A model generated the notes under the pieces. The model did no database searches. It was not told where the DNA came from and saw nothing but the letters and a program-made list of their open reading frames with translations. From Gemmatimonas phototrophica (GTDB taxonomy: Bacteria > Gemmatimonadota > Gemmatimonadetes > Gemmatimonadales > Gemmatimonadaceae), in NCBI RefSeq assembly GCF_000695095.2, contig NZ_CP011454.1, positions 1,302,001 to 1,366,000 of the forward strand: a DNA stretch of 64,000 bases, read 5' to 3'. Shown here piece by piece: positions 1 to 64,000 of this stretch. The position numbers and the translations under genes were made by a program. Every line of letters starts with the position of its first letter. The first letter of the stretch is position 1.

Positions 1-1260
1 GAAACCCCGCGTTATCATGCGCGCGAGGCGGCCATTGTGCGGGCCCGCGCCGAAGGGGCGCTGGTGGTGCTGGGCAGCGCTACCCCAAGTCTCGAAAGCT
101 GGGAGCGGGCCGATCGCGGCCAGGCCATTCGCTTGTCGCTCCCCGACCGCGCGGGGGGAGCGCAGCTGCCGCCAGTGCAGGTGGTGGACATGCGCGTGGT
201 CACCAAAGAAGCGGTCGCTGCGCGCAATCCGCATGCACCGTTCGACCCCATGCTGAGTGTCTTCAGCCCCACGTTGCTGGCGGCCATTGAATCACGGTTG
301 CATAGAGCCGAGCAGAGCCTGTTGCTGCTCAACCGGCGGGGTTTTGCGGCCTACGTACAGTGTCATGCCTGCGGGGATGTGCAGGTGTGTCCGCACTGCA
401 GCATCTCGCTTACGTATCATCGCGTCCCCGAAGCGCTGGTGTGCCACTACTGCCAGTACCAGCACGACATGCCGTCGGTGTGCCCCAAGTGTGCGAGCGA
501 CAAGCTGCAGCGGCGCGGGCTGGGCACGCAGCAGGTGGAGAAGCTGGTGGCCGAACGCTTCCCCGAGGCGCGCATAGCGCGCATGGACGTGGACACCACC
601 AGCGGTAAGTGGGCGCACACGCAGATTCTCGACCGGGTAGGGCGCGGTGAGGTGGACATTCTGCTGGGCACGCAGATGATTGCCAAGGGGCTCGACTTTC
701 CCAACGTCACGCTGGTGGGCGTCATCGATGCCGACACAGGGCTCAACCTGCCGGACTTTCGTGCGTCGGAGCGCACGTTTCAGCTGCTCAGTCAGGTGGC
801 GGGGCGGGCCGGTCGCGGCCCCAAGGGCGGTGACGTGGTGGTGCAAACACGCATGCCGCACGCGCATGCGGTGCAGCACGCGCTCACGCACGACTTTCTG
901 GGATTTGTGCGTGAGGAGTTGGGGGCGCGCCGGCATCCGGCGTATCCGCCCTTTGTGCACATTGCCAACGTAATTGTGAGCGGTGTGCATCAGCGGGCCA
1001 CGGCGGCGGCGGCTACGGAGGCCGCCGAGTGGGTCACGCAGCTCATGAAGCGTCAGGGGCTGCGCGATCTAGTGCTCGTGGGGCCGGCGCCGTGCCCCAT
1101 TGATCGCATCAAAGACCGGTGGCGCTGGCACTTTCTGCTCAAGAGCTCACAGCCCAAGCTCATGACGCGCGTGGCGCGCTATGTGGCGGAGCGCTGCCCG
1201 GTGCCCAAGGATTCCGAGCTCCGGCTCGTGGTGGACCGGGATCCGGTGAGTTTGTTGTAG
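1..1260 (+). CDS. priA: PriA primosomal DNA helicase, C-terminal part (start lies before the window)
   Basis: The reading frame is open from base 1 and begins inside the helicase core. PriA is a superfamily 2 3'-5' helicase that reloads the replisome at stalled forks. Visible landmarks are YHARE followed by GSATPS (helicase motifs), then a zinc-binding cysteine block (CHACGDVQVCPHC, CHYC, CPKC) typical of PriA, then the C-terminal helicase lobe with LLGTQMIAKGLDFPNVTLVG and QVAGRAGRG. The protein ends in DRDPVSLL. The last 75 or so codons are present a second time about 4.3 kb downstream, so this gene now ends in one of two alternative 3' ends and is separated from the aminotransferase gene that follows the second copy. 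The family assignment is very secure; only the N-terminal DNA-binding part is missing from view. Confidence 0.96.
   Translation, partial: ETPRYHAREAAIVRARAEGALVVLGSATPSLESWERADRGQAIRLSLPDRAGGAQLPPVQVVDMRVVTKEAVAARNPHAPFDPMLSVFSPTLLAAIESRLHRAEQSLLLLNRRGFAAYVQCHACGDVQVCPHCSISLTYHRVPEALVCHYCQYQHDMPSVCPKCASDKLQRRGLGTQQVEKLVAERFPEARIARMDVDTTSGKWAHTQILDRVGRGEVDILLGTQMIAKGLDFPNVTLVGVIDADTGLNLPDFRASERTFQLLSQVAGRAGRGPKGGDVVVQTRMPHAHAVQHALTHDFLGFVREELGARRHPAYPPFVHIANVIVSGVHQRATAAAATEAAEWVTQLMKRQGLRDLVLVGPAPCPIDRIKDRWRWHFLLKSSQPKLMTRVARYVAERCPVPKDSELRLVVDRDPVSLL
1034..1260 (+). repeat. Left copy of a long direct repeat formed by the priA 3' end
   Basis: This stretch matches 5347-5573 without gaps. Comparing by eye I count about 17 differences in 227 bases, mostly at third codon positions, with a perfectly matching block of more than 70 bases in the middle. 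Both copies end at the same stop codon. The repeat brackets the island at 1261-5288. Confidence 0.9.
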
Positions 1261-1289
1261 GAGAAAGATGAACCAAGGCAGCCGTTCAT

Positions 1290-1835
1290 CTAGCGGTACT
1301 TGATGGGGAGTCTGTCCACTCGAAAGTGGCCGCCCGGCTCAAAGCTCTGACGCGTAGCCCAGTTTGGTCGAGCGTTGCGAAGGCGATTGATGAAAGAAAG
1401 TTCGTTGATTTCGAGCTCAAGGACCTGTGCGGTAAGGCGAGCACGACCTGAGAGTGCGGTTTGACACTCCATTATCGGAGTAGCGGGAGTGGCGCACAAA
1501 TAAAGTGTGCTGGTGCTGACGGCCCGTTGATGGTTGCTGGTGGACATCGCGCTGTCCGGCCGAAGCACAACCGTCAGGGTTTCTCCGTCAAAGCTGATCT
1601 TCCAGCCATAGTAGCCGACGATGGGTGGGACAGGCTTGTCGAGCAGGAAATGGGGAGGAGGAAACCGTACGATCGCGAACGTGCGATGGACCGAGGGGCC
1701 GGCGTCAGAAGCCGTTGTAACTGCGCCCGCTTTACCCTCTGTTCGCATGCTCGGCTGCGCCGATGTGCGCTTGCTGATGCCAACGTGCTGGAGGCTCAGA
1801 ATGATGATGGCAAACCACGCACTCTCAGATATCAC
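1290..1835 (-). CDS. Hypothetical exported or membrane-anchored protein, 181 aa
   Basis: I do not recognise the family. The start is a GTG that overlaps the TGA of the upstream gene (1832-1834) in a GTGA arrangement, so the two are probably translationally coupled. The N-terminus (about residues 7-15, AIIILSL) is hydrophobic and could be a weak signal or anchor. The middle holds a Pro-rich stretch and a segment around YYGWKISFDGETLTVVL that looks like beta strands. Two cysteines (LCATP, MECQT) are about ten residues apart. It closes the minus-strand gene row of the island and sits tail to tail with priA. The coupling suggests it works with the 682-aa secreted protein; nothing else can be said about its role. 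Confidence 0.6.
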   Translation of the reverse strand: MISESAWFAIIILSLQHVGISKRTSAQPSMRTEGKAGAVTTASDAGPSVHRTFAIVRFPPPHFLLDKPVPPIVGYYGWKISFDGETLTVVLRPDSAMSTSNHQRAVSTSTLYLCATPATPIMECQTALSGRARLTAQVLELEINELSFINRLRNARPNWATRQSFEPGGHFRVDRLPIKYR

Positions 1836-3880
1836 TTATGCGTATCCTTCGGAACAAGAGTGAAGCCAATGGCATTTGAAACTTCGCGTCCATTTTTCAG
1901 TCGCATGGCGATGGCGATAGCATATGGTCCAGGCGCGAGTGTACCTAGATTGAGTTGCAGAGTCCGCATCTGCACCGGCACTGGACCTAACAACGTACTC
2001 ACATGTCCACGCGGTTCATTGTCCTGCCAACGGACCTCAATCGAACTGTTATTTCTTGGGGCAATTCCTGTATTCACCGCAATACGGCGTAGCGCGCTCG
2101 CCGTATTCGTAGAGGCAACTCGCACGGTGGTGATGGCGCTGTCCGAAGGCGCTATTCCATACGTCTCCCAGTAAAGTGCAATGGACGGAGCGTCCAGAGG
2201 AATGCGGTCGTTCGGACGCATGTAGGTCAACAGTGCATCACGTGGCGAACGCAACGTAGTCTCCGGCACCGCGCCCAATAACGCCAGTTCGGACATCCCG
2301 ATATCGCCCTCCAGTTTATCCAGAGGCGGTGGCACCACAATCCCATAGCGAACGCGTGCCGCCATGGAGGGATCGGAAACTCCAATTGCTTCCACTGCGA
2401 GTAGTCTTGGACCGCTCGCAACCGGTCCGCGCAGGTAGACTGCGGAGCCCGCGTTAGCTATGGTCTGCGCTAGGGAATCCACATTGGCAGGGCCGGTCGT
2501 GGCGAGCAGCATGACGTCGAATCTCGAAGAGGAATCCCGAAAGGCTGGATGCGTAAGCGGGACCGAGATCGCAGTCTCTACGTAGTTCTGCCGGCGCACA
2601 AAAAAGTGTTGCCCGTTGTCCAATTGTGTGAGCCGATAGTCGGGTTGAAAGTGCTCCCAGGGCCACCAAGCAGTCGCTGGGTGGCCAAGAGAATCGGCGG
2701 GGTGGAGCTGCCAATCGCTCGCCGTAGATAGGAATGGCGCTGCGATGGCGCTCCACGACGGCATGGTCGATACGCCCTGCGTGGAGTATTCGAATGTCGA
2801 GTATGGCGGTGATGGAGGGGCGGGATTCCGCCTGCTGACGCGGAAAAACGTCTGCCATTGATCGTCAATCGTCCCAAGCGCGGCAGTATAGGTAGGCCAG
2901 CCGTAGCGTTGCAACATGACGGCAAGGGCATCGCCACCACGTTCGATATCGAACGAGTAGCGCTCATCCTGTACAATAGCCTGACGCAGCAGAAGTTCCA
3001 TTCGTCGTACATTCTGTTCCACGTATCGTGCATTACCGGCGATCCGAAATAGAGGATCTGCGAGCCACCACACGCGGGTGTTCAATGCAGCCTTCTCGGC
3101 GCAACCGCTCGACGTATAGTCTGACGACTCAACGGAGGGAAATAACGTTGTCAAGTCTTCCCATGAGCACCGTTGGTCTGCCGGCATGGCCGCCAGCATG
3201 CCGGTAAAGGACTTCTCCGAGACAATGGTAGAATCCTGATGGGCAAACACGAGGCCTCGCAGCCCCTCGCACCACCACTGTGGTGACGAGCACGCTAAAG
3301 CCGCGTCGTGAGCCTCGCCAAAGTTCCGGCCATCAAGCCATAGGCGGACGAGTTGACCCGCTAGCCACGGTTGATTCAAGCGGCCAGCATGTTTGGCCCG
3401 GAGTCGATCAATCAACAGCACCCGCTCACGCGCAATGGTCGCTCTTTCCGCAGGTAAGAGCGCGCCGTCACGCCAGCGTTTTTCGTCCTTAGCGGAAGCG
3501 AAGGGGGTACCTAGGAGCCAGGAAGGACACACACCGAAGCTCTGACGTTGTCCTTGAATCATTTGGTACTGCTCTCCCGGGAGCCCCCGATCCGGAGCTT
3601 CTGCTTGCGCGATAAATCCGAGTCGATCCAGGAAATGATGCTGGTAGCAGTTTGCGTGAAGTAGGCGTTGCTGTCGCTCAGTTTTCGTGAGGCGTACGCG
3701 CCGATATTCTTCGCTTCGCTGCCAGGCCGTCTGCCACTGTGCGTTGAATTCGCTGATTGCAAGGCGAGCTTCCGGCGTTTCACCAACTCTAATCTGGCCC
3801 GCGAACGCTGACTCCCCTGGCTCAGTATTGGCAAGTGCCGCCAACAGCAAAAGGGAACTAAGAAATATGCGAAACATCAT
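1832..3880 (-). CDS. Large secreted hypothetical protein, 682 aa
   Basis: The family is not recognised. The N-terminus MMFRIFLSSLLLLAALA followed by a small-residue region is a clear Sec signal peptide, so the protein is periplasmic or surface-bound. The first half (about residues 40-320) is alpha-helical, Trp-rich and holds paired cysteines (CSSPQWWCEG, RCSWEDL, SGCAEK); this resembles helical-repeat proteins but I see no clean TPR consensus. The second half (from about 380) is beta-rich and ends in an immunoglobulin-like segment (LQLNLGTLAPGPYAIAIAMR) of the kind found at the ends of secreted proteins. It overlaps the downstream 181-aa gene by 4 bases and follows the DsbA-type gene after 100 bases. 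With several cysteines it is a plausible client of that oxidoreductase. Confidence 0.7.
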   Translation of the reverse strand: MMFRIFLSSLLLLAALANTEPGESAFAGQIRVGETPEARLAISEFNAQWQTAWQRSEEYRRVRLTKTERQQRLLHANCYQHHFLDRLGFIAQAEAPDRGLPGEQYQMIQGQRQSFGVCPSWLLGTPFASAKDEKRWRDGALLPAERATIARERVLLIDRLRAKHAGRLNQPWLAGQLVRLWLDGRNFGEAHDAALACSSPQWWCEGLRGLVFAHQDSTIVSEKSFTGMLAAMPADQRCSWEDLTTLFPSVESSDYTSSGCAEKAALNTRVWWLADPLFRIAGNARYVEQNVRRMELLLRQAIVQDERYSFDIERGGDALAVMLQRYGWPTYTAALGTIDDQWQTFFRVSRRNPAPPSPPYSTFEYSTQGVSTMPSWSAIAAPFLSTASDWQLHPADSLGHPATAWWPWEHFQPDYRLTQLDNGQHFFVRRQNYVETAISVPLTHPAFRDSSSRFDVMLLATTGPANVDSLAQTIANAGSAVYLRGPVASGPRLLAVEAIGVSDPSMAARVRYGIVVPPPLDKLEGDIGMSELALLGAVPETTLRSPRDALLTYMRPNDRIPLDAPSIALYWETYGIAPSDSAITTVRVASTNTASALRRIAVNTGIAPRNNSSIEVRWQDNEPRGHVSTLLGPVPVQMRTLQLNLGTLAPGPYAIAIAMRLKNGREVSNAIGFTLVPKDTHK

Positions 3881-3980
3881 CGAAGTACGCGTACAGAATG
3901 CATGTTAAACATTCACCCCCTGCGTAAAGATTCCAGTTGAAGCTTTACGGTTTTATGATCTATTCGAATAATTCGGGTTG

Positions 3981-4660
3981 CTAGCGACGCGCCGTTGTGT
4001 TTGGCTGCTCTCTCCCCAAGGAAAGTAATGAATCCAGCATTGGCCCTGACGGTACGCCGGAAAGCTGCACGCCTCCATTGACGAGGATTGAGGGGGTCCC
4101 CCTCATGCCCAATTTTCGTGCTGTGTCCCCGTCGCGTTGAATGCGACGACTAATAGAGTCGTCCTTCATACATTTGTCGAACAACTGCATATCTTCGACT
4201 CCCGCGTCACGTGCAAAGTTTCTCCAATCTACTTTTCCGAGATGCTGCTGCGAAGCGAAGAGTATATCGTGCATCTTTTCAAACCGACCCTGATCTGAGG
4301 CGCACTCAGATGCCCTAGCGGCAGCTTCTGCGAATGGATGCGATGGCAGTGTTAAGTGTCTGTAGACCACAGTGATGCTTGGGTCAATTCTGTTCCTGTA
4401 TTCCTGAATTCTATCATGTAGAACTTTGCAAGCCGGACACTGATAATCGGAGAAGACAAGAATGGCAGCCTGTTTTCGACTAGGCCCAATGACGTTTCCC
4501 GTTGCGAAATAGTTGACCCATTCTTTTACTACCGGGGGCGACTGGCTCTATCACTATTGATCGTTTCACGTCGAAGTGTAGACCGAACGACAATAGTAGT
4601 GGTTACCACAGCGCAGACTACCAAGGTGCTATTCATTACGACGGAAAGCAGCTTTGCCAT
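3981..4660 (-). pseudogene. DsbA-family thiol-disulfide oxidoreductase, apparently frameshifted
   Basis: Translation from 4550 down to 3981 gives an almost complete DsbA/thioredoxin-fold protein. It has the active site CPAC (cysteine codons at 4437-4439 and 4428-4430) in the context VFSDYQCPACK, a helical insert, and the cis-proline loop GMRGTPSILVNG. In that frame a stop lies at 4548-4550 and no ATG or GTG occurs before the CPAC motif; the first possible start (GTG at 4370) would drop the active site. The missing N-terminus is in another frame: an ATG at 4660 begins MAKLLSVVMNSTLVVCAVV, a signal or membrane segment that runs into the overlap near 4530-4550. The junction contains a run of five C on the coding strand, a typical indel spot. 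It is either a real frameshift, programmed slippage or a sequencing error. The neighbouring cysteine-rich peptide is a likely substrate. Confidence 0.72.
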
Positions 4661-4768
4661 TGAGGTAGCCACGAAATCTTGCCGGTTTGGGGGAATCGCT
4701 AGAGTTCTCGGTTGCCAGAATAGCTGCGGACGGAGGCCAAGGATGCAGCCGTCCGTCCGCATTGAAGC

Positions 4769-5056
4769 TCATCCGCAGAGCATCACACCATCGCATGGGT
4801 TTGACTGCGACTGGTAAGTCACGCTGCCTGCAGGCTCGTTGTGCTCATCGTCCCACAAGCAGACAACAGACACAGGGCACCACCATAATCCACCGTCGTA
4901 GTAGCCACTTGCCGAGGCCATCTCACAAAATGCTTGGCCCTCTTGAGATGTGCACGGTCGGCTACTGGTTTCAGCGTGGGCACTCTCTACTGAAGAGATA
5001 ACTGCGGCTCCTGCAAGTGCCACTACGGCTGAAATCTTTCCATTTACAGTCAACAT
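4769..5056 (-). CDS. Small secreted cysteine-rich peptide, 95 aa
   Basis: The start ATG at 5056 is preceded by AAGGAG at good spacing; an upstream GTG at 5119 in the same frame lacks such support. The N-terminus (MLTVNGKISAVVALAGAAVI, ending near SAHA) is a classic Sec signal peptide with an AxA-type cleavage site. The predicted mature part is about 67 residues with six cysteines, aromatic and acidic, and ends in Cys-Gly. The pattern suggests up to three disulfides. The next gene downstream on the same strand is a DsbA-type oxidoreductase, which fits oxidative folding of this peptide. I do not recognise the family. A toxin, bacteriocin-like peptide, surface ligand or structural peptide are all open. 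Confidence 0.68.
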   Translation of the reverse strand: MLTVNGKISAVVALAGAAVISSVESAHAETSSRPCTSQEGQAFCEMASASGYYDGGLWWCPVSVVCLWDDEHNEPAGSVTYQSQSNPCDGVMLCG

Positions 5057-5288
5057 CGCTGCTCCTTGATGGACTTGCTTCACTAATCTCGGCGACAATG
5101 CGCCCGGCTCCGCAATCACGAAGCGCGTCGACGTTAAGGTTCGTTTCGAAGCCTGTCAAGATGGGGATCTGCAATACGAATAGTTCTTTGTCGAGCTGGA
5201 CAATACCGAGAGTTGACGCAGGACGACTCGTTTCCATTTCACTGGAAGAGGTTTAACGATGCGTATCATTCATCTCATATCATTTTAG

Positions 5289-5573
5289 GATCGGCTGAAT
5301 TTTGCGGCTGGTGAGGTTGCGGCTTTTAGGGAAGCCTCCGAATGGGTGACGAAGCTTGTGAAGAGTCAGGGGCTGCGCGACCTGGTGCTGGTGGGGCCGG
5401 CACCGTGTCCCATTGATCGCATTAAAGACCGGTGGCGCTGGCACTTTCTGCTCAAGAGCTCACAGCCCAAGCTCATGACGCGCGTGGCGCGCTATGTGGC
5501 GGAGCGGTGCCCGGTGCCCAAGGATTCCGAGCTGCGGCTGGTGGTGGACCGCGATCCGGTGAGTTTGTTGTAG
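5289..5573 (+). pseudogene. Second copy of the priA 3' end (gene fragment)
   Basis: The frame encodes the last 75 residues of PriA from QGLRDLVLVGPAPCPIDRIK to DRDPVSLL, preceded by about 20 residues of weaker similarity (EVAAFREASEWVTKLVKS). From QGLRD on the protein is identical to the intact copy at 1034-1260, although the DNA differs at about ten third positions in that part. Such silent divergence means both copies were once selected as coding sequence, so they most likely come from two different strains rather than from a recent local duplication. An in-frame stop lies at 5286-5288. A GTG at 5346 could start translation but no ribosome-binding site is evident. The fragment sits 51 bases before the aminotransferase gene, so this may be the ancestral resident 3' end of priA. 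Confidence 0.85.
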
Positions 5574-5624
5574 GCTTGGGCGCTGCGGGTTTCACCGTGC
5601 TGGTGGTCGCTCTAGTTTACGGGA

Positions 5625-6779
5625 ATGTCCGCCACTCTCGAGAGCATTCCGCCGTATGTGTTTTACGAGCTTGACGCCCGTCGTGCCGCTGCGCGCGCCG
5701 CGGGGAAGTCGCTCATTGATGTTGGTATTGGCAGTCCGGATGGCCCAATTCCGCCCGTGGTGGTGGAGGCCATGCAACGGGCCGCGGCCGACCGTCAGCT
5801 GAGCGGGTATCCGCACTTTCAGGCGCATCCGGCGTTTCAGCAGGCGGTGGCGGGCTACCTTGGTGCACGCTTTGGCGTGTCGGTGAATCCAGCCAAAGAG
5901 CTGCTCGCGCTGGCCGGGTCAAAAGAGGGCATTGCCGAGTTGATTCTGTCGCATACCCGCGCGGGTGATGTGGTGCTGATACCAGAGGTGTACTACCCGG
6001 TGTACGCGCGGGCCACGCTGCTGGCGGGGGCGGAGCCAGTGTTTGTGCCGTTCCTGTCCGACGGACGGCTCGATCTTGACGCGATTACGCCAGCGCAGGC
6101 GGCGCGCGCCAAAGTGATGATCGTGAATTACCCGGGGAATCCCACCACCACCTCGGTCTCGCTGGACGAGCTGGCGCGCTACGTGGAGTTCGCTCGCGTA
6201 CACGACATCCTGCTCTTGAGTGATCTGGCGTACAGCGAGCTGTCGTTTGACGGCTACCAGGTGCCCAGCGTGCTGCAGGTGCCGGGCGCACATGATGTGG
6301 CCGTGGAAACGCACACCTGCAGCAAGAGCTTCAACATGGCCGGCGTGCGCATTGCGTTCGTGGCAGGCCAGGCGGCAGCCATTGCCCGGGCGGACAGTTA
6401 TCGCTCCAATATTGGCTACGGCGTCTCCACCATGGCGCAGCTGGCGGGAGCGGCGGCGTTCACGCATCACGTCGATATCGTGCCGCCTATTGTGGCCGAG
6501 TATCGCGCACGACGTGATGCCATTGTGAGCGCGTTCAATGCCGGCGGATGGCCGGTGAGCGCGCCACGGTCCACCATGTACCTGTGGCTCGACGTGCCGG
6601 CGGGCTTTGGCGACTGGGAATGGGTGGATGCGCTCATTGCCGGGCCGGGTGTGGTGGTGACACCTGGATTGGCATTTGGTGAAGCGGGCCGGGGGAAGTT
6701 TCGCGTGAGCCTGGTGCAGCCCTCGGAGAAGCTGGTGCTGGCTGCCGGCGGCATTGTGGCCACGGTGCCGAGGCACTGA
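5625..6779 (+). CDS. dapL: LL-diaminopimelate-type class I/II aminotransferase
   Basis: A 384-aa PLP-dependent fold-type I aminotransferase. It shows the LPDGP-like N-terminal loop (IGSPDGPIPPVVVEAM), the substrate region SGYPHFQAHPAFQQAV, the NPTTT loop (VNYPGNPTTT), the Asp/Tyr pair SDLAYSEL and the PLP lysine in ETHTCSKSFNMAGVRIAF. The last motif is characteristic of the DapL/AlaT-like group, which forms LL-diaminopimelate from tetrahydrodipicolinate and glutamate for lysine and peptidoglycan synthesis. Succinyldiaminopimelate or alanine aminotransferase activity remains possible. Before the island it would have followed priA directly; now only the priA fragment lies upstream. A strong hairpin follows. 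Confidence 0.8.
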   Translation: MSATLESIPPYVFYELDARRAAARAAGKSLIDVGIGSPDGPIPPVVVEAMQRAAADRQLSGYPHFQAHPAFQQAVAGYLGARFGVSVNPAKELLALAGSKEGIAELILSHTRAGDVVLIPEVYYPVYARATLLAGAEPVFVPFLSDGRLDLDAITPAQAARAKVMIVNYPGNPTTTSVSLDELARYVEFARVHDILLLSDLAYSELSFDGYQVPSVLQVPGAHDVAVETHTCSKSFNMAGVRIAFVAGQAAAIARADSYRSNIGYGVSTMAQLAGAAAFTHHVDIVPPIVAEYRARRDAIVSAFNAGGWPVSAPRSTMYLWLDVPAGFGDWEWVDALIAGPGVVVTPGLAFGEAGRGKFRVSLVQPSEKLVLAAGGIVATVPRH

Positions 6780-6791
6780 GCGATTGATACG

Positions 6792-6834
6792 AAAAAAGGC
6801 GGGGCACGGCGTGTTGCCGTGCCCCGCCTTTCGT
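6792..6834. terminator. Bidirectional intrinsic terminator
   Basis: A perfect 16-bp inverted repeat (6795-6810 and 6816-6831) encloses the 5-nt loop GTGTT. It has A-rich sequence on the left and TTTC on the right, and lies between the convergent aminotransferase and YceI genes, so it can serve both. Confidence 0.9.
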
Positions 6835-6845
6835 ATGTGGTGCCC

Positions 6846-7427
6846 TTACTTCGCGGCCGGCTTGGGCTCGGCGAGCGCGATGTCCCACTGCACCTGCACT
6901 TCGTTCTGGATGGGGTTGAGCTTCGAGTCGTACGCCACGCCGTAGTCGAGACGGTTAATGGCAAACTGACCACGGAAGCGGCCCATGCCGCCCTCGTAGA
7001 ACACCATGGTGGCCGGCACGACGATGCGCTTGGTGGTGCCACGCACCGTGAGGTCGCCGGTGATGTCGAGCTTGTTGGCGCCGGTCTGCTTGATGCTCAC
7101 CGACTTGAAGGTGATGCTGGGGTGCTTCTCGACGTCGAAGAAGTCGGCGCTCTTGAGGTGACCATCGCGACGCTCGACGCGCGTGTTGATGCTGGATGCA
7201 TCGATGGTGATGGCCACCGTGGAGTTCTCCCACTTGGCGGCGTCGAGCTTCACATCGGCGTCCCACTTGCCGAAGAAACCGTGCGCGCTGAGCAGGCGGG
7301 AATCGGCGACAAAGTTGATTTCGCTGTGCGCCTTGTCGATGACGTGCGGCAAGGCGTCAGGCAGCGGGCGGGCGGCGACGAGCAGCGGCAGCACTACGGC
7401 TGCGGCGAGAAGGCGGGCAGAGAACAT
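6846..7427 (-). CDS. YceI-family periplasmic lipid-binding protein
   Basis: A 193-aa secreted protein with signal peptide MFSARLLAAAVVLPLLVAA. It carries the YceI lipocalin-like barrel signature: VIDKAHSEINFVADSRLLSA, SINTRVERRDGHLKSADFFD, ITGDLTVRGTTKRIV and a final beta strand. YceI proteins bind long isoprenoid or other amphipathic molecules in the periplasm. The start is supported by AAGGAG six bases before the ATG. It is convergent with the aminotransferase and stands alone, with its promoter expected in 7428-7540. Confidence 0.93.
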   Translation of the reverse strand: MFSARLLAAAVVLPLLVAARPLPDALPHVIDKAHSEINFVADSRLLSAHGFFGKWDADVKLDAAKWENSTVAITIDASSINTRVERRDGHLKSADFFDVEKHPSITFKSVSIKQTGANKLDITGDLTVRGTTKRIVVPATMVFYEGGMGRFRGQFAINRLDYGVAYDSKLNPIQNEVQVQWDIALAEPKPAAK

Positions 7428-7649
7428 GATGACTCCTTAAGGTGTTTGGGTTGGGACTCGGACGGTCAGACATGACCGCCTGAACAGCTTCCGTCCACAC
7501 GATAGTTAGACGGACAATGATATAGAAGTAAGATAGTGGCTCTGGCAAGTAGCGCAACCCCCCGCGTCGCCTTGTTCCCGGACCCCAGCGACCGCGATCT
7601 TTCCGGGACGTACCGCGTTGGCGTTCGCGCATCACCTCAGCCATCACCA

Positions 7650-8534
7650 ATGACCGTTCCGGTTCAGACCGTTCCAGACGAACAGGCCGTCGAGACGTCC
7701 GCAGAAATCCCCGCTGCCGAGCCGGTCGCCGCACCGGTGGCCCAGGCGCCGGCCGTGCCGGATCGCGCCGATTCGCCGGTGACCGAAGTGGCCGAGCGCT
7801 TCCTGCGGGCCGTGATTGCTCAGGTGCCGCTGGAGCGCATTGAGGAACTGCACCTCTTTTCGCCGCTGCGGCAGGGAACGGTGGAAACGGGTATCGCCGT
7901 GCTTGCGGCCCGCGTACCTGTCGTCGTGGTTGAGCCAGTCGACGATGTGGTGCTTGAGGAACCGACGCAGCAGCTGTCCCTCAGTGAGCCCGCTGCAGAG
8001 GTGGTAGCTGATGACGTGGCTGTGGACGACCCCGCCGTCGGCGATATCGTAGTCGCTGACAGCGAGGTTGATGAAGCGGTGGTCGTCGAGGCTATTGCTG
8101 ATGACACTGACGCGTCCCTGGCCGACGATGAGGTCGCGCCGATGGGTGATGCGGTGATTGTTGTTGAAGAGATCATCGCGGCCGAGGGCGACGATGATGA
8201 AGACGTCTCGTACGCTGACGCGGAGCCCGTAGAGCTGTCGGCTGAAGAAGGCGACGAAGCGGTGGCGGTAGAAGAGGAGATCGCCGACATCATGCCCGCT
8301 CAAAAAGCCCGTCCCGTGCGGCACACGGTGTACACCGCGCGCTATCGGTACGTGATCAAGGGGCCCGAACGCGGGAAGTGGGAGTCGAGCATCAAGGCGG
8401 AAGCCGAAGCGCCGCTCATCACGGTGGAGACGGTGGTTCGTGGCGTGCAGCGGCGAGCCGGAGAGGACTCAGAGATTGTGCGCTACTCTGCCGCGCAGAT
8501 TGCCCGTGCGTTGCGCCTGCCGTTCCCGGCCTGA
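7650..8534 (+). CDS. Acidic low-complexity hypothetical protein, about 294 aa
   Basis: No family recognised. I place the start at the ATG at 7650 (MTVPVQTVPDEQ); the frame is open to 7536, but that N-terminus looks untranslated. Residues about 40-75 form a small helical segment (TEVAERFLRAVIAQVP). A long Asp/Glu/Val/Ala region follows (about 85-215) with degenerate DD-V-V-units and almost no basic residues. It ends in a basic, more conserved-looking domain (HTVYTARYRYVIKGPERGKW to the end) of about 75 residues. There is no signal peptide or membrane segment, so it should be cytosolic. It is 15 bases upstream of the Fur-family gene and probably cotranscribed. The charge split suggests a nucleic-acid mimic or a scaffold, but that is speculation. 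Confidence 0.65.
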   Translation: MTVPVQTVPDEQAVETSAEIPAAEPVAAPVAQAPAVPDRADSPVTEVAERFLRAVIAQVPLERIEELHLFSPLRQGTVETGIAVLAARVPVVVVEPVDDVVLEEPTQQLSLSEPAAEVVADDVAVDDPAVGDIVVADSEVDEAVVVEAIADDTDASLADDEVAPMGDAVIVVEEIIAAEGDDDEDVSYADAEPVELSAEEGDEAVAVEEEIADIMPAQKARPVRHTVYTARYRYVIKGPERGKWESSIKAEAEAPLITVETVVRGVQRRAGEDSEIVRYSAAQIARALRLPFPA

Positions 8535-8549
8535 TCTGCCGACCCGTCC

Positions 8550-9026
8550 GTGAGCCACACCTCCGACGACACGGCCATCCAGGCGGACAAGGACGCATTT
8601 CGCGCGTTCCTGCGCGACCACAACCTGCCGGCCACTCCACAACGTTTGGCCATTGCCGACACGGTGCTTGGCACTGATCGCCACTTGTCGGCCGAAGAAG
8701 TGGCGCAGGAGCTCAAGACCCGCGGCGCGTCGGCCGGTACGGCCACCGTGTATCGCACACTCGAAGTGCTGGTGCGCAGTGGACTGGTGGTGGAGCGCGA
8801 TTTTGGTGAGGGCTTCAAGCGCTACGAAGCGGCGCGCGGGGTGCCCCATCATGAGCACTTGCTGTGTACGGTGTGCGGCCGGGTCACGGAGTTTCGCGAT
8901 GAACGCCTGGAGCGCATGACGACACTGCTGGCGGAAGCGCACGACTTTTCGCGTCAGCGGCACCGGCTGGTCATTTACGGATTGTGCGGTGAATGCCGTC
9001 GCGGCTCCGGCCGCGCAAGTCGCTGA
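8550..9026 (+). CDS. Fur-family metal- or peroxide-responsive transcriptional regulator
   Basis: A 158-aa Fur/PerR/Zur-type repressor starting at GTG. The winged-helix part includes ATPQRLAIADTVLGTDRHLS and GTATVYRTLEVLVRSGLVV. The dimerisation and metal part includes RYEAARGVPHHEHLLCTVCG with its His cluster and CxxC, and a second CGEC near the C-terminus, together forming a structural Zn(Cys)4 site. Sequence alone does not decide between Fe, Zn, Mn or peroxide sensing. It lies between the acidic protein and ccdA with short gaps, so the three may share a transcript. I saw no clear Fur box. Confidence 0.93.
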   Translation: MSHTSDDTAIQADKDAFRAFLRDHNLPATPQRLAIADTVLGTDRHLSAEEVAQELKTRGASAGTATVYRTLEVLVRSGLVVERDFGEGFKRYEAARGVPHHEHLLCTVCGRVTEFRDERLERMTTLLAEAHDFSRQRHRLVIYGLCGECRRGSGRASR

Positions 9027-9077
9027 TGCGCCCAATGCACATCACTCTTCGCTTTTCAACTTTTTCGCATATCGTCC

Positions 9078-9803
9078 GTGGCGCCTGAATCCTTAACTGT
9101 CCTCGTAGCCTTCACCGCCGGGTTACTCAGTTTCCTGAGTCCCTGTGTGCTGCCGCTGGTTCCGAGCTATGTCACGTTCATCACGGGCATGGGGCTGGAC
9201 GATGTCTCGCGCGCCAAACGCGCCGCGCTCATTCACGCCTTGCTGTTCGTCTTGGGGTTCACCTTCATCTTCGTGGCGCTGGGGGCCGGCGCCAGCGCTT
9301 TTGGACAGTTGCTGCGCGAGTACCGCGTGTGGATTGCCCGTGTTGGCGGCGTAATGATGGTGCTGATGGGCCTCTGGATGCTGGATATCATCAAGTTCGG
9401 CGCGCTGCAGCAGGAGCGTCGCATGCACTTGAGCGACAAGCCACTGGGATACCTTGGCACAGTGTTCGTGGGCATTGCCTTTGGCGCGGGGTGGACGCCG
9501 TGTCTGGGGCCCACCCTCGGTGCCATTCTGCTGCTGGCGGCCAACGAAACGGAACTGAGCAAGGGAATCATGTTGCTCACGGCGTACTCCATGGGGCTGG
9601 CGGTCCCGTTCCTGCTCAGCGCCCTCGCCATTGAGAAGTTCCTCGGCTTCTTCCAGAAGTTCAAACACAACATTGGTCGCGTGAACCGCATTGCCGGCAT
9701 CCTGCTCATTGTGGTGGGCGTGCTGATGCTCACCGGGTGGTTTGAGCGCCTCGCGGCGTTCCTGCAGCCGCTTACGCCGGCGTTCCTGGTGGAACGGCTG
9801 TAG
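9078..9803 (+). CDS. ccdA: CcdA-type thiol-disulfide interchange membrane protein
   Basis: A 241-aa polytopic protein with about six membrane segments. The cysteine motifs are LSFLSPCVLPLVPSY in the first helix and GAGWTPCLGPTLGAIL in the fourth, the two redox cysteines of the CcdA/DsbD transmembrane domain. It moves electrons from cytoplasmic thioredoxin across the membrane to periplasmic thioredoxin-like proteins for cytochrome c maturation. The start is a GTG at 9078. No partner thioredoxin is adjacent. Confidence 0.95.
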   Translation: MAPESLTVLVAFTAGLLSFLSPCVLPLVPSYVTFITGMGLDDVSRAKRAALIHALLFVLGFTFIFVALGAGASAFGQLLREYRVWIARVGGVMMVLMGLWMLDIIKFGALQQERRMHLSDKPLGYLGTVFVGIAFGAGWTPCLGPTLGAILLLAANETELSKGIMLLTAYSMGLAVPFLLSALAIEKFLGFFQKFKHNIGRVNRIAGILLIVVGVLMLTGWFERLAAFLQPLTPAFLVERL

Positions 9804-9868
9804 TCGGTACGCCGGTGCAATGCTTTCGGCAATGATCGGGGCCTGCCGACTGTCAAGTGGAAAGCTCT

Positions 9869-9961
9869 CACAGAGGCATCCGAGGAAACAAAGGTCGCAG
9901 AGCGTACTCCACAGTTCTTGGGGGGGGCTCCGTGACCTCTGTTTCCTTGGATGCCTCTGTG
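9869..9961. repeat. Imperfect inverted repeat with 28-bp arms (dispersed palindrome, type A)
   Basis: Arms 9869-9896 and 9934-9961 match at 26 of 28 positions, with a 37-nt spacer containing a run of eight G. The arm begins CACAGAGGCATCC and shares the core AGGCATCCaAGGcAACAaAGG with the element at 25601-25738. It lies between the convergent ccdA and ABC-exporter genes and may act as a transcription barrier or be a small non-autonomous repeat. Confidence 0.8.
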
Positions 9962-10019
9962 ATGGCTGTTCAACGCAAGCCCACCCCAAGCCACGACTGG
10001 CCTCACGCGAATTGTCGGC

Positions 10020-11849
10020 TCAGGCCGCCTCAATCGCGTCGAGCAACTGCTGGCGCTTGAGCAGGGTGGCGTAGCGGCCATTGCGAGCCAACAGTTCGTC
10101 GTGCGAGCCTTGCTCCACAATGCGACCGGCGTCGAGCACAATGATGTGGTTGGCATCGCGTACCGCACTGACTCGGTGCGACGTGATGATGGCGGTGCGG
10201 TCGGCGAGGGCGTCGCGCAGCCCGTGCAGAATGGCCGCTTCGGTTTGCGTGTCCACCGCACTCAGGGCATCGTCGAGCAACACCAGCGCCGGCGTACGGG
10301 CCAACGCGCGCGCCAGGGCCGTGCGCTGCTTCTGGCCACCGGACAGGTTGATGCCGCGTTCGCCAAGACGGGTGTCATAGGCGTCGGGGAGTGTGGCAAT
10401 CGTTTCCGTGAGTTGGGCCGTTGCACTGGCCGCCACCATGCGCTCGCGAAGAGCGGGGTCGCGGTCGCCAAGTCCGTAGGTAATGTTCTCGCCCACGGTT
10501 TCGCTGAAGAGCAGCGCCTCCTGCGGGACATAGCCCATGAGTGCCCGCAACGTGGACAGCGGGAGGTCACGGATGTTCACGCCGTCGAGCAGAATGTCCC
10601 CTTCCTGCGGATCGAAGAGGCGCGGAATGAGATCCATGAGCGCGCTCTTCCCCGACCCGGTGGCGCCCACGATGGCCAGAGTATCGCCGGCGCCAATGGT
10701 AAAGGACACATCGCGCAGCACCCAACGTGGCGCAGCGGGTGCGGCGGATGTTGCTTCACGATTTGGCACAGGGTAGTGGAACGACACGTGCTGGAACTCG
10801 AGCGTATGCCCGCGTGTGGAGGGCGGCAGCGAGGCCGTGCCGGAGTCCTTCACCGAGACCGGTTCGGCGTGCAGCAATTCCAGCACGCGGGTCATGGATG
10901 CCGCGCCACGCTGGAACAGATTGGTGGTCCAGCCCAGCGCGATGAGCGGCCACGTGAGCATGGCGAGGTAAATGCCAAATGCAACGTATGCCCCCACCGT
11001 GAGCGTGCCATTGAGGAGCAAACGGCCGCCCACCCCAATGGTGACGGCACCACCGAGACCGGCCAACAGCGCGAAGCCGGGGCTCATGAGCCCATTGAGA
11101 CGCGCCAGCCCCATGTTGGCTTCGAGGTACGCATCGCCCAGCGCGTTCCAGCGGGCGCTCTCGGCGCTTTCCTGACGATAGGCGCGCACAATACGAACGC
11201 CGGAGAGATTCTCCTGCGCCCGAGTGGTGAGCTGGCTGAATTGGCCCTGCGCGTCTTCAAAGCGCGCGTGCACCAGCTTGCCCAGGCGCAACATGAGAAA
11301 CGGCAGCCCGACCATAGGCAGCAGCGCTGCCCCGGTGAGCAGCGGGGAAATGCGCAGCATCATGATGAGCGCAAAGAGCCCACCAAAAATGGTGTTGGTG
11401 AAGTACATGACCGCGGGGCCGGCAGCCATGCGAACGGCGCTCAGGTCATTGGTGAGACGTGCCATCACATCACCGGTACGCCAGCGCACGAACCAGCCGG
11501 CATCCAGCGTGGAGAGGCGGGCAAAGACATCCCGCCGCAGGTCGGTTTCGATGCGACGGCTCACCCCGTTGAGGGTGTAGCGCATGGTGAAGCGCAGGGT
11601 GCCACTCACGGCGGCCGTGATGAGCATCACCAAACCCAGCTGCAAAAGCTCGCGCGGTGTGGCGCCGCGGCCAATACTGTCGAGTCCACGCTGCAGAAAG
11701 GACGGGACGGTCGTGGTGAGTGCCGCCGATATAACTACCGATGCCAGCCCGGTCGCAACTTGTGCGCGGTACGGGTGGTAATATGGTACGAGGAGGCGCA
11801 GTGTTTTCCACGCCTGCTGTTTGTTCTCACCCACCGGGAGTTTGCCCAT
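10020..11849 (-). CDS. ABC-type exporter, fused membrane and ATPase domains (MsbA/MDR-like half transporter)
   Basis: A 609-aa half-transporter. Residues about 20-320 hold six membrane helices of the ABC exporter type. The nucleotide-binding domain then shows Walker A GATGSGKS, the Q-loop YVPQEAL, signature LSGGQKQR, Walker B ALVLLDDALS and the switch SHR. It should work as a homodimer exporting lipids, drugs or peptides; the substrate cannot be read from sequence. The annotated ATG at 11849 overlaps the ATG of the divergent lipoprotein at 11848 on the other strand, which leaves no room for promoters. A GTG at 11834 is another possible start, and neither has a good ribosome-binding site. Confidence 0.93.
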   Translation of the reverse strand: MGKLPVGENKQQAWKTLRLLVPYYHPYRAQVATGLASVVISAALTTTVPSFLQRGLDSIGRGATPRELLQLGLVMLITAAVSGTLRFTMRYTLNGVSRRIETDLRRDVFARLSTLDAGWFVRWRTGDVMARLTNDLSAVRMAAGPAVMYFTNTIFGGLFALIMMLRISPLLTGAALLPMVGLPFLMLRLGKLVHARFEDAQGQFSQLTTRAQENLSGVRIVRAYRQESAESARWNALGDAYLEANMGLARLNGLMSPGFALLAGLGGAVTIGVGGRLLLNGTLTVGAYVAFGIYLAMLTWPLIALGWTTNLFQRGAASMTRVLELLHAEPVSVKDSGTASLPPSTRGHTLEFQHVSFHYPVPNREATSAAPAAPRWVLRDVSFTIGAGDTLAIVGATGSGKSALMDLIPRLFDPQEGDILLDGVNIRDLPLSTLRALMGYVPQEALLFSETVGENITYGLGDRDPALRERMVAASATAQLTETIATLPDAYDTRLGERGINLSGGQKQRTALARALARTPALVLLDDALSAVDTQTEAAILHGLRDALADRTAIITSHRVSAVRDANHIIVLDAGRIVEQGSHDELLARNGRYATLLKRQQLLDAIEAA

Positions 11850-12708
11850 GCGTCAATATATTGGATCGACCCGTACGACCCTGATTCTTTCCTCTGTTGC
11901 CGTGATGGCGCTGGCTGCCTGCGGCGACAAGGGCGATAGCGGGGCGCTGGCCAGCGATTCGGCCCTCGGCCGCGATCTCGCCATGGCGCAGCAGGACAGC
12001 GTGCAGCCGCAGTTGCAGGACGTCCCCACCACGCCACCGCCTGAACCCACGCCGGTCGCTGCTCCGGCTCCGGCCCCCAAGCCGACGCCGCGTCCCACGC
12101 GTCCGGCCCCGCGCCCCACCACCACCCCGGCACCTGCCGCTCCGGCTCCGACGCCGGCTCCGGCCGCCGCGGCCACTGGCACGGTGGCCAGCGGGACCAG
12201 TATGAGCTTCGCTACCAACAGCAAGATCTGCAGCAACACCACCGCGGTGGGTGAGAAGTTCACGGCCGAGCTCACCGAGCCGGTGAATGCCACGAACGGC
12301 ATCACCATTCCGTCGGGTGCGACGGGCACGTTTGAAGTGACCGAAGCGAAGACGGCGCAAAACAGCAACGACAACACGTTCCTGCGTGTGCGCCTCGTGT
12401 CGGTGCAGTACGGTGGCAAGACCTACCCGGCCGAAGCCACCGTGCAGACGGCGAGCACGGAGCGGGTGCGTAGCGCCACCAAGGGCACCGATGCCAAGAA
12501 GGTGGCTGGTGGCGCGATTCTGGGCGCCATTGCCGGTCAGGTGATTGGCAAGAGCACCAAGGGCACCGTGATTGGTGCGGCGGCGGGTGCCGCTGCCGGT
12601 ACGGCCGCCGCGGCGGCCACCGCCAACTTTGACACGTGCCTCAACACCGGCGCGACGATTTCGGTCACGCTCGATGGCCCCATGACTGTTCGGCCGTTGG
12701 CGAACTAG
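11848..12708 (+). CDS. Lipoprotein with proline-rich linker and glycine-zipper segment
   Basis: A 286-aa protein from ATG 11848 (GGGAG lies nine bases upstream). The N-terminus ends in the lipobox LAAC, followed by a short acidic part. A long Pro/Ala/Thr linker (about residues 55-105) could span the periplasm or reach through peptidoglycan. A compact domain with two cysteines (KICSNT and DTCLNT) is interrupted by a glycine-zipper (GGAILGAIAGQVIGKS, then GAAAGAAAG), as in outer-membrane or membrane-inserting envelope proteins such as SlyB-type lipoproteins. The function is unknown. It is convergent with the gamma-glutamyltransferase gene across a palindromic region. Confidence 0.85.
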   Translation: MRQYIGSTRTTLILSSVAVMALAACGDKGDSGALASDSALGRDLAMAQQDSVQPQLQDVPTTPPPEPTPVAAPAPAPKPTPRPTRPAPRPTTTPAPAAPAPTPAPAAAATGTVASGTSMSFATNSKICSNTTAVGEKFTAELTEPVNATNGITIPSGATGTFEVTEAKTAQNSNDNTFLRVRLVSVQYGGKTYPAEATVQTASTERVRSATKGTDAKKVAGGAILGAIAGQVIGKSTKGTVIGAAAGAAAGTAAAAATANFDTCLNTGATISVTLDGPMTVRPLAN

Positions 12709-12740
12709 TCCTTGGGCTGGAGCGCTGAGCAAGTCGGTGA

Positions 12741-12844
12741 ACTGACAACTGATTTCTTCAACTGATCACTCAGCACTCTGACTGGAAACTGAAAACTCCC
12801 TGCGAACGGCGGGGAGTTTTCAGTTTCCAGTGGGAGTTGTCAGT
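12741..12844. repeat. Nested palindromic element (type B), possible bidirectional terminator
   Basis: A perfect 20-bp inverted repeat (12781-12800 and 12812-12831, arm ACTGGAAACTGAAAACTCCC) with an 11-nt loop is flanked by a second perfect 10-bp pair (12741-12750 and 12835-12844, ACTGACAACT). Related CAGTT-rich units continue to about 12875. It fills the gap between two convergent genes. The motif style (repeated AACTGAAAACT) resembles dispersed palindromic repeats known from several GC-rich bacteria; a terminator role is also possible. Confidence 0.82.
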
Positions 12845-12881
12845 CGTCAGTTGGAGTTTTCAGTTCTCAGTTTCAACGACC

Positions 12882-14699
12882 CTAGTACCCCACCGCGCCA
12901 CCGGAGCGGCGCGGTTCGGGGAGGCCTTCCCAGCCGCCTTTCACGCGCATGATGGCATTGACGTTCACGAGACTGCGCAGTTCGCGCATGCCGTGACCAA
13001 AGCCGCGCAGCGAATCGAGCACGGCGGGGCGAATGCCGCCGGCTTCGAAGGTGAGCGAGTCGGGGAGCGCCTGATGATGAACACGAGGCGCGCGCATGGC
13101 GTCGCCCAGTGACATGCGGTGCTCAATCACGTTGAGAATGACCTGATTGGTGCCGGTAATGATGGTGGGGCCACCGGCCGCGCCAACCACCAGCAACACC
13201 TGATTCTGCGGATCGAGCACAATCGTGGGCGACATGGCACTCAGCATGCGTTTGCCGGGCTGAATGGCGTTGGCTTCTCCCTGCACGAGCCCGAACATGT
13301 TGGGCTTGCCGGGCTGCGCGGCAAAGTCATCCATCTCATCGTTGAGCAGGAAGCCGGCGCCGCGCACCCACACGCTGGAGCCCCATGAGTTGTTGAGCGT
13401 CGTGGTGGTCGCCACCGCGTTCCCCTTGGCGTCCACTACGGAATAGTGCGTGGTGTGCTCCGGTTCACGCGCGGCCTGTTGCATGGCCGGTTCCAGCTCC
13501 CGCGTGGGCGTGGCACGGGTATCCGCAATCGTGGCGCGCAAACGGGCCGCATACGATTTGCTCGTGAGTTGCGCGAGTGGCACCGGGACAAACGCCGGGT
13601 CGGCCAGCTTGGCGTTGCGATCGATGAACGCCCGCTGATAGGCGCTGCCCACCAAATGGAACCAGCGCGTGCTGCCATAGGCCGGCAACGTGGGATACTG
13701 CTCCAGCACGTTCATGGCCTCCGCCATCGTTACCCCACCGCTGGACGACGGTGGCATGGAGAGCATTCCGTATCCGCGATACGTGGTGCGAATGGGCGTG
13801 CGCCATACTGGCGTGTAGGCGGCGAGATCCGCCTTACTGATGATCCCTCCGCCCCGCTGCATTTCTCCCACCAGCGAGTCGGCAATCCACGACGTATAGA
13901 ACGCTTTCGCGCCCTGCTCGGCAATGGCTTGCAGGCTGCGCGCCAGATCGGGTTGCACGAGGCGGGCACCCGCCGTCAGCGCCTTGCCATTGGGAGTAAA
14001 GGGCGTTTCGCGCTGGTAGCGCACCATGGTATTGGCCGCGCGGGCAATGGAGCCCGCGAGCGCGGTGTCCACCACAAAACCGTCACGCGCCAACCGAATG
14101 GCTGGTTGCATGACCGTCTTGAGTGGCATGGTGCCGTAGCGTTCGAGCAGGGCGGTGAGCCCGGCGACCGCTCCGGGAACGCCCGAGGCGAGATGCCCAT
14201 AGATGCTCTTGTCGGTGAGCTTGCCGTTGGCGTCGAGATACATGTCGCGAGTGGCCGCCAGCGGTGCCACTTCGCGGTAATCAATGGCTGCGGCGCGACC
14301 GTCCGCCATGCGCACCACCGTGTATCCGCCGCCGCCAATGTTGCCGGCTTCCGGCCACGTCACGGCGAGGGCAAAGCCGAGCGCCACGGCCGCGTCTACG
14401 GCATTCCCCCCCTGCTTCATGATGTCCGCCGCCGCCGCACTCGCTTCGGGGCTATTGCTTACCGCCATCACCTGTGGTGCAAAGCTGGCCCCCGCGCCGG
14501 TGGGCAGGCGCCATCCCTCGGGGAACTGCGCCGGTTGACGCGCTGGAATGGCCGGATCGCCGAGTGGGCGCACGACCGCCGTCGTGGCCACGTCCGGCGT
14601 GGCGGACGATTGCGCACACGCCGCCAGTAGACTGCTCACAACCAGGAGCGAGGGCAGCGCCACGACTGGGCGGCGAAGGCGGAGAGGAGGGAAGGACAT
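12882..14699 (-). CDS. ggt: Gamma-glutamyltransferase (glutathione hydrolase), secreted or lipid-anchored
   Basis: A 605-aa Ntn-hydrolase precursor. The N-terminal signal ends in LLAACAQ, a possible lipobox. Family motifs are NAVDAAVALGFALAVTWPEAGNIGGGG, the autocleavage and catalytic threonine region EHTTHYSVVDAKGNAVATTT, NSWGSS and the lid and floor sequences around LNDEMDDF. It cleaves gamma-glutamyl bonds, such as glutathione in the periplasm, and yields two subunits after self-processing. The ATG at 14699 is preferred over an in-frame TTG at 14705. The small barrel gene lies just upstream on the same strand and may share its transcript. Confidence 0.95.
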   Translation of the reverse strand: MSFPPLRLRRPVVALPSLLVVSSLLAACAQSSATPDVATTAVVRPLGDPAIPARQPAQFPEGWRLPTGAGASFAPQVMAVSNSPEASAAAADIMKQGGNAVDAAVALGFALAVTWPEAGNIGGGGYTVVRMADGRAAAIDYREVAPLAATRDMYLDANGKLTDKSIYGHLASGVPGAVAGLTALLERYGTMPLKTVMQPAIRLARDGFVVDTALAGSIARAANTMVRYQRETPFTPNGKALTAGARLVQPDLARSLQAIAEQGAKAFYTSWIADSLVGEMQRGGGIISKADLAAYTPVWRTPIRTTYRGYGMLSMPPSSSGGVTMAEAMNVLEQYPTLPAYGSTRWFHLVGSAYQRAFIDRNAKLADPAFVPVPLAQLTSKSYAARLRATIADTRATPTRELEPAMQQAAREPEHTTHYSVVDAKGNAVATTTTLNNSWGSSVWVRGAGFLLNDEMDDFAAQPGKPNMFGLVQGEANAIQPGKRMLSAMSPTIVLDPQNQVLLVVGAAGGPTIITGTNQVILNVIEHRMSLGDAMRAPRVHHQALPDSLTFEAGGIRPAVLDSLRGFGHGMRELRSLVNVNAIMRVKGGWEGLPEPRRSGGAVGY

Positions 14700-14720
14700 A
14701 CGCAACGGGGAGAGAGTTTG

Positions 14721-15482
14721 TCAGAACTTGAAGCGGAGTGCCGCGCGCGTGGCGCGGGTGCGGTAGGTACGGCCCGTGCCCTCGGGGAGATTGTCCTTGG
14801 CGTGCCAACCCATGCCGAAATCCTGCACCAGCGTGAGCACCATTCCCGGGGACAGCGCGTAGCCAAAGCCGAAGCCCAGCGAGCCGGCGACATCCAGCTG
14901 CATATCCGCGTCGGCCAGCGCTTCTTTCGTGTCTTTTGTACGGAGATTGCGGAAGCCATTCACACCGCCTTGTCCTTCGAAGAAGGTGTGAAAGCCATCG
15001 CCCCCACCGCTGCGGAATTGTCCCATGAGCGACCAGGTCTCGATTTGCGCTTCACAGCTGTCTACGCAAATGGCGCCGGGGGCCGGGTCCACTACTCCGG
15101 TATTGGGGAGCCGCGCGACGTTCACGTCCACCACCCCGTAGCCCACCGAGATACCCAGCGTGCTCATGGGGTCGATGGCCTTTTCGAGGGTCCCGCGCAG
15201 CTGCCAGAGCGGGTCCTTGCCGAAGCTCCACAGCTTGCCGCTGGCGCCGTCGCTGATGTCGTTGATGACCATCCCGGCGGCGCCGCCGGAAAACCACCAC
15301 CCCTGGCTGGGGCCGCGCATCTGCCCACCAACGGGGGGTCGCCCACGGATCTGAGCTACAGCCGGGCTGGCCACCGCAAGCGTCAGTAGCAGACAAGACA
15401 GCAGGGGGACCAACACAGGGCGCACAGCAAGGCGCCGCAGGGGGCGCGCCGTCGCGCGCTGGATGGCAAAAACCGGGTTCAA
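14721..15482 (-). CDS. Outer-membrane beta-barrel-like protein, about 253 aa
   Basis: It has a signal peptide (LVPLLSCLLLTLAVASPAVA), alternating beta-strand patterns and a terminal Phe (ALRFKF), a common signature for insertion by the BAM machinery. Two nearby cysteines (ICVDSCEAQ) may form a disulfide in a loop. The reported start is a TTG at 15482; a GTG at 15425 would give a more usual signal-peptide length. The function is unknown. It lies 15-22 bases before the gamma-glutamyltransferase gene and is divergent from murQ. Confidence 0.72.
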   Translation of the reverse strand: MNPVFAIQRATARPLRRLAVRPVLVPLLSCLLLTLAVASPAVAQIRGRPPVGGQMRGPSQGWWFSGGAAGMVINDISDGASGKLWSFGKDPLWQLRGTLEKAIDPMSTLGISVGYGVVDVNVARLPNTGVVDPAPGAICVDSCEAQIETWSLMGQFRSGGGDGFHTFFEGQGGVNGFRNLRTKDTKEALADADMQLDVAGSLGFGFGYALSPGMVLTLVQDFGMGWHAKDNLPEGTGRTYRTRATRAALRFKF

Positions 15483-15638
15483 GGCGACTCCGAGGTTGAC
15501 CTTCCGTTAAGTTTCCCGAGCGTCCCACACGTCCGGTAGCCTGCATGCACACGGTAAGTACCGTGCAAGCTACTGATGCGCGGCCCGGGACGCTGTGCGC
15601 GACGCCCATTTCGTCCGCCCGTCCTTCAGCCCATCTCC

Positions 15639-16580
15639 GTGTCTGCTCCGACGCTTGACCCCCGGGTCACTGAACGTCGTAATCCGCGCACTGCCGATAT
15701 CGATCTTGCGTCGCCGTTGGCGATCGTGGATCTGATGACCGGTGAGGATCGCGGTGTGGTTGATGCCGTGGTCTCGCAGCGCGAGCCCATTGCCCGCGCC
15801 ATTTCGGCCATTGAAACCGCATTCCGCAGCGGACGACGACTGCTCTATGTCGGAGCGGGTACCTCGGGACGCCTTGGCGTACTCGACGCCAGCGAATGTC
15901 CGCCCACCTTTGGTACCAATCCCACCATGGTGGTGGGGATCATTGCCGGTGGGGATCACGCGCTGCGCAATCCCATTGAAGGCGCCGAGGATAGCCCCGT
16001 GGAAGGGGCGGCCCAGATGGATGTGCATCATGTACAGGCAGGCGATGTGGTAGTCGGCATTGCCGCGAGCGGCACGACGCCATTCGTGCGCGGCGCCCTC
16101 CTGCGCGCGCGTGAACTGGGCGCTACGACCGCCCTGTTGGCGTGCAGTGAGCCCCCACCGGCCATGCGCGACGCGGCTGATATTCTCATGCTGCCCATTG
16201 CCGGGCCGGAAGTGTTGACGGGCTCCACGCGGCTCAAGGCCGGTACCGCGACGAAGCTGGTGCTCAATATGCTGACCACCGGTGCGATGATTCGCATTGG
16301 CAAGAGCTACGGCAATCTCATGGTGGATTTGCGGGCCACCAATGTAAAGCTGCAGGACCGTGCCGAGCGTATCGTGTGTGAGGTTACGGGACTCCCGCGC
16401 GACGACGCACACACGTTGCTGCAGCAGGCCGACGGGCGCGTAAAGCGCGCGCTGGTGATGCACGCGCTGCAGGTCGACGCGGCGACCGCCGATGCCCGAC
16501 TCGCCGACGTGGGTGGGGTTATCCGCAAGCTGTTGCCGCAGGCCCCGCCGACGGTGCCTGTCACGGCCACGGGCGCTTGA
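15639..16580 (+). CDS. murQ: N-acetylmuramic acid 6-phosphate etherase MurQ
   Basis: A SIS-domain lyase of about 313 aa. It shows TERRNPRT, GAGTSGRLGVLDASECPPTF (sugar-phosphate loop), IAASGTTPFVRGAL and SYGNLMVDLRATNVKLQDRA. It splits MurNAc-6-P into GlcNAc-6-P and D-lactate in the cytoplasm. The GTG at 15639 gives the usual family N-terminus; the frame is open back to 15576. It is the first gene of a recycling operon and touches anmK. Confidence 0.95.
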   Translation: MSAPTLDPRVTERRNPRTADIDLASPLAIVDLMTGEDRGVVDAVVSQREPIARAISAIETAFRSGRRLLYVGAGTSGRLGVLDASECPPTFGTNPTMVVGIIAGGDHALRNPIEGAEDSPVEGAAQMDVHHVQAGDVVVGIAASGTTPFVRGALLRARELGATTALLACSEPPPAMRDAADILMLPIAGPEVLTGSTRLKAGTATKLVLNMLTTGAMIRIGKSYGNLMVDLRATNVKLQDRAERIVCEVTGLPRDDAHTLLQQADGRVKRALVMHALQVDAATADARLADVGGVIRKLLPQAPPTVPVTATGA

Positions 16581-16582
16581 GC

Positions 16583-17770
16583 ATGGCGCTGCCTGCCAAC
16601 GCGCAGATTCTGGTGGGGGTCATGTCGGGCACGTCGCTCGATGGCATCAGTGCCGCCGTGGCGGCGTTTTCCGACGATGCCTCGGGGCGGCCGCGTGCCT
16701 CGTTGTTGCACTACACGCAGCGCGACTACACCCCCGAGGAACGGGCACGGTTGGCTGCGGCCATGCATGAGGGCAGTGCGCGCGAGTATTGCCGGCTGAG
16801 TGCCGATCTGGGCGTGTGGCTGGGCGAGGCGGCGGCGACGGCCATGCAGGGGGCTGGTGTGGCGCCCGCCGATGTCCGCGCGATTGCCTCGCACGGACAG
16901 ACGCTCTGGCACGAACCAGGACACAGCACGTGGCAACTGGGCGATGCCGCGCGCATTGCCGAGTGCACCGGGTGTGCGGTGGTGTCGGATTTTCGCACGC
17001 GTGACATGGCAGTAGGCGGACAGGGAGCGCCGTTGGTGCCGATGGCCGACGTGATGCTCTTTGCCCACGACCACGAGTGGCGCGCGTTGCAGAACATCGG
17101 CGGCATTGGCAACGTGACCATGGTGCCGCCAGCCAGCAGCGCCAGTGATGTGCGCGTCCGCGCCTTTGATACGGGACCCGGGGTGGTGATCATGAACGGC
17201 GTCATGCAGCGCCTGTTCAATCGCCCCTTCGATCAGGATGGCGCCATTGGGGCGTCGGGGCGCGTGTTGGAGACGGTGGTGCGAACGTTGCTCGATCTGC
17301 CGTATCTGCAGGAGGCCCCGCCCAAAAGCACGGGTCGGGAACTGTTCACGCCGGCGTTCATCGACGACGTGATTGCCCAGTGCACTGCGGCTGGTGGATC
17401 GCCGGCCGATGTTGTGGCCACGGCCACGGCGTACACGGCAGCGACCATCGCCGACCAATACATGCGTTTTCTCAGCGAACACCCGCATGATGTGGTGGTG
17501 TCCGGCGGCGGCGCGCACAATCCGTTTCTCGTACGGTGCCTTGAAGGCGCGTTTGCGTGGCATGGGGAGCGGTTTGCGCGCCCAGTGCCGCACGTTCGCC
17601 TGTTTGATGATCTGTTTTTCGATGCCGAAGCCAAAGAGGCCGTGGCCTTTGCGCTGCTCGGTTACCTTCATCTCACCGGACGGCCTGGGAATGTGCCCAG
17701 CGCGACCGGTGCGCGTGCCCCGCGTGTGTTGGGTGCACTGACTCCCGTTGCTTTGAGTGAGAAGTCATGA
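16583..17770 (+). CDS. anmK: Anhydro-N-acetylmuramic acid kinase AnmK
   Basis: A sugar kinase of about 395 aa in the actin-like ATPase fold. It shows VGVMSGTSLDGISAAV at the N-terminus, SHGQTLWHEPG, DFRTRDMAVGGQGAPLVP, FDTGPGVVIMNG and the adenosine motif VSGGGAHNPFL. It hydrolyses the 1,6-anhydro bond and phosphorylates, producing MurNAc-6-P for MurQ. A TTG at 16577 overlaps the murQ stop, but the ATG at 16583 is more likely. The 3' end overlaps nagZ by 4 bases. Confidence 0.96.
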   Translation: MALPANAQILVGVMSGTSLDGISAAVAAFSDDASGRPRASLLHYTQRDYTPEERARLAAAMHEGSAREYCRLSADLGVWLGEAAATAMQGAGVAPADVRAIASHGQTLWHEPGHSTWQLGDAARIAECTGCAVVSDFRTRDMAVGGQGAPLVPMADVMLFAHDHEWRALQNIGGIGNVTMVPPASSASDVRVRAFDTGPGVVIMNGVMQRLFNRPFDQDGAIGASGRVLETVVRTLLDLPYLQEAPPKSTGRELFTPAFIDDVIAQCTAAGGSPADVVATATAYTAATIADQYMRFLSEHPHDVVVSGGGAHNPFLVRCLEGAFAWHGERFARPVPHVRLFDDLFFDAEAKEAVAFALLGYLHLTGRPGNVPSATGARAPRVLGALTPVALSEKS

Positions 17771-19245
17771 GCGAACAGTCGCGTCGCGACCTCGCGCAGT
17801 TGTTGCTGCCGGTTATCAAGTGGACCCCTGAGCGTGGCTTCTCCGAAGCGCGCCCGCTTATTGATCATGCGCTGTCGCTGGGGGTTGGCGGGTTCCTGCT
17901 GTCCGGCGGCGAACAGGATGGCGTGCGGGCACTGTCGAAGGAGCTGCAGCTCAAGTCGAAGCATCCGTTGCTGCTGGCGGCGGAACTTGAGCGCGGCGCG
18001 GGGCAACAGTTTGCCAGTGCCACCGGGTTGCCGCCGTTGGCCGCCATCACCGCGCTGGGGGATATCGAATCGTTGCGCCGCGCCGCGCGCCTTACGGCAC
18101 GTGAAGCGCGTACGATGGGGGTGAACTGGAACCTCGCGCCGGTGTGCGATTTGGATCTGCTCACCGAGAACCCCATTGTAGGCACGCGCGCCATTGGCAG
18201 CGACGCGCGCAAAGTGGCGCAGCTGGTGCAGGCGTGGATCGAAGCCACGCAAGCCGAAGGAGTGATGGCGTGTGCCAAGCACTTCCCGGGGTTGGGGCGC
18301 GCGATCAGCGATCCGCATCGGGAAGCGCTGGCGGTGGATACCCCGGCCGATCAACTCAAAGAGTTGGACCTGCATCCCTTCCGCGCGGCCATTACCGGCG
18401 GCGTGGCGAGTGTGATGACGGCGCATGTGGCGTATCCGGCGCTCGATTCCAGCAAGGTACCGGCCACCCTGTCGCGCGAAATTCTCCAGTGGCTGCTGCG
18501 TCAGCAACTCAAGTTTGAGAATCTCATTGCGTCGGATGCCATGACCCTGCCTGGGGTGACCGACGGACGCTCGGTGGCTGAGGCCTGTGTGCAGGCGCTG
18601 CGCGCCGGCTGCGATGTGCTGATTGCTCCGGGCGATCTGGATACCACACTGGATGCGCTGGAAAAGGCGCTCGATGATGGCACGCTCGATCCCGAGCGCG
18701 TCAAGCAGTCGGTGCGGCGTCGTCTCAAGTGGGCGCAATGGGTGTCGCCGCCCAACGATTGGCGCCGTCCGAGTGGGGCCGACACCGCGTGGGGTGCGTT
18801 GCTCGCAGACAAGGTGTTGCGCATTGAGCAAGGGCCGGTGCCGCCCATGGCGGGCGTCACGGAAGTAGCGCTGGTGGATGACGACGACGATGTGGACGGC
18901 CGGCGCGCCGACCGGACCGGCATTGTGGAAGCGATGCGACTGGCCGGCAACGATGCGCGCATTGTGAGCGCACCCACCACCGCGAGCGCGGGGCCGTTTG
19001 TCATTGCGTTGTTCGCCGACTATCTGCCGAACAAGGGGCGCTTCACCCTGCGGGACGACACCATTGCCGCCGTGCAGGCGTTGGCGGCGCAGGCGGAGGC
19101 CATGCAGCGCCCGGTGGTGCTGGTGGGGTTGGGCGACCCGCGGTGGGTGCAGCAGTTGGGCATGTCGGTGCCCACGATCATTGCGTGGAGCGGCGACCGC
19201 GTGATGCAGCAGGCGGCCGGGCGTGGGCTACTGCGCAAGAAATAG
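17767..19245 (+). CDS. nagZ: Glycoside hydrolase family 3 beta-N-acetylglucosaminidase, NagZ-like, with C-terminal extension
   Basis: A 492-aa GH3 enzyme without signal peptide, hence cytosolic. It carries ACAKHFPGLGR (K171, H172), the Asp-His dyad region SDPHREAL (D182, H184) and the nucleophile in ASDAMTLPGV (D257). NagZ removes GlcNAc from anhydro-muropeptides. The start ATG overlaps the anmK stop (ATGA), so translation is probably coupled. At 492 aa it is longer than the single-domain E. coli enzyme; the extra 150 residues after about 340 resemble a GH3 C-terminal domain with an acidic loop (VDDDDDVDG). Together with murQ and anmK it forms a coherent recycling route. Confidence 0.88.
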   Translation: MSEQSRRDLAQLLLPVIKWTPERGFSEARPLIDHALSLGVGGFLLSGGEQDGVRALSKELQLKSKHPLLLAAELERGAGQQFASATGLPPLAAITALGDIESLRRAARLTAREARTMGVNWNLAPVCDLDLLTENPIVGTRAIGSDARKVAQLVQAWIEATQAEGVMACAKHFPGLGRAISDPHREALAVDTPADQLKELDLHPFRAAITGGVASVMTAHVAYPALDSSKVPATLSREILQWLLRQQLKFENLIASDAMTLPGVTDGRSVAEACVQALRAGCDVLIAPGDLDTTLDALEKALDDGTLDPERVKQSVRRRLKWAQWVSPPNDWRRPSGADTAWGALLADKVLRIEQGPVPPMAGVTEVALVDDDDDVDGRRADRTGIVEAMRLAGNDARIVSAPTTASAGPFVIALFADYLPNKGRFTLRDDTIAAVQALAAQAEAMQRPVVLVGLGDPRWVQQLGMSVPTIIAWSGDRVMQQAAGRGLLRKK

Positions 19246-19250
19246 CGCGG

Positions 19251-20507
19251 TCAGCCCTTGGTGAGTTGCATGGCGGTCCATGCCACGGCCGCCAACGCCA
19301 CGGCACCCAGCAGAATGAACAGGGGCTGCACGGTGCGCTTGCGCTGTTCAATCACCGGCGCCGGCAGCGGCGCCGAAAGAGGAATGGCCTTGGTGGCGTC
19401 AATGTCGCGCTGCGCCTGGTCGGCTTCCCGTTGCTCTGAGCGGGTGGGCATGCGCACCCCTTGGCGCGGCGTGGGATCGCTCTTGATGGCCGGGCGCGGT
19501 GTGCGGGGGGTGACCTGCATCTCGCGCGTCTGGTCGTTCAGGGTGCCCGAGAGCGGAAAGGCGTTGTAGCCAATGCTGTCGGTGGCAATGGACGCGTCGA
19601 GGGCACTTCCTTCGAAACGCACCGCAATCACGGTGATGTTGTCCGGCCCACCACGGGCATTCGCCTGATCGATCAGACTGCGGCACACGACCCGCACATC
19701 GGACTCGTGGGCCGTGAGCGCGGCAATTTCGTCGGCGCGGACCAGTCCTGAGAGGCCGTCGCTGCACAAAATCAGCGTATCGCCCTTCCGCAACTGCTGG
19801 TGCGTCAGGTCCACGATGACCTGATCTTCGGGGCCCAGCGCCTGCAGAATGATGTTGCGACGGTCGCTCACTTCCGCTTCTTCGGGCGTGAGCTCGCCGG
19901 CCTCCACCAGCCGCTGCATGAGCGACTGATCTTTGGTGAGCTGCCGGGCTAACCCGTCGCGCACCATATAGGCCCGACTGTCGCCCACCTGCACCATGTA
20001 CAGACGATCGCCCAGCAAGCCGGCAATGGTGGCGGTGGTGCCCATGCCGCGGTGTTCGGGATTTTCCCGAGCGTGTTGGTGTATGCGCGTGTTGGCCATC
20101 ATGGTGGCATCGCGCAGCGCTTCGGCAAAGGCGGTCGGCTTGGTGCTGCCTGTCTTGGACCACGAGGCGCGCAGCCCCTCGAGGACGAGATCGCCCGCCA
20201 TTTTGCTGGCCAGTTCGCCGGACGCTGCCCCACCCATGCCGTCCGCCACCAGAAAGAGGAGGCCGTGGGCATCAGCGGTGATTTCATGGTACCCCGCGTC
20301 AAAGCTCAGCGCCGATCCGGACTCCAGATCGGCCACAAGGAACGTGTCCTCGTTGTGCTCGCGCGATTGTCCCACGTCCGTCAGCGCGAAGACACGGGCG
20401 ACGACTCGGCGGTCGCCACTCGGGTGCACTGAATGGGAATCGAAGGGGGAAACTGTCACAGCGTCTTGGTGCAGGCCATTGCGTTCGTAGGTGGACGACC
20501 GCCACAT
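19251..20507 (-). CDS. PP2C-type serine/threonine phosphatase with C-terminal membrane anchor
   Basis: A 418-aa protein. The PP2C domain (about residues 40-280) contains DVGQSREHNEDTFLVAD, LFLVADGMGGAASGELAS, GTTATIAGLL, QVGDSRAYMVRDG, ILCSDGLSGLV and GGPDNITVIAVRF, with the metal-binding aspartates in place. A Pro/Arg/Gln-rich linker follows. A single membrane helix close to the C-terminus (QPLFILLGAVALAAVAW) leaves the catalytic part in the cytoplasm. Such enzymes reverse Hanks-type kinase phosphorylation, often in cell-wall control; no kinase gene is visible here. It is convergent with nagZ, only 5 bases apart, and divergent from the amidase. Confidence 0.93.
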   Translation of the reverse strand: MWRSSTYERNGLHQDAVTVSPFDSHSVHPSGDRRVVARVFALTDVGQSREHNEDTFLVADLESGSALSFDAGYHEITADAHGLLFLVADGMGGAASGELASKMAGDLVLEGLRASWSKTGSTKPTAFAEALRDATMMANTRIHQHARENPEHRGMGTTATIAGLLGDRLYMVQVGDSRAYMVRDGLARQLTKDQSLMQRLVEAGELTPEEAEVSDRRNIILQALGPEDQVIVDLTHQQLRKGDTLILCSDGLSGLVRADEIAALTAHESDVRVVCRSLIDQANARGGPDNITVIAVRFEGSALDASIATDSIGYNAFPLSGTLNDQTREMQVTPRTPRPAIKSDPTPRQGVRMPTRSEQREADQAQRDIDATKAIPLSAPLPAPVIEQRKRTVQPLFILLGAVALAAVAWTAMQLTKG

Positions 20508-20618
20508 ACGGACGGGATCGCGGGAGGTTGCACCCGCGAACCGATTTGCGGAAGCCTCTAAATAATGAGGACGGCTTCAAGATGGCCCACGTTTCATCCC
20601 CGGGTCAAATTCGGAGAT

Positions 20619-22550
20619 ATGCGGAGACCCCCTGTTTTTTCTCCGGTCGTCACCCTGACGGCCGTGATCTGGCCCCTGTTGGCCCTCGTGACCCTCGGTG
20701 CCTGCCGGAGTGGGGCGCCGCCAACGGGGGCCTCTGGCCCTATCCGGTCCGGCGGGGCTCCGGCCTTGGCGGTGGGGCTTCCCCCGGTTCCGGAGCTCCG
20801 AGGGGCTCCCCTGTCGGTCACGGTCCGCTATCCGGGGGCCAACCAGCTGCTCACTGCCCGCGACTCCAATTTTGTCCTGGGGTCGGTGGGGTCGGGAGAC
20901 GCGACGCTGCAGATCAATGGCGTGGCGGTGCCGGTGGCCGCCAATGGGGCGTTTCTGGCCTGGCTGGCCGTCCCAGCGCCGGCCAGCCCTCGTTATGTGC
21001 TGCAGGTGGTCCGTGGGGCCGACACGGTGCGGAAAACGGTGCCCGTGCGCTTTCCGGTCCGTCGCGCACTGAGTGGGGTGGGGCGGCTGCAGGTGGATAG
21101 CGGCTCGCTGGCGCCCGGGCGTGGTGTGTGGGCACTTGGGGGTGACCCGCTTCGGGTGAGCCTGCGGGCCCCCCGCAACGCCACGGCGTGGGTCATGGGG
21201 GCTGACAACCAGCGTTGGCCGCTGGTGTCTGCCGCCGGTCCTCTGCCGGCAGGGGCCGACTCCACGGGCGATGTGGCCACGGTCTTTGCCACCGATCTCA
21301 CGGCGGCCCTCCTGGCGGATAGCCTGCGGCCGGCCCGCCTCTTGGTCGCGCGGGGGCGCGATACCGTGTCGTTGCCCATTCCCGCTGTGCGGGCGTTGCC
21401 TGCGCCGCAACGGCAGTTGGGCGTGCTGCAGTCGGCCAACCGGGTGGGGAGCGACAGTGACCGGGTGGTCAGTGCCCGCACGATTGTTGGGGGCACGTAC
21501 AAGTGGCAGCTGCTACCCGGCACGGTGCTGGAAGTCACGGGTCGTCAGAACGGCTTTACGCGCGTGCGACTGGACAACCAGCTCGACGTGTGGGTGGACA
21601 GCGACGAGCTGACACTGTTGCCGGAGGGGACGCCGCTACCGCGTCGGGTGACAGGCGGATTCCGCTTTATGCCGAACGCCGAGTACGTGGATATGGTGAT
21701 CGGGACGGGAGACCGTCCTGGGCATCACGTGGAGGCCGAGGGCAACACCATTACCCTCACGCTGTATGGGGTGCAGGCCAATCCGGAGATTTCGCCAATC
21801 CTCGGGAACGACACGCTCGTGCGTCGCATGGTGTGGGAACAGGTCAGCAGCGATCGCGTGAAGGTGACACTGGTGTTGTCACAACCAGCGTACGGTTGGC
21901 TGTCGTTGTGGGACGACGCACGTCGTGCATTTGTGCTGCGCGTGCGGCGCCTGCCGACTATCGACGCGGCGCACCCATTGCGCGGCTTGACCATTGCGGT
22001 GGATCCCGGCCACCCGCCAGCCGGTGCCACCGGACCCACAGGGCTGTACGAGGGCGACGCGGTCTTTCCCGTGGGGCTCAAGGTGGTGGAGCTGCTCCGA
22101 CTGCGGGGCGCCAACCCGGTTATCACGCGCACCAGTCTGGCGCCGGTGGGACTGACCGAACGCGGTGTGCAATCGCGACGGGAAAACGCGCATGCGTTTG
22201 TCTCGGTGCATCTCAACGCGCTCCCCGATGGAGTGAATCCGTTCACGGCCAACGGGACCAGCACGCTCTTCTATCACAACGCCAGTGAGCCTCTGGCGCG
22301 TGATGTGCAAACCGCCCTGCAGGCACGCTTCGGTTTGCGTGATCTGGGGGTGCACTACCAGAACCTGGCCGTGGCGCGGCCGAGCTGGTACCCCAGTGTG
22401 CTGGCGGAGGGGTTGTTCCTCATGATCCCTGAACAGGAGGCGGCCATGCGCAACGAAGCCTTTCAGCTGACGTATGCCGAAGGGTTGGTGGAAGGGTTGG
22501 AGCGGTACTTCCGTCGCCTGGCGACACCGGCTGCGGAACGCACGCCATGA
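20619..22550 (+). CDS. N-acetylmuramoyl-L-alanine amidase lipoprotein (Amidase_3)
   Basis: A 643-aa protein from ATG 20619. Its N-terminus ends in the lipobox LGAC, so it is probably an outer- or inner-membrane lipoprotein. About 400 residues of beta-rich sequence follow, including an SH3-like stretch (LLPGTVLEVTGRQNGFTRVRL, about residues 300-340) and an AMIN-like region. The catalytic domain at the C-terminus shows TIAVDPGHPPAGATGPTG, the zinc ligand Glu in GLYEGDAVFPVGLK, the His in AFVSVHLNALP and a late Glu in SVLAEGLFLM. It cleaves the MurNAc-L-alanine bond, releasing stem peptides during cell division or remodelling. It overlaps the next gene by 4 bases. Confidence 0.92.
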   Translation: MRRPPVFSPVVTLTAVIWPLLALVTLGACRSGAPPTGASGPIRSGGAPALAVGLPPVPELRGAPLSVTVRYPGANQLLTARDSNFVLGSVGSGDATLQINGVAVPVAANGAFLAWLAVPAPASPRYVLQVVRGADTVRKTVPVRFPVRRALSGVGRLQVDSGSLAPGRGVWALGGDPLRVSLRAPRNATAWVMGADNQRWPLVSAAGPLPAGADSTGDVATVFATDLTAALLADSLRPARLLVARGRDTVSLPIPAVRALPAPQRQLGVLQSANRVGSDSDRVVSARTIVGGTYKWQLLPGTVLEVTGRQNGFTRVRLDNQLDVWVDSDELTLLPEGTPLPRRVTGGFRFMPNAEYVDMVIGTGDRPGHHVEAEGNTITLTLYGVQANPEISPILGNDTLVRRMVWEQVSSDRVKVTLVLSQPAYGWLSLWDDARRAFVLRVRRLPTIDAAHPLRGLTIAVDPGHPPAGATGPTGLYEGDAVFPVGLKVVELLRLRGANPVITRTSLAPVGLTERGVQSRRENAHAFVSVHLNALPDGVNPFTANGTSTLFYHNASEPLARDVQTALQARFGLRDLGVHYQNLAVARPSWYPSVLAEGLFLMIPEQEAAMRNEAFQLTYAEGLVEGLERYFRRLATPAAERTP

Positions 22551-25500
22551 ACGCGAAGGTTGCGGCAACGTGGAAGGTGCTCACGCTGCGTCTTGTCCTC
22601 CTGACCGCCGTCCTGCTGCTCCCTGGTGTTGGAGACGGACTGCACGCGCAGGTCGATCCCCGCGGGCCCGTGCGGACCATCTCCACGACGCATCTGCGCG
22701 TGCACTTTCCCGCCCGCCTCGATTCACTGGCGCGGTTGGCAGCCGTGTATGGGGAAACGGCGTACGGACAAATGTCGCGCGAGTTGGCCGCTCCGCGCGG
22801 CGTGATTGATCTGCTGCTCATCGACAACACGGATGTGAGCAACGGCTATGCGCAGGTGTTCCCCACCAATCGGGTGGTCATCTATGCTGTGCCGCCGGTC
22901 GCCACGCGTGAACTGCGTTTTCACGATGACTGGCTGCGCCTCGTCATCACGCACGAGCTGGCGCACATTTTTCACATTGATCGGGCGCGCGGCGTGTGGC
23001 GACTGGGCCGCGCGGTGTTTGGGCGCAATCCGCTGTTCTTTCCCAACGCCTATACGCCCAGTTGGGTGAAGGAAGGCCTGGCCGTCCACTACGAGAGTGC
23101 ACTCACCGGCAGTGGTCGGCTGGTGAGTACCGAGTTTCCCGTCTTGTTGCACGCGGCCGCACGCGACAGTGCGTTGATCCCACTGGGGCGGTGGAGTCTC
23201 AGTACCACCCGCTTTCCGCGAGGACAGGTGGCGTATGGGTACGGTTCATTGCTGATGCGCGGTGCCGTCGCGACGGCGGATTCCGCCGGTGGCGCGTTGG
23301 GGATGCGCCGCTTTGTGGAGGCGACGGCGTCCCAGATCGTGCCGTTCCGGTTGCAGCGGAACGCCCGCGTGGGGTTTGGCTCCTCCTTTTCGACGTTGTG
23401 GACCCGGTTTGCCGATTCGGTAATGCGTTCGGCGAGTGGCAGCGCGGTGCCGCGCGCTGGCGATGCCCGCTGGCGCGTGGTGAGCACCGACGGCTGGTAC
23501 GCGGCGGCTCCGCGCTGGCTGGGGGCCGATAGCGTGGTGTGGAGCGCCAGCAACGGCCGCGAGGTCACCGGGCTGTATGTGGCGTCGGTGGCCGGAGGCC
23601 CCGCACGACGGGTGGCCTGGCGCAATGGCCTGGACGTGAATGTCCCACTGGATTCGACACTGGATTCCCTGGTGTTTGCCCAGCTGGAACGTCGCGATGC
23701 GTATATCACGCGCAGTGACCTGTATCGTCGTCAGGGCACACGGGAGTTCCGCCTGACACATGGTGCCCGGCTCACGCAGCCCGATGTACGGCACGACGGC
23801 AGTATTGTGGCGGTACAGTTGGGTGCGAACAGCAGCCGGCTGGTGCGGGTGAGCGCCACCGGCGACGCCATCACGCCGTTTACAGCCGAACGTACGGGAG
23901 AACGTTGGGCCGACCCTCGATGGTCGCGTAGCGGGACCGAGGTGGTGGCGGTGCAGCTGTTGCCCACAGGCGAGCAGCGGGTGGTGGTGTTGGATATCAC
24001 CGGGGAGCTGCGCGCCGTGATTGCCAGTGCGCGCGGGGTATTGGCGAGTCCGTCGTTTACGCCGAACGGTACTCGGGTGGTATGGGCCAGTGATCGCAGT
24101 GGTCGCATGCAGGTGGAGACGGCGCCGCGCGGGGACACGGCCGTGGTGGATACGAGCGCCTGGCGCATGGTGAGCGGTGTCGTAACACAGGTAAGCGCAG
24201 ATGGCGCGGCCGTGTATGAGCCAAGCGTCTCACCCGATGGTGCGCACGTGGTGGCGCTGTTGCAACGGAGCACCGGATACCATGTCGCCGTGGCACCGCT
24301 GGATACGATGGGGCCCGCGGTTCGTGACGGGTGGTATGCCGCATCTCGTGGCGCGGTCGTGCCGGCCCAATCCGACTCTGTGCGCATCACGGCGCAGCCG
24401 AGTGTGAAGTACGCACCGGGGCGCCTGCTGCTGCCGCGGTACTGGTTGCCGGTGGTCGGTGAAGGGCGGGTGGGAAACGCCACCCTCGGAGTCTCGTCGA
24501 GCAGTGAAGACATCCTTGGGCGACATGTGTGGAACGCGAGTGTGCTGGTGGAGCCCACCACGCGGGAAATGGATGGTGGTGTGGCGTACCGCTACACCGG
24601 ATTGGGCATGCCCATTACCGATGTCTCCTTCAGTCAGGAATGGGACGGCACCTTTCTCGTTCGCAACGACAGCGGGGCGGCGCTGGGGACCGTGGCGCGC
24701 AAGCGGCGGTTCCTGACCGCGAGCAACACGTACATTGTGCCGCGCGTCCGATGGTCGGTGAGCACTACGGTGGGGCTGCAATACGAAATGCGGGACTTCA
24801 CGGCCGAAGCCGACTCGGTCTTGGGGCCCGCCGATTCCGGCGTGCGGCTGGGGACGCGCTATCCCAGCTTTTTCCTCAATACCAGCTACAGCACCGCACG
24901 TCTGGCGTTGCGTGGTGTGAGTGTAGAAGAGGGGTTTACGCTCTCCAGCAGCACGGCCTACCGATGGCTGGAAGACAATCCGGAGAGCGGCTCGTTTCGC
25001 AGTGTGCTGACTGGACGCGGGTATGTGCCACTGGCCTTGCCGGGGTATGCTCGGCATGTATTGGCCGTGCGTGCCGCTGCGGGGTGGGCCGACAACAACA
25101 CGCGTACCGAGTTCACGGTTGGCGGTACCAGTGGCGTGGCGTCGGAGGTTATTCCGGGCGTCGTGGTGGGTGATCCGGCGCGCACATTCCCGGTGCGCGG
25201 GACGGCTCCCGGCGTGCAGCGCGGGGCGCGCGCGCTGGCGGGGAGCATCGAGTACCGGGCGCCACTCATGATGTTCTCGCGATTGCCCAGTCCGTTCACG
25301 GTGTATGGCGATCGTTTGAGTGTGGCGCTCTTCAGCGATGCCGCGCGCGCGTGGTGTCCGGCCACGTTGCGCGCAAACACGGTGGTCTGTTTGCCCAACG
25401 GCGTGCGGGACGGTTGGCTGGCGAGTGCGGGTGCGGAGCTGATCGTTGATCTGGCGGTGCAGTATGATGTGCCATACCGCGTGCGGATCGGATCGGCTGT

Positions 25501-25570
25501 GCCGTATGCCGCGCCGGCGGGGGTGAGTCGGAAAGGGTCGTTCTACGTGACGCTGGGTGGGTATTTCTAG
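22547..25570 (+). CDS. Secreted gluzincin metalloprotease fused to a beta-propeller and an outer-membrane barrel, 1007 aa
   Basis: The start ATG overlaps the amidase stop (ATGA). After a signal peptide the first domain has the zinc motif HELAHIFH (H136, E137, H140) and a downstream EGLAVHYES (E176), the pattern of Peptidase_MA-like gluzincins. Residues about 290-620 hold repeated WD40/TolB-like strands (ADPRWSRSGTEVV, SPSFTPNGTRVVWASD, YEPSVSPDGAHVVAL), a propeller. The last 370 or so residues are beta-rich, contain FPVRGTAPGVQRG followed by EYRAPL, which recalls the RG motif of Omp85-type barrels, and end in GGYF. It would thus be an outer-membrane-anchored protease. Substrate and direction of the domains are unknown; coupling to the amidase suggests envelope remodelling. 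Confidence 0.8.
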   Translation: MNAKVAATWKVLTLRLVLLTAVLLLPGVGDGLHAQVDPRGPVRTISTTHLRVHFPARLDSLARLAAVYGETAYGQMSRELAAPRGVIDLLLIDNTDVSNGYAQVFPTNRVVIYAVPPVATRELRFHDDWLRLVITHELAHIFHIDRARGVWRLGRAVFGRNPLFFPNAYTPSWVKEGLAVHYESALTGSGRLVSTEFPVLLHAAARDSALIPLGRWSLSTTRFPRGQVAYGYGSLLMRGAVATADSAGGALGMRRFVEATASQIVPFRLQRNARVGFGSSFSTLWTRFADSVMRSASGSAVPRAGDARWRVVSTDGWYAAAPRWLGADSVVWSASNGREVTGLYVASVAGGPARRVAWRNGLDVNVPLDSTLDSLVFAQLERRDAYITRSDLYRRQGTREFRLTHGARLTQPDVRHDGSIVAVQLGANSSRLVRVSATGDAITPFTAERTGERWADPRWSRSGTEVVAVQLLPTGEQRVVVLDITGELRAVIASARGVLASPSFTPNGTRVVWASDRSGRMQVETAPRGDTAVVDTSAWRMVSGVVTQVSADGAAVYEPSVSPDGAHVVALLQRSTGYHVAVAPLDTMGPAVRDGWYAASRGAVVPAQSDSVRITAQPSVKYAPGRLLLPRYWLPVVGEGRVGNATLGVSSSSEDILGRHVWNASVLVEPTTREMDGGVAYRYTGLGMPITDVSFSQEWDGTFLVRNDSGAALGTVARKRRFLTASNTYIVPRVRWSVSTTVGLQYEMRDFTAEADSVLGPADSGVRLGTRYPSFFLNTSYSTARLALRGVSVEEGFTLSSSTAYRWLEDNPESGSFRSVLTGRGYVPLALPGYARHVLAVRAAAGWADNNTRTEFTVGGTSGVASEVIPGVVVGDPARTFPVRGTAPGVQRGARALAGSIEYRAPLMMFSRLPSPFTVYGDRLSVALFSDAARAWCPATLRANTVVCLPNGVRDGWLASAGAELIVDLAVQYDVPYRVRIGSAVPYAAPAGVSRKGSFYVTLGGYF

Positions 25571-25600
25571 GCGGTGTAGTTGTTTCGCCGCCGTCATAGT

Positions 25601-25738
25601 GAACTGATGGCACGAAGGCATTCGAGGCATCCAAGGCAACAAAGGATGCCGTGCAGCACGCGCTAGAACTTGACCGTCGGTATCAACACATCACCTTGGT
25701 TGTCTTGGTTGCCTTGGCTGTCTTCGTGCCATCAGTTC
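25601..25738. repeat. Imperfect inverted repeat with 45-bp arms (dispersed palindrome, type A)
   Basis: Arms 25601-25645 and 25694-25738 match at about 38 of 45 positions, the outer 17 perfectly (GAACTGATGGCACGAAG). The inner part holds AGGCATCCAAGGCAACAAAGG, nearly the same core as the arm at 9869-9896. It fills the gap before the carbonic anhydrase gene and supplies a misleading N-terminal extension to that frame. Confidence 0.82.
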
Positions 25739-25788
25739 GAGCCAACCCCGCTGCCGTTTCATCACTCTTGAACCTATCCGCACTCGAT

Positions 25789-26286
25789 ATGGCCGCTCCC
25801 TACATTCACGAATCCGCCGTCGTTCTCGGCGATGTGCACCTGGCCCCCGACACCAGCGTGTGGCCCACGGCCGTGCTGCGCGGTGATGTGGAACGCATCA
25901 CCATTGGCGCGCGCAGCAATGTGCAGGACGGGGCGGTGATTCACGCCGATCCCGGCAAGCCCACGGTGGTGGGAGAGGACTGCGTGATTGGGCACCGCGC
26001 CATCGTGCACGGCAGTGTGCTGGAGGCGGGGGTACTGGTGGGTATGGGCGCCATTCTGCTCAACGGGGTACAGGTGGGCGCGGGGAGCATCATTGGCGCC
26101 GGGGCGGTGCTGACGGAGCACACGACGGTGCCGCCGGGGTCGCTGGTGCTGGGCGTGCCGGGCAAAGTGGTGCGGGCGGTGACCCAGGAACAGCAGGCGA
26201 GCACCCTCGTCAACGCCGCACGCTACGTGGCGCTGGCGCAGCGGCACCGTGCAGGCGAGCTGCGGCGCCAGGTGAACAACTCATAG
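25789..26286 (+). CDS. Gamma-class carbonic anhydrase-like hexapeptide-repeat protein
   Basis: A 165-aa left-handed beta-helix protein of the gamma-CA/YrdA/PaaY group. Hexapeptide turns run through the whole chain (VVLGDVHLAPDTSVWPTAVL, VGAGSIIGAGAVL). Metal-ligand histidines are expected in VIHADPG and IGHRAIVHG. The family hydrates CO2 or binds acyl-CoA substrates, with active sites at trimer interfaces. ATG 25789 is chosen because upstream codons belong to a palindromic repeat. It stands alone, with a 570-base gap after it. Confidence 0.93.
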   Translation: MAAPYIHESAVVLGDVHLAPDTSVWPTAVLRGDVERITIGARSNVQDGAVIHADPGKPTVVGEDCVIGHRAIVHGSVLEAGVLVGMGAILLNGVQVGAGSIIGAGAVLTEHTTVPPGSLVLGVPGKVVRAVTQEQQASTLVNAARYVALAQRHRAGELRRQVNNS

Positions 26287-26855
26287 CACCCGGCGGAGTG
26301 CTCGGAGGGCGGAGCACACGGGGAACGCACGTTGTTGCCTCTGTCCTCCGGGCCTCAAGGCTCTCCAATGGGTTGTGTCCATGTGCATGCAGGCAACTGT
26401 CAGCTGCCGAATGTGAATGCAGGCAAGCGGTCTCGGCCGAAGCGGAAATTGGCGCTTCGCAGGTCACAATTCTTTCTGGCGGGACAGTGTCGGATTGGTG
26501 CGCGACACCGAGTGCGCCAGAAAATGGCAAACTGCTACAGCGCAACCGGTTATGGCATGTCTTTCACACTGGCGACACCACGGGACGACCAGCGAGGCCG
26601 ACGGGTTTCGTGCACGGCGGTTCATCAAACCGCACAAACATGTGTCTGGTGGACAACTGGATTGGTGCTGCACAAAAGTGATGTCCCATTTGCAAGTCGT
26701 GTCTCCGTATGGCGTTACAGTGCGACTTGCGCGGTCTCACGATTAGAGGCACCATACCGCCCCGCTGACGCCCAGCCCAATTGTGCTCGCGTCCGGGCCG
26801 GCGACGTCGCCCCCCCAGTGCAGTATGCCCCACGTTTACGCCCCAGGAGTCCCGA
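26287..26855. other. Gene-free stretch upstream of the ribonucleotide reductase
   Basis: No convincing gene: frames that stay open here have unlikely composition and lack start signals. The sequence is less GC-rich than its neighbours. A short direct repeat occurs (GTGCATGCAGGCAA near 26380 and GTGAATGCAGGCAA near 26412). I could not recognise a cobalamin riboswitch or an NrdR box, although either would be expected in front of a class II reductase gene. The region may be a long leader or a decayed gene. Confidence 0.5.
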
Positions 26856-29435
26856 ATGCCATTCGCTGCCACGCCCCCGGAAGGTCTGGTCACGCTGTCG
26901 CAAAACGCCCGTACGGTGCTCGACAAGCGCTACCTCGTAAAGGACAAGACCGGGAAGTCGGTGGAGAAGCCGGAAGACATGTTCTGGCGCGTGGCCACGG
27001 TGGTGGCGGAGGCTGACCGCCGGTATGGCGCCAGTGACGGGGCGGTGCAGGCATTGGCTGAGGAGTTCTACTTCCTCATGACGCAGCGTCGGTTTGAACC
27101 CAACTCGCCTACGCTCATGAATGCGGGGCGTCCCTTGGGACAACTTTCGGCGTGTTTCGTGTTGCCGGTGGAAGACGCCCTGAGCAACGGGCAGAACGGC
27201 ATCTACGACTCGTTGCGCAGCATGGCGCTCATCCATCAATCAGGCGGCGGTACGGGCTTTTCGTTTTCGCGTCTGCGCAGCAAGGGGAGCATGGTGCGCA
27301 GCACGACCGGGGTGGCCAGCGGTCCCATTTCGTTCATGGAGCTGTATGACGCCAGCACGGATGCCGTAAAGCAGGGTGGCACGCGTCGCGGCGCCAATAT
27401 GGGCATCCTGCGTGTCGATCATCCCGATGTGCTCGACTTTGTGGCCTGCAAGGAAGACCTCACCAAGATCACGAACTTCAACATCTCGGTGGGCATCACC
27501 ACGAAGTTCATGGACGCACTCAAGGCCGACGGATCGTACGACCTGTACGACCCGGCCAACGGCGCCGTCGTGGCGCAGCTGCGCGCGCGCGATGTGTGGG
27601 ACCGGATGATTCTGGGCGCGTGGCGTACCGGCGAGCCCGGGGTGTTCTTCATTGACGAGGCCAACAAGTACAACCCGGTGCCGCATCTGGGGGCGTATGA
27701 GGCCACGAACCCCTGTGGGGAGCAGCCGCTCCTTGCCTACGACGTCTGCAACCTCGGCTCGGTGAATCTGGGTTACTACGTGAGCAACGGCGTGGTGGAC
27801 TGGGATGCCATGCGACGCGATATCGCGCTCAGCACGCACTTCCTCGACAACATCATCGACGTCAACAAGTATCCGCTTCCCGAAATCGACGCATTGAGCA
27901 AGCGTATCCGGCGCATTGGCCTTGGTGTGATGGGCTTTGCCGATATGCTCGTTCGTCTCGGCATTCCGTATGACAGTGCCGAAGGCGTGGAAATGGGGCG
28001 CCGGGTCATGGAGTTCCTTGATGTCGAAGGCAAGAAGGAAAGTGAGCGGTTGGCCAAGGATCGCGGCGCGTTTCCCGAATGGGCGCGCAGCATCTGGGGC
28101 CCCGATGAAACGTGCGCGCGCGATGCCAATGGCCAGCGGATTCGCCCCATGCAGCTGCTGCGCAATTGCAACGTGACGACGGTGGCGCCTACCGGCACCA
28201 TCTCCATCATTGCCGGCTGCTCCAGCGGCCTGGAGCCGCTCTTTGCCGTGGCGTTCATGCGCAACCAGGCTGGCGTCATGATGCCCGACGTGAACGAAGA
28301 TTTTGTGTCCATTGCCAAGCACGAGGGGTGGTACAGCGATGAGCTCATGGAGCGCATTGCCAAAACGGGGAGCGTGAGGCACGCCGAAGTGCCCGCCAAG
28401 TGGCAGGCGGTGTTCAACACGGCCAACAACATCTCCCCGGAGTATCACATCCGCATGCAGGCGGCCTTCCAGCAGCACTGTGACTCGGCGATCTCGAAGA
28501 CCACCAACTTCAGTCACACCGCCACCGTAGATGACGTACGCGCCATTTACGAGATGGCGTACGACATGAAGTGCAAGGGTGTCACCGTGTACCGTGACGG
28601 CTCGCGCGATGGCCAGGTGCTCAGCACGGGCGCCACGGCCGACGCCGCCGCCAAGCGGGATGGCGCGCCGGTGGCGGCTGGTGCCGCCGAGGCCAAGCCG
28701 GAAGCGGCCAAGGAAGTGGCGGCGCTCAAGCGGGAGATGGGTGAACTGCAGGGCACCATCGCCGAATTGCAGAACGAACTTGATCGCACCAAGAAGGCGC
28801 TGTTCACGGCCGAAGCGGAGAACGCCAACCGCCGTGGCAAGCGTTCGCGCCCGGAGGTGATGCGAGGCACGACGTACCGCAAGGACACGCCGCTCGGCAC
28901 GATGTTCGTGAATATCACCGAAGACGAAAAGGGGCAGCCGTTCGAGGTGTTCCTCAACCTCGGCAAGGCGGGTGGTAGTGCGATGGCCGATGCCGAAGCC
29001 ATTGGGCGCCTCATTTCGCTGGCGCTGCGCAGCGGTATCTCCATGCAGGAGATTCATCGTCAGCTGCGTGGCATTTCCAGCGATCGTGCCGTGGGGCTCG
29101 GGCCGAACAAGGTGTTGTCGCTACCCGATGCGGTGGGCATTGCGCTGGAGCAGTGGTGGCGGGAGAAGCAGGGCGTGCAGACCGATATGCTGAGTGGCGG
29201 TGTCGTGGGTATGGGCACGTTGCCGCCGGCCAGCCTGTCGCCGCTCCCCACGCCCGCGGCCGGTGTGCCCATTACGCGTCCGCCCATGGCCGCCGAGCAG
29301 CTGCAGCCGCAGATCGATTTCGGCAGCGTTGGCGGTGAGGTGTTCATGGGGACGTGCCCCGATTGCGGCTCGCAGTTGGAGTTCGCCGAAGGGTGCGTGA
29401 AGTGCCACGTGTGTGGCTTCAGTGAGTGTGGGTGA
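26856..29435 (+). CDS. nrdJ: Adenosylcobalamin-dependent (class II) ribonucleoside-diphosphate reductase
   Basis: An 859-aa class II reductase. ATG 26856 has AGGAG seven bases upstream. The barrel shows QLSACFVLPVED, SGGGTGFSFSRLRSKG, the finger-loop motif TNPCGEQPLL (C287), VCNLGSVNLG and APTGTISIIAGCSSG. Residues about 590-660 are an Ala/Lys/Glu-rich linker with a coiled coil (ALKREMGELQGTIAELQNE). A TSCPD domain follows (GTTYRKDTPLGTMFVNITED, about 665-745). The tail has two CxxC pairs and a late Cys (CPDCGSQ, CVKCHVCGFSEC) that can re-reduce the active site. It makes deoxyribonucleotides using vitamin B12, with or without oxygen. A hairpin terminator follows. Confidence 0.96.
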   Translation: MPFAATPPEGLVTLSQNARTVLDKRYLVKDKTGKSVEKPEDMFWRVATVVAEADRRYGASDGAVQALAEEFYFLMTQRRFEPNSPTLMNAGRPLGQLSACFVLPVEDALSNGQNGIYDSLRSMALIHQSGGGTGFSFSRLRSKGSMVRSTTGVASGPISFMELYDASTDAVKQGGTRRGANMGILRVDHPDVLDFVACKEDLTKITNFNISVGITTKFMDALKADGSYDLYDPANGAVVAQLRARDVWDRMILGAWRTGEPGVFFIDEANKYNPVPHLGAYEATNPCGEQPLLAYDVCNLGSVNLGYYVSNGVVDWDAMRRDIALSTHFLDNIIDVNKYPLPEIDALSKRIRRIGLGVMGFADMLVRLGIPYDSAEGVEMGRRVMEFLDVEGKKESERLAKDRGAFPEWARSIWGPDETCARDANGQRIRPMQLLRNCNVTTVAPTGTISIIAGCSSGLEPLFAVAFMRNQAGVMMPDVNEDFVSIAKHEGWYSDELMERIAKTGSVRHAEVPAKWQAVFNTANNISPEYHIRMQAAFQQHCDSAISKTTNFSHTATVDDVRAIYEMAYDMKCKGVTVYRDGSRDGQVLSTGATADAAAKRDGAPVAAGAAEAKPEAAKEVAALKREMGELQGTIAELQNELDRTKKALFTAEAENANRRGKRSRPEVMRGTTYRKDTPLGTMFVNITEDEKGQPFEVFLNLGKAGGSAMADAEAIGRLISLALRSGISMQEIHRQLRGISSDRAVGLGPNKVLSLPDAVGIALEQWWREKQGVQTDMLSGGVVGMGTLPPASLSPLPTPAAGVPITRPPMAAEQLQPQIDFGSVGGEVFMGTCPDCGSQLEFAEGCVKCHVCGFSECG

Positions 29436-29511
29436 CGGTATTCCCTAGTGTCGGGACGTAGAAGTCTTTTGGCACCGTACGCAGAAGTTTCTTGACTGCC
29501 TCCTGAAAACG

Positions 29512-29553
29512 AGAGCGCCGCCGTCTGCAGTGACGGCGGCGCTCTGGCTTTCT
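29512..29553 (+). terminator. Hairpin terminator after nrdJ
   Basis: A perfect 14-bp inverted repeat (29512-29525 and 29532-29545, arm AGAGCGCCGCCGTC) with a 6-nt loop lies about 75 bases after the nrdJ stop. Only a weak T-rich tail follows. Confidence 0.8.
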
Positions 29554-29808
29554 CGGCCACTCGCGCTCAGGGTTGATCGTGATCAGTTCCCTCCGAGTTG
29601 GCCACGGCGGCCAGTAGCCATTCAAAGTCCACTAGCCATGAGCTGTACCCCGGTCCGCGATAGTCGGGTACGGCGTGCTGTCCCGCTTGAAGCGTTGCAA
29701 TAGTGAGAACGGAGCGTTCGAGGTGCTCCCGGAGATTCCTGCAGCGCCCTCGTGAAGGGCCTCGGGTTCATGAGTAATGACCGGTTCTTGCGGACGAGCC
29801 CACGTCCG
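29554..29808. other. Gene-free stretch with a possible gene remnant on the minus strand
   Basis: On the minus strand an open frame without a usable start runs from about 29740 to a TGA at 29567-29569. Its roughly 54 codons read naturally (for example REHLERSVLTIATLQAG and SSWLVDFEWLLAAVANSEG), as if it were the tail of a lost gene. The rest shows nothing recognisable. The assignment as a remnant is tentative. Confidence 0.3.
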
Positions 29809-30444
29809 CTAGGAAGGATCCCGTTCGGCGCCGTAGGCCCGTGCGAACATGGCGCTCTGATCCGCGATGAAGGCTTCAAGGTCCAGCGGGCGATACGTCC
29901 GTCCGTCGAGTTCCGCCTGATGAAAGTACCCGAGCACGAGGGGGCCGAGCAGGGTGAGCGCGGCGCTGCGGGTATCGCAGTGTCGCATGTCCCCGCGTGC
30001 CACGTGTCTCGCCAGTCGCACCTCGAGCGCCCCGATCGTTGGCTCCAGCAGTTCCGCCAGACAGGCCCGCGCTACGTCGGACTCCGCCATCCCATTGGTG
30101 AGTCCGACCATGAGGGTTCGCGAGACACCGGAACGAAGTCCTTCGGCGAACAACGTGAGGAACCACGACGCGGATTCCTCGAGCCCAGGCAGGTCTCCCG
30201 CCGCGATCTGCATGAGGAATGGCTGCCCCACTTGATGCTGATGCTCCAGCACCGCGCGGAGCACGCCTCGCCGATCAGTGAAGTAATGCCGCAGAGTGCC
30301 CAACGACACCTCTGCGGCGGCGGCCATCTCGCGAAAACTTACGGAAGGCCCATCGGGCTGCTGGACCCGGTCGAAGATCCGCTCGACGATTGCGCTCCGA
30401 GTGTCAGTGAAATCCGCGTTACGGCGTCCGGGAAGTCGAGGCAT
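29809..30444 (-). CDS. TetR-family transcriptional regulator
   Basis: A 211-aa regulator with an N-terminal helix-turn-helix (FREMAAAAEVSLGTLRHYFT, about residues 38-58) and an alpha-helical ligand-binding part. It is divergent from the secreted thioredoxin-like protein and the TonB-dependent receptor gene, so it probably represses that pair and itself. A 20-bp palindrome lies just upstream of its start. The inducer is unknown. Confidence 0.92.
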   Translation of the reverse strand: MPRLPGRRNADFTDTRSAIVERIFDRVQQPDGPSVSFREMAAAAEVSLGTLRHYFTDRRGVLRAVLEHQHQVGQPFLMQIAAGDLPGLEESASWFLTLFAEGLRSGVSRTLMVGLTNGMAESDVARACLAELLEPTIGALEVRLARHVARGDMRHCDTRSAALTLLGPLVLGYFHQAELDGRTYRPLDLEAFIADQSAMFARAYGAERDPS

Positions 30445-30458
30445 GGCGGAAATGTAAC

Positions 30459-30478
30459 GAAGTCAATTCGGCGACTTC
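30459..30478. promoter_or_regulatory. Candidate TetR operator
   Basis: GAAGTC at 30459-30464 and GACTTC at 30473-30478 form a 6-bp inverted repeat with an 8-bp spacer, 14 bases upstream of the TetR start. Position and symmetry suit an autoregulatory site, but the half-sites are short. Confidence 0.4.
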
Positions 30479-30662
30479 ACGCCGACAACGGCATCACCTG
30501 GCGATTATCCACCACACGTCGCTCTCCTGGATGCGCACCTCCCGAATGGCCGAAGTCACCCGGACGATGCACAACAACTGCGAAACAGAGGGTTGCTGGA
30601 TGATCGGAAAGTGAAATAGAATAAGCAAGAAGAGTTAAACAATCACCTAATCCGACTCGACC

Positions 30663-31217
30663 ATGACCGTCGCTGCCCGCATCGCATCCGTCCCTTCGCT
30701 GAACTTTCGCCGTATGTGGCGGGTGCTGCTCGCTACGGCGCTCGGCGTACCATTGCTGGCGCAGGGGCCCTCGCGTCATGAGCCGCCGGGCGTACTTCCC
30801 GCGGTGACGTTGCGCGACCAGTTCGATGGGCGCACGGTCCTTTCGTCCCCACCCGGGCGACCCGTGGTGCTGCTCGCCTCCACCCGCGCGGGCAAGGATG
30901 CGGCCGCGCGCTGGCAGCGATGCCTGCAGGACGTCGGCGCGACGGCCGGTGTGCGGGTCGTGTCGGTGGCAGACTTGGCGGGGGTGCCGCGGCTGCTGCG
31001 TGGCATCATCCGTGGCGTCATGCCGTCGGATACGGCTGCGCGGGTCCTACTCGATTGGGAGGGCACTCTGGCGCGACGTGTGCGCGGCGACGCCGCCCCG
31101 CTGGTGGCGGCCGCCTACGGGACGGACGGGCGACTCACGGGCTGGGAGGCGTTGTCGTTGGAGCGCGAGGACCCGGCGGTCGCACAGCGGCTCCTGGCCG
31201 GGCTCCGCGGGCCCTGA
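30663..31217 (+). CDS. Secreted thioredoxin-fold-like hypothetical protein, 184 aa
   Basis: The N-terminus holds a hydrophobic segment (MWRVLLATALGVPLLA) preceded by basic residues, a signal peptide; ATG 30714 is an alternative start. The rest resembles a thioredoxin-like fold of the YtfJ kind (VTLRDQFDGRTVL, RPVVLLASTRAGKDAAARW, AYGTDGRLTGWEAL), but no CxxC is present, so a redox role is unlikely. It is the first gene of a transcript divergent from tetR and is followed after 217 bases by a TonB-dependent receptor. It may assist uptake or sensing of the receptor substrate. The family call is weak. Confidence 0.6.
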   Translation: MTVAARIASVPSLNFRRMWRVLLATALGVPLLAQGPSRHEPPGVLPAVTLRDQFDGRTVLSSPPGRPVVLLASTRAGKDAAARWQRCLQDVGATAGVRVVSVADLAGVPRLLRGIIRGVMPSDTAARVLLDWEGTLARRVRGDAAPLVAAAYGTDGRLTGWEALSLEREDPAVAQRLLAGLRGP

Positions 31218-31434
31218 TCGACACCCATCTCGCCGTCATGGGTCGGGTGTGCCGCGCCGGTCCTGGGCATTCCAGGTTTGGGCGGTTCCTCGTTCCCCGT
31301 GCCATGTAACAAAAAAACCCGAGGCACCGACGATGGGAACCGACCGGCGAAGAATCTATTTAATATGCAAGGAGTGTTAACCTATAAAATCATCGGCGAT
31401 CGCTCAGGACAGCGAACGCCCCAAGGAGCATGCC

Positions 31435-33762
31435 ATGTTCATCCGACACTTTAGCCGCCGACTTTCCTTGATCTCGGCGCTCTTGCTCGCGGCGGCATCC
31501 GCGTCCAAACCGCTCGATGCACAGCAGGCGACCGGCGTCATCGCCGGCCGCGTGATCAATGCCACCACCGAGGCGCCGATCGAGGCCGCTGCGGTGCGCG
31601 TGGTGGGACAGGAGCTCGCCGTCCAGACCGACAGCACCGGCCGCTTCACGCTGCGTGGCGTTCGCGTGGGCATCGTGACCATCGAAGTGCGACGACTGGG
31701 CTACGCCCCCGTCTCGCGCGGTGACATCGCCGTGTCCCCGGCCAAACCGGCGGAAGTCGTAGTGACCCTTCGTGCGGCCGACGTGCAGCTGCAGACCGTG
31801 ACGGTACGCCCCGAGGCATTCCCGGCCGTCATGCCGGCCGCCACCCCGGTGTCCACGCAATCGTACACCGCCGAAGAAGTGCGTCGGCAGCCCGGCGCGC
31901 AGGAAGACGTGTTGCGTGCGGTGTCCGTCGCCCCCGGCGTGGGCGTGACCAATGCCGCCCGCAACGACATCGTCGTGCGCGGCGGGGCACCCTTCGAAAA
32001 CCTCTTCGTCGTGGACAACATCGAGGTCCCGAACATCAACCACTTCGGGTCGCAGGGCTCCACGGGTGGACCGATCTCCCTCATCAACATTCGATTCGTG
32101 GAGAACGCGGCCTTGTCGGCTGGAGGATTCGGGGCGCGCTATGGCGACCGAACGTCATCGGCCACGACCATCACCCTGCGCGAAGGCAACCGTGAACGCA
32201 TCGCGGGCGAACTCAACGTTTCGGCTACGCAGTACGGCGCCGTGCTCGAGGGACCGCTCGGCCGCAAGGCATCGTTCTTCCTGAACGTTCGACAGAGCTA
32301 TCTCGACTTTCTGTTCGACCTGCTCGGCCTGAGCTTCATTCCTCGATACACCGACGCCACGGCAAAAGTGGCATGGCGCCCCACGAAGCGTGATGTGATC
32401 AGCGCACTCGCGATCGGGGCGCGCGGCACATTCACCTTTGAGAACGACACCGACACTGCCCGCGTGTCGAATGCGCAGATCCTCGCGCCGCAGCAGGACC
32501 AATACTTCAGCGGGCTCACGTGGAAGCGGCTGCTGTCTCGCGGTGTGGTCAATACAACACTCGGCCGTACCTGGACCCGCTATCGTAGCGTCCAGAACGA
32601 CACGCTGCTCCAGCCGGTCTTCTCGAACCGCTCCACCGAAGGCGAGACCACCCTGCGCAGCGATCTGACATGGAATACGAAAAGCAACATGACGATCGAG
32701 GCAGGCACGATATTCAAGTACGCGAATGAGCTCTCGTACGACGTGACCCTGGCGGGCTTTGCGCGTCGCGATCTCGCCGGGGTGCCGAGGCCGCTCGCCA
32801 TCGACACCAGCTTGACCGCGTGGCGAAACGGGAGCTATGTGCAGACCAGCTGGCAGGCGAGCCCGAAACTTCGTCTTTCCACTGGACTACGCGGTGACTG
32901 GTACGGCTTCGCCGATGACGCGGTGCGCCTTGCGCCGCGCGCGAGTGCGGCCTGGCAGGTCGATGACGCCACGACCTTCACGCTCGCCGGCGGCCGGTAC
33001 TGGCAGGCCCCGAGCTTCATCTGGCTGGTGGGCGCGCCGCAGAACCGTAGCACCGTCAAGCCGTTCCGCGCCGATCAGCTGGTGGCGGGTGTCACGCGGC
33101 TCGTGGGCTCGAGCACCAAGCTGCAGGTGGAAGTGTATGGCAAGCGGTACGGCGATTACCCCGTGCGCGAGTGGCGCCCGCAGGCGGTGCTGAGTCCGAG
33201 CGGTTTCGACGATGCGAGCACCGATATTCCCTTCGGTCTCGAGCCACTTGGCTCGACGGGTACCGGTGAAGCGTACGGTGTGGAAGTGTTCGCGCAGCGG
33301 CGTCTGGGGAGCTCACCCTTCTACGGACAGGTGGCGGCGAGCTGGAATCGCACGCGCTTCGCGGGTGTGGACGGCGTCTCCCGCCGCGGGGCCTTCGACA
33401 CGCCGGTACTCGCGAATGCGCTGGTCGGATGGCGTCCCGACTCGCGGTGGGAGGTGGCGCTGCGCCTGCGCGCGGCGAGCGGTCTACCGTTGACACCGTT
33501 CGTCACCTCCGGCAACCTCGCCGGCACATTGGACTTCGCGCGGTACAATGCCGAGCGCCTCGGTCCGTTCGTGGCAGCGGACGTACGCGTAGATCGCCGC
33601 CTGATCCTGGGGGGGCGGCAGTTTATCGCGTTCCTCGATCTACAGAACGTGACCAATCGCGACAATCCGCGTCCGCCCGTGTGGAACCTGCGCACTGGCC
33701 GACCGGAGCGTGACACGTCGCTTGGCTTGTTGCCGTCCATCGGCATCAACTACGAGTTCTGA
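31435..33762 (+). CDS. TonB-dependent outer-membrane receptor with N-terminal carboxypeptidase-like domain
   Basis: A 775-aa protein with AAGGAG six bases before the ATG. It has a signal peptide, a CarboxypepD_reg-like domain (GVIAGRVINATTEAPIEAAA, about residues 38-115), a plug domain (DVLRAVSVAPGVGVTNAARN, IVVRGGAPFENLFVVDNIEV) and a beta-barrel ending in GINYEF. The N-terminal domain is common in SusC-like and metallophore receptors. The substrate is unknown. It probably belongs to the TetR-controlled locus. An AT-rich leader (about 31345-31385) carries its likely promoter. Confidence 0.93.
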   Translation: MFIRHFSRRLSLISALLLAAASASKPLDAQQATGVIAGRVINATTEAPIEAAAVRVVGQELAVQTDSTGRFTLRGVRVGIVTIEVRRLGYAPVSRGDIAVSPAKPAEVVVTLRAADVQLQTVTVRPEAFPAVMPAATPVSTQSYTAEEVRRQPGAQEDVLRAVSVAPGVGVTNAARNDIVVRGGAPFENLFVVDNIEVPNINHFGSQGSTGGPISLINIRFVENAALSAGGFGARYGDRTSSATTITLREGNRERIAGELNVSATQYGAVLEGPLGRKASFFLNVRQSYLDFLFDLLGLSFIPRYTDATAKVAWRPTKRDVISALAIGARGTFTFENDTDTARVSNAQILAPQQDQYFSGLTWKRLLSRGVVNTTLGRTWTRYRSVQNDTLLQPVFSNRSTEGETTLRSDLTWNTKSNMTIEAGTIFKYANELSYDVTLAGFARRDLAGVPRPLAIDTSLTAWRNGSYVQTSWQASPKLRLSTGLRGDWYGFADDAVRLAPRASAAWQVDDATTFTLAGGRYWQAPSFIWLVGAPQNRSTVKPFRADQLVAGVTRLVGSSTKLQVEVYGKRYGDYPVREWRPQAVLSPSGFDDASTDIPFGLEPLGSTGTGEAYGVEVFAQRRLGSSPFYGQVAASWNRTRFAGVDGVSRRGAFDTPVLANALVGWRPDSRWEVALRLRAASGLPLTPFVTSGNLAGTLDFARYNAERLGPFVAADVRVDRRLILGGRQFIAFLDLQNVTNRDNPRPPVWNLRTGRPERDTSLGLLPSIGINYEF

Positions 33763-34633
33763 GGTTACGGGCAGACTCGCCGGGTGGGCGAGGCGCCCAT
33801 CAATCGACCGTCTCGTCAGCGGCCCTCAAAATGCTGGTGCGAGGGCCGCAGTTGAGTTGACTGTCGTTACTACCTCGGCTCCCTTCGGTACGTGTACAGT
33901 CGTTGTTTGCCTAGCGTACTGCCGCACGAACCACTTCCTCACTGCCCCTTTTGAAACGTCGCAAATCTCGCTTGGTGGTATCTCCCCAAAGCATCCCGCC
34001 ATTTCGCGGCGAGCACGGTACGCGTCAGGGCGCCCCTCGCCAAATAGCACGACCATCATCAACAATGCGGTGATATGGATGGACTACGAACGCTGCGCTC
34101 CACGAGGCTTCGCCGAATCAGTTGAACACCCGGAACAGAAGGCGCCACGGACCATCGTCTAATGTCAAGTAACTTTTCGCATATTGTGTCAAGTCTTGGC
34201 TGCGTCCCGACAGTCGCATAGCCCCGGCGCATAGTGGAGAAAGCTTCTAGGAACCGTCACGTGGTCGCGTCGTCGCGGCATGCGTTCTCCACCATCCGTC
34301 GTCACCGCCCGCGAACCGCACGCGCCGTGATCGCTGCGAGGATGTCCTTGTGTCGCTACACGCCGGTATGGCGTTCCCATTCGTCGTCAGCGTTGTCACC
34401 TTGGTGTCGCATAAGGACACGGTGGCCGTAAAGGTGGCGTGTGTCCGGGAGTCCTGAACGCCCTGATGAGCTCGCGCGCACGGGCGGCTCATGCCGGAGT
34501 TGGGCACAAAATTGCATGTATCCGCGTTCTGTCGGTGATTGCTCGATTCGCTCCTTGCACCGTTGTTGAATCGAATATCCCGATACCTGCGAGCCGCGCG
34601 GGATCGTTCTTCTCTTGCCAATGAGCCTACCAC
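33763..34633. other. Long gene-poor region
   Basis: About 870 bases without a convincing gene and less GC-rich than the neighbours. A short hairpin (CTCGCC/GGCGAG, 33776-33792) follows the receptor gene but lacks a T-run. On the minus strand a 79-codon frame (33826-34065) has natural-looking codons and protein (EICDVSKGAVRKWFVRQYAR), yet no ribosome-binding site or recognisable family. It may be a gene remnant. Nothing else is supported. Confidence 0.5.
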
Positions 34634-35167
34634 ATGATCCGCCGCACTGCTGCAATCCTCTCCATTGCCTTGGTTTCCGCCTGCGCTGGCGACAAGACCG
34701 AATCAGCTCCGGTTGACTCCACGGCAATGGCCCCGGCCGCTTCGGCGCCGGCTGCTGTTGATATTGTAGAAACGGCGGTTGCCGCCGGTACCTTCACCAC
34801 GCTCGCCAAGGCGTTGACAGCCTCCGGGCTGATTGAGACCCTCAAGGGCACCGGCCCGTTCACCGTGCTGGCGCCAACGGACGAAGCGTTCGCCAAGATT
34901 CCGGCCAAGGACCTTGAAGCGCTGCTCGCCGATACGGCGGCTTTGAAGAAAGTATTGACCTACCACGTCATTTCCGGCAGCGTGCCGGCCTCGACCGTGA
35001 CGACGTTGACTGAAGCGACGTCGGTAGAGGGGAGCAAGATCATGATCAAGGTCGTGGACGGCAAAGTCATGCTGAATGACGCCTCTGAGGTCACCGCGAC
35101 GGACATTGCGGCGTCCAACGGGGTCATCCATGTCATCAACACGGTGTTGATGCCACCCAAGAAGTAA
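34634..35167 (+). CDS. Fasciclin-domain lipoprotein
   Basis: A 177-aa protein with a lipobox (LVSAC at about residue 15), a short Ala/Pro/Thr linker and a single FAS1 domain. The FAS1 hallmarks are [44 protein letters not shown] and [17 protein letters not shown]1 domains mediate adhesion or bind small ligands at the cell surface. It stands alone and is followed by a strong terminator. Confidence 0.96.
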
Positions 35168-35207
35168 GAGGGACGTTCGCCCGCCCAAATGGGCGGCAAC
35201 GTCTGGC

Positions 35208-35247
35208 AGAGCAGTCGGCGGTGCACACGCCGGCTGCTCTTTTTTTA
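35208..35247 (+). terminator. Rho-independent terminator after the fasciclin gene
   Basis: A 13-bp stem with one mismatch (35208-35220 with 35228-35240, arm AGAGCAGTCGGCG) and a 7-nt loop runs straight into eight or more T residues. Confidence 0.93.
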
Positions 35248-35258
35248 TGTGCTGTTGT

Positions 35259-35912
35259 TCAGAACGACATGCGTACGGATGCCCCAGTCCGGCGGCTCAG
35301 CTGTGGTCGGATACTCACCCGCTCGCCCAACGTCGGCAGGGGCACGCGTTTCCAGTGGTCCACATGGCGAACGGCACCTACGATCCCACCAACGAACGCA
35401 CCGGTCACCGCACCCAGTATGCCACCCAGCACTGCGGCGTCACCGCGTGAGAACTCGAAGAGGCAGTATTCGTCTGAGGAGCAGCCGGAATCGGAATTCG
35501 AAAGCGCCGAGACCAGCGCGAGCGTGCTACCTCCAATAAGCGTGCCGGCGCCCACCGACGACAGGACGTTTCTGCGCCGCCCCAGAGAGACATCGAGGTA
35601 GTCGAGTGAGCCAATGGCAACCGCCAACGTATCGCCGACCTGTTGAACGATGTACATCGAATCGGCGGTGGTTGTCACATAGGTTCCTGTTATGCGCTTT
35701 GGGGGGAGCACACCCCCGACATGCTGTCGCACGCGGACCCGACTTCCTTCGCTCGGGAGAATCACGGCTGTGGCGGGCGATGTCTGGGCACCGCCTTCAC
35801 GGAGCGGTATTGTGGATAGCACGGCCAAGGCAACGCCGTATCCAAAGAGACGGACGGCGGATGCGAGTGGGAGGCCAAGAATGCGGCGGGGCGCTTGCCG
35901 GTGAAAAGGCAT
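35259..35912 (-). CDS. Exported hypothetical protein with glycine-rich membrane-like segments, 217 aa
   Basis: ATG 35912 has AGGAG five bases upstream. A signal or anchor segment lies near residues 18-38 (LFGYGVALAVLSTIP). A beta-rich part follows (VRVRQHVGGVLPPKRITGTY). A glycine-zipper-like pair of hydrophobic stretches comes next (SSVGAGTLIGGSTLALVSAL, then AAVLGGILGAVTGAFVGGIV) with an intervening loop holding two cysteines. The C-terminus ends in Phe. It looks like an envelope protein of a family I do not recognise. It is convergent with the fasciclin gene. Confidence 0.65.
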   Translation of the reverse strand: MPFHRQAPRRILGLPLASAVRLFGYGVALAVLSTIPLREGGAQTSPATAVILPSEGSRVRVRQHVGGVLPPKRITGTYVTTTADSMYIVQQVGDTLAVAIGSLDYLDVSLGRRRNVLSSVGAGTLIGGSTLALVSALSNSDSGCSSDEYCLFEFSRGDAAVLGGILGAVTGAFVGGIVGAVRHVDHWKRVPLPTLGERVSIRPQLSRRTGASVRMSF

Positions 35913-36096
35913 GGGAACTCCTGGTGAGGGGGAAGTGACACCCCCACAATGGGCATGCGTCGATGTACGAAATATCCGTCAGATGACGTACGCTCCCCCC
36001 GACTACAGTGCGCGTGCCCATCGCCGATGAATTTTGCTTGTGCAGGGAGTCCAAGCGATACGCTGTCGATCATCCCACTCCAATGAGGAACAACGC

Positions 36097-36582
36097 ATGT
36101 TTGTTCACGCCAGGAACACGATCTGCCTGTGGTACAACGGAGACGCCGAAGAGGCCGCACGCTTTTATTCGGCCACGTTTCCGGAATCAACGGTCCACGC
36201 GGTGCATCGGGCGCCTGGGGATTTCCCCGATGGCACCACCGGGCAGGTTTTGACAGTGGAATTCACCGTATTGGGTGTTCGCTGCCTGGGGCTCAACGGA
36301 GGGCCAAAGTTTCCTCAGACGGAGGCGTTTTCCTTCCAAGTGGCGACCGAAAACCAGGAAGAAACGGATCGCTATTGGAACGCCATAGTAGGGAACGGCG
36401 GGCAGGAAAGTGCGTGCGGCTGGTGCAAGGACAAGTGGGGGCTGAATTGGCAGATCACACCGGTCGTGCTTTCGCAGGGCGTGACGCATCCTGATGCGGC
36501 GGTCGCCAAGCGTGTGTTCAAGGCCATGATGACCATGCGCAAGATTGATATCGCCGTCATCGAGCAGGCAGCGCGCGGCTGA
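36097..36582 (+). CDS. VOC-superfamily protein (PhnB/3-demethylubiquinone methyltransferase-like)
   Basis: A 161-aa protein from ATG 36097, with GAGGA about eight bases upstream. It has the PhnB-like VOC pattern: LWYNGDAEEAARFYSATFPE, GTTGQVLTVEFTVLG, LGLNGGPKFPQTEAFSF and a C-terminal CGWCKDKWGLNWQITP. The family comprises two paired beta-alpha-beta modules, and members are mostly of unknown function despite methyltransferase names. It stands alone. The ATG at 36034 in the same frame is less likely. Confidence 0.93.
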   Translation: MFVHARNTICLWYNGDAEEAARFYSATFPESTVHAVHRAPGDFPDGTTGQVLTVEFTVLGVRCLGLNGGPKFPQTEAFSFQVATENQEETDRYWNAIVGNGGQESACGWCKDKWGLNWQITPVVLSQGVTHPDAAVAKRVFKAMMTMRKIDIAVIEQAARG

Positions 36583-36647
36583 ATAAGGTGTACTACCAAC
36601 GGCACGACATGTTTCAGTCACGTCTGGCGCGCGGAGTCGCCCGCGCG

Positions 36648-37088
36648 TCAGTGCGGCCCTATGCGCAGGGATTGGGTCGCGAAATACACCTCGCGCAGAA
36701 AGCTTACCAACCCGGCAATTACGCACCCCATCGCAATGACGAACAGCCCCGCGATGAGTCGCGACAGGTCTTGCGACAGGAATGCACTCACGAATAGCAC
36801 GGCAATCACGACGCACACCAGTAATGCCGCGGTCGTACACAGGCTGATGGCGCGGTTGATGAGTCGCGCCCGCCGTGACAACATCGTCAGGTCACCGCCT
36901 GCCACGAGTTTGAATTCCCCCGTGAGATCAGGCAGATGCCCCTCGAGCAAACGCGCCCGATCAATGACCCGGGCCAGCCGGTTGGTCAGCACGCCAAGGA
37001 GCGACGCAATACCGGTGAGCAGAAAGACTGGCGCGATGGCCAGCTGAATGACATGCGCGATGGCGCTGATTTGCACATTGGGTTGCAT
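36648..37088 (-). CDS. DUF2721-family membrane protein
   Basis: A 146-aa protein with three membrane segments: one at the N-terminus (IAHVIQLAIAPVFLLTGIAS) and two in the C-terminal half (TTAALLVCVVIAVLFVSAF and LFVIAMGCVIAGLVSFL). Between them is a conserved polar stretch (NRLARVIDRARLLE, RRARLINRAI) typical of DUF2721. The function is unknown. The ATG at 37088 is chosen over an upstream in-frame start at 37136. Confidence 0.85.
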   Translation of the reverse strand: MQPNVQISAIAHVIQLAIAPVFLLTGIASLLGVLTNRLARVIDRARLLEGHLPDLTGEFKLVAGGDLTMLSRRARLINRAISLCTTAALLVCVVIAVLFVSAFLSQDLSRLIAGLFVIAMGCVIAGLVSFLREVYFATQSLRIGPH

Positions 37089-37193
37089 CTGGTAAGCTAG
37101 CACGAGACAGGATCCGCGCGTGGCGTTACACTCCAAGGGTGACCAGGTGTCGGCTTTCTGCTGGGTTACGACTCATCCTTCACGCGCAATTCC

Positions 37194-37994
37194 ATGGCGA
37201 CCACTGTCCGTATTGCCCTGGCCAACCTTCGGGCCGCAACGACGCCTGACGAGTCTGTTGCCCTTGCGGCCGCGGCTATTGCCGAGGCCGGTGCGGCCGG
37301 CGCACTCATCGTCTGTTTCCCCGAATGTTTTGTTCCGGGATATCGTTGGACAGCAACGTCACGACCAGCACCCGATGCCGCGTTTCTCGCCCAGGCGCTT
37401 CTGTCGGTTGGCGCGGCGGCGAAGGCCGCCGGTGTAGGTGTCGTGATGGGCATGGAACGGCTAACGCCGGGTGGTCTGCAGATCTCGGCCGCCGTGTTCG
37501 ACACAGGTGGCACGCTGCTGGGATGGCAGGACAAGGGGCAGATTGACCCCTCGGAGGAGCCTATCTATCCCGCTTTTGGGGCGGAACGCCGAGTGTTTAC
37601 GGTGGGCACGCTCACCTTTGGAGTGGTGATTTGCCACGAGGGGTGGCGATATCCCGAAACGGTACGATGGGCCGCTCGACGTGGCGCTCAGGTGGTGTTC
37701 CATCCGCACGCGAGTGTCGCCGAGCCGGGCGGCTTTACACCATCAACGTACGCAGATCCGCGCAACAGCTTTCACGAAAAGGCGGTCTTCTGTCGGGCCG
37801 CCGAAAACACCGTGTACTTTGCCACGGTGAATTATGCCAGCGAAGGGGCGGGGACGACGTCGGCTGTCGCGAATCCAGATGGTTCGTTGCTGGGCTATCA
37901 GCCGTACGGGCAGCATGGGTTGTTTCTGGCCGATCTTGATTTGAAGGCCGCCACGGGGCTGTTGGCCTCGCGCTGCCGGACGTCACCATTGTAA
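37194..37994 (+). CDS. Carbon-nitrogen hydrolase (nitrilase superfamily)
   Basis: A 266-aa cytosolic enzyme with the full catalytic triad of the superfamily: Glu44 in FPECFVPGY, Lys114 in WQDKGQID and Cys147 in VICHEGWRYPE. The family hydrolyses amides, nitriles or carbamoyl groups; the substrate is not evident. It stands alone, divergent from the DUF2721 gene. Confidence 0.93.
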   Translation: MATTVRIALANLRAATTPDESVALAAAAIAEAGAAGALIVCFPECFVPGYRWTATSRPAPDAAFLAQALLSVGAAAKAAGVGVVMGMERLTPGGLQISAAVFDTGGTLLGWQDKGQIDPSEEPIYPAFGAERRVFTVGTLTFGVVICHEGWRYPETVRWAARRGAQVVFHPHASVAEPGGFTPSTYADPRNSFHEKAVFCRAAENTVYFATVNYASEGAGTTSAVANPDGSLLGYQPYGQHGLFLADLDLKAATGLLASRCRTSPL

Positions 37995-38055
37995 TACAGC
38001 AATTCCAGGGATCATGCCGGTTGTTGGCGAGGCCCTGGAATGTGCTGCCCTGTAC

Positions 38056-39876
38056 TCAGGCCGCATCCATTGATCGGCCATCGAGAATTTCGCGAATCAG
38101 GTGTGCGGTTCGGCGAGGCTCGTAGGGCTTGTACACGAAATGGGTCCCAGCCGGGAGCTCGCCCGTTTGTGTCTCCAGGTAGTCTCCGGTGTAGCCACTC
38201 ACGAACATCACCTTGATGCCAGGCTGCAGATGCCGAAGGCGTTCCGCGAGCTCGAATCCGTTCATTCCCGGCATCATGACATCGGTAAACAACAAGTCGA
38301 GCGGATGACTCGTTGAGGCAATCTCGAGCGCTTCCGCGCCGCCTGACGCGACCAGTACGTTGTATCCCTGGCGCCGCAGGAACCGCTCGGCCACCCGGCG
38401 AACGGCATCCTCGTCCTCCACCAGGAGGACGGTCTCAGAGCCGCCGGCGTCGGAAATGGTGGCCACCACTTCCGAAGTGGGCTGTGCTGCCGATTCCACT
38501 GCCGGCAGCAGCACGTCAAAGGTGGCACCCGCGCCAGGGCTCGACTCTACGAGAATTGAACCACCGTGCTGCTGGACGATACCATAGGCCGTCGCCAGCC
38601 CAAGGCCGGTCCCTTCACCCGGGGCCTTCGTTGTGAAGAACGGCTCGAAGAGGTGCTCTCTGACACTCACGTCCAATCCGATGCCTGTATCGCGCACCCG
38701 AATGCGAACGAACGGTGCATTCACCAATCCCACGCGCGATACTTCCACGTGGCACTCACCGCCATTGGGCATGGCATCACGCGCGTTGGCAATCAGGTTC
38801 ATGAGGATCTGCTCTATTTGATTCGCATCCCCATTGACCCACAAATCCCGCTCCGTGGCGTTGACGAGCAACTCAATGCGCTCACCGAGAACGCGTTGCA
38901 GCATGCGGGCGATATCTTCAACTTGTTTGCCCGCATCGAAGACCGTACGCTCAATGACCTGCTTGCGGCCGAATGCGAGCAATTGCTTGGTGAGATTGGC
39001 GGCACGCTCGCTGGCGCCGAGGGCATCCTCAAGCGGCTCCCGATTGGCGCCCGGAGGCAGATCTTCGAGCGAGAGGTGGAGATTGCCGTCAATGACGGTG
39101 AGCAGATTGTTGAAGTCGTGCGCCACACCACCAGCCAGGCGCCCCAGTGATTCCAATCGTTGTGCGTGCAGCAGCTGCTCGCCAAGCAACCTGGCTTCCT
39201 GTTCTGCGCGGGCCCGCTCTTCCATCTGGGTCTGCAGTGCGGCATTTGCTGATCGAAGCTCTGCCGTACGGAGGGAGACCTTCGCATCGAGGTCGGCCAG
39301 CGCCTCATTCAGTGCACGACGCTGCTGCTGATCGAGTTCGGTGAGTACCGCCAGCTCGCGAAGATTCCGGGCGCGAAGGACAATGAGCGCAATGGCCACG
39401 GCAGACGTGGCCGCCATCATGGCCAGGTAGCGCGCCACGAGCGACGGCTCGGCGACGCGCAGCAATACCGGCACCGCGGCTGCCCAGAGCAATGCCACCG
39501 CGATCGCGCCCCACCGTACAGACGTCATGCCGGCGCCGGCACCGACCAGCAGGACGCAAAGATAGATGGCATGGTACGGCTCACGCAGCAGCCACATTGC
39601 CAGCAGGATATTGCTGGCAATCAGCAGTATCATGCCCGTGCCTATCGCGTGCGACTGTGCTTCACGCACGCGTCCCCCGCGAATCAACCACCAGACCGAC
39701 CCGCACACCAGCGCGGTGATCGCATCATGGGTGGCCATGATCTCGCGGATGCCCGGCGGAAAATCGATGAGGTTATAGACGACAAACCCCACCATGATTG
39801 CCGCGGCGACGGCAGCCATGGGCCGGAGCGTATTGAGGGAACCACCGGTCGCAGGCGAATTCGCTACGTAGGACAC
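38056..39876 (-). CDS. Membrane hybrid sensor histidine kinase with C-terminal receiver domain
   Basis: A 606-aa protein. About six N-terminal membrane segments (residues 20-175) lead to a coiled-coil (ALNEALADLDAKVSLRTAEL). The HisKA box GGVAHDFNNLLTV holds His253, and the HATPase part has ERIELLVNATERDLWVNGDANQ, NARDAMPNGG, DTGIGLD and GLGLATAYGIV. A receiver domain (about 480-595) has VLLVEDEDAVRR, the acceptor Asp532 in LLFTDVMMPGMNGFE and YKPYE. No separate output regulator is adjacent. The stimulus is unknown. Confidence 0.94.
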   Translation of the reverse strand: MSYVANSPATGGSLNTLRPMAAVAAAIMVGFVVYNLIDFPPGIREIMATHDAITALVCGSVWWLIRGGRVREAQSHAIGTGMILLIASNILLAMWLLREPYHAIYLCVLLVGAGAGMTSVRWGAIAVALLWAAAVPVLLRVAEPSLVARYLAMMAATSAVAIALIVLRARNLRELAVLTELDQQQRRALNEALADLDAKVSLRTAELRSANAALQTQMEERARAEQEARLLGEQLLHAQRLESLGRLAGGVAHDFNNLLTVIDGNLHLSLEDLPPGANREPLEDALGASERAANLTKQLLAFGRKQVIERTVFDAGKQVEDIARMLQRVLGERIELLVNATERDLWVNGDANQIEQILMNLIANARDAMPNGGECHVEVSRVGLVNAPFVRIRVRDTGIGLDVSVREHLFEPFFTTKAPGEGTGLGLATAYGIVQQHGGSILVESSPGAGATFDVLLPAVESAAQPTSEVVATISDAGGSETVLLVEDEDAVRRVAERFLRRQGYNVLVASGGAEALEIASTSHPLDLLFTDVMMPGMNGFELAERLRHLQPGIKVMFVSGYTGDYLETQTGELPAGTHFVYKPYEPRRTAHLIREILDGRSMDAA

Positions 39877-40153
39877 GGTCAGCGACGCCCTGGCTGGCAG
39901 TGCATTCCCATCGCGTTCCAGAGCATCGCAGTCAGGTTAGACAAGACGACCCATGTAGGGGACAATCTTCAGTCTCCGGAAGGAGCTTTCGGAAGTCTAC
40001 GCATTTTCAGGCACGGGCGCGAGCAGTTCCCTAGTGGAGTTCCAAAGGAGGGGGGCAGCTTTCGGACAGGGTGGCCTGGCTGGTTTGCGGCGCCCGGTCG
40101 GGGCCCCGGACGCGATGCGGAGTGGCGTTTACGCCGGTAGTGGCCAGACGGGG

Positions 40154-42214
40154 CTATCTGTTTCGGCTGAGGCCGACGAGCACACGCGTCTGATTGAAGA
40201 GATTGATCCCCTGCAGTTCCATGTTCAGATACAAAGGCGTCTCTGTGGCCGGACGCAGGGAGAACGACGACCCAACGGCCGTGTTGACCCCGAGGACGGT
40301 GGGCGAAAAGATGCCGGCTCCTACGGTGGCGTAGGGGTGAATTGTCCGGGTGCCGCCAAAGGAGCCGAACGTATACTGCACATTGGCCAGCGCGAGTACT
40401 GACAGATTATCGCCGCCAAAACCAACGGCGAGCTCAGGGACAAAGCGGAATCCGCTATTCGGACGGATAGGCCCCAAATCGGCGCGTGTGCCAACGACGA
40501 ACTGCACGTCCCCGTCATCGAATCCCAGCCCGGCATAGGGGCGCAGGTCACTGGTGCGGGTGCGTTGCAATCGTTGAAAGACCGGAGCCGCGTCACGGTC
40601 CAGCGTGACGACCTCCTGAGCGGAGGGAGGGGCAATCACGGTGACAGTCTGCGGGGGGGGCGGGATGAGTGCGGCGCGCTGGAGCGCATCAATGCGCGTC
40701 GAAAGCCGGCGCTCCATTTCCCGGAGCTCCGCCGAAAGATCTCCCGCCGGTGCTATCGCGGGCGGCGTGTTTGAAGGACTCATGACGCTATCGCGACGCA
40801 TCAGCATGCCGTCCATTCGTTGGACCAACACACTGTCACTGCCCATGGTCCGTGGGGGCCAGCCATACCGCAAAATGACTTCTCCCTGAGTCGGTACGGG
40901 GATCGTGATCCATTGTGATGATGGCGTAGCGCCCCGTTGGATCTGCGGCTGCATTAGGCGGCGACTGGAGTCGCTCCTCATACGGAGGCTGTCCGGAGAC
41001 GCCCGCATTCCGCGCATCTTGATACTGCGCTCTCGATCTTGCTGCTGCGCCGACGGCGTGGAGCGCCCGCCAAAGCTGATCGTGAGCCCAGCGGTCAGCA
41101 TGGTGTTGTGGGTCAAATCGCTGGTGCTCGCCACGGCGTCGAGATCTTCATCAACGGTCATGATGTAGTCGCGGATGGCGCCATTGATGCGCAATCGATC
41201 CGTTAGCCGGAAGCTGGCACCGCCCCCTACGATAAACGCGGTCTTGTCTACTCGTTTGCCGCCCAGCGAGTCCGCGAACGTGTCCTTGTAGTCAATTTGT
41301 CCCGCGCCGGTGATCAGGTATGGTGAAAGCCCTGCGCCGGTGGACAGGTTGAACTGCGCTTCGCCACCGAACCCGGCTACTGGCGCGGGGCCATCCCGAT
41401 CGTCGTTCACTCCGCGCCAGTAGAAGCCTCGGATCCCGAACACCGGCGAAAAATCAATGCCCGCCCGAACGCCAGCTACTTCCAGATCGGGCAGTCGATG
41501 CGCACCGGCGTAGCGCAGCTGGCCAACAAATAGTTCGAGTGGTGCCGTTGAGCCACTCAGCCCGCCATCATTGCCCTCGTCGCTGCGCATGGTGCTCAGG
41601 GGAATGGTAACCGCCGCACCATAAACAACGTTACGCAGGGTCTTCAGGTTTTCCGTGCTGGTAGTGTCGGGGCCAAAGAGCGTGTTGGGCCTCATGCGAA
41701 AGCCCATCTGTTCCGCGTACACTTCCGCGTTCAGTCCCGCAAATCCGAAGCGCACGCCTCCCCCGGCACTCACTGCGATACGATCTTGCCGAGGGGCAGA
41801 GTCTGGTTCAAGGCGAAGGACGCCCGCTCCGAGACGTGCAAAGGGAACGACTGCGGCATCACTCAAATTGAACTGTATGCTCGTCCCGTAATGCTGGAGA
41901 TCCAGTGATTTCCCTAGGGAGCGAGGGCCAAATAGTGCGCCGCCCCGTGTGGCATCGGGCTTGGCCTTGTTCTGCAGGAAATAGAACGGCTGCAGTTCCA
42001 CCCACTTGCCAAAGCGGAGTGCCAGTCGGCCACCGTAGAGGTAGCCATCTTCGAGCGGAAAATCCGCATCCCACTGGATACGCTGGGCTGAGGGAACGGC
42101 GGACACACCAACCTGCTGCGCGAACAACGGCGTGGCTGGCAGCAGCGCGAGCGTGGAAAGCAAACACGCGCGGAGTGTGCTCCGCGCGTGACGTGACAGT
42201 CGAGACTGGTGCAT
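40154..42214 (-). CDS. Outer-membrane protein with two beta-barrel-like regions, 686 aa
   Basis: A signal peptide (LLSTLALLPATPLFAQQ) is followed by a first barrel-like domain (about residues 40-390) with alternating strands such as YLYGGRLALRFGKWVELQPF and FARLGAGVLRLE. The middle (about 400-560) is polar, with Ser/Met/Arg-rich sequence and a short coiled coil (LSAELREMERRLSTRIDALQ). A second beta-rich domain follows (YAGLGFDDGDVQFVVGTRA to the end). It does not end in Phe. The protein could bridge the outer membrane and the peptidoglycan. The family is not recognised. Confidence 0.75.
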   Translation of the reverse strand: MHQSRLSRHARSTLRACLLSTLALLPATPLFAQQVGVSAVPSAQRIQWDADFPLEDGYLYGGRLALRFGKWVELQPFYFLQNKAKPDATRGGALFGPRSLGKSLDLQHYGTSIQFNLSDAAVVPFARLGAGVLRLEPDSAPRQDRIAVSAGGGVRFGFAGLNAEVYAEQMGFRMRPNTLFGPDTTSTENLKTLRNVVYGAAVTIPLSTMRSDEGNDGGLSGSTAPLELFVGQLRYAGAHRLPDLEVAGVRAGIDFSPVFGIRGFYWRGVNDDRDGPAPVAGFGGEAQFNLSTGAGLSPYLITGAGQIDYKDTFADSLGGKRVDKTAFIVGGGASFRLTDRLRINGAIRDYIMTVDEDLDAVASTSDLTHNTMLTAGLTISFGGRSTPSAQQQDRERSIKMRGMRASPDSLRMRSDSSRRLMQPQIQRGATPSSQWITIPVPTQGEVILRYGWPPRTMGSDSVLVQRMDGMLMRRDSVMSPSNTPPAIAPAGDLSAELREMERRLSTRIDALQRAALIPPPPQTVTVIAPPSAQEVVTLDRDAAPVFQRLQRTRTSDLRPYAGLGFDDGDVQFVVGTRADLGPIRPNSGFRFVPELAVGFGGDNLSVLALANVQYTFGSFGGTRTIHPYATVGAGIFSPTVLGVNTAVGSSFSLRPATETPLYLNMELQGINLFNQTRVLVGLSRNR

Positions 42215-42341
42215 GAGGCAATGGTGTTGTTGGAGATGTCAACGCTGGACCAGCAGAATGCGCTCGGTCGACAGCGTTCATCATTGCAAGTCTCATGCGC
42301 CGCACCCGGTACAACTTAAAAAATGTGCAGGCTCATTCCGT

Positions 42342-43391
42342 TTATCGTGAGCGCGCGCCCTGTTCCCGTCCGAGTGCGACGAGCACTGCACGGAGCAGAT
42401 CCGGACGATCGGTGGTGATCCCGTCCACACCCATGGCGATCAGGGCCTTCATGTCGGCCGGGTCGTCTACCGTCCACGGATACACCCGAAGGCCCAACGC
42501 ATGAGCTTCGGCGAGGCGTTCGGCGGTCACGTTCCGAAGGTGCGGGGACCAGTGTTTGCCACCAGCGGCCGCTATCGCCCGCGGTACAGAGCCGCCGTGG
42601 GCATCCACATCGACGCCACCCATCCAAATGGCCGCACCGGGGCGACCAATCTGTATGGTGTTCCAGTCGGTCGAGTCCCGCCCTTCGAAGGTGAGGTAAC
42701 TGGTCGGCATGGTGGGAGCGATCTGCTGCACACGCATCACGGCCCGCCAATCGAAGGCGATGATCTGGGCGCGATCATCCACGCCGTGGTCCCGAAGCTG
42801 GGCGATCGTTCGCTCCGCCAGCAGCGCGGGCGGCGCTGAGAGCTCCGGGTGCGTGGGATCCGTCTTGATTTCCACGACGAGTCGCGTGGGTGGGGCACAC
42901 TCCGCCTTGAACAATGCAATCACCGCGGCCAACGTTGGCACGCGCTCACCCTCACTTGGCTGTTGGAGAGGGTGACGCTTGGCATAGTCCGATCCCGGGC
43001 GCAGCTGCCCCACATCATAGCGCTGCAATTGCGGGACCGAGAGCGCGCGTAACAGAGGCCGCGGTTCGGCAATGCTGTAGGCGCCGCTGCTGTCGCGCGT
43101 CAGATCGGGGTGTAACGTGTAATCATGATGTACTACCAGCACGCTGTCGGCCGAGAGGTGAACGTCGAGTTCAATGCCGGTGACGCCAAGGGCACAGGCG
43201 CGCCGGAATGCGGCCAGCGTATTCTCCGGTGCCAACCCGGCCGCGCCACGATGCCCGATGATCTCGAACGATCGCGCGCTCCGCATGGGCTGTGCGACGA
43301 GGCGAGGGGCGGGTACGCACAAGGCGCTGCACATCGTGGTGAGCGCTACGGCGGTGGCCCGGGAGCGCACGGCGAGGGAAAGATGCAACAT
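42342..43391 (-). CDS. Secreted glycerophosphodiester phosphodiesterase
   Basis: A 349-aa GDPD with an N-terminal signal segment (AVALTTMCSALCVPAPRLVA). TIM-barrel motifs are IGHRGAAGLAPENTLAAF, GIELDVHLSADSVLVVHHD (metal ligands and catalytic His) and VVEIKTDP. The C-terminal strands include LRVYPWTVDDPADM and MGVDGITTDRPDLL. It releases glycerol-3-phosphate from deacylated phospholipids. It is divergent from the lipoprotein hydrolase gene. Confidence 0.94.
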   Translation of the reverse strand: MLHLSLAVRSRATAVALTTMCSALCVPAPRLVAQPMRSARSFEIIGHRGAAGLAPENTLAAFRRACALGVTGIELDVHLSADSVLVVHHDYTLHPDLTRDSSGAYSIAEPRPLLRALSVPQLQRYDVGQLRPGSDYAKRHPLQQPSEGERVPTLAAVIALFKAECAPPTRLVVEIKTDPTHPELSAPPALLAERTIAQLRDHGVDDRAQIIAFDWRAVMRVQQIAPTMPTSYLTFEGRDSTDWNTIQIGRPGAAIWMGGVDVDAHGGSVPRAIAAAGGKHWSPHLRNVTAERLAEAHALGLRVYPWTVDDPADMKALIAMGVDGITTDRPDLLRAVLVALGREQGARSR

Positions 43392-43648
43392 GAGGCAAGC
43401 GGGTGAAGGGATCGGGAGGCTCGCGAAGTGTAGCCACCTTCATGGGGGACGACTCAGGGTGGAGGCTTCTGTTGCCGAACCGTCGCTGGGCCGTGACCGG
43501 TCGCCGTCGTCCCCGGCAATACCGGAGCGGATCCGGCGAGCGCCTTGCAACGCTGTACGGGTTCCCCTTTTGCGTCTGCCTGTCGGGGCCAACATCTTGG
43601 CGCATAGGGATGTCCGGTACCTCTGGGTCGCGCAGGAGCGAGTCCCGT

Positions 43649-44899
43649 ATGACAACACCAGGCACACAACAGCGACGGCACCGAACGGGCCCGCAGCGCG
43701 CGATACTGCTGGCGGGCCTCGCCTTCCTGCTGTCGGCGTGCGTGGCCCGTTCGATGGTCATGTCCCCCAGTACGATACGGGATACCATCTGGTATGCGTC
43801 CGCACGAGCACGTGAAGAGGGGCACGACAAACGGGTTCTGGCCGACTCGGTGGAATACGGTGCTGCCATATACGACCGGACCAACCCGCGCGATCCCTTC
43901 ACCAGCGCTCTGCAATTGACGCTGCGTGACTCCATCCGCTATACCCGTGAGGCCTTTATTTCGGTGCTCGCCCAGCGCGTCACGACGCAGCCTGCTCCGA
44001 ACGACCTGGCGCTGGTGTACGTGCACGGCTTCGGCACCGGACTTGGCGAGTGCTGGTCGAACCCAATGCAGGCTCGTATTCGCTCCGGGTCTGCTGTCCC
44101 GTGGATTGCCTATTGCTGGCCATCGCACGGGGCCGGGATTACGTGGCCCCGTGGAGGCAGTCTGGTTGTACGCGCGTATGAGGAGGACACGGCTGCCGTC
44201 GTGGCCAGCGTCCCGCTATTCCGGCAGGTGCTCGATGCCGTCATCGCCGCGATTGGCGCACCACGCGTGGTGTTGACCGCTCACTCACTTGGTGCTCGCC
44301 TCGTTGGTGAAGTGCTGACTGGCGCGGAAACACGCGACTCCTTCCCGCTGGGCAGGCCGGCCCCCGCTCAGGCAACCGGATTGCCAGATCCCAAACTGGC
44401 GGAACCGTTGCGGGCATTGGCATTTCTCGCGCCTGATCTTGAGGCGATGCGCTTTGCCGATACGCTGCTCCCGCAACTGCGGCCGAGCGCGCAGCGCATC
44501 GTGCTGTACAGTTCCCGCCGAGACCGGGCGCTCACGATTTCCCGACGTATGCACGATTCGCCGCGCGCGGGGCTCGCCGAGCCAACACCAGTACTGCGCG
44601 CAGGGCTGGAAACGGTGGATATGACGGAGGGGCTCAACGCCGACGGCTGGTGGCAACGCCATTTCGGGAATCACCACTCCATTCGCCGGATCTCCGGTGT
44701 CATGTGGGATCTGGTGCATGTGGTGGGTGGTGAATTCGCCGCGTCCTGTCGGGAAAGGTTGGGGTATGGCGTGCTGGAAACCAACGGATCGTGGCGACTG
44801 CTGGCTGGCCTGTATCCGGATGCCACGCAACTGTCCGCCTGCGCGCGCAGGCGATCAATTGGTGACACCATTTCACAACAAGGACCTCGTTCACCATGA
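43649..44899 (+). CDS. Alpha/beta-hydrolase lipoprotein (DUF900-like)
   Basis: ATG 43649 has AGGAG ten bases upstream; the open frame before it (to 43403) is probably untranslated. The N-terminus gives a lipobox (LAFLLSAC). The hydrolase core has LALVYVHGFGTG (oxyanion strand) and LTAHSLGARLVGEVL with the nucleophilic serine. Later segments hold ALAFLAPDLEAMRFADTLL and a likely catalytic His in GNHHSI. It resembles DUF900 esterase-like proteins. It overlaps the PLD-like gene by 4 bases (ATGA), so both may act together on envelope lipids or polymers. Confidence 0.82.
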   Translation: MTTPGTQQRRHRTGPQRAILLAGLAFLLSACVARSMVMSPSTIRDTIWYASARAREEGHDKRVLADSVEYGAAIYDRTNPRDPFTSALQLTLRDSIRYTREAFISVLAQRVTTQPAPNDLALVYVHGFGTGLGECWSNPMQARIRSGSAVPWIAYCWPSHGAGITWPRGGSLVVRAYEEDTAAVVASVPLFRQVLDAVIAAIGAPRVVLTAHSLGARLVGEVLTGAETRDSFPLGRPAPAQATGLPDPKLAEPLRALAFLAPDLEAMRFADTLLPQLRPSAQRIVLYSSRRDRALTISRRMHDSPRAGLAEPTPVLRAGLETVDMTEGLNADGWWQRHFGNHHSIRRISGVMWDLVHVVGGEFAASCRERLGYGVLETNGSWRLLAGLYPDATQLSACARRRSIGDTISQQGPRSP

Positions 44900-47800
44900 C
44901 GCCCCGTGCCTTTCTGCTTGTGCTTGTCTGCAGTCATCTGCTGGCGATCACGCCGACGGCTGCTGCACAGGCACGACGACCGGACGAGGGTGGAACCACG
45001 GCATCACTGGGGCAGCCTAAACGCTGGCAGCCGACCACGGGGCTCGTTGGAGGAATCCAGACGGCCGGTGGAGAGCATGCGGTGGCAACCGAGGTCCGCC
45101 TGGGGGCGTATACGGAGTTGGCGAGTCGAGTGCTTGGCTTGGGTGGTGTGCACGCGGAGCTGTACGGTGGCTCCCTCGATACCAAGGCCGCGGGTGGGGC
45201 ACGTCTCCGCATGGCGTCACCGTTTCTGCGCCTTGCGGCCGGTGTGGATTACCGTTTCGGCAACGGCGCCTGGCGTCCCATGATCTCACTGGTCCAACCG
45301 GTGCGACGGGGCGGGCTGTTCCGTGATGGAACCGTGCTGCGGTTCGACGTGCTGGCCGGAGCGCAATCGGCGTTCCTCGTGGGCGTGGAAACGCCCGTGC
45401 TGCGCAACATTCCCACCGGCAAGACGAGGGCGCGCCGGGACTATGTGCCCTTGCGGGTCAGCCCCCGTCCGCCGCGCAATTCGGACATTGCGTCGTCGGC
45501 AATCCGGAGCAGCCTGCACACGGCGCGTGTGGCCGCTCGTCGTATGCAGCTGCTCACGGTGCCGTGGGTGGACCATACCGGACGAGGTGGCGCGGGAAGC
45601 GATCAAACCGTTCTGCGGCGACTCGAATCCATTCGCGATTCGCTGACGGCCATAGGAGGGGATACCACCCGTCCCGCGGTCGAACGTGAATCACAACGCT
45701 ATCACGAGGCGATTGATCTGGCCTTTTCACTCGCTGTAGCTGTTGGTGCCGAGCCGACGGCTGCCGCAGGCAACGGGGCGGCGCCGGAACCGATCACCAC
45801 CCCTACGTTGCAGGGACGACGCGTGGCGGAACAGGCCCGTGCGGTTCTGTTGGACGAGGTACTCCTGCCGTATGATCGCCTCCTCGGCCAGGACAAGCGC
45901 GATGATACGACGGTTCCCTTCGTGGCGCTGGCGCGTGGTGCCTTTCTTCGCTGGCTGCATGTGGAGTCGGGGGTGCCGGACGGCGCGGTAGAGGCCACGC
46001 TGGCGGTGTTCTCCGATCTGCTCGATCTCGTCGAGACGCTGCGCGCCGGAGCACACCGCGAGTGGGGCAGCGCCCGCTATGTCTGGCTTCCACTGCAATT
46101 GGCCCTCCGCCCTGAGCAGCATGATTCGCAGGCGGAATTGGATCAGCTGCTGACCCGTGCGACGCGCCAGCCATTTCGCGATGGCAATTCCGTGTCATAC
46201 GTGATCAACGAACAGTTCCAATGGCAGCTCAGTCGGACGATTCGCGCCGCCCGGGATTACCATGTGCTGTGGATTCACGACATTCGCGGTCTCGACGCAC
46301 AAGGTAATCCGGATGAGATGAGCTTCCGGCATGTGCTGCGGTCGTATTACACCGCCATGACGGCGCGCGTGCGCGAGTACGATCGGACCGGCAGGTTCCC
46401 CACTTATGTCATTCTGCTCGACCAGTTCTTCTACGAAGCGCGGAAGTCGCGCCTGTGGATGACGTTGCTCGAGAACCCGATGTATCACGAGGTCTCGCTC
46501 GGCCATGAGTATCGCGCGTGGGAGGATTCACTGGCCGTCGCCCAACAGGAGCTGCGCGAAGCCGTGAATCAGTCGGCGCTGCTCACGGCCCAGCGCAGGC
46601 AGTACGGGGAATCCTGGCTCCGCAATCTGGTGAAGATTCATGTGAACATTACCAACATTGCGGATCCCACGTTTTGGAGCTGGCGAATTGCCACCGGCTT
46701 CCCGGTGCCCGACACGTGGATGCGCGATCATCGCAAGGTGGCGTTCTACGATATCTCGGAAGACGATCCGAATCGTGGCGAAGCGATCCTGACAGGCGCC
46801 GGAGTGGGGGAGCACTACGCCAATCTGTCGTGGGAAGACCGCTCGCTCCTGCTGCGTGGGCCGGCCGCGCTGGCGCTCAAGCAAGCGGCGCGTGACGTCC
46901 TGCTCTCACAGGGAATGACCGGTAATCGGATTCCGGCGCTGCTCCAGTCCCGTGCACTCAGCGATGAGTATGCCGGCCGCGTGGAGCAGATGGGCACCGA
47001 CGGTGCACGCCGATTGCGAGCCGCCATCCTGCAGAATGGCACGGGGTTCAGTGAGAAGCAGATCACCGTGGCCAAGGCCATCCTGTATACCCTGATGCCG
47101 CCGGGTTCCGTGATCAAGATTCCGGATTCGCTCTGGAATGGCACGTTCTGGGGATCAGCCCTGATGGGCGCGTCGCTGCGCGGTGCCCGGGTGTTGGTAA
47201 TCACGCCAGCGCTCGTCAATGCACCCGCCCGCAGCTTCGGGTCCATGATCCGGAGTCGCGAATTGTTGTGGCGTCTGCTGATGGCTTCAAAGGTGTGGCA
47301 GGGCGAGCTCGCCCAGCGCGGCGGGATGCTCAAAGTGGGCATTTTCAACTCGGATCTTCCCGTAACCAACATTCCAGCCAAGGTGTTGGGGGTGCGCAAT
47401 ACGCTGCAGCGGCACCAGTGGCTCCATGATCTGTTTGATTTTCCGCCGTCGGTGTACACCGGGCTTGAAGCGCTCGCCGCCCAGTATGCCACCGTGCCGT
47501 TTCCGGTGCCGGACTCCACCGACTTTGAGTATCGCCGTTTTCCGCAGTTGCACATGAAGGCCAACTTCATTGCCTCACGAGAGGCGTGGCGTGTCATGGC
47601 CCGCGAAGAGTGGGTGGAGTTCACGCGGCAGTACGTGCCCCGTCGCATGACGCAAGTTCAGTCACGCGAGAGCGCCGTGCAGTCTTTCGGTGACCACGCG
47701 GAGCCGTTGATTGACGTGGGCGAAGATGTAGTGCGGCAGTGGTATGCTGAATTACCTGCCGAGCAGCGCGCCCGGGTGGTGTTCTATACGCTACTGGGAT

Positions 47801-48009
47801 CGGCGAACCAGAACGATCGCAGTTTCAGCAGTGATGGGGAAATTGTGATCGCGCTCTCCAACTGGCCGGCCGTCATTCCGTATCTGGATCTGCTGTCGAT
47901 TATCGGCCAGAGCAAGTGGGTGGAGACGCCCGAGGAGCTGGAGGTGCTGCTCCCGCGCCGTTCCATCGTGCTGACCCGGGTGGCGCACTGGTTCAAGGCG
48001 ATGTTCTAG
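44896..48009 (+). CDS. Large secreted PLD-superfamily-like protein, 1037 aa
   Basis: A signal peptide (FLLVLVCSHLLAITPTAAAQ) starts the chain. Residues about 50-190 look like barrel strands; a helical region follows. A first PLD-type motif lies near residue 611: HRKVAFYDISEDD (HxKx4D), then GEAILTGAGVGEHYANLSW and EDRSLLLRGPAAL, as in cardiolipin synthases. The second is split: HMKANFIASREAW near 885, and GSANQNDRSFSSDGEI near 967. In common PLDs these two pieces are about 15 residues apart; here about 80. It may be a phosphodiesterase or an inactive relative. It is coupled to the lipoprotein hydrolase upstream. The N-terminal 600 residues match nothing I recognise. Confidence 0.72.
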   Translation: MTPRAFLLVLVCSHLLAITPTAAAQARRPDEGGTTASLGQPKRWQPTTGLVGGIQTAGGEHAVATEVRLGAYTELASRVLGLGGVHAELYGGSLDTKAAGGARLRMASPFLRLAAGVDYRFGNGAWRPMISLVQPVRRGGLFRDGTVLRFDVLAGAQSAFLVGVETPVLRNIPTGKTRARRDYVPLRVSPRPPRNSDIASSAIRSSLHTARVAARRMQLLTVPWVDHTGRGGAGSDQTVLRRLESIRDSLTAIGGDTTRPAVERESQRYHEAIDLAFSLAVAVGAEPTAAAGNGAAPEPITTPTLQGRRVAEQARAVLLDEVLLPYDRLLGQDKRDDTTVPFVALARGAFLRWLHVESGVPDGAVEATLAVFSDLLDLVETLRAGAHREWGSARYVWLPLQLALRPEQHDSQAELDQLLTRATRQPFRDGNSVSYVINEQFQWQLSRTIRAARDYHVLWIHDIRGLDAQGNPDEMSFRHVLRSYYTAMTARVREYDRTGRFPTYVILLDQFFYEARKSRLWMTLLENPMYHEVSLGHEYRAWEDSLAVAQQELREAVNQSALLTAQRRQYGESWLRNLVKIHVNITNIADPTFWSWRIATGFPVPDTWMRDHRKVAFYDISEDDPNRGEAILTGAGVGEHYANLSWEDRSLLLRGPAALALKQAARDVLLSQGMTGNRIPALLQSRALSDEYAGRVEQMGTDGARRLRAAILQNGTGFSEKQITVAKAILYTLMPPGSVIKIPDSLWNGTFWGSALMGASLRGARVLVITPALVNAPARSFGSMIRSRELLWRLLMASKVWQGELAQRGGMLKVGIFNSDLPVTNIPAKVLGVRNTLQRHQWLHDLFDFPPSVYTGLEALAAQYATVPFPVPDSTDFEYRRFPQLHMKANFIASREAWRVMAREEWVEFTRQYVPRRMTQVQSRESAVQSFGDHAEPLIDVGEDVVRQWYAELPAEQRARVVFYTLLGSANQNDRSFSSDGEIVIALSNWPAVIPYLDLLSIIGQSKWVETPEELEVLLPRRSIVLTRVAHWFKAMF

Positions 48010-48074
48010 GATCGCTGGACTTTCCTGCCACGGGCTTAAGATTGGACCGGGTACCCACCCCAACCTCACTCGCC

Positions 48075-51065
48075 ATGCTGTCTTTCAGGGCTCGTTCCCG
48101 GTTCACCTTCCGAGCGCTGTTGGTGGGCGCCGTGCTGTTGCCCCACACAGGCCTCGCGCAGTCGGCGCCAGTGGGGCTGAGCACCAGCAGCTTGCACGGC
48201 CTGCGCTGGCGCCACATTGGACCGTTCCGCGCCGGGCGCACCAAGAGTGCCGTCGGGGTCGCTCAGCAGCCAAATGTGTTCTACATCGGCCCCACGAATG
48301 GTGGCGTCTGGAAGTCCACGGACTACGGGCGGACCTGGAACCCCATTGCCGATGCCATGTCGAGTGGGTCCATCGGTGCCATTGAGGTGGCGCCGTCCGA
48401 CCCCAACGTGATTTACGTGGGGAGTGGAGAGGGATTGCAACGCCCGGACCTGTCTACAGGCGATGGCCTGTATCGCTCGGCCGACGGCGGCAAAACGTGG
48501 CAGCATCTCGGCCTGCGTGACGGGCAACAGATTCCGCGCATTGCCATCGATCCCAAAAATCCCGACCGCTTGTTTGTGGCGGTGTTGGGGCACCCGTATG
48601 GTCCCAACACGGAGCGGGGGATCTATCGTTCGGTGAATGGTGGACGGTCCTTTGATCGGGTGCTCTACAAGGATGAGAACACTGGCGGTGCCGATGTGGT
48701 ATTGTCGCCAAACGATCCCAATACGATCTATGCCGTGCTGTGGGAGGCCCGTCAGGGGCCATGGGAGAACGCTGCCTGGAGTGGGGCCAATTCGGGGCTG
48801 TTCAAAAGCGTGGACGGTGGCGCGACCTGGGTGCAGTTGGCGGGTGGACTACCTACCACGGCGGACGGACTGGGGCGCATTGGGATTGGGGTGAGCCCCA
48901 GTGATCCGCGTCGCTTGTACATCACGGCCACGGCGGGCGCCAAGAGTGGGATTTACCGAAGCGATGATGCCGGTGCCACCTGGGTGCGTACGACGGCTGA
49001 TGGCCGGTACTATGGCCGGGGTGATGACTTCGCGTCCATTACCGTGGACCCGCGAGATGCCAATGTGCTCTACACGATGAACGTGGTGGCGTGGAAGAGC
49101 ACCGATGGCGGATACAATTGGAAGAGTCTCCGGGGAGCACCCGGTGGCGACGATTATCAGCGACTGTGGATCAATCCCCAGACACCGGAGATCATGCTGC
49201 TGGCGGCTGATCAGGGGGCTGTGGTGACCGTGAACGGCGGAGACACGTGGAGCTCATGGTACAATCAGGGCACCGCGCAGTTCTATCATGTCACGGCCGA
49301 CTACAACTGGCCGTACCAGCTCTGTGGGGGGCAACAGGAATCGGGCTCCGCCTGCGTCTCAAGCCGCGGCAACGATGGCAGCATTACGTACCGTGATTGG
49401 CGACCGGTGGGCGCCAGCGAGTACAGCTACGTGGCCCCCGATCCGTTGAATCCCAACATCTACTATGGCGGGACCGTCACCAGGTTCGACCGGCGAACGG
49501 GGCAGGTGCAAAACGTGAGTCCCAATGCCGGTCGGGGTCGGGGAGGGGCCGGGAGCGGTCCCGACTATTTCCGCGGCATTCGCACAATGCCGATTCTCTT
49601 TTCGCCCATCAACAAGCGAAAACTGTATTACGGCACCAATGTGGTGTGGGAAACCGTGAACGGCGGGCGTAGCTGGAAGCGACTCAGTGACGATCTGTCA
49701 CGCCCCACCTGGACTGTCCCCGCGAGTGTCGGCATTTATGCCAGTACGCCGGCCGCCACACCAACCCGTCGCGGCGTCGTGTATACGATTGCGCCGAGTC
49801 CGGTGGACTCCAACACCGTGTGGGCCGGTACCGACGATGGGCTCATTCATGTGACACGTAACGGTGGTCGGACGTGGCGGAACGTGACACCTCCGCAACT
49901 TGCGCCGTGGTGGAAGGTGTCCATCATGGACGCCTCGCATTTTGATGCCAATACCGCCTATGCGGCGGTAAACACCTTCCGACTCGATGATCTGCGGCCG
50001 CATCTCTATCGGACACGCGATGGCGGGGCCACCTGGACCGAAATCACCGCGGGTATGCCCGCCGATGCGCCAACCAATGTGATTCGCGAGGACCCCGTGC
50101 GGCGCGGGCTGCTGTACGCGGGCACGGAAACGCAGGTCTGGTTCTCGCTGAATGATGGCGATCAGTGGCAGCCGCTCAAGCTCAACATGCCCCCCATTTC
50201 CATTCGTGATCTCATCATCAAGGATGATGATGTGGCGGTGGGGACACACGGGCGTGGCTTCTGGATCCTGGACAACATCACCGCGCTGCGGCAGTGGCGT
50301 GAGGCCTCGGCCTCTGGCGTGACGCTCTTCAAGCCCGCTCTGGCAACTCGCGTGCGCTATTCCATGTACACCGACACCCCCATCCCCCCGGATGAGCCGC
50401 GCGCAGAGAATCCGCCGGATGGCGCCATGATTGATTACTACCTGCCGCGGGATGCCCGGCAGGTCACGCTTGAGATTCTGGATGCCCGGCAACGTGTCGT
50501 GCGTCGCTTTTCGAGCACCGATCCAACGCCGGCGCCGGCCGATGCCGGCAATGCGCCGTGGTACTGGTTCCGGCCTGCGGCCGCGCCGTCGCGTATGGCG
50601 GGAATGCAGCGCTTTACGTGGGATCTGCACTACGCCCGTCCTACCACCGAGTGCGCCCTCCCCATCTCGGCGACGCCGTACAACACGAAGTGTGAGCCCG
50701 AGGGACCATGGGTGATGCCCGGGACGTACACCGCTCGCCTGACGGTGGACGGTACGGTTCATTCGCAGTCGTTCCGCGTGCGCATGGATCCACGCGTCCA
50801 GACACCGCTCGCGGTGCTCAAACAGCAGCATGATCTGTCGGTCGCGCTGTATGACGCCATGCTGGAGGGGCGAGCGCTTGCCGATACACTGAAACAGGCG
50901 GGAAACGCGGCTGGGGCGGCCGAGTTGGAGCGGGCGGTCGCTGCGCACGCCGCCGTGATAGAAGCACTGCAGGACGCCGACGATGTCCCAACCGATGTGA
51001 TGGTTCGGACGGCGCGTGAGCGCCTGACCCAGTGGCAAGCGCTGAAGCAGAAGGGGAGACGCTAG
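48075..51065 (+). CDS. Secreted Asp-box (BNR/VPS10-like) beta-propeller protein, 996 aa
   Basis: The start is ATG 48075 (MLSFRARSRFTFRALLVGAV signal peptide); the frame upstream overlaps the previous gene. At least ten Asp-box hairpins are visible, for example KSTDYGRTWNP, RSADGGKTWQH, RSVNGGRSFDR, KSVDGGATWVQ, RSDDAGATWVR, TVNGGRSWKR and TRDGGATWTE. They form two large sortilin-like propellers through about residue 740. A beta-sandwich region (DYYLPRDARQVTLEILDARQ) and a helical C-terminus follow. Such proteins are often named glycosyl hydrolase or exo-sialidase without proof; the active role is unknown. Confidence 0.92.
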   Translation: MLSFRARSRFTFRALLVGAVLLPHTGLAQSAPVGLSTSSLHGLRWRHIGPFRAGRTKSAVGVAQQPNVFYIGPTNGGVWKSTDYGRTWNPIADAMSSGSIGAIEVAPSDPNVIYVGSGEGLQRPDLSTGDGLYRSADGGKTWQHLGLRDGQQIPRIAIDPKNPDRLFVAVLGHPYGPNTERGIYRSVNGGRSFDRVLYKDENTGGADVVLSPNDPNTIYAVLWEARQGPWENAAWSGANSGLFKSVDGGATWVQLAGGLPTTADGLGRIGIGVSPSDPRRLYITATAGAKSGIYRSDDAGATWVRTTADGRYYGRGDDFASITVDPRDANVLYTMNVVAWKSTDGGYNWKSLRGAPGGDDYQRLWINPQTPEIMLLAADQGAVVTVNGGDTWSSWYNQGTAQFYHVTADYNWPYQLCGGQQESGSACVSSRGNDGSITYRDWRPVGASEYSYVAPDPLNPNIYYGGTVTRFDRRTGQVQNVSPNAGRGRGGAGSGPDYFRGIRTMPILFSPINKRKLYYGTNVVWETVNGGRSWKRLSDDLSRPTWTVPASVGIYASTPAATPTRRGVVYTIAPSPVDSNTVWAGTDDGLIHVTRNGGRTWRNVTPPQLAPWWKVSIMDASHFDANTAYAAVNTFRLDDLRPHLYRTRDGGATWTEITAGMPADAPTNVIREDPVRRGLLYAGTETQVWFSLNDGDQWQPLKLNMPPISIRDLIIKDDDVAVGTHGRGFWILDNITALRQWREASASGVTLFKPALATRVRYSMYTDTPIPPDEPRAENPPDGAMIDYYLPRDARQVTLEILDARQRVVRRFSSTDPTPAPADAGNAPWYWFRPAAAPSRMAGMQRFTWDLHYARPTTECALPISATPYNTKCEPEGPWVMPGTYTARLTVDGTVHSQSFRVRMDPRVQTPLAVLKQQHDLSVALYDAMLEGRALADTLKQAGNAAGAAELERAVAAHAAVIEALQDADDVPTDVMVRTARERLTQWQALKQKGRR

Positions 51066-51165
51066 CTCAAACGGCGATCCCGATCCGACCCCTGTTCATC
51101 ACCAGCGGGGGCCCGTTTACCCCACTTGCCGTGACGCGGGTGGTGTCCATCGTTCAGTGTGCATC

Positions 51166-51669
51166 ATGCAAACACCAATTCTGGCAGTGCTCACGTTACT
51201 GATGGCTGGCGCCTGGCCCACGGTCGGGTCTTCATCGCCGCGCCTGCGGCTGGACGGGTTGAAACGGGATGCGGTGACAGGGCTGGGCTGGATGGCGGGT
51301 TGCTGGCAGCAGCGCAACGGGACACGGGTGACGGATGAGCAGTGGATGCATCCGGCGGGTGGAAGCATGATCGGGATGAGTCGCACGGTGGCTGGTGACC
51401 GTATGCGGGCGTGGGAAGCGTTGCGCATCGTGGAGGAGGAGGGGCGCGTTGTCTATGTGGCTCAGCCGGGAGGCGGTCCTGCCACGCGTTTCGCCGCGTC
51501 ACACCTCTCCGATACGTTGGCCGTTTTCGGGAATCCTGCGCATGATTTTCCGCAGCGTATTGCCTATCGACGCGTCGGTGCCGATTCGATGGTGGCCAGC
51601 ATCTCCGCCGTTCGAAACGGGAACGAGCAGCGCATGGATATTCCCATGCGACGCATTGTTTGTGAGTGA
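51166..51669 (+). CDS. DUF6265-type secreted protein
   Basis: A 167-aa protein with a signal peptide (MQTPILAVLTLLMAGAWP). The single domain shows LGWMAGCWQQRNGTRVTDEQWMHPAGGSMIG and AHDFPQRIAYRR, the pattern of DUF6265, a lipocalin-like unknown. A GTG at 51157 in frame is an alternative start. It precedes the LytTR regulator by about 40 bases on the same strand and may be cotranscribed with it. Confidence 0.82.
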   Translation: MQTPILAVLTLLMAGAWPTVGSSSPRLRLDGLKRDAVTGLGWMAGCWQQRNGTRVTDEQWMHPAGGSMIGMSRTVAGDRMRAWEALRIVEEEGRVVYVAQPGGGPATRFAASHLSDTLAVFGNPAHDFPQRIAYRRVGADSMVASISAVRNGNEQRMDIPMRRIVCE

Positions 51670-51711
51670 TCGCGTGCAGCGGATCCACGATTCAACGTCA
51701 GACGTGAGGCC

Positions 51712-52503
51712 ATGAGCCAGCGCATCCTGATTGTTGATGACGAACCCCTCGCGCGCGAACGGGTGGCGGATTTGCTACGGCGGCAGTCGCCAACGGCCGA
51801 GCTCCGTGAGGCGGGAAGTGGCGACGCTGCCGTGACGCTGATTTCAGCATGGCGCCCGCAGGTGGTGTTCCTCGATGTGCAAATGCCGGAAGGGAGCGGT
51901 CTGGATGTTGTGACGCGCATTGGGCCCGCGGACATGCCGTGCACCATCTTTACCACGGCCTACGACGAATATGCGGTACACGCCTTTGATTTGGCGGCGG
52001 TGGACTATCTGCTCAAGCCCTTCGACGATGAACGATTTGCGCGTGCCTGGGCGAGGGCCATGGAACGCCAGACCCAGCAGGCGGTAGTCGAACATGCCCG
52101 CCAGCTCGGGGTACTGCTCGCCGGCCATGCAGGTGGTACGGTATCGGCGCGTCCCCCGGTTCCTCGGTACATCGACCGTGTGGTGGTGAAACAGGACCAG
52201 CGCACGGTGGTGGTGATGCTCGCTGACGTGCAGTGGATGGAGTCAGATGGCAACTATGTCATCCTGCACGCTGGTCGCGACACGTATCAGTTGCGTGACA
52301 CCCTCACCAGTCTTGAAAGCCGACTCGATCCGCGTCGGTTTGTACGCATTCATCGCCAAACGATTGTGGACATGCGTGCCATGAAGGAGCTGCAGCCCTG
52401 GTTTGGCGGTGACCAGATGATGATTCTCCGCGATGGACAGCGGCTCAAGGTCAGCCGGAACTTGCGGGTGGAGGTGGCCAAGCGTCTGGCCGGGGAATGG
52501 TGA
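51712..52503 (+). CDS. LytTR-family response regulator
   Basis: A 263-aa regulator. The receiver domain (about residues 4-120) has ILIVDDEPLARERV, acceptor Asp55 in VVFLDVQMPEG and YLLKPFD. The LytTR DNA-binding domain (about 158-258) shows DVQWMESDGNYVILHAG, LRDTLTSLESRLDPRRFVR and IHRQTIVD. It ends inside the start of the kinase gene (7-base overlap), so the pair forms a two-component system. Confidence 0.95.
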   Translation: MSQRILIVDDEPLARERVADLLRRQSPTAELREAGSGDAAVTLISAWRPQVVFLDVQMPEGSGLDVVTRIGPADMPCTIFTTAYDEYAVHAFDLAAVDYLLKPFDDERFARAWARAMERQTQQAVVEHARQLGVLLAGHAGGTVSARPPVPRYIDRVVVKQDQRTVVVMLADVQWMESDGNYVILHAGRDTYQLRDTLTSLESRLDPRRFVRIHRQTIVDMRAMKELQPWFGGDQMMILRDGQRLKVSRNLRVEVAKRLAGEW

Positions 52504-53693
52504 CGGCATCACCGGCGCCCGTGCAGCAGCTGCGACGCTGGCTGCTGTACTTCTGGTGTGTGCCGGCACTGGTCGGGACGGTCGGGTTTGTGCTGGTCCC
52601 CTCCCGCCTGAATCCGGGGCTCTCCTTCGTGGGACTGCTCACCTCGCAGTTCCTGATCTGGGGAGCGTGGGTGTTGTGGACCACATTGCTCTGGCGCCTC
52701 GGGGATCTGCTCGTGCGACGAGGCACACCGGTCGTTGTACAGGGGCTCGCCTATGGCGCCAGTGGTCTTGTGGTGGTCGTGGCGCAGATTTTCTGGCAAT
52801 CGGCGGTCGCCTTGTTCTTCGGTCTCGCCGAATCGCGAGGCTTCGAAAGCACGCTGGTGATTGGTGTGCGCACGAACGGCGATTACTTCGTGGTCATTTA
52901 CGCGGCCCTCGTGCTCGCTCAGCTGGCGTTTCGATGGCTGGCGACGTTACAGGCGGAACGGATCAATGCCGCGCAGGTGAGTGCGGACCTGGCACAGGCA
53001 CAGTTGACGGCGCTCCGCACCCAGCTGCAACCGCACTTTCTGTTCAACGCCCTCAACTCGGTGGTGACGCTGATTGCGCGGGATCCCACTCGGGCGCAGC
53101 AGGTGGTGGTGCAACTCGCTGAATTGCTTCGCCTGTCGCTCCGGACGAGTGAACTGCAGGAGGTGCCACTGTCACATGAGCTGGAACTGACCCGTCGGTA
53201 TCTTGCCCTCGAAGAAGTCCGGTTTGCAGATCGCCTCACTGTTCAGTGGCAACTGTCCGCGCTCCCGGAGACTCTCGTTCCCGTGTTTGCCTTGCAGCCT
53301 CTGGTGGAAAACGCACTGGTACACGGCGTGGCGCGGAGTGCGAAGGGCGGCACCGTGACCATTGCGTCACGGGCTGACGCCGAGTCGATCACGCTGGATG
53401 TCCACAACACGGGGCCTGGGCTCTGGCCCCCCTCCACGGCTCAGGGGACGGGGACGGCACTGGACAATCTGCGCGCTCGGCTGGCACGACTCTACGGAAC
53501 CGGTGCGACATTGCGTCTGCACGATGCTGCCGCAGATGGCAGCGGTCGTAGCGGGGTCGTGGCCACGCTCCGGCTGCCATTGTCGCGTGGCTCTGCCTCT
53601 GGTATCCGCAACACCGAGGTCAACGGCGGTGCGGGTTCCAACGTGCGTACTCCAGAGTCTTCGAAGAGCGACCATGGACTATTGCCCACGTAA
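52497..53693 (+). CDS. LytS/YehU-type sensor histidine kinase
   Basis: A 398-aa membrane kinase with four membrane segments (about residues 13-145). A coiled segment and the His_kinase box follow (LRTQLQPHFLFNALNSVV, His180), then the ATPase part (FALQPLVENALVHGVA, LDVHNTGPGL, GTALDNLRARLARLYG). The natural domain end is near LRLPLSRG; the last 35 or so residues (from about 53590) run antisense through the neighbouring minus-strand gene and look accidental. It partners the preceding LytTR regulator. Confidence 0.94.
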   Translation: MVTASPAPVQQLRRWLLYFWCVPALVGTVGFVLVPSRLNPGLSFVGLLTSQFLIWGAWVLWTTLLWRLGDLLVRRGTPVVVQGLAYGASGLVVVVAQIFWQSAVALFFGLAESRGFESTLVIGVRTNGDYFVVIYAALVLAQLAFRWLATLQAERINAAQVSADLAQAQLTALRTQLQPHFLFNALNSVVTLIARDPTRAQQVVVQLAELLRLSLRTSELQEVPLSHELELTRRYLALEEVRFADRLTVQWQLSALPETLVPVFALQPLVENALVHGVARSAKGGTVTIASRADAESITLDVHNTGPGLWPPSTAQGTGTALDNLRARLARLYGTGATLRLHDAAADGSGRSGVVATLRLPLSRGSASGIRNTEVNGGAGSNVRTPESSKSDHGLLPT

Positions 53694-54904
53694 AAGAGTC
53701 CGTGCGTACTGCTGACGATGCTGGTGGGGGCCGGCGCCAGAGAAGGTTGGCGGTCAACAACGCGCACTCGCTGAACGGCGGAAAAGTCCGTACTGAAAGC
53801 AATCGCAACCACCTGCGGCACCGCAGTCCCATTCTGCACGGCGTAGAGCACCCCGCTACGCCACGCGAGACCGTCCAGCCCGAGGACGCTGGTCGCTGGT
53901 GCGTGAAGGATCCGACGCACCTTGACGCTGTCGAGCTGCAGGAGGTAGAGGCCGTGCGAATAGTCGGCGATGATCACTCGCCGGGCATCGGGGAGTAACG
54001 CCATGCCCTGGAGTGATCGAAACCCCGGATGATGAATGATGCGCCAGCTGCCACGTGCCGACTGCCACAGGTAGAGCTGGGCGGTCTCGCTGTCGCTCAC
54101 CAGCACATCACCCGTTGGCAATAGCAGGAGATCGCCAGGGACATGTGAGGACTGTGGTGCGGGGAGCGGGTGCCACTCGAGCACCGTCCCATCCACAACA
54201 TGCACCCTGGCAATGCCCGCAGCGCCTTCGACGGCAGTCGCATTATGGGAGGGGCCTGGGCGCAGCACATGTGGCGCCGTGGTCACCCACAGCGTGGAGT
54301 CGTCGGGGGCGCTCCGGACCGCGAACACCGCGCGTATCCGCGGGTCGCGCGACAGCATGAGATCGCGCCACTGTCCCGACGGTTCGCAGGCCAGCACCGT
54401 CCCCTGGCGGAGGCTGCTGACCACCAATTGACCGGTCTTCTCGCGGACGGTGGCGCCTTCCACAAAAATCGTGGAGTCTACAGTGGCCGTTACGAACGAC
54501 GCCGTGACGGGCGCCGCCGAACGGGAGAGCTGTTGCCGGAACTCCGCGTCCTCATGCTCATCGATCCAGCGCCATATAAGGGTGTCGCGCTGCAGTGACG
54601 GCGACTGCTGGAGGCGCATGATGGCCCGGATGGCTTCCCGTACCGTCGCGCTGTCGGCCATGCGGATGCCCAGATGCGCGCGTGCCAGCCAGTACACCGG
54701 TTGCGCTGGCCATGCGGTGGTGGCATGCCGCAGCAGCGCCGCCGCGCGCGTGTCGGTCGCGGATTGCGCCTCTCGATACGCCAGGCGTGCCACCTGTGCA
54801 GCGTCTGCGGCGGCATCCCCCTGCGTCGTATCCACTGGTACCGGCGATTGCCGTGGTGCGGCGGCCAGGAGGCTGGCGACCATAAGGACGGTTGGTATAG
54901 GCAT
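53492..54904 (-). CDS. Secreted propeller-like hypothetical protein, 470 aa
   Basis: A short signal peptide (MPIPTVLMVASLLAAAP) and a helical repeat segment (about 35-110) precede a beta-propeller of NHL/SMP-30 type with recurring blades (GDLLLLPTGDVLVSDSETAQL, RSLQGMALLPDARRVIIADY, GLDGLAWRSGVLYAVQNG). The natural end is near PPLTSVLRI; the remaining tail overlaps the kinase gene antisense by about 200 bases. It starts 3 bases after the SGNH gene and is probably in its operon. The role is unknown. Confidence 0.72.
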   Translation of the reverse strand: MPIPTVLMVASLLAAAPRQSPVPVDTTQGDAAADAAQVARLAYREAQSATDTRAAALLRHATTAWPAQPVYWLARAHLGIRMADSATVREAIRAIMRLQQSPSLQRDTLIWRWIDEHEDAEFRQQLSRSAAPVTASFVTATVDSTIFVEGATVREKTGQLVVSSLRQGTVLACEPSGQWRDLMLSRDPRIRAVFAVRSAPDDSTLWVTTAPHVLRPGPSHNATAVEGAAGIARVHVVDGTVLEWHPLPAPQSSHVPGDLLLLPTGDVLVSDSETAQLYLWQSARGSWRIIHHPGFRSLQGMALLPDARRVIIADYSHGLYLLQLDSVKVRRILHAPATSVLGLDGLAWRSGVLYAVQNGTAVPQVVAIAFSTDFSAVQRVRVVDRQPSLAPAPTSIVSSTHGLFYVGNSPWSLFEDSGVRTLEPAPPLTSVLRIPEAEPRDNGSRSVATTPLRPLPSAAASCRRNVAPVP

Positions 54905-54907
54905 GGC

Positions 54908-55696
54908 CTATTGCAGGCGGTGTGGATATCGGGGATTGGCCGCGAGCGCCTGCGCAGCGGCCACCTGCAGCGCGCGCACCACCGCGGGTTGCACCGGGAC
55001 GCCGGGAATGATTGCGGGGAGCGATGTCGGCGAGAATCCCGAAATGCGTTCCAGCAAGACTATCGCACTCAGATAGGTGCCCAGCGGTGTGGGATGCAGA
55101 CCATCCGCGTAGAGTTCACCGTACGCCAGGGTGGCGGGGAGATTCTGCTCGGTAGCCAGCCGGGCGTACGCCACCCAGGCCTCACCAGCGGGGGCAAAGA
55201 TGCCCTCGACCGCAATGGCTGCATTCCGATACGAAACGGCCACGTTTGGAAAATCAAAGAGACGCGAGCTCATTGGCCAGACCATGAAGAGCACCGGTTC
55301 AGCCCCCGCCTCCCGAATGATGGGGGCGAACTGCAGCGACCACGCGCGCAAGTGCGCCTGGCTTTCGGGGAGCGCCGATGAGCCTTGCTGCAATACCACG
55401 TAATTCCATGTCCGGCGACGGAACCAGTCCCGCGTCGTGCCCTGCTGGTAATGGTCGCTCAGGGCGAAATCCGGCATGGCGACCATGACGACGGATAGTG
55501 TCGTATCCCCAACCTGTTGACCAATGGCCTGCATCATGGTTGGCAGGCTATTGGAGTAGGTCAGCGAGTTGCCAATGAACAACACCGACCGGGAGCCGGC
55601 CAGTGCCGGCGGTGTGGTTGGGCCCAGCGAGCAGCCCGTTGCGACGAGCGCGAACATGAGCCGGCGCGCGGCCCGGAGCAGAGTGCGTGATGACAT
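54908..55696 (-). CDS. SGNH-family hydrolase, secreted or lipoprotein
   Basis: A 262-aa protein with a signal segment ending in ATGC, a possible lipobox. SGNH blocks are VLFIGNSLTYSNSLP (the Ser block, here with Asn before it), WNYVVLQQGSSALPE, and the Asp/His block ADGLHPTPLGTYLSA. Such enzymes are esterases or acyl transferases on sugars or lipids. It lies 78 bases downstream of the giant glucan synthase gene on the same strand, and could edit substituents on its product, though that is speculation. Confidence 0.85.
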   Translation of the reverse strand: MSSRTLLRAARRLMFALVATGCSLGPTTPPALAGSRSVLFIGNSLTYSNSLPTMMQAIGQQVGDTTLSVVMVAMPDFALSDHYQQGTTRDWFRRRTWNYVVLQQGSSALPESQAHLRAWSLQFAPIIREAGAEPVLFMVWPMSSRLFDFPNVAVSYRNAAIAVEGIFAPAGEAWVAYARLATEQNLPATLAYGELYADGLHPTPLGTYLSAIVLLERISGFSPTSLPAIIPGVPVQPAVVRALQVAAAQALAANPRYPHRLQ

Positions 55697-55774
55697 GCGG
55701 AAGCATGCGTCCTGTCGGTCCGGCGTTCGATGGCAAAGGGACCGACAGAGTATGGGTGAGGGTGAACTGTCCTG

Positions 55775-58700
55775 TCAGCGTGATTGGCCTGCGGGTGTAC
55801 TTCCCATGGGGGAAACCACCACCACACGCCGCTCGCCGTCATCCACCAGTGGGATGAGATCGGACGGTTGCAGCACACCATCCAGGTGAATCTGGGCGCC
55901 CTTTGTTTGGACCTCCGCCGGGTCGACTACCGAGATGGCGTAGTCGGTGGTACCGAAGCGGTAGTCGATGGCAAACCCCTTCCACGCCGCAGGCACCCGG
56001 GGACTGATACGGAGCGATTCCCCCCGCTTCGTGAAGCCCAGCAGCGACTCCAGTGCCACGCGATACATCCAGCTGGCAGAACCGGTGTACCACGTCCAGC
56101 CTCCCCGTCCCACCTGTAGTGGTGCCGTATAGACATCAGCGGCCACGACATAGGGTTCCACCTTGTACTGCCGCATGGCGCTAGCGCTGGCACTATGGGT
56201 GAGCGGATTGAGCATCTGAAACAGTTCAAAGGCGCGCTCCCCCCGCCCCAACATTGCGGTTGCCTGTACCGCCCACAGGGCGGCGTGGGTGTACTGCGCG
56301 CCATTTTCTCGCACACCCGGCAGGTACCCCTTGATGTAGCCCGGATTGTGGCTGCCTTTGTCGAACGGGGGGGTGAGCAACATGATTAACCGTTCCTGTT
56401 CATTCACGAGATGGGTTTCCAGCGCCTCCATGGCGTGGGCGGCGCGAGCGGCATTCCCGGCGCCAGAGATCACACTCCAGCTTTGCGCAATGGAATCAAT
56501 GCGGCACTCCGCGCTCTCGGCAGAGCCCATCACCGTTCCGTCGTCGAAGTAGGCCCGCCGATACCAGTCGCCATCCCACCCATGGGTCTCAATGGCCATC
56601 TGATACGCGTCCGCCGTGGTACGCATCCACAGGCTCTCTCCGGAATCGCCTCGCGCGTCGGCATAGACCGCAAAGTCCCGGAGCGTCGTGATCAGAAACC
56701 ATCCGAGCCAAACACTCTCGCCTTTGCCCTCAGCACCCACCAGGCTCATGCCGTCGTTCCAATCACCGGTGCCAATGAGCGGCAATCCATGCGGTCCAGC
56801 GGTAGCCGCGCGCCGCAGCGCCCGACGACAGTGTTCATAGATATCGGCATGCTCATCGGTCACGACCGGCAGGTCGTATTGCTCGTGTTCGTCCGTCGTC
56901 AGCGGTCGCATGGACAGAAACGGCACGAACGTCTGCAACACCGATGCATCACCGGTGACGCGCACATACTGATCCACGACATAAGGCAACCAGGCCAGGT
57001 CGTCCGAGAAGCGTGTGCGGACTCCGCGTCCTGTATGCGGATGCCACCAGTGCTGCACATCGCCTTCCACAAACTGTCTGGCCGCCGCGCGCAGGATATG
57101 CTCTCGGGCGATGAATGGCTCGGCGTAGAGCAGGGCCATGGAGTCCTGCAACTGATCGCGAAACCCGTAGGCGCCACTGCTCTGGTACAGTGCTGTCCGC
57201 GCCCACATCCGACACGCCAACGTCTGATAGAGGGTCCAGCTGTTGACCATGGCATCAAACGTGGGCTCGGGCGTGTGGACTTGTACCACACCGAGTCGTT
57301 CCTGCCACGACGCCACGGCAAGGCGCAACGCTTCACGGGCTGCACGGGGGGCTCGCAGACGGCTCATGAGCTCACGGGCCGCCGGTTCCGTGGCGGCTGC
57401 CCCAAGCAGGACCACGATCTCGCGCGACTCTCCGGGGCCCAGTTCCACAAGCATCTGCAGGGCGGCACAGGGGTCGCAGCCGACGCCGGTCCGATCATCA
57501 AGCGTGCTCTGTCGCAATGCCGCGGGGCTGTCCAGCGTGCCATGGCGCCCCAGAAAGGAGAGGCGGTCGCACGAGTGGCTGACGACCGGCTCACTGCAGG
57601 CCAGAAAGGCCACCCACTCAGCAAAGGCCGGGTCGAAGCTGTTGCGCGCGAGAAGTGCCCGGTCCGCCGGAGCAAACCACGTCTGCACCTGCTGCTGCGT
57701 CAGATCCCGACGGGCGCCAAGCGTCCATTCCGCATAGGCCGTTACCCGGATGCGCCGGGATCGGGTCCCCGTGTTGCGCAGGCGAAGCAGCGAGAGCTTG
57801 ACGGCTGCGTCCGGCGGCACACCCACCAGCAACTCCGAGTGAATGCCGTCATGCTCGTGCGTGAACGACGTACTCCCCGTCGAGTGTCGCACGTCGAAGG
57901 TGGCATCGGTCGTGACCGGCGCCGGGGTGGCACTCCACAGTGTGCCGGCACTCAGGTCCTGCAGATAGATCACATCACCCGGCGGGTCGGATACCGGATC
58001 ATTGTGCCACGGTGTGAGCCGGAAGAAGTAGGAGTTCTCCGCCCACACACACCCGCTCCCCTGCTCCGAGACGACACACCCGCCATGGGGGTTCGCAATG
58101 ACATTGACCCACGGGGCGGGAGCCCTCTGCTCGCGATGCACCCTGATGAGATAGTCGTTATTGGCCGTGAGTCCGCCAATACCGTTAACGCAGTGCAGTG
58201 GTTCGGGGGGGGGCGGCGTGGGCCAAACGGCGGACCCGGCACGCACGACGGGTAACGTCTCTCGTGCGGAACCATCCAATCCGAGCGGGGCGACGAGCGG
58301 ACGAAGTGCCGATACGATGGACGACAGCGGTCCGACGCGATCAGCGGACGTCAGACGCTCCGTTGCGGTCACCTTGCGTCGATCGGCCAGCGCGAGAATT
58401 CTCGTAAGGGGCCGGCCGTCACAGGGAATGTGCATGCGTGCCGTTGCTGACAGCATCAGGTAGTCATCGGGTTGAAACACATCTCTTCGCCGTATGAAGA
58501 CGCCCCCCGGCAGTTCGAGCAGCGTGGCATCATCCGCTTCGGTCATGGCTTCGACGATGCTGTCACGCAATTCCTGCAGGTAGTTGTAGGCCTGCCCATT
58601 CACGACAACCAGATCGATGACCAGCCCACGCTGTCGCCAGTACCGATGTGCCTGAAAGAGCTCGCGGAGTGTTGAAAGTCCATCGAGGTCATCGATCGTG

Positions 58701-61700
58701 GCGAGAACGATGGGGACATCGCCAGAGATGCCGTGCGACCACAGGCGTGGCTGCGATCCCCGATTCCGCTCGACTTCATCCGGCGGGGGGGCGAGTGATC
58801 CCCCTGGAAAAATGAGTTGGGTGGCCAGGTCCTGAAACAGCGTCGCGCTCTCGACGGTCAGCCCAAGCGCCTGCAGTTCGATACTCGTGGCCGACCAGGC
58901 AAAATCGAGCGCGCGCTGCGCAGCGTGGGAGTCATGGTAGCGGCCCGCCAGCGCGAAGGCCGACTCGCGGCTTCTGGCGACGATCGTGGTAAACGTGACA
59001 CTGACGGCCTGGCCAGGTGGGACGCACACCATCGTGCGCACGGAAAAGATGGGATCAAGCACGGCGCCCGTTGTCCCACTCAGGGTCGCGCCGTCGTCCA
59101 TGGCCGCGGGGTTGGTTACGGATCGCCCTCGGCCAACGAAGCGCGCGCGGTCCGTCTCCCAACTCACGGTCCCTATTCTGTCGGTCCCGGCGTCTATGAG
59201 GTGCACGCACCAGATGGGGGCCTCCTCGGCTCCCCGAGGGCGACGTACAGCCGTGATGGCGGAACACCATGCATGCCACTCTGTCTCGACAAAGAGATTG
59301 GAAAAGGCAGGGTGCGCGCGGTCGGCGTTGAGCGGTGCCAACACTATCTCGCCGTAGCTGGTGAGTTCAAGGTCATGCGGCACCTGATCGTTGTTGGTCA
59401 GCGTCACACGACGCACTTCCGCACCGTCCCCCGGAACGACCGTAATTTCCGTTCGGGTTTCAATGTCGCCATCCGCACGCTGTAGGAGGACCTGATCAAG
59501 GGCCAATCGAGCCCGACTCCAGTCCGCGACGTTGCCAATGGGTTGGGTACCGGTTGACCAGCGTCGTCCACTGGTCAAATCGCGGACGTAGCAGAACTGC
59601 CCCGCCGCGTCTGTCGTGCCATCGGCCGGCCAGCGGGTGACGGCCAACGACTCATATTGGCTGAACCCGCCGCCACTGTGGTTGAGCATAACGGTGTACG
59701 GTCGCGAGCCAAGCAGTGCCATTCGCGGGGCCGGATGGTGCCGGGTGTCAATCTCTCGCGCGACAGGACTGTCCCGCTCGGGTGGTGGCGAAGCTTCATC
59801 AGGGCGGGCAACCTGCGCGGCCTGAACCGAGAGACGCCGTGGTACACGTTCATGCAGCAGCAGCTCCACCGACTTGACCAGGGGATCGGCGTGGAAGCGT
59901 TGCTGCCACAGGTCTCCCCGCAGCACGTTGGTGAGCGAGACGAGCGTCATGCCGATGTGATGGGCCATGTAGGCATGCACGAGGGCAAAGCTGCCGCCTG
60001 GTTCCGGTCGCGTGTAATCCAGGGCGTCGCAGAAGCCGTACGGGCTATGGGCCCCCATGCGCTCCAGCTGCGCCAGATTTGCCAGTGCTTCCGTGGGAGC
60101 CACCTGTGCCGCCAGCGCGGTCGCGTACGGCGCAATGACCAGATCCCGCGCCAACCCTCGTTTGAGCCCCAGGTCCGCAATCCCGAAGGCGCGATACTGG
60201 TAGGTCTGATGACGATCCCGAAGGTTGTAGGCACTTTCGCTCGTGCCCCATGGAACGCCACGGGCATGCGCATACGCCTGATGTCGCTCCACCACGCTTC
60301 GATAGGTCTGGTCAAGAAGCGTAAAGGGGAGCGAACGCATGACCAGCAGCGGCATGAGGTACTCGAACATGCTGCCACTCCACGACACGAGGGCCATGGC
60401 GCCCGAGGTCCTGTTCAGTGCGCGTGACAGCCGGAACCAGTGGGCTACCGGTACATCGTTCTTGGCGATGGCGATGAAGCTCGCCAGCCGTGCCTCCGAC
60501 GCGAGCAAATCATAGAACGAGTCGTCTGCGGTGAAGGAATCCGGGTGATACCCGATGGTGAACAGCTTGCGATCGTGGTCGTAGAGAAAGCTGAAGTCCA
60601 TCTCTACCGCCAGCGCGTATGCCTGATTGGCCAGACGCTGGAGGCGGTCGTGCACGGCAGGTTCGGCGTGCGCCATCGTGAGACAGGCTTGCCGAAGGGC
60701 GATGAGGTATCCCGCCAGATTGCCACTATCCACCGTGCTGATATAGGCGGGTGTGAGTACGCGCAGATCTGTCAGGTCGTACCAATTGTAGAAGTGTCCG
60801 CGATACCGTGGCAGCGCCATCATGGTGGCCATGGCGCGTTCGAGACGTACGGTCATCTCCCCAGCGGAAATCAGACCGAGGTCGTTCGCGCTGACCGTTG
60901 CCAACAATTGAAGACCAATGTTGGTAGGGGACGTCCGCATGGCCACGACCGGCTCTGGTTCGGACTGATAGTTGTCAGGCGCGAGCCAGTGTGTTTCTGC
61001 CGACACGAACGCATTGAAGAAGGCCCAATGCGATCGCGCATAGCGCAAGGCTTCCGCGCGTGCGTTGGCCGACAATCGCTCTCGAACGGAGCGCGTGGAA
61101 CGACTGAGTTGCGCGGCCACAAGTGGCGCCAAGGTCCACGAGACCAGCAGACCAATGGTCACCACACCTGTCAGGATGTCGGGGCCGGTGAGCGCTGCCA
61201 GTGGCACGTTGGCGCGGATCCTCATGGTCAGCAGCACCACCGCGATGGCCAGCACCGCCACCACGCTTCCGCGCATGGCCCGCCAGCATTCTCCCAGTGG
61301 TCGCTGCAGCTGTTGCTCCACCAATTGTGCGGAACGCCACTCGAGCAGGCGACGCCTCGACAGCAGCATCCGATAGCCCGAACGCACCATGGCATCGATG
61401 GAGAGCCACGCCTGATGTGGTAGAAAGACCACGCTCATGGCGGCTTGCTGTAGACTCAGTCTCGCATCGTGCCCCACGGCACCATAGTAGGCTCTCCAGG
61501 ACTTGTCTCGAGGGGGCTGCACCACGGCGCGGATCAGCGCCATGCCCCAGGGCGCCAGGATGGCGCCCAGTCCGAGGAGTGTCCACCGCCATGCGGGCCC
61601 GGGAAGAAACGTCCAGCCGGCGATGAGGAGCAGCAGTTGGGACCATTCAAGCGTGCTTCGTCGGAGATTGTCGGCAATCTTCCATTGCGCGATCAGCGAT

Positions 61701-64000
61701 TGGGTATTGTGCTCGCGTCCTTCCACGCCGGGCACCCGCCGAGCAAGCCACGGCACCAACTGCCAGTCACCGCGAATCCAGCGATGTTTCCGCCGGGCGT
61801 AACTGATGTATGTGGACGGAAAATCGTCGTAGACAATGACATCGCTGAGCAGTCCCGCGCGGGCGAAGTTTCCCTCGATCAGGTCGTGTGAGAGGAGCGT
61901 GTTCTCCGGAAAGCGCCCGTGCGTGGCCAACTCAAAGGCGTCAATATCGTAGATGCCTTTACCCGTGAAGCTCCCCTCTCCATAGAGGTCCTGATAGACA
62001 TCGGAGACGGCCGTGGAATAGGGATCTACCCCGGGGTGTCCGGATGCCACGGAGGCGAAACGGGAGCGCTGGGCGCTGGGCAGTGAGATGCCGACCCGAG
62101 GTTGCAGGATCCCGTAGCCGTGGATCATGCGTCCCTGCTGTGAATCGAACACGGCGCGATTGAGCGGGTGCGCCATCGCTCCTATGAGCGAGGGTGCGGC
62201 ATCCGGCGGGAGCGCGGTGTCCGCATCGAGCGTGATCACGTATCGCGCCGTGCGCAGGATGGCGATATCGTCGCTCTGCACAGCAAACGCCGGCGTGGTG
62301 GCCCCACGCAGCAGTCGATTGAACTGCAAAAGCTTTCCGCGCTTACGCTCCCATCCCATCCACACGCCCTGTTGGGCATTCCACTCACGCGATCGGTGCA
62401 ACAGAAAAAATACGGCCGCCGTGTCCGGGGCATGGCGTGCGTTCAGGAGTCGGATGCCGGCGAGGGCCGCCTCGATAATCCCATCATCCTCGGCCTCCGA
62501 TTCGGTCGGTGCGTCGGTGAAGTCGCTCAGGAGGACGAACTGCAGGTGTGCCTCCCGGTTTGCCAGAAACTGCACCTCGAGATGTTCAAGCGCAATTCGT
62601 ACATCGCTTTCATTGCCGAGCAGCGTCGGAACCACCACAGCGGTCTGATGCTCCGCTTGGACCCCGTGCTCATGCAGATCCAATCGTGGCAACTGGTGTG
62701 GAGGCAGGACGGTCGTGACGACGTGATGCAGCGCCGTCACGGCGAGATCCAGTGCCGGGAGAGCCATGAACAGCAGCACCAGCCACGGAGCTGATCGGGC
62801 ATCCCGGCCCAGCAGCATCATGGCCAGCAGCAGCGCGATGCCGGTCAAGGCCACGAGCCCCCCGAGGAACATCAAATCGGGCGCACGGCGGGCCCACCGC
62901 TGGAGCCGTTCAACAGGCCAGAGCGTGTACCCCGTGGCATCTTCAAGGGCCGCCAGTCCCTCGTCCACCAGATAGTATCCCACATGGGTTCGACGGGCTG
63001 CGGCGGCATCAAGGGGACGCAACGCCGCAATCTCCTGTACGTTGCTCTGCTGCAGGGCCATTTCGATGGCCAGGTGGGCTACCGCCACCTCACTGCGTCC
63101 CGTCCGTTTCGCAATGCGCTCCACGACGTGGCGGTACGCATCACGCGTGGTAAATGTCATACGAGGATACGCCTGGGCGGGATCCTCACGAAGCACCTGT
63201 TCCATGACGCTCTGGTGCTCGACGAACTCTCGCCAGTCGCGACGGCCAATGTCCCGCAGGCTCATGACGCTATTGGCCATGATGAGCTGCGTGAGGGTGA
63301 GGCGGTTTGTGGATTCCGCCACCGCACGCTCAGGGCTCACGCCTACCTCGCGCAGCCAGTGTTCCAGCCACTCCAGCGACACGGAGGCGCCTTCCGTCTG
63401 GCGAACCGTCTGCAGAAAACGCGAGACAAAGTGGGGAGTAAGCGGAGGCTCGGCGTTCGCAAAGTCCTTCAGGGCAGCTCGGAGCTCACGTCCACCGAGA
63501 CTCCCGGCCTGTCGGATGCGGTCGGCCCAGTCAACGGCGAGGTCAATTTCGTCCAGCCGTTGCACTGTCCGGAGGGTCATTCGGCGAACGCTCTCAATGA
63601 GCCCAAGGCGCAGCATGGCGGGAATGGCCCACAGCTCCCCGATCGACAGCGTCGAAACGCTCTGAAATGCGCTGACATACACATCAACGTTGTGCAGATC
63701 AATGCGAGCTTCGGAGTGCGATATGAGCGAGATGGCAATCTCGTATACCCGCGGATAGCCTGTCAGCGGGCCGCTGGAGAGCTCCGGTAGTTCGCGGTAA
63801 TAGCCACGGGGGAGACTGTCCCGAACTTCGAGGAGCTGTTCCTGCACGACATGAAAGTTGTCGAGCAGCCATTCTGCGGCGGCCCCCCCATCTAGCCCGC
63901 GGTTGGCACCAACGTGCAGCCGAGCGTGTGCATCGGTCAGAATCCCGCGGGTTTCGGCCAACCGGGCCAGCAGGCGGGCTGGTCGGAGTGGCCGCGTGGC
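55775..64000 (-). CDS. ndvB: Cyclic beta-1,2-glucan synthase (NdvB-like, GT84 plus GH94), N-terminus beyond the window
   Basis: The frame is open to the last base, so the start is missing; over 2,740 residues are visible, close to full length for the family. Domains in order, counting from 63961: an N-terminal helical part (ETRGILTDAHARLHVG); membrane segments (about 360-430); a GT84 glycosyltransferase (VVVPTLL, DxD in ITLDADTALPP near 577, GEGSFTGKGIYDIDAFE, RKHRWIRGDWQL near 730); more membrane segments (800-1000); a glucoamylase-like region; and a GH94 phosphorylase-like part with repeated beta-sandwich pairs and GTGDWNDGMSLVG near 2400 (catalytic Asp). It makes and cyclises beta-1,2-glucans for the periplasm, relevant to osmotic adaptation and surface interaction. 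Confidence 0.95.
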   Translation of the reverse strand, partial: ATRPLRPARLLARLAETRGILTDAHARLHVGANRGLDGGAAAEWLLDNFHVVQEQLLEVRDSLPRGYYRELPELSSGPLTGYPRVYEIAISLISHSEARIDLHNVDVYVSAFQSVSTLSIGELWAIPAMLRLGLIESVRRMTLRTVQRLDEIDLAVDWADRIRQAGSLGGRELRAALKDFANAEPPLTPHFVSRFLQTVRQTEGASVSLEWLEHWLREVGVSPERAVAESTNRLTLTQLIMANSVMSLRDIGRRDWREFVEHQSVMEQVLREDPAQAYPRMTFTTRDAYRHVVERIAKRTGRSEVAVAHLAIEMALQQSNVQEIAALRPLDAAAARRTHVGYYLVDEGLAALEDATGYTLWPVERLQRWARRAPDLMFLGGLVALTGIALLLAMMLLGRDARSAPWLVLLFMALPALDLAVTALHHVVTTVLPPHQLPRLDLHEHGVQAEHQTAVVVPTLLGNESDVRIALEHLEVQFLANREAHLQFVLLSDFTDAPTESEAEDDGIIEAALAGIRLLNARHAPDTAAVFFLLHRSREWNAQQGVWMGWERKRGKLLQFNRLLRGATTPAFAVQSDDIAILRTARYVITLDADTALPPDAAPSLIGAMAHPLNRAVFDSQQGRMIHGYGILQPRVGISLPSAQRSRFASVASGHPGVDPYSTAVSDVYQDLYGEGSFTGKGIYDIDAFELATHGRFPENTLLSHDLIEGNFARAGLLSDVIVYDDFPSTYISYARRKHRWIRGDWQLVPWLARRVPGVEGREHNTQSLIAQWKIADNLRRSTLEWSQLLLLIAGWTFLPGPAWRWTLLGLGAILAPWGMALIRAVVQPPRDKSWRAYYGAVGHDARLSLQQAAMSVVFLPHQAWLSIDAMVRSGYRMLLSRRRLLEWRSAQLVEQQLQRPLGECWRAMRGSVVAVLAIAVVLLTMRIRANVPLAALTGPDILTGVVTIGLLVSWTLAPLVAAQLSRSTRSVRERLSANARAEALRYARSHWAFFNAFVSAETHWLAPDNYQSEPEPVVAMRTSPTNIGLQLLATVSANDLGLISAGEMTVRLERAMATMMALPRYRGHFYNWYDLTDLRVLTPAYISTVDSGNLAGYLIALRQACLTMAHAEPAVHDRLQRLANQAYALAVEMDFSFLYDHDRKLFTIGYHPDSFTADDSFYDLLASEARLASFIAIAKNDVPVAHWFRLSRALNRTSGAMALVSWSGSMFEYLMPLLVMRSLPFTLLDQTYRSVVERHQAYAHARGVPWGTSESAYNLRDRHQTYQYRAFGIADLGLKRGLARDLVIAPYATALAAQVAPTEALANLAQLERMGAHSPYGFCDALDYTRPEPGGSFALVHAYMAHHIGMTLVSLTNVLRGDLWQQRFHADPLVKSVELLLHERVPRRLSVQAAQVARPDEASPPPERDSPVAREIDTRHHPAPRMALLGSRPYTVMLNHSGGGFSQYESLAVTRWPADGTTDAAGQFCYVRDLTSGRRWSTGTQPIGNVADWSRARLALDQVLLQRADGDIETRTEITVVPGDGAEVRRVTLTNNDQVPHDLELTSYGEIVLAPLNADRAHPAFSNLFVETEWHAWCSAITAVRRPRGAEEAPIWCVHLIDAGTDRIGTVSWETDRARFVGRGRSVTNPAAMDDGATLSGTTGAVLDPIFSVRTMVCVPPGQAVSVTFTTIVARSRESAFALAGRYHDSHAAQRALDFAWSATSIELQALGLTVESATLFQDLATQLIFPGGSLAPPPDEVERNRGSQPRLWSHGISGDVPIVLATIDDLDGLSTLRELFQAHRYWRQRGLVIDLVVVNGQAYNYLQELRDSIVEAMTEADDATLLELPGGVFIRRRDVFQPDDYLMLSATARMHIPCDGRPLTRILALADRRKVTATERLTSADRVGPLSSIVSALRPLVAPLGLDGSARETLPVVRAGSAVWPTPPPPEPLHCVNGIGGLTANNDYLIRVHREQRAPAPWVNVIANPHGGCVVSEQGSGCVWAENSYFFRLTPWHNDPVSDPPGDVIYLQDLSAGTLWSATPAPVTTDATFDVRHSTGSTSFTHEHDGIHSELLVGVPPDAAVKLSLLRLRNTGTRSRRIRVTAYAEWTLGARRDLTQQQVQTWFAPADRALLARNSFDPAFAEWVAFLACSEPVVSHSCDRLSFLGRHGTLDSPAALRQSTLDDRTGVGCDPCAALQMLVELGPGESREIVVLLGAAATEPAARELMSRLRAPRAAREALRLAVASWQERLGVVQVHTPEPTFDAMVNSWTLYQTLACRMWARTALYQSSGAYGFRDQLQDSMALLYAEPFIAREHILRAAARQFVEGDVQHWWHPHTGRGVRTRFSDDLAWLPYVVDQYVRVTGDASVLQTFVPFLSMRPLTTDEHEQYDLPVVTDEHADIYEHCRRALRRAATAGPHGLPLIGTGDWNDGMSLVGAEGKGESVWLGWFLITTLRDFAVYADARGDSGESLWMRTTADAYQMAIETHGWDGDWYRRAYFDDGTVMGSAESAECRIDSIAQSWSVISGAGNAARAAHAMEALETHLVNEQERLIMLLTPPFDKGSHNPGYIKGYLPGVRENGAQYTHAALWAVQATAMLGRGERAFELFQMLNPLTHSASASAMRQYKVEPYVVAADVYTAPLQVGRGGWTWYTGSASWMYRVALESLLGFTKRGESLRISPRVPAAWKGFAIDYRFGTTDYAISVVDPAEVQTKGAQIHLDGVLQPSDLIPLVDDGERRVVVVSPMGSTPAGQSR

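Follow-up and report, generated by a model that had tools for sequence, protein, structure and literature searches.

How a block of lower-GC genes came to lie between two copies of the same gene end is the question raised by the priA locus of Gemmatimonas phototrophica, located at the left end of the 64,000-nucleotide stretch analysed here (the window; contig NZ_CP011454.1, positions 1,302,001–1,366,000; plain coordinates refer to it). The last 227 bp of priA are present again downstream in direct orientation and in frame, with the same TAG stop and 212 of 227 bases shared (93.4% identity), which confirms the duplicated priA 3′ end reported in a preliminary description. The ungapped similarity of the two copies can be followed, with decay, over 256 bp (1006–1261 and 5319–5574; 91.4%), and stops one base beyond the stop codon. 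The same description had placed about 4 kb of lower-GC, minus-strand genes between the copies, and this also holds: the island is 4.0 kb long, all of its genes (1290 to about 5056) lie on the minus strand, and the GC content of the module is 55.5%, as compared with 63.8% for the remainder of the window, 64.4% for the upstream 20 kb, and about 64% for the genome. The features of the region are listed in Table 1.

Table 1. Features of the priA–aminotransferase region, given as positions in the window
Feature	Position	Strand	Basis or remark
priA (helicase), 3′ part; gene start upstream of the window	1–1260	+	PF18074, PF18319, PF00271; 757-aa open frame in genome
Copy 1 of the priA 3′ end, inside the predicted functional gene	1034–1260	+	Copy alignment
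83-bp tract identical between the copies, the longest such tract in the repeat	1111–1193	+	Copy alignment
181-aa protein, beside the 682-aa gene wherever examined	1290–1835	-	Matches no known family
682-aa predicted secreted protein, sporadic family	1832–3880	-	Found only in Gemmatimonadota
DsbA-like thioredoxin-fold gene, CPAC motif, split in two frames near 4530–4550	3981–4762	-	PF13462, PF01323
Small Cys-rich protein with signal-like start; ORF 4769–5119 from GTG, likely ATG at 5056	4769–5056	-	ORF reading
Decayed stretch of priA similarity preceding copy 2	5319–5346	+	Copy alignment
Copy 2 of the priA tail, an orphan piece at the native place before the aminotransferase gene	5347–5573	+	PF18074
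Spacer of about 53 bp, as long as the empty sites of G018 and G006	5574–5624		Comparison with relatives
Aminotransferase class I/II, conserved right neighbour	5625–6779	+	PF00155; synteny

An artefact of assembly, conceivable since the duplication is seen in one genome only and the frameshift in the DsbA-like gene could be a sequencing error, is extremely improbable. The copies differ at 15 of the 227 sites, the same module is found in the same order in other genomes, and the duplication does not resemble an assembly duplicate because its mismatches are concentrated in one part and the genome is a single contig of 4,716,552 bases (99.96% completeness). Local direct repeats of 50–700 bp were few in the 884 kb of the genome scanned (two 400-kb stretches, the window, and 20 kb upstream). 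Since the priA pair was the sole local duplication of a protein-gene end among them, the remaining inspected repeats being intergenic repeats, one duplicated tRNA-like fragment, and other non-gene-end matches, duplications of this type are rare in the genome.

The module between the copies consists of four genes in the order Cys-rich small protein, DsbA-like protein, 682-aa protein, and 181-aa protein. The most natural guess for its role is that the secreted Cys-rich protein is matured by its own DsbA-like enzyme. The split of the DsbA-like gene (4529–4762 and 3981–4370) is either a frameshift or a sequencing error; an intact 220-aa homologue is encoded in locus L112. A run of G is located at about 4530–4536, near the break. 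No Pfam or NCBIfam family matched the 682-aa protein, the copy number of whose family varies within the genus, and its AlphaFold model (mean pLDDT, 53) was too poor to be kept as a search query. All four genes are also found, identically ordered, in G009 and G018 with about 50% protein identity, and other genomes have the 682/181-aa pair alone, at other sites, where a gene-end duplication was not detected. In G001, palindromic intergenic repeats (L116, 3501–3847 and 6572–6817) flank this gene pair; an integron was considered for them and dropped, as the sequence consists of intergenic palindromic repeats with no attC evidence.

The synteny of priA and the aminotransferase gene is retained across the genus. 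We compared the 24 other same-genus genomes having both genes on one contig, and found an empty junction of 12–111 bp in 16 and different cargo in the remaining eight. Both arrangements for which the preliminary description had proposed a search, namely relatives with priA directly before its downstream gene (named dapL there; an aminotransferase class I/II gene by PF00155, and a putative dapL) and strains with other cargo at the junction, thus exist, and the genus does not carry one common insert, the outcome named there as speaking against a mobile island. The gap is 53 bp in the closest relatives, G018 and G006, and because the spacer behind copy 2 has this length, copy 2 sits at the native position. 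The cargo of four genomes is a 1.4-kb gene present in related copies (an AMP-binding enzyme, judging from the domains of the G015 copy); a histidine kinase gene occupies the junction in G010, a tricorn/S41 protease gene in G026, and short inserts in G013 and G022, while G052, from another genus, has a release-factor-like gene there. A translated search detected no priA fragment in any of the alternative inserts, and no further adjacent copy of the priA tail could be recognised among the matches listed for 395 phylum genomes; a second PriA-tail match was located elsewhere in three other genomes (G036, at a contig start, G386, and G375). Therefore, the junction is a place where accessory genes settle, and the priA duplication is a single case.

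In G009 and G018, both metagenome assemblies, the module occupies a different junction, between convergent SDR and anti-sigma genes that are direct neighbours in G029 and G025 (40–45 bp). The order in G009 is anti-sigma gene, module, SDR end, anti-sigma end, SDR end, unrelated cargo, a 54-bp anti-sigma end, and SDR gene, with the stacked 3′ ends of both genes at 5914–6174 and 13959–14122 of L179 (C19:29000–43779). The module is bordered in G009 by an 84-bp repeat of the anti-sigma end (97.6% identity), and a 103-bp repeat of the SDR end (93%) is also found at the junction carrying the module (G009/G018). The unrelated cargo, in which alpha/beta hydrolase, regulator, and ABC-type genes could be read from the sequence, is flanked by 132-bp copies of the SDR/anti-sigma junction (85.6%). 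In G018 (L113), whose order is inferred from contig overlaps, the same join of anti-sigma and SDR fragments lies between two related cassettes. The gene-end fragments at this junction are partly decayed. A circular 4.4-kb element in G018 was considered and rejected; because the 41-bp overlap of its contig ends also occurs in contig C192, a single unit in a row of related cassettes is the better reading. In the genome studied, SDR and anti-sigma genes are separated by 594 bp of palindromic repeats (L178, 2107–2701; C1:3557606–3558201), comprising large imperfect palindromes together with a 172-bp direct repeat.

Genes for mobility were sought in the island and across the genome. Searches of the island genes against Pfam, NCBIfam, and PHROGs detected no integrase, transposase, phage, or plasmid gene, and PADLOC gave no defence match for the island. 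A genome-wide search with PF00589 found four tyrosine-recombinase genes, all distant, the nearest being 0.8 Mb from the island. A survey of phages, plasmids, and viral contigs for priA-tail fragments yielded nothing useful, with one weak 42-residue phage match (43% identity; E = 0.004).

Prophage e14 in icd and similar elements supply the 3′ end of a protein gene, leaving the displaced host end as a fragment, and e14 itself encodes an integrase and uses a fixed core site. A gene-restoring element of this kind, with its core in priA and its integrase lost or encoded elsewhere, would have provided copy 1 as the new 3′ end and displaced the old end as copy 2. The layout is identical, priA being left whole with the displaced end beyond the insert and the similarity ending one base past the stop, and the genome does encode tyrosine recombinases; however, these are far from the island, which contains no integrase or remnant of one, and the relatives of the module are found at another junction, beside ends of other genes and with different repeat lengths. 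Furthermore, no second genome with an element at priA, and no recurrent use of the site, was recognised in the 395 phylum genomes, among the matches listed. We therefore consider such an element unlikely. The earlier proposal, an element inserting at the priA 3′ end and restoring the gene, is borne out as to the island of foreign composition and the intact priA, whereas an integrase-type element is not supported; the observation that no integrase is visible is upheld in and near the island. The suggestion that priA is an integrase target or hotspot likewise finds no support, given the lack of a recombinase in or near the island, other cargos without a priA copy, no second case recognised in the 395 genomes, and the different junction used by the module elsewhere. 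Since that junction carries duplicated ends of other genes, priA is not special. Finding the 3′ end of a gene duplicated next to an island does not, alone, point to an integrase-type element.

The two copies of the priA tail differ unevenly along their length. From 1006 to 1052, 11 codons differ in about 15, six of them nonsynonymously, whereas the part from 1053 up to the stop has 10 differing codons out of 68, each of these changes being synonymous (Fisher p = 0.012 between the two parts; 10 of 10 synonymous changes would have a chance of about 1e-5 without constraint). The bases shared with relatives also change along the copies, being those of copy 1 upstream and those of copy 2 downstream of the 83-bp identical tract. 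The ratio of copy 1 to copy 2 matches, upstream then downstream, is 15:1 then 0:4 in G016 (p = 0.001), 14:4 then 1:3 in G018 (p = 0.077), and 13:5 then 1:3 in G006 (p = 0.12), from few sites, the values for G018 and G006 not being significant by themselves. Because the position of the cut was chosen with the tract already known and the relatives do not form independent samples, this result does no more than suggest a mosaic, which would fit a reciprocal switch of parental types at the tract.

The diverged 5′ part and the well-kept 3′ part of copy 2 could also be accounted for if the priA tail had been duplicated in place, as a small tandem or a long target duplication, with cargo arriving between the copies and later gene conversion keeping the 3′ part while the 5′ part decayed. 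We judge this course of events to be rather unlikely. Beyond 1053, the changes that can clearly be assigned to copy 2 (polarity read from the alignment) number three, and all are synonymous (p about 0.03), which is not expected of a free pseudogene, and the island is foreign in composition, with relatives having no tandem tail of any kind. A long target-site duplication in particular was rejected, as divergence in the 5′ part of copy 2 would not be expected from it.

The duplicated tail, the junctions that are empty in relatives, the foreign base composition, the conservation of the module, the lack of a recognisable recombinase, and the gene-end duplicates beside the module elsewhere lead us to favour, with moderate confidence, a horizontally acquired, integrase-free cassette, in which priA-tail-plus-module DNA was circularised or captured and entered by one RecA-type crossover in the priA tail. 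A donor priA 3′ end and the module would have been circularised or captured as one unit, and a single homologous crossover inside the priA tail, probably in the 83-bp identical tract, would have inserted this unit into the chromosome. The left product would then be the host priA 5′ part joined to the donor tail (copy 1, functional), and the right product the start of the donor tail continuing into that of the host (copy 2, before the aminotransferase gene). The crossover can tentatively be placed because the parental types are still distinguishable in the duplicated gene end, and a single crossover of donor tail and module predicts exactly this layout together with the reciprocal switch. We infer the circular intermediate, the crossover position, a natural transformation route, and the donor. 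Because the 5′ part of copy 2 is far more diverged, one recent exchange with one donor needs later decay or gene conversion, and a donor in which priA is immediately followed by the module was not found. The genome encodes ComEC, so DNA uptake is possible, and a search for Ku showed it to be absent.

The presence of ComEC is also compatible with homology-facilitated illegitimate recombination, known in competent bacteria (PMC3240628), in which linear donor DNA would have crossed over in priA on one side and been end-joined on the other, with no circle. This route is quite improbable, since its usual outcome is an insertion coupled with a deletion, not a duplication (PMC3240628), and the diverged priA sequence at the start of copy 2 would be left unexplained.

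The single crossover of a donor tail and module has a close parallel in Escherichia coli, where re-ligated linear DNA entering in this way duplicates part of the target gene end; such duplications were detected by diagnostic PCR in 56 of 60 clones and measured 109–950 bp in the 14 sequenced (PMC3240628). As in these Campbell-type integrants, part of a gene end is duplicated beside the inserted DNA, and the priA island may, by analogy, work like a putative integrant of this type. The E. coli integrants are RecA-dependent laboratory plasmids (PMC3240628), whereas the event proposed here, with its putative RecA dependence, is read from a natural genome. The minimal mobile elements of Neisseria are differing whole-gene cassettes located between the same conserved genes, having no mobility genes, and their entry has been attributed to homologous recombination (Saunders and Snyder 2002, as described in PMC3898611). 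The present junction is similar to them, as so described, in that different states (16 empty, 8 with other cargo, and this module) are found between the same two conserved genes and in that no recombinase, phage, or defence family was detected in the island; it differs from the standard description given there in the duplicated priA tail and in the several gene-end fragments stacked at the SDR/anti-sigma junction. Judging from sequence, the priA–aminotransferase junction behaves as a putative minimal mobile element site, and movement by homologous recombination alone is likewise putative. We read the island as foreign DNA most plausibly taken up through ordinary homologous recombination, and not as an integrating element of a new type. 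It offers an example from nature of genes being gained with no mobile-element enzyme involved.

Such events seem to recur in the genus, to judge from the gene ends stacked at the SDR/anti-sigma junction, which are the feature that could yet prove to be something more. It is conceivable, yet doubtful, that RecA drives a system of cassettes in Gemmatimonas, where intergenic modules would carry along the short 3′ ends of conserved genes; through this portable homology they would enter, stack, leave, and regenerate the host gene with no recombinase of their own. Two further observations concern other sites. Two copies of a 62-bp tRNA-Leu-like sequence, separated by 2.7 kb, are present in the genome studied (C1:2306909–2306970 and 2309646–2309707; loci L208–L227), and may mark a small tRNA-targeted island. 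In G006 (L180, 1930–2100) and G009 (L179), the second cargo has a border that, by eye only, resembles what is left of an IS3-type transposase OrfA.
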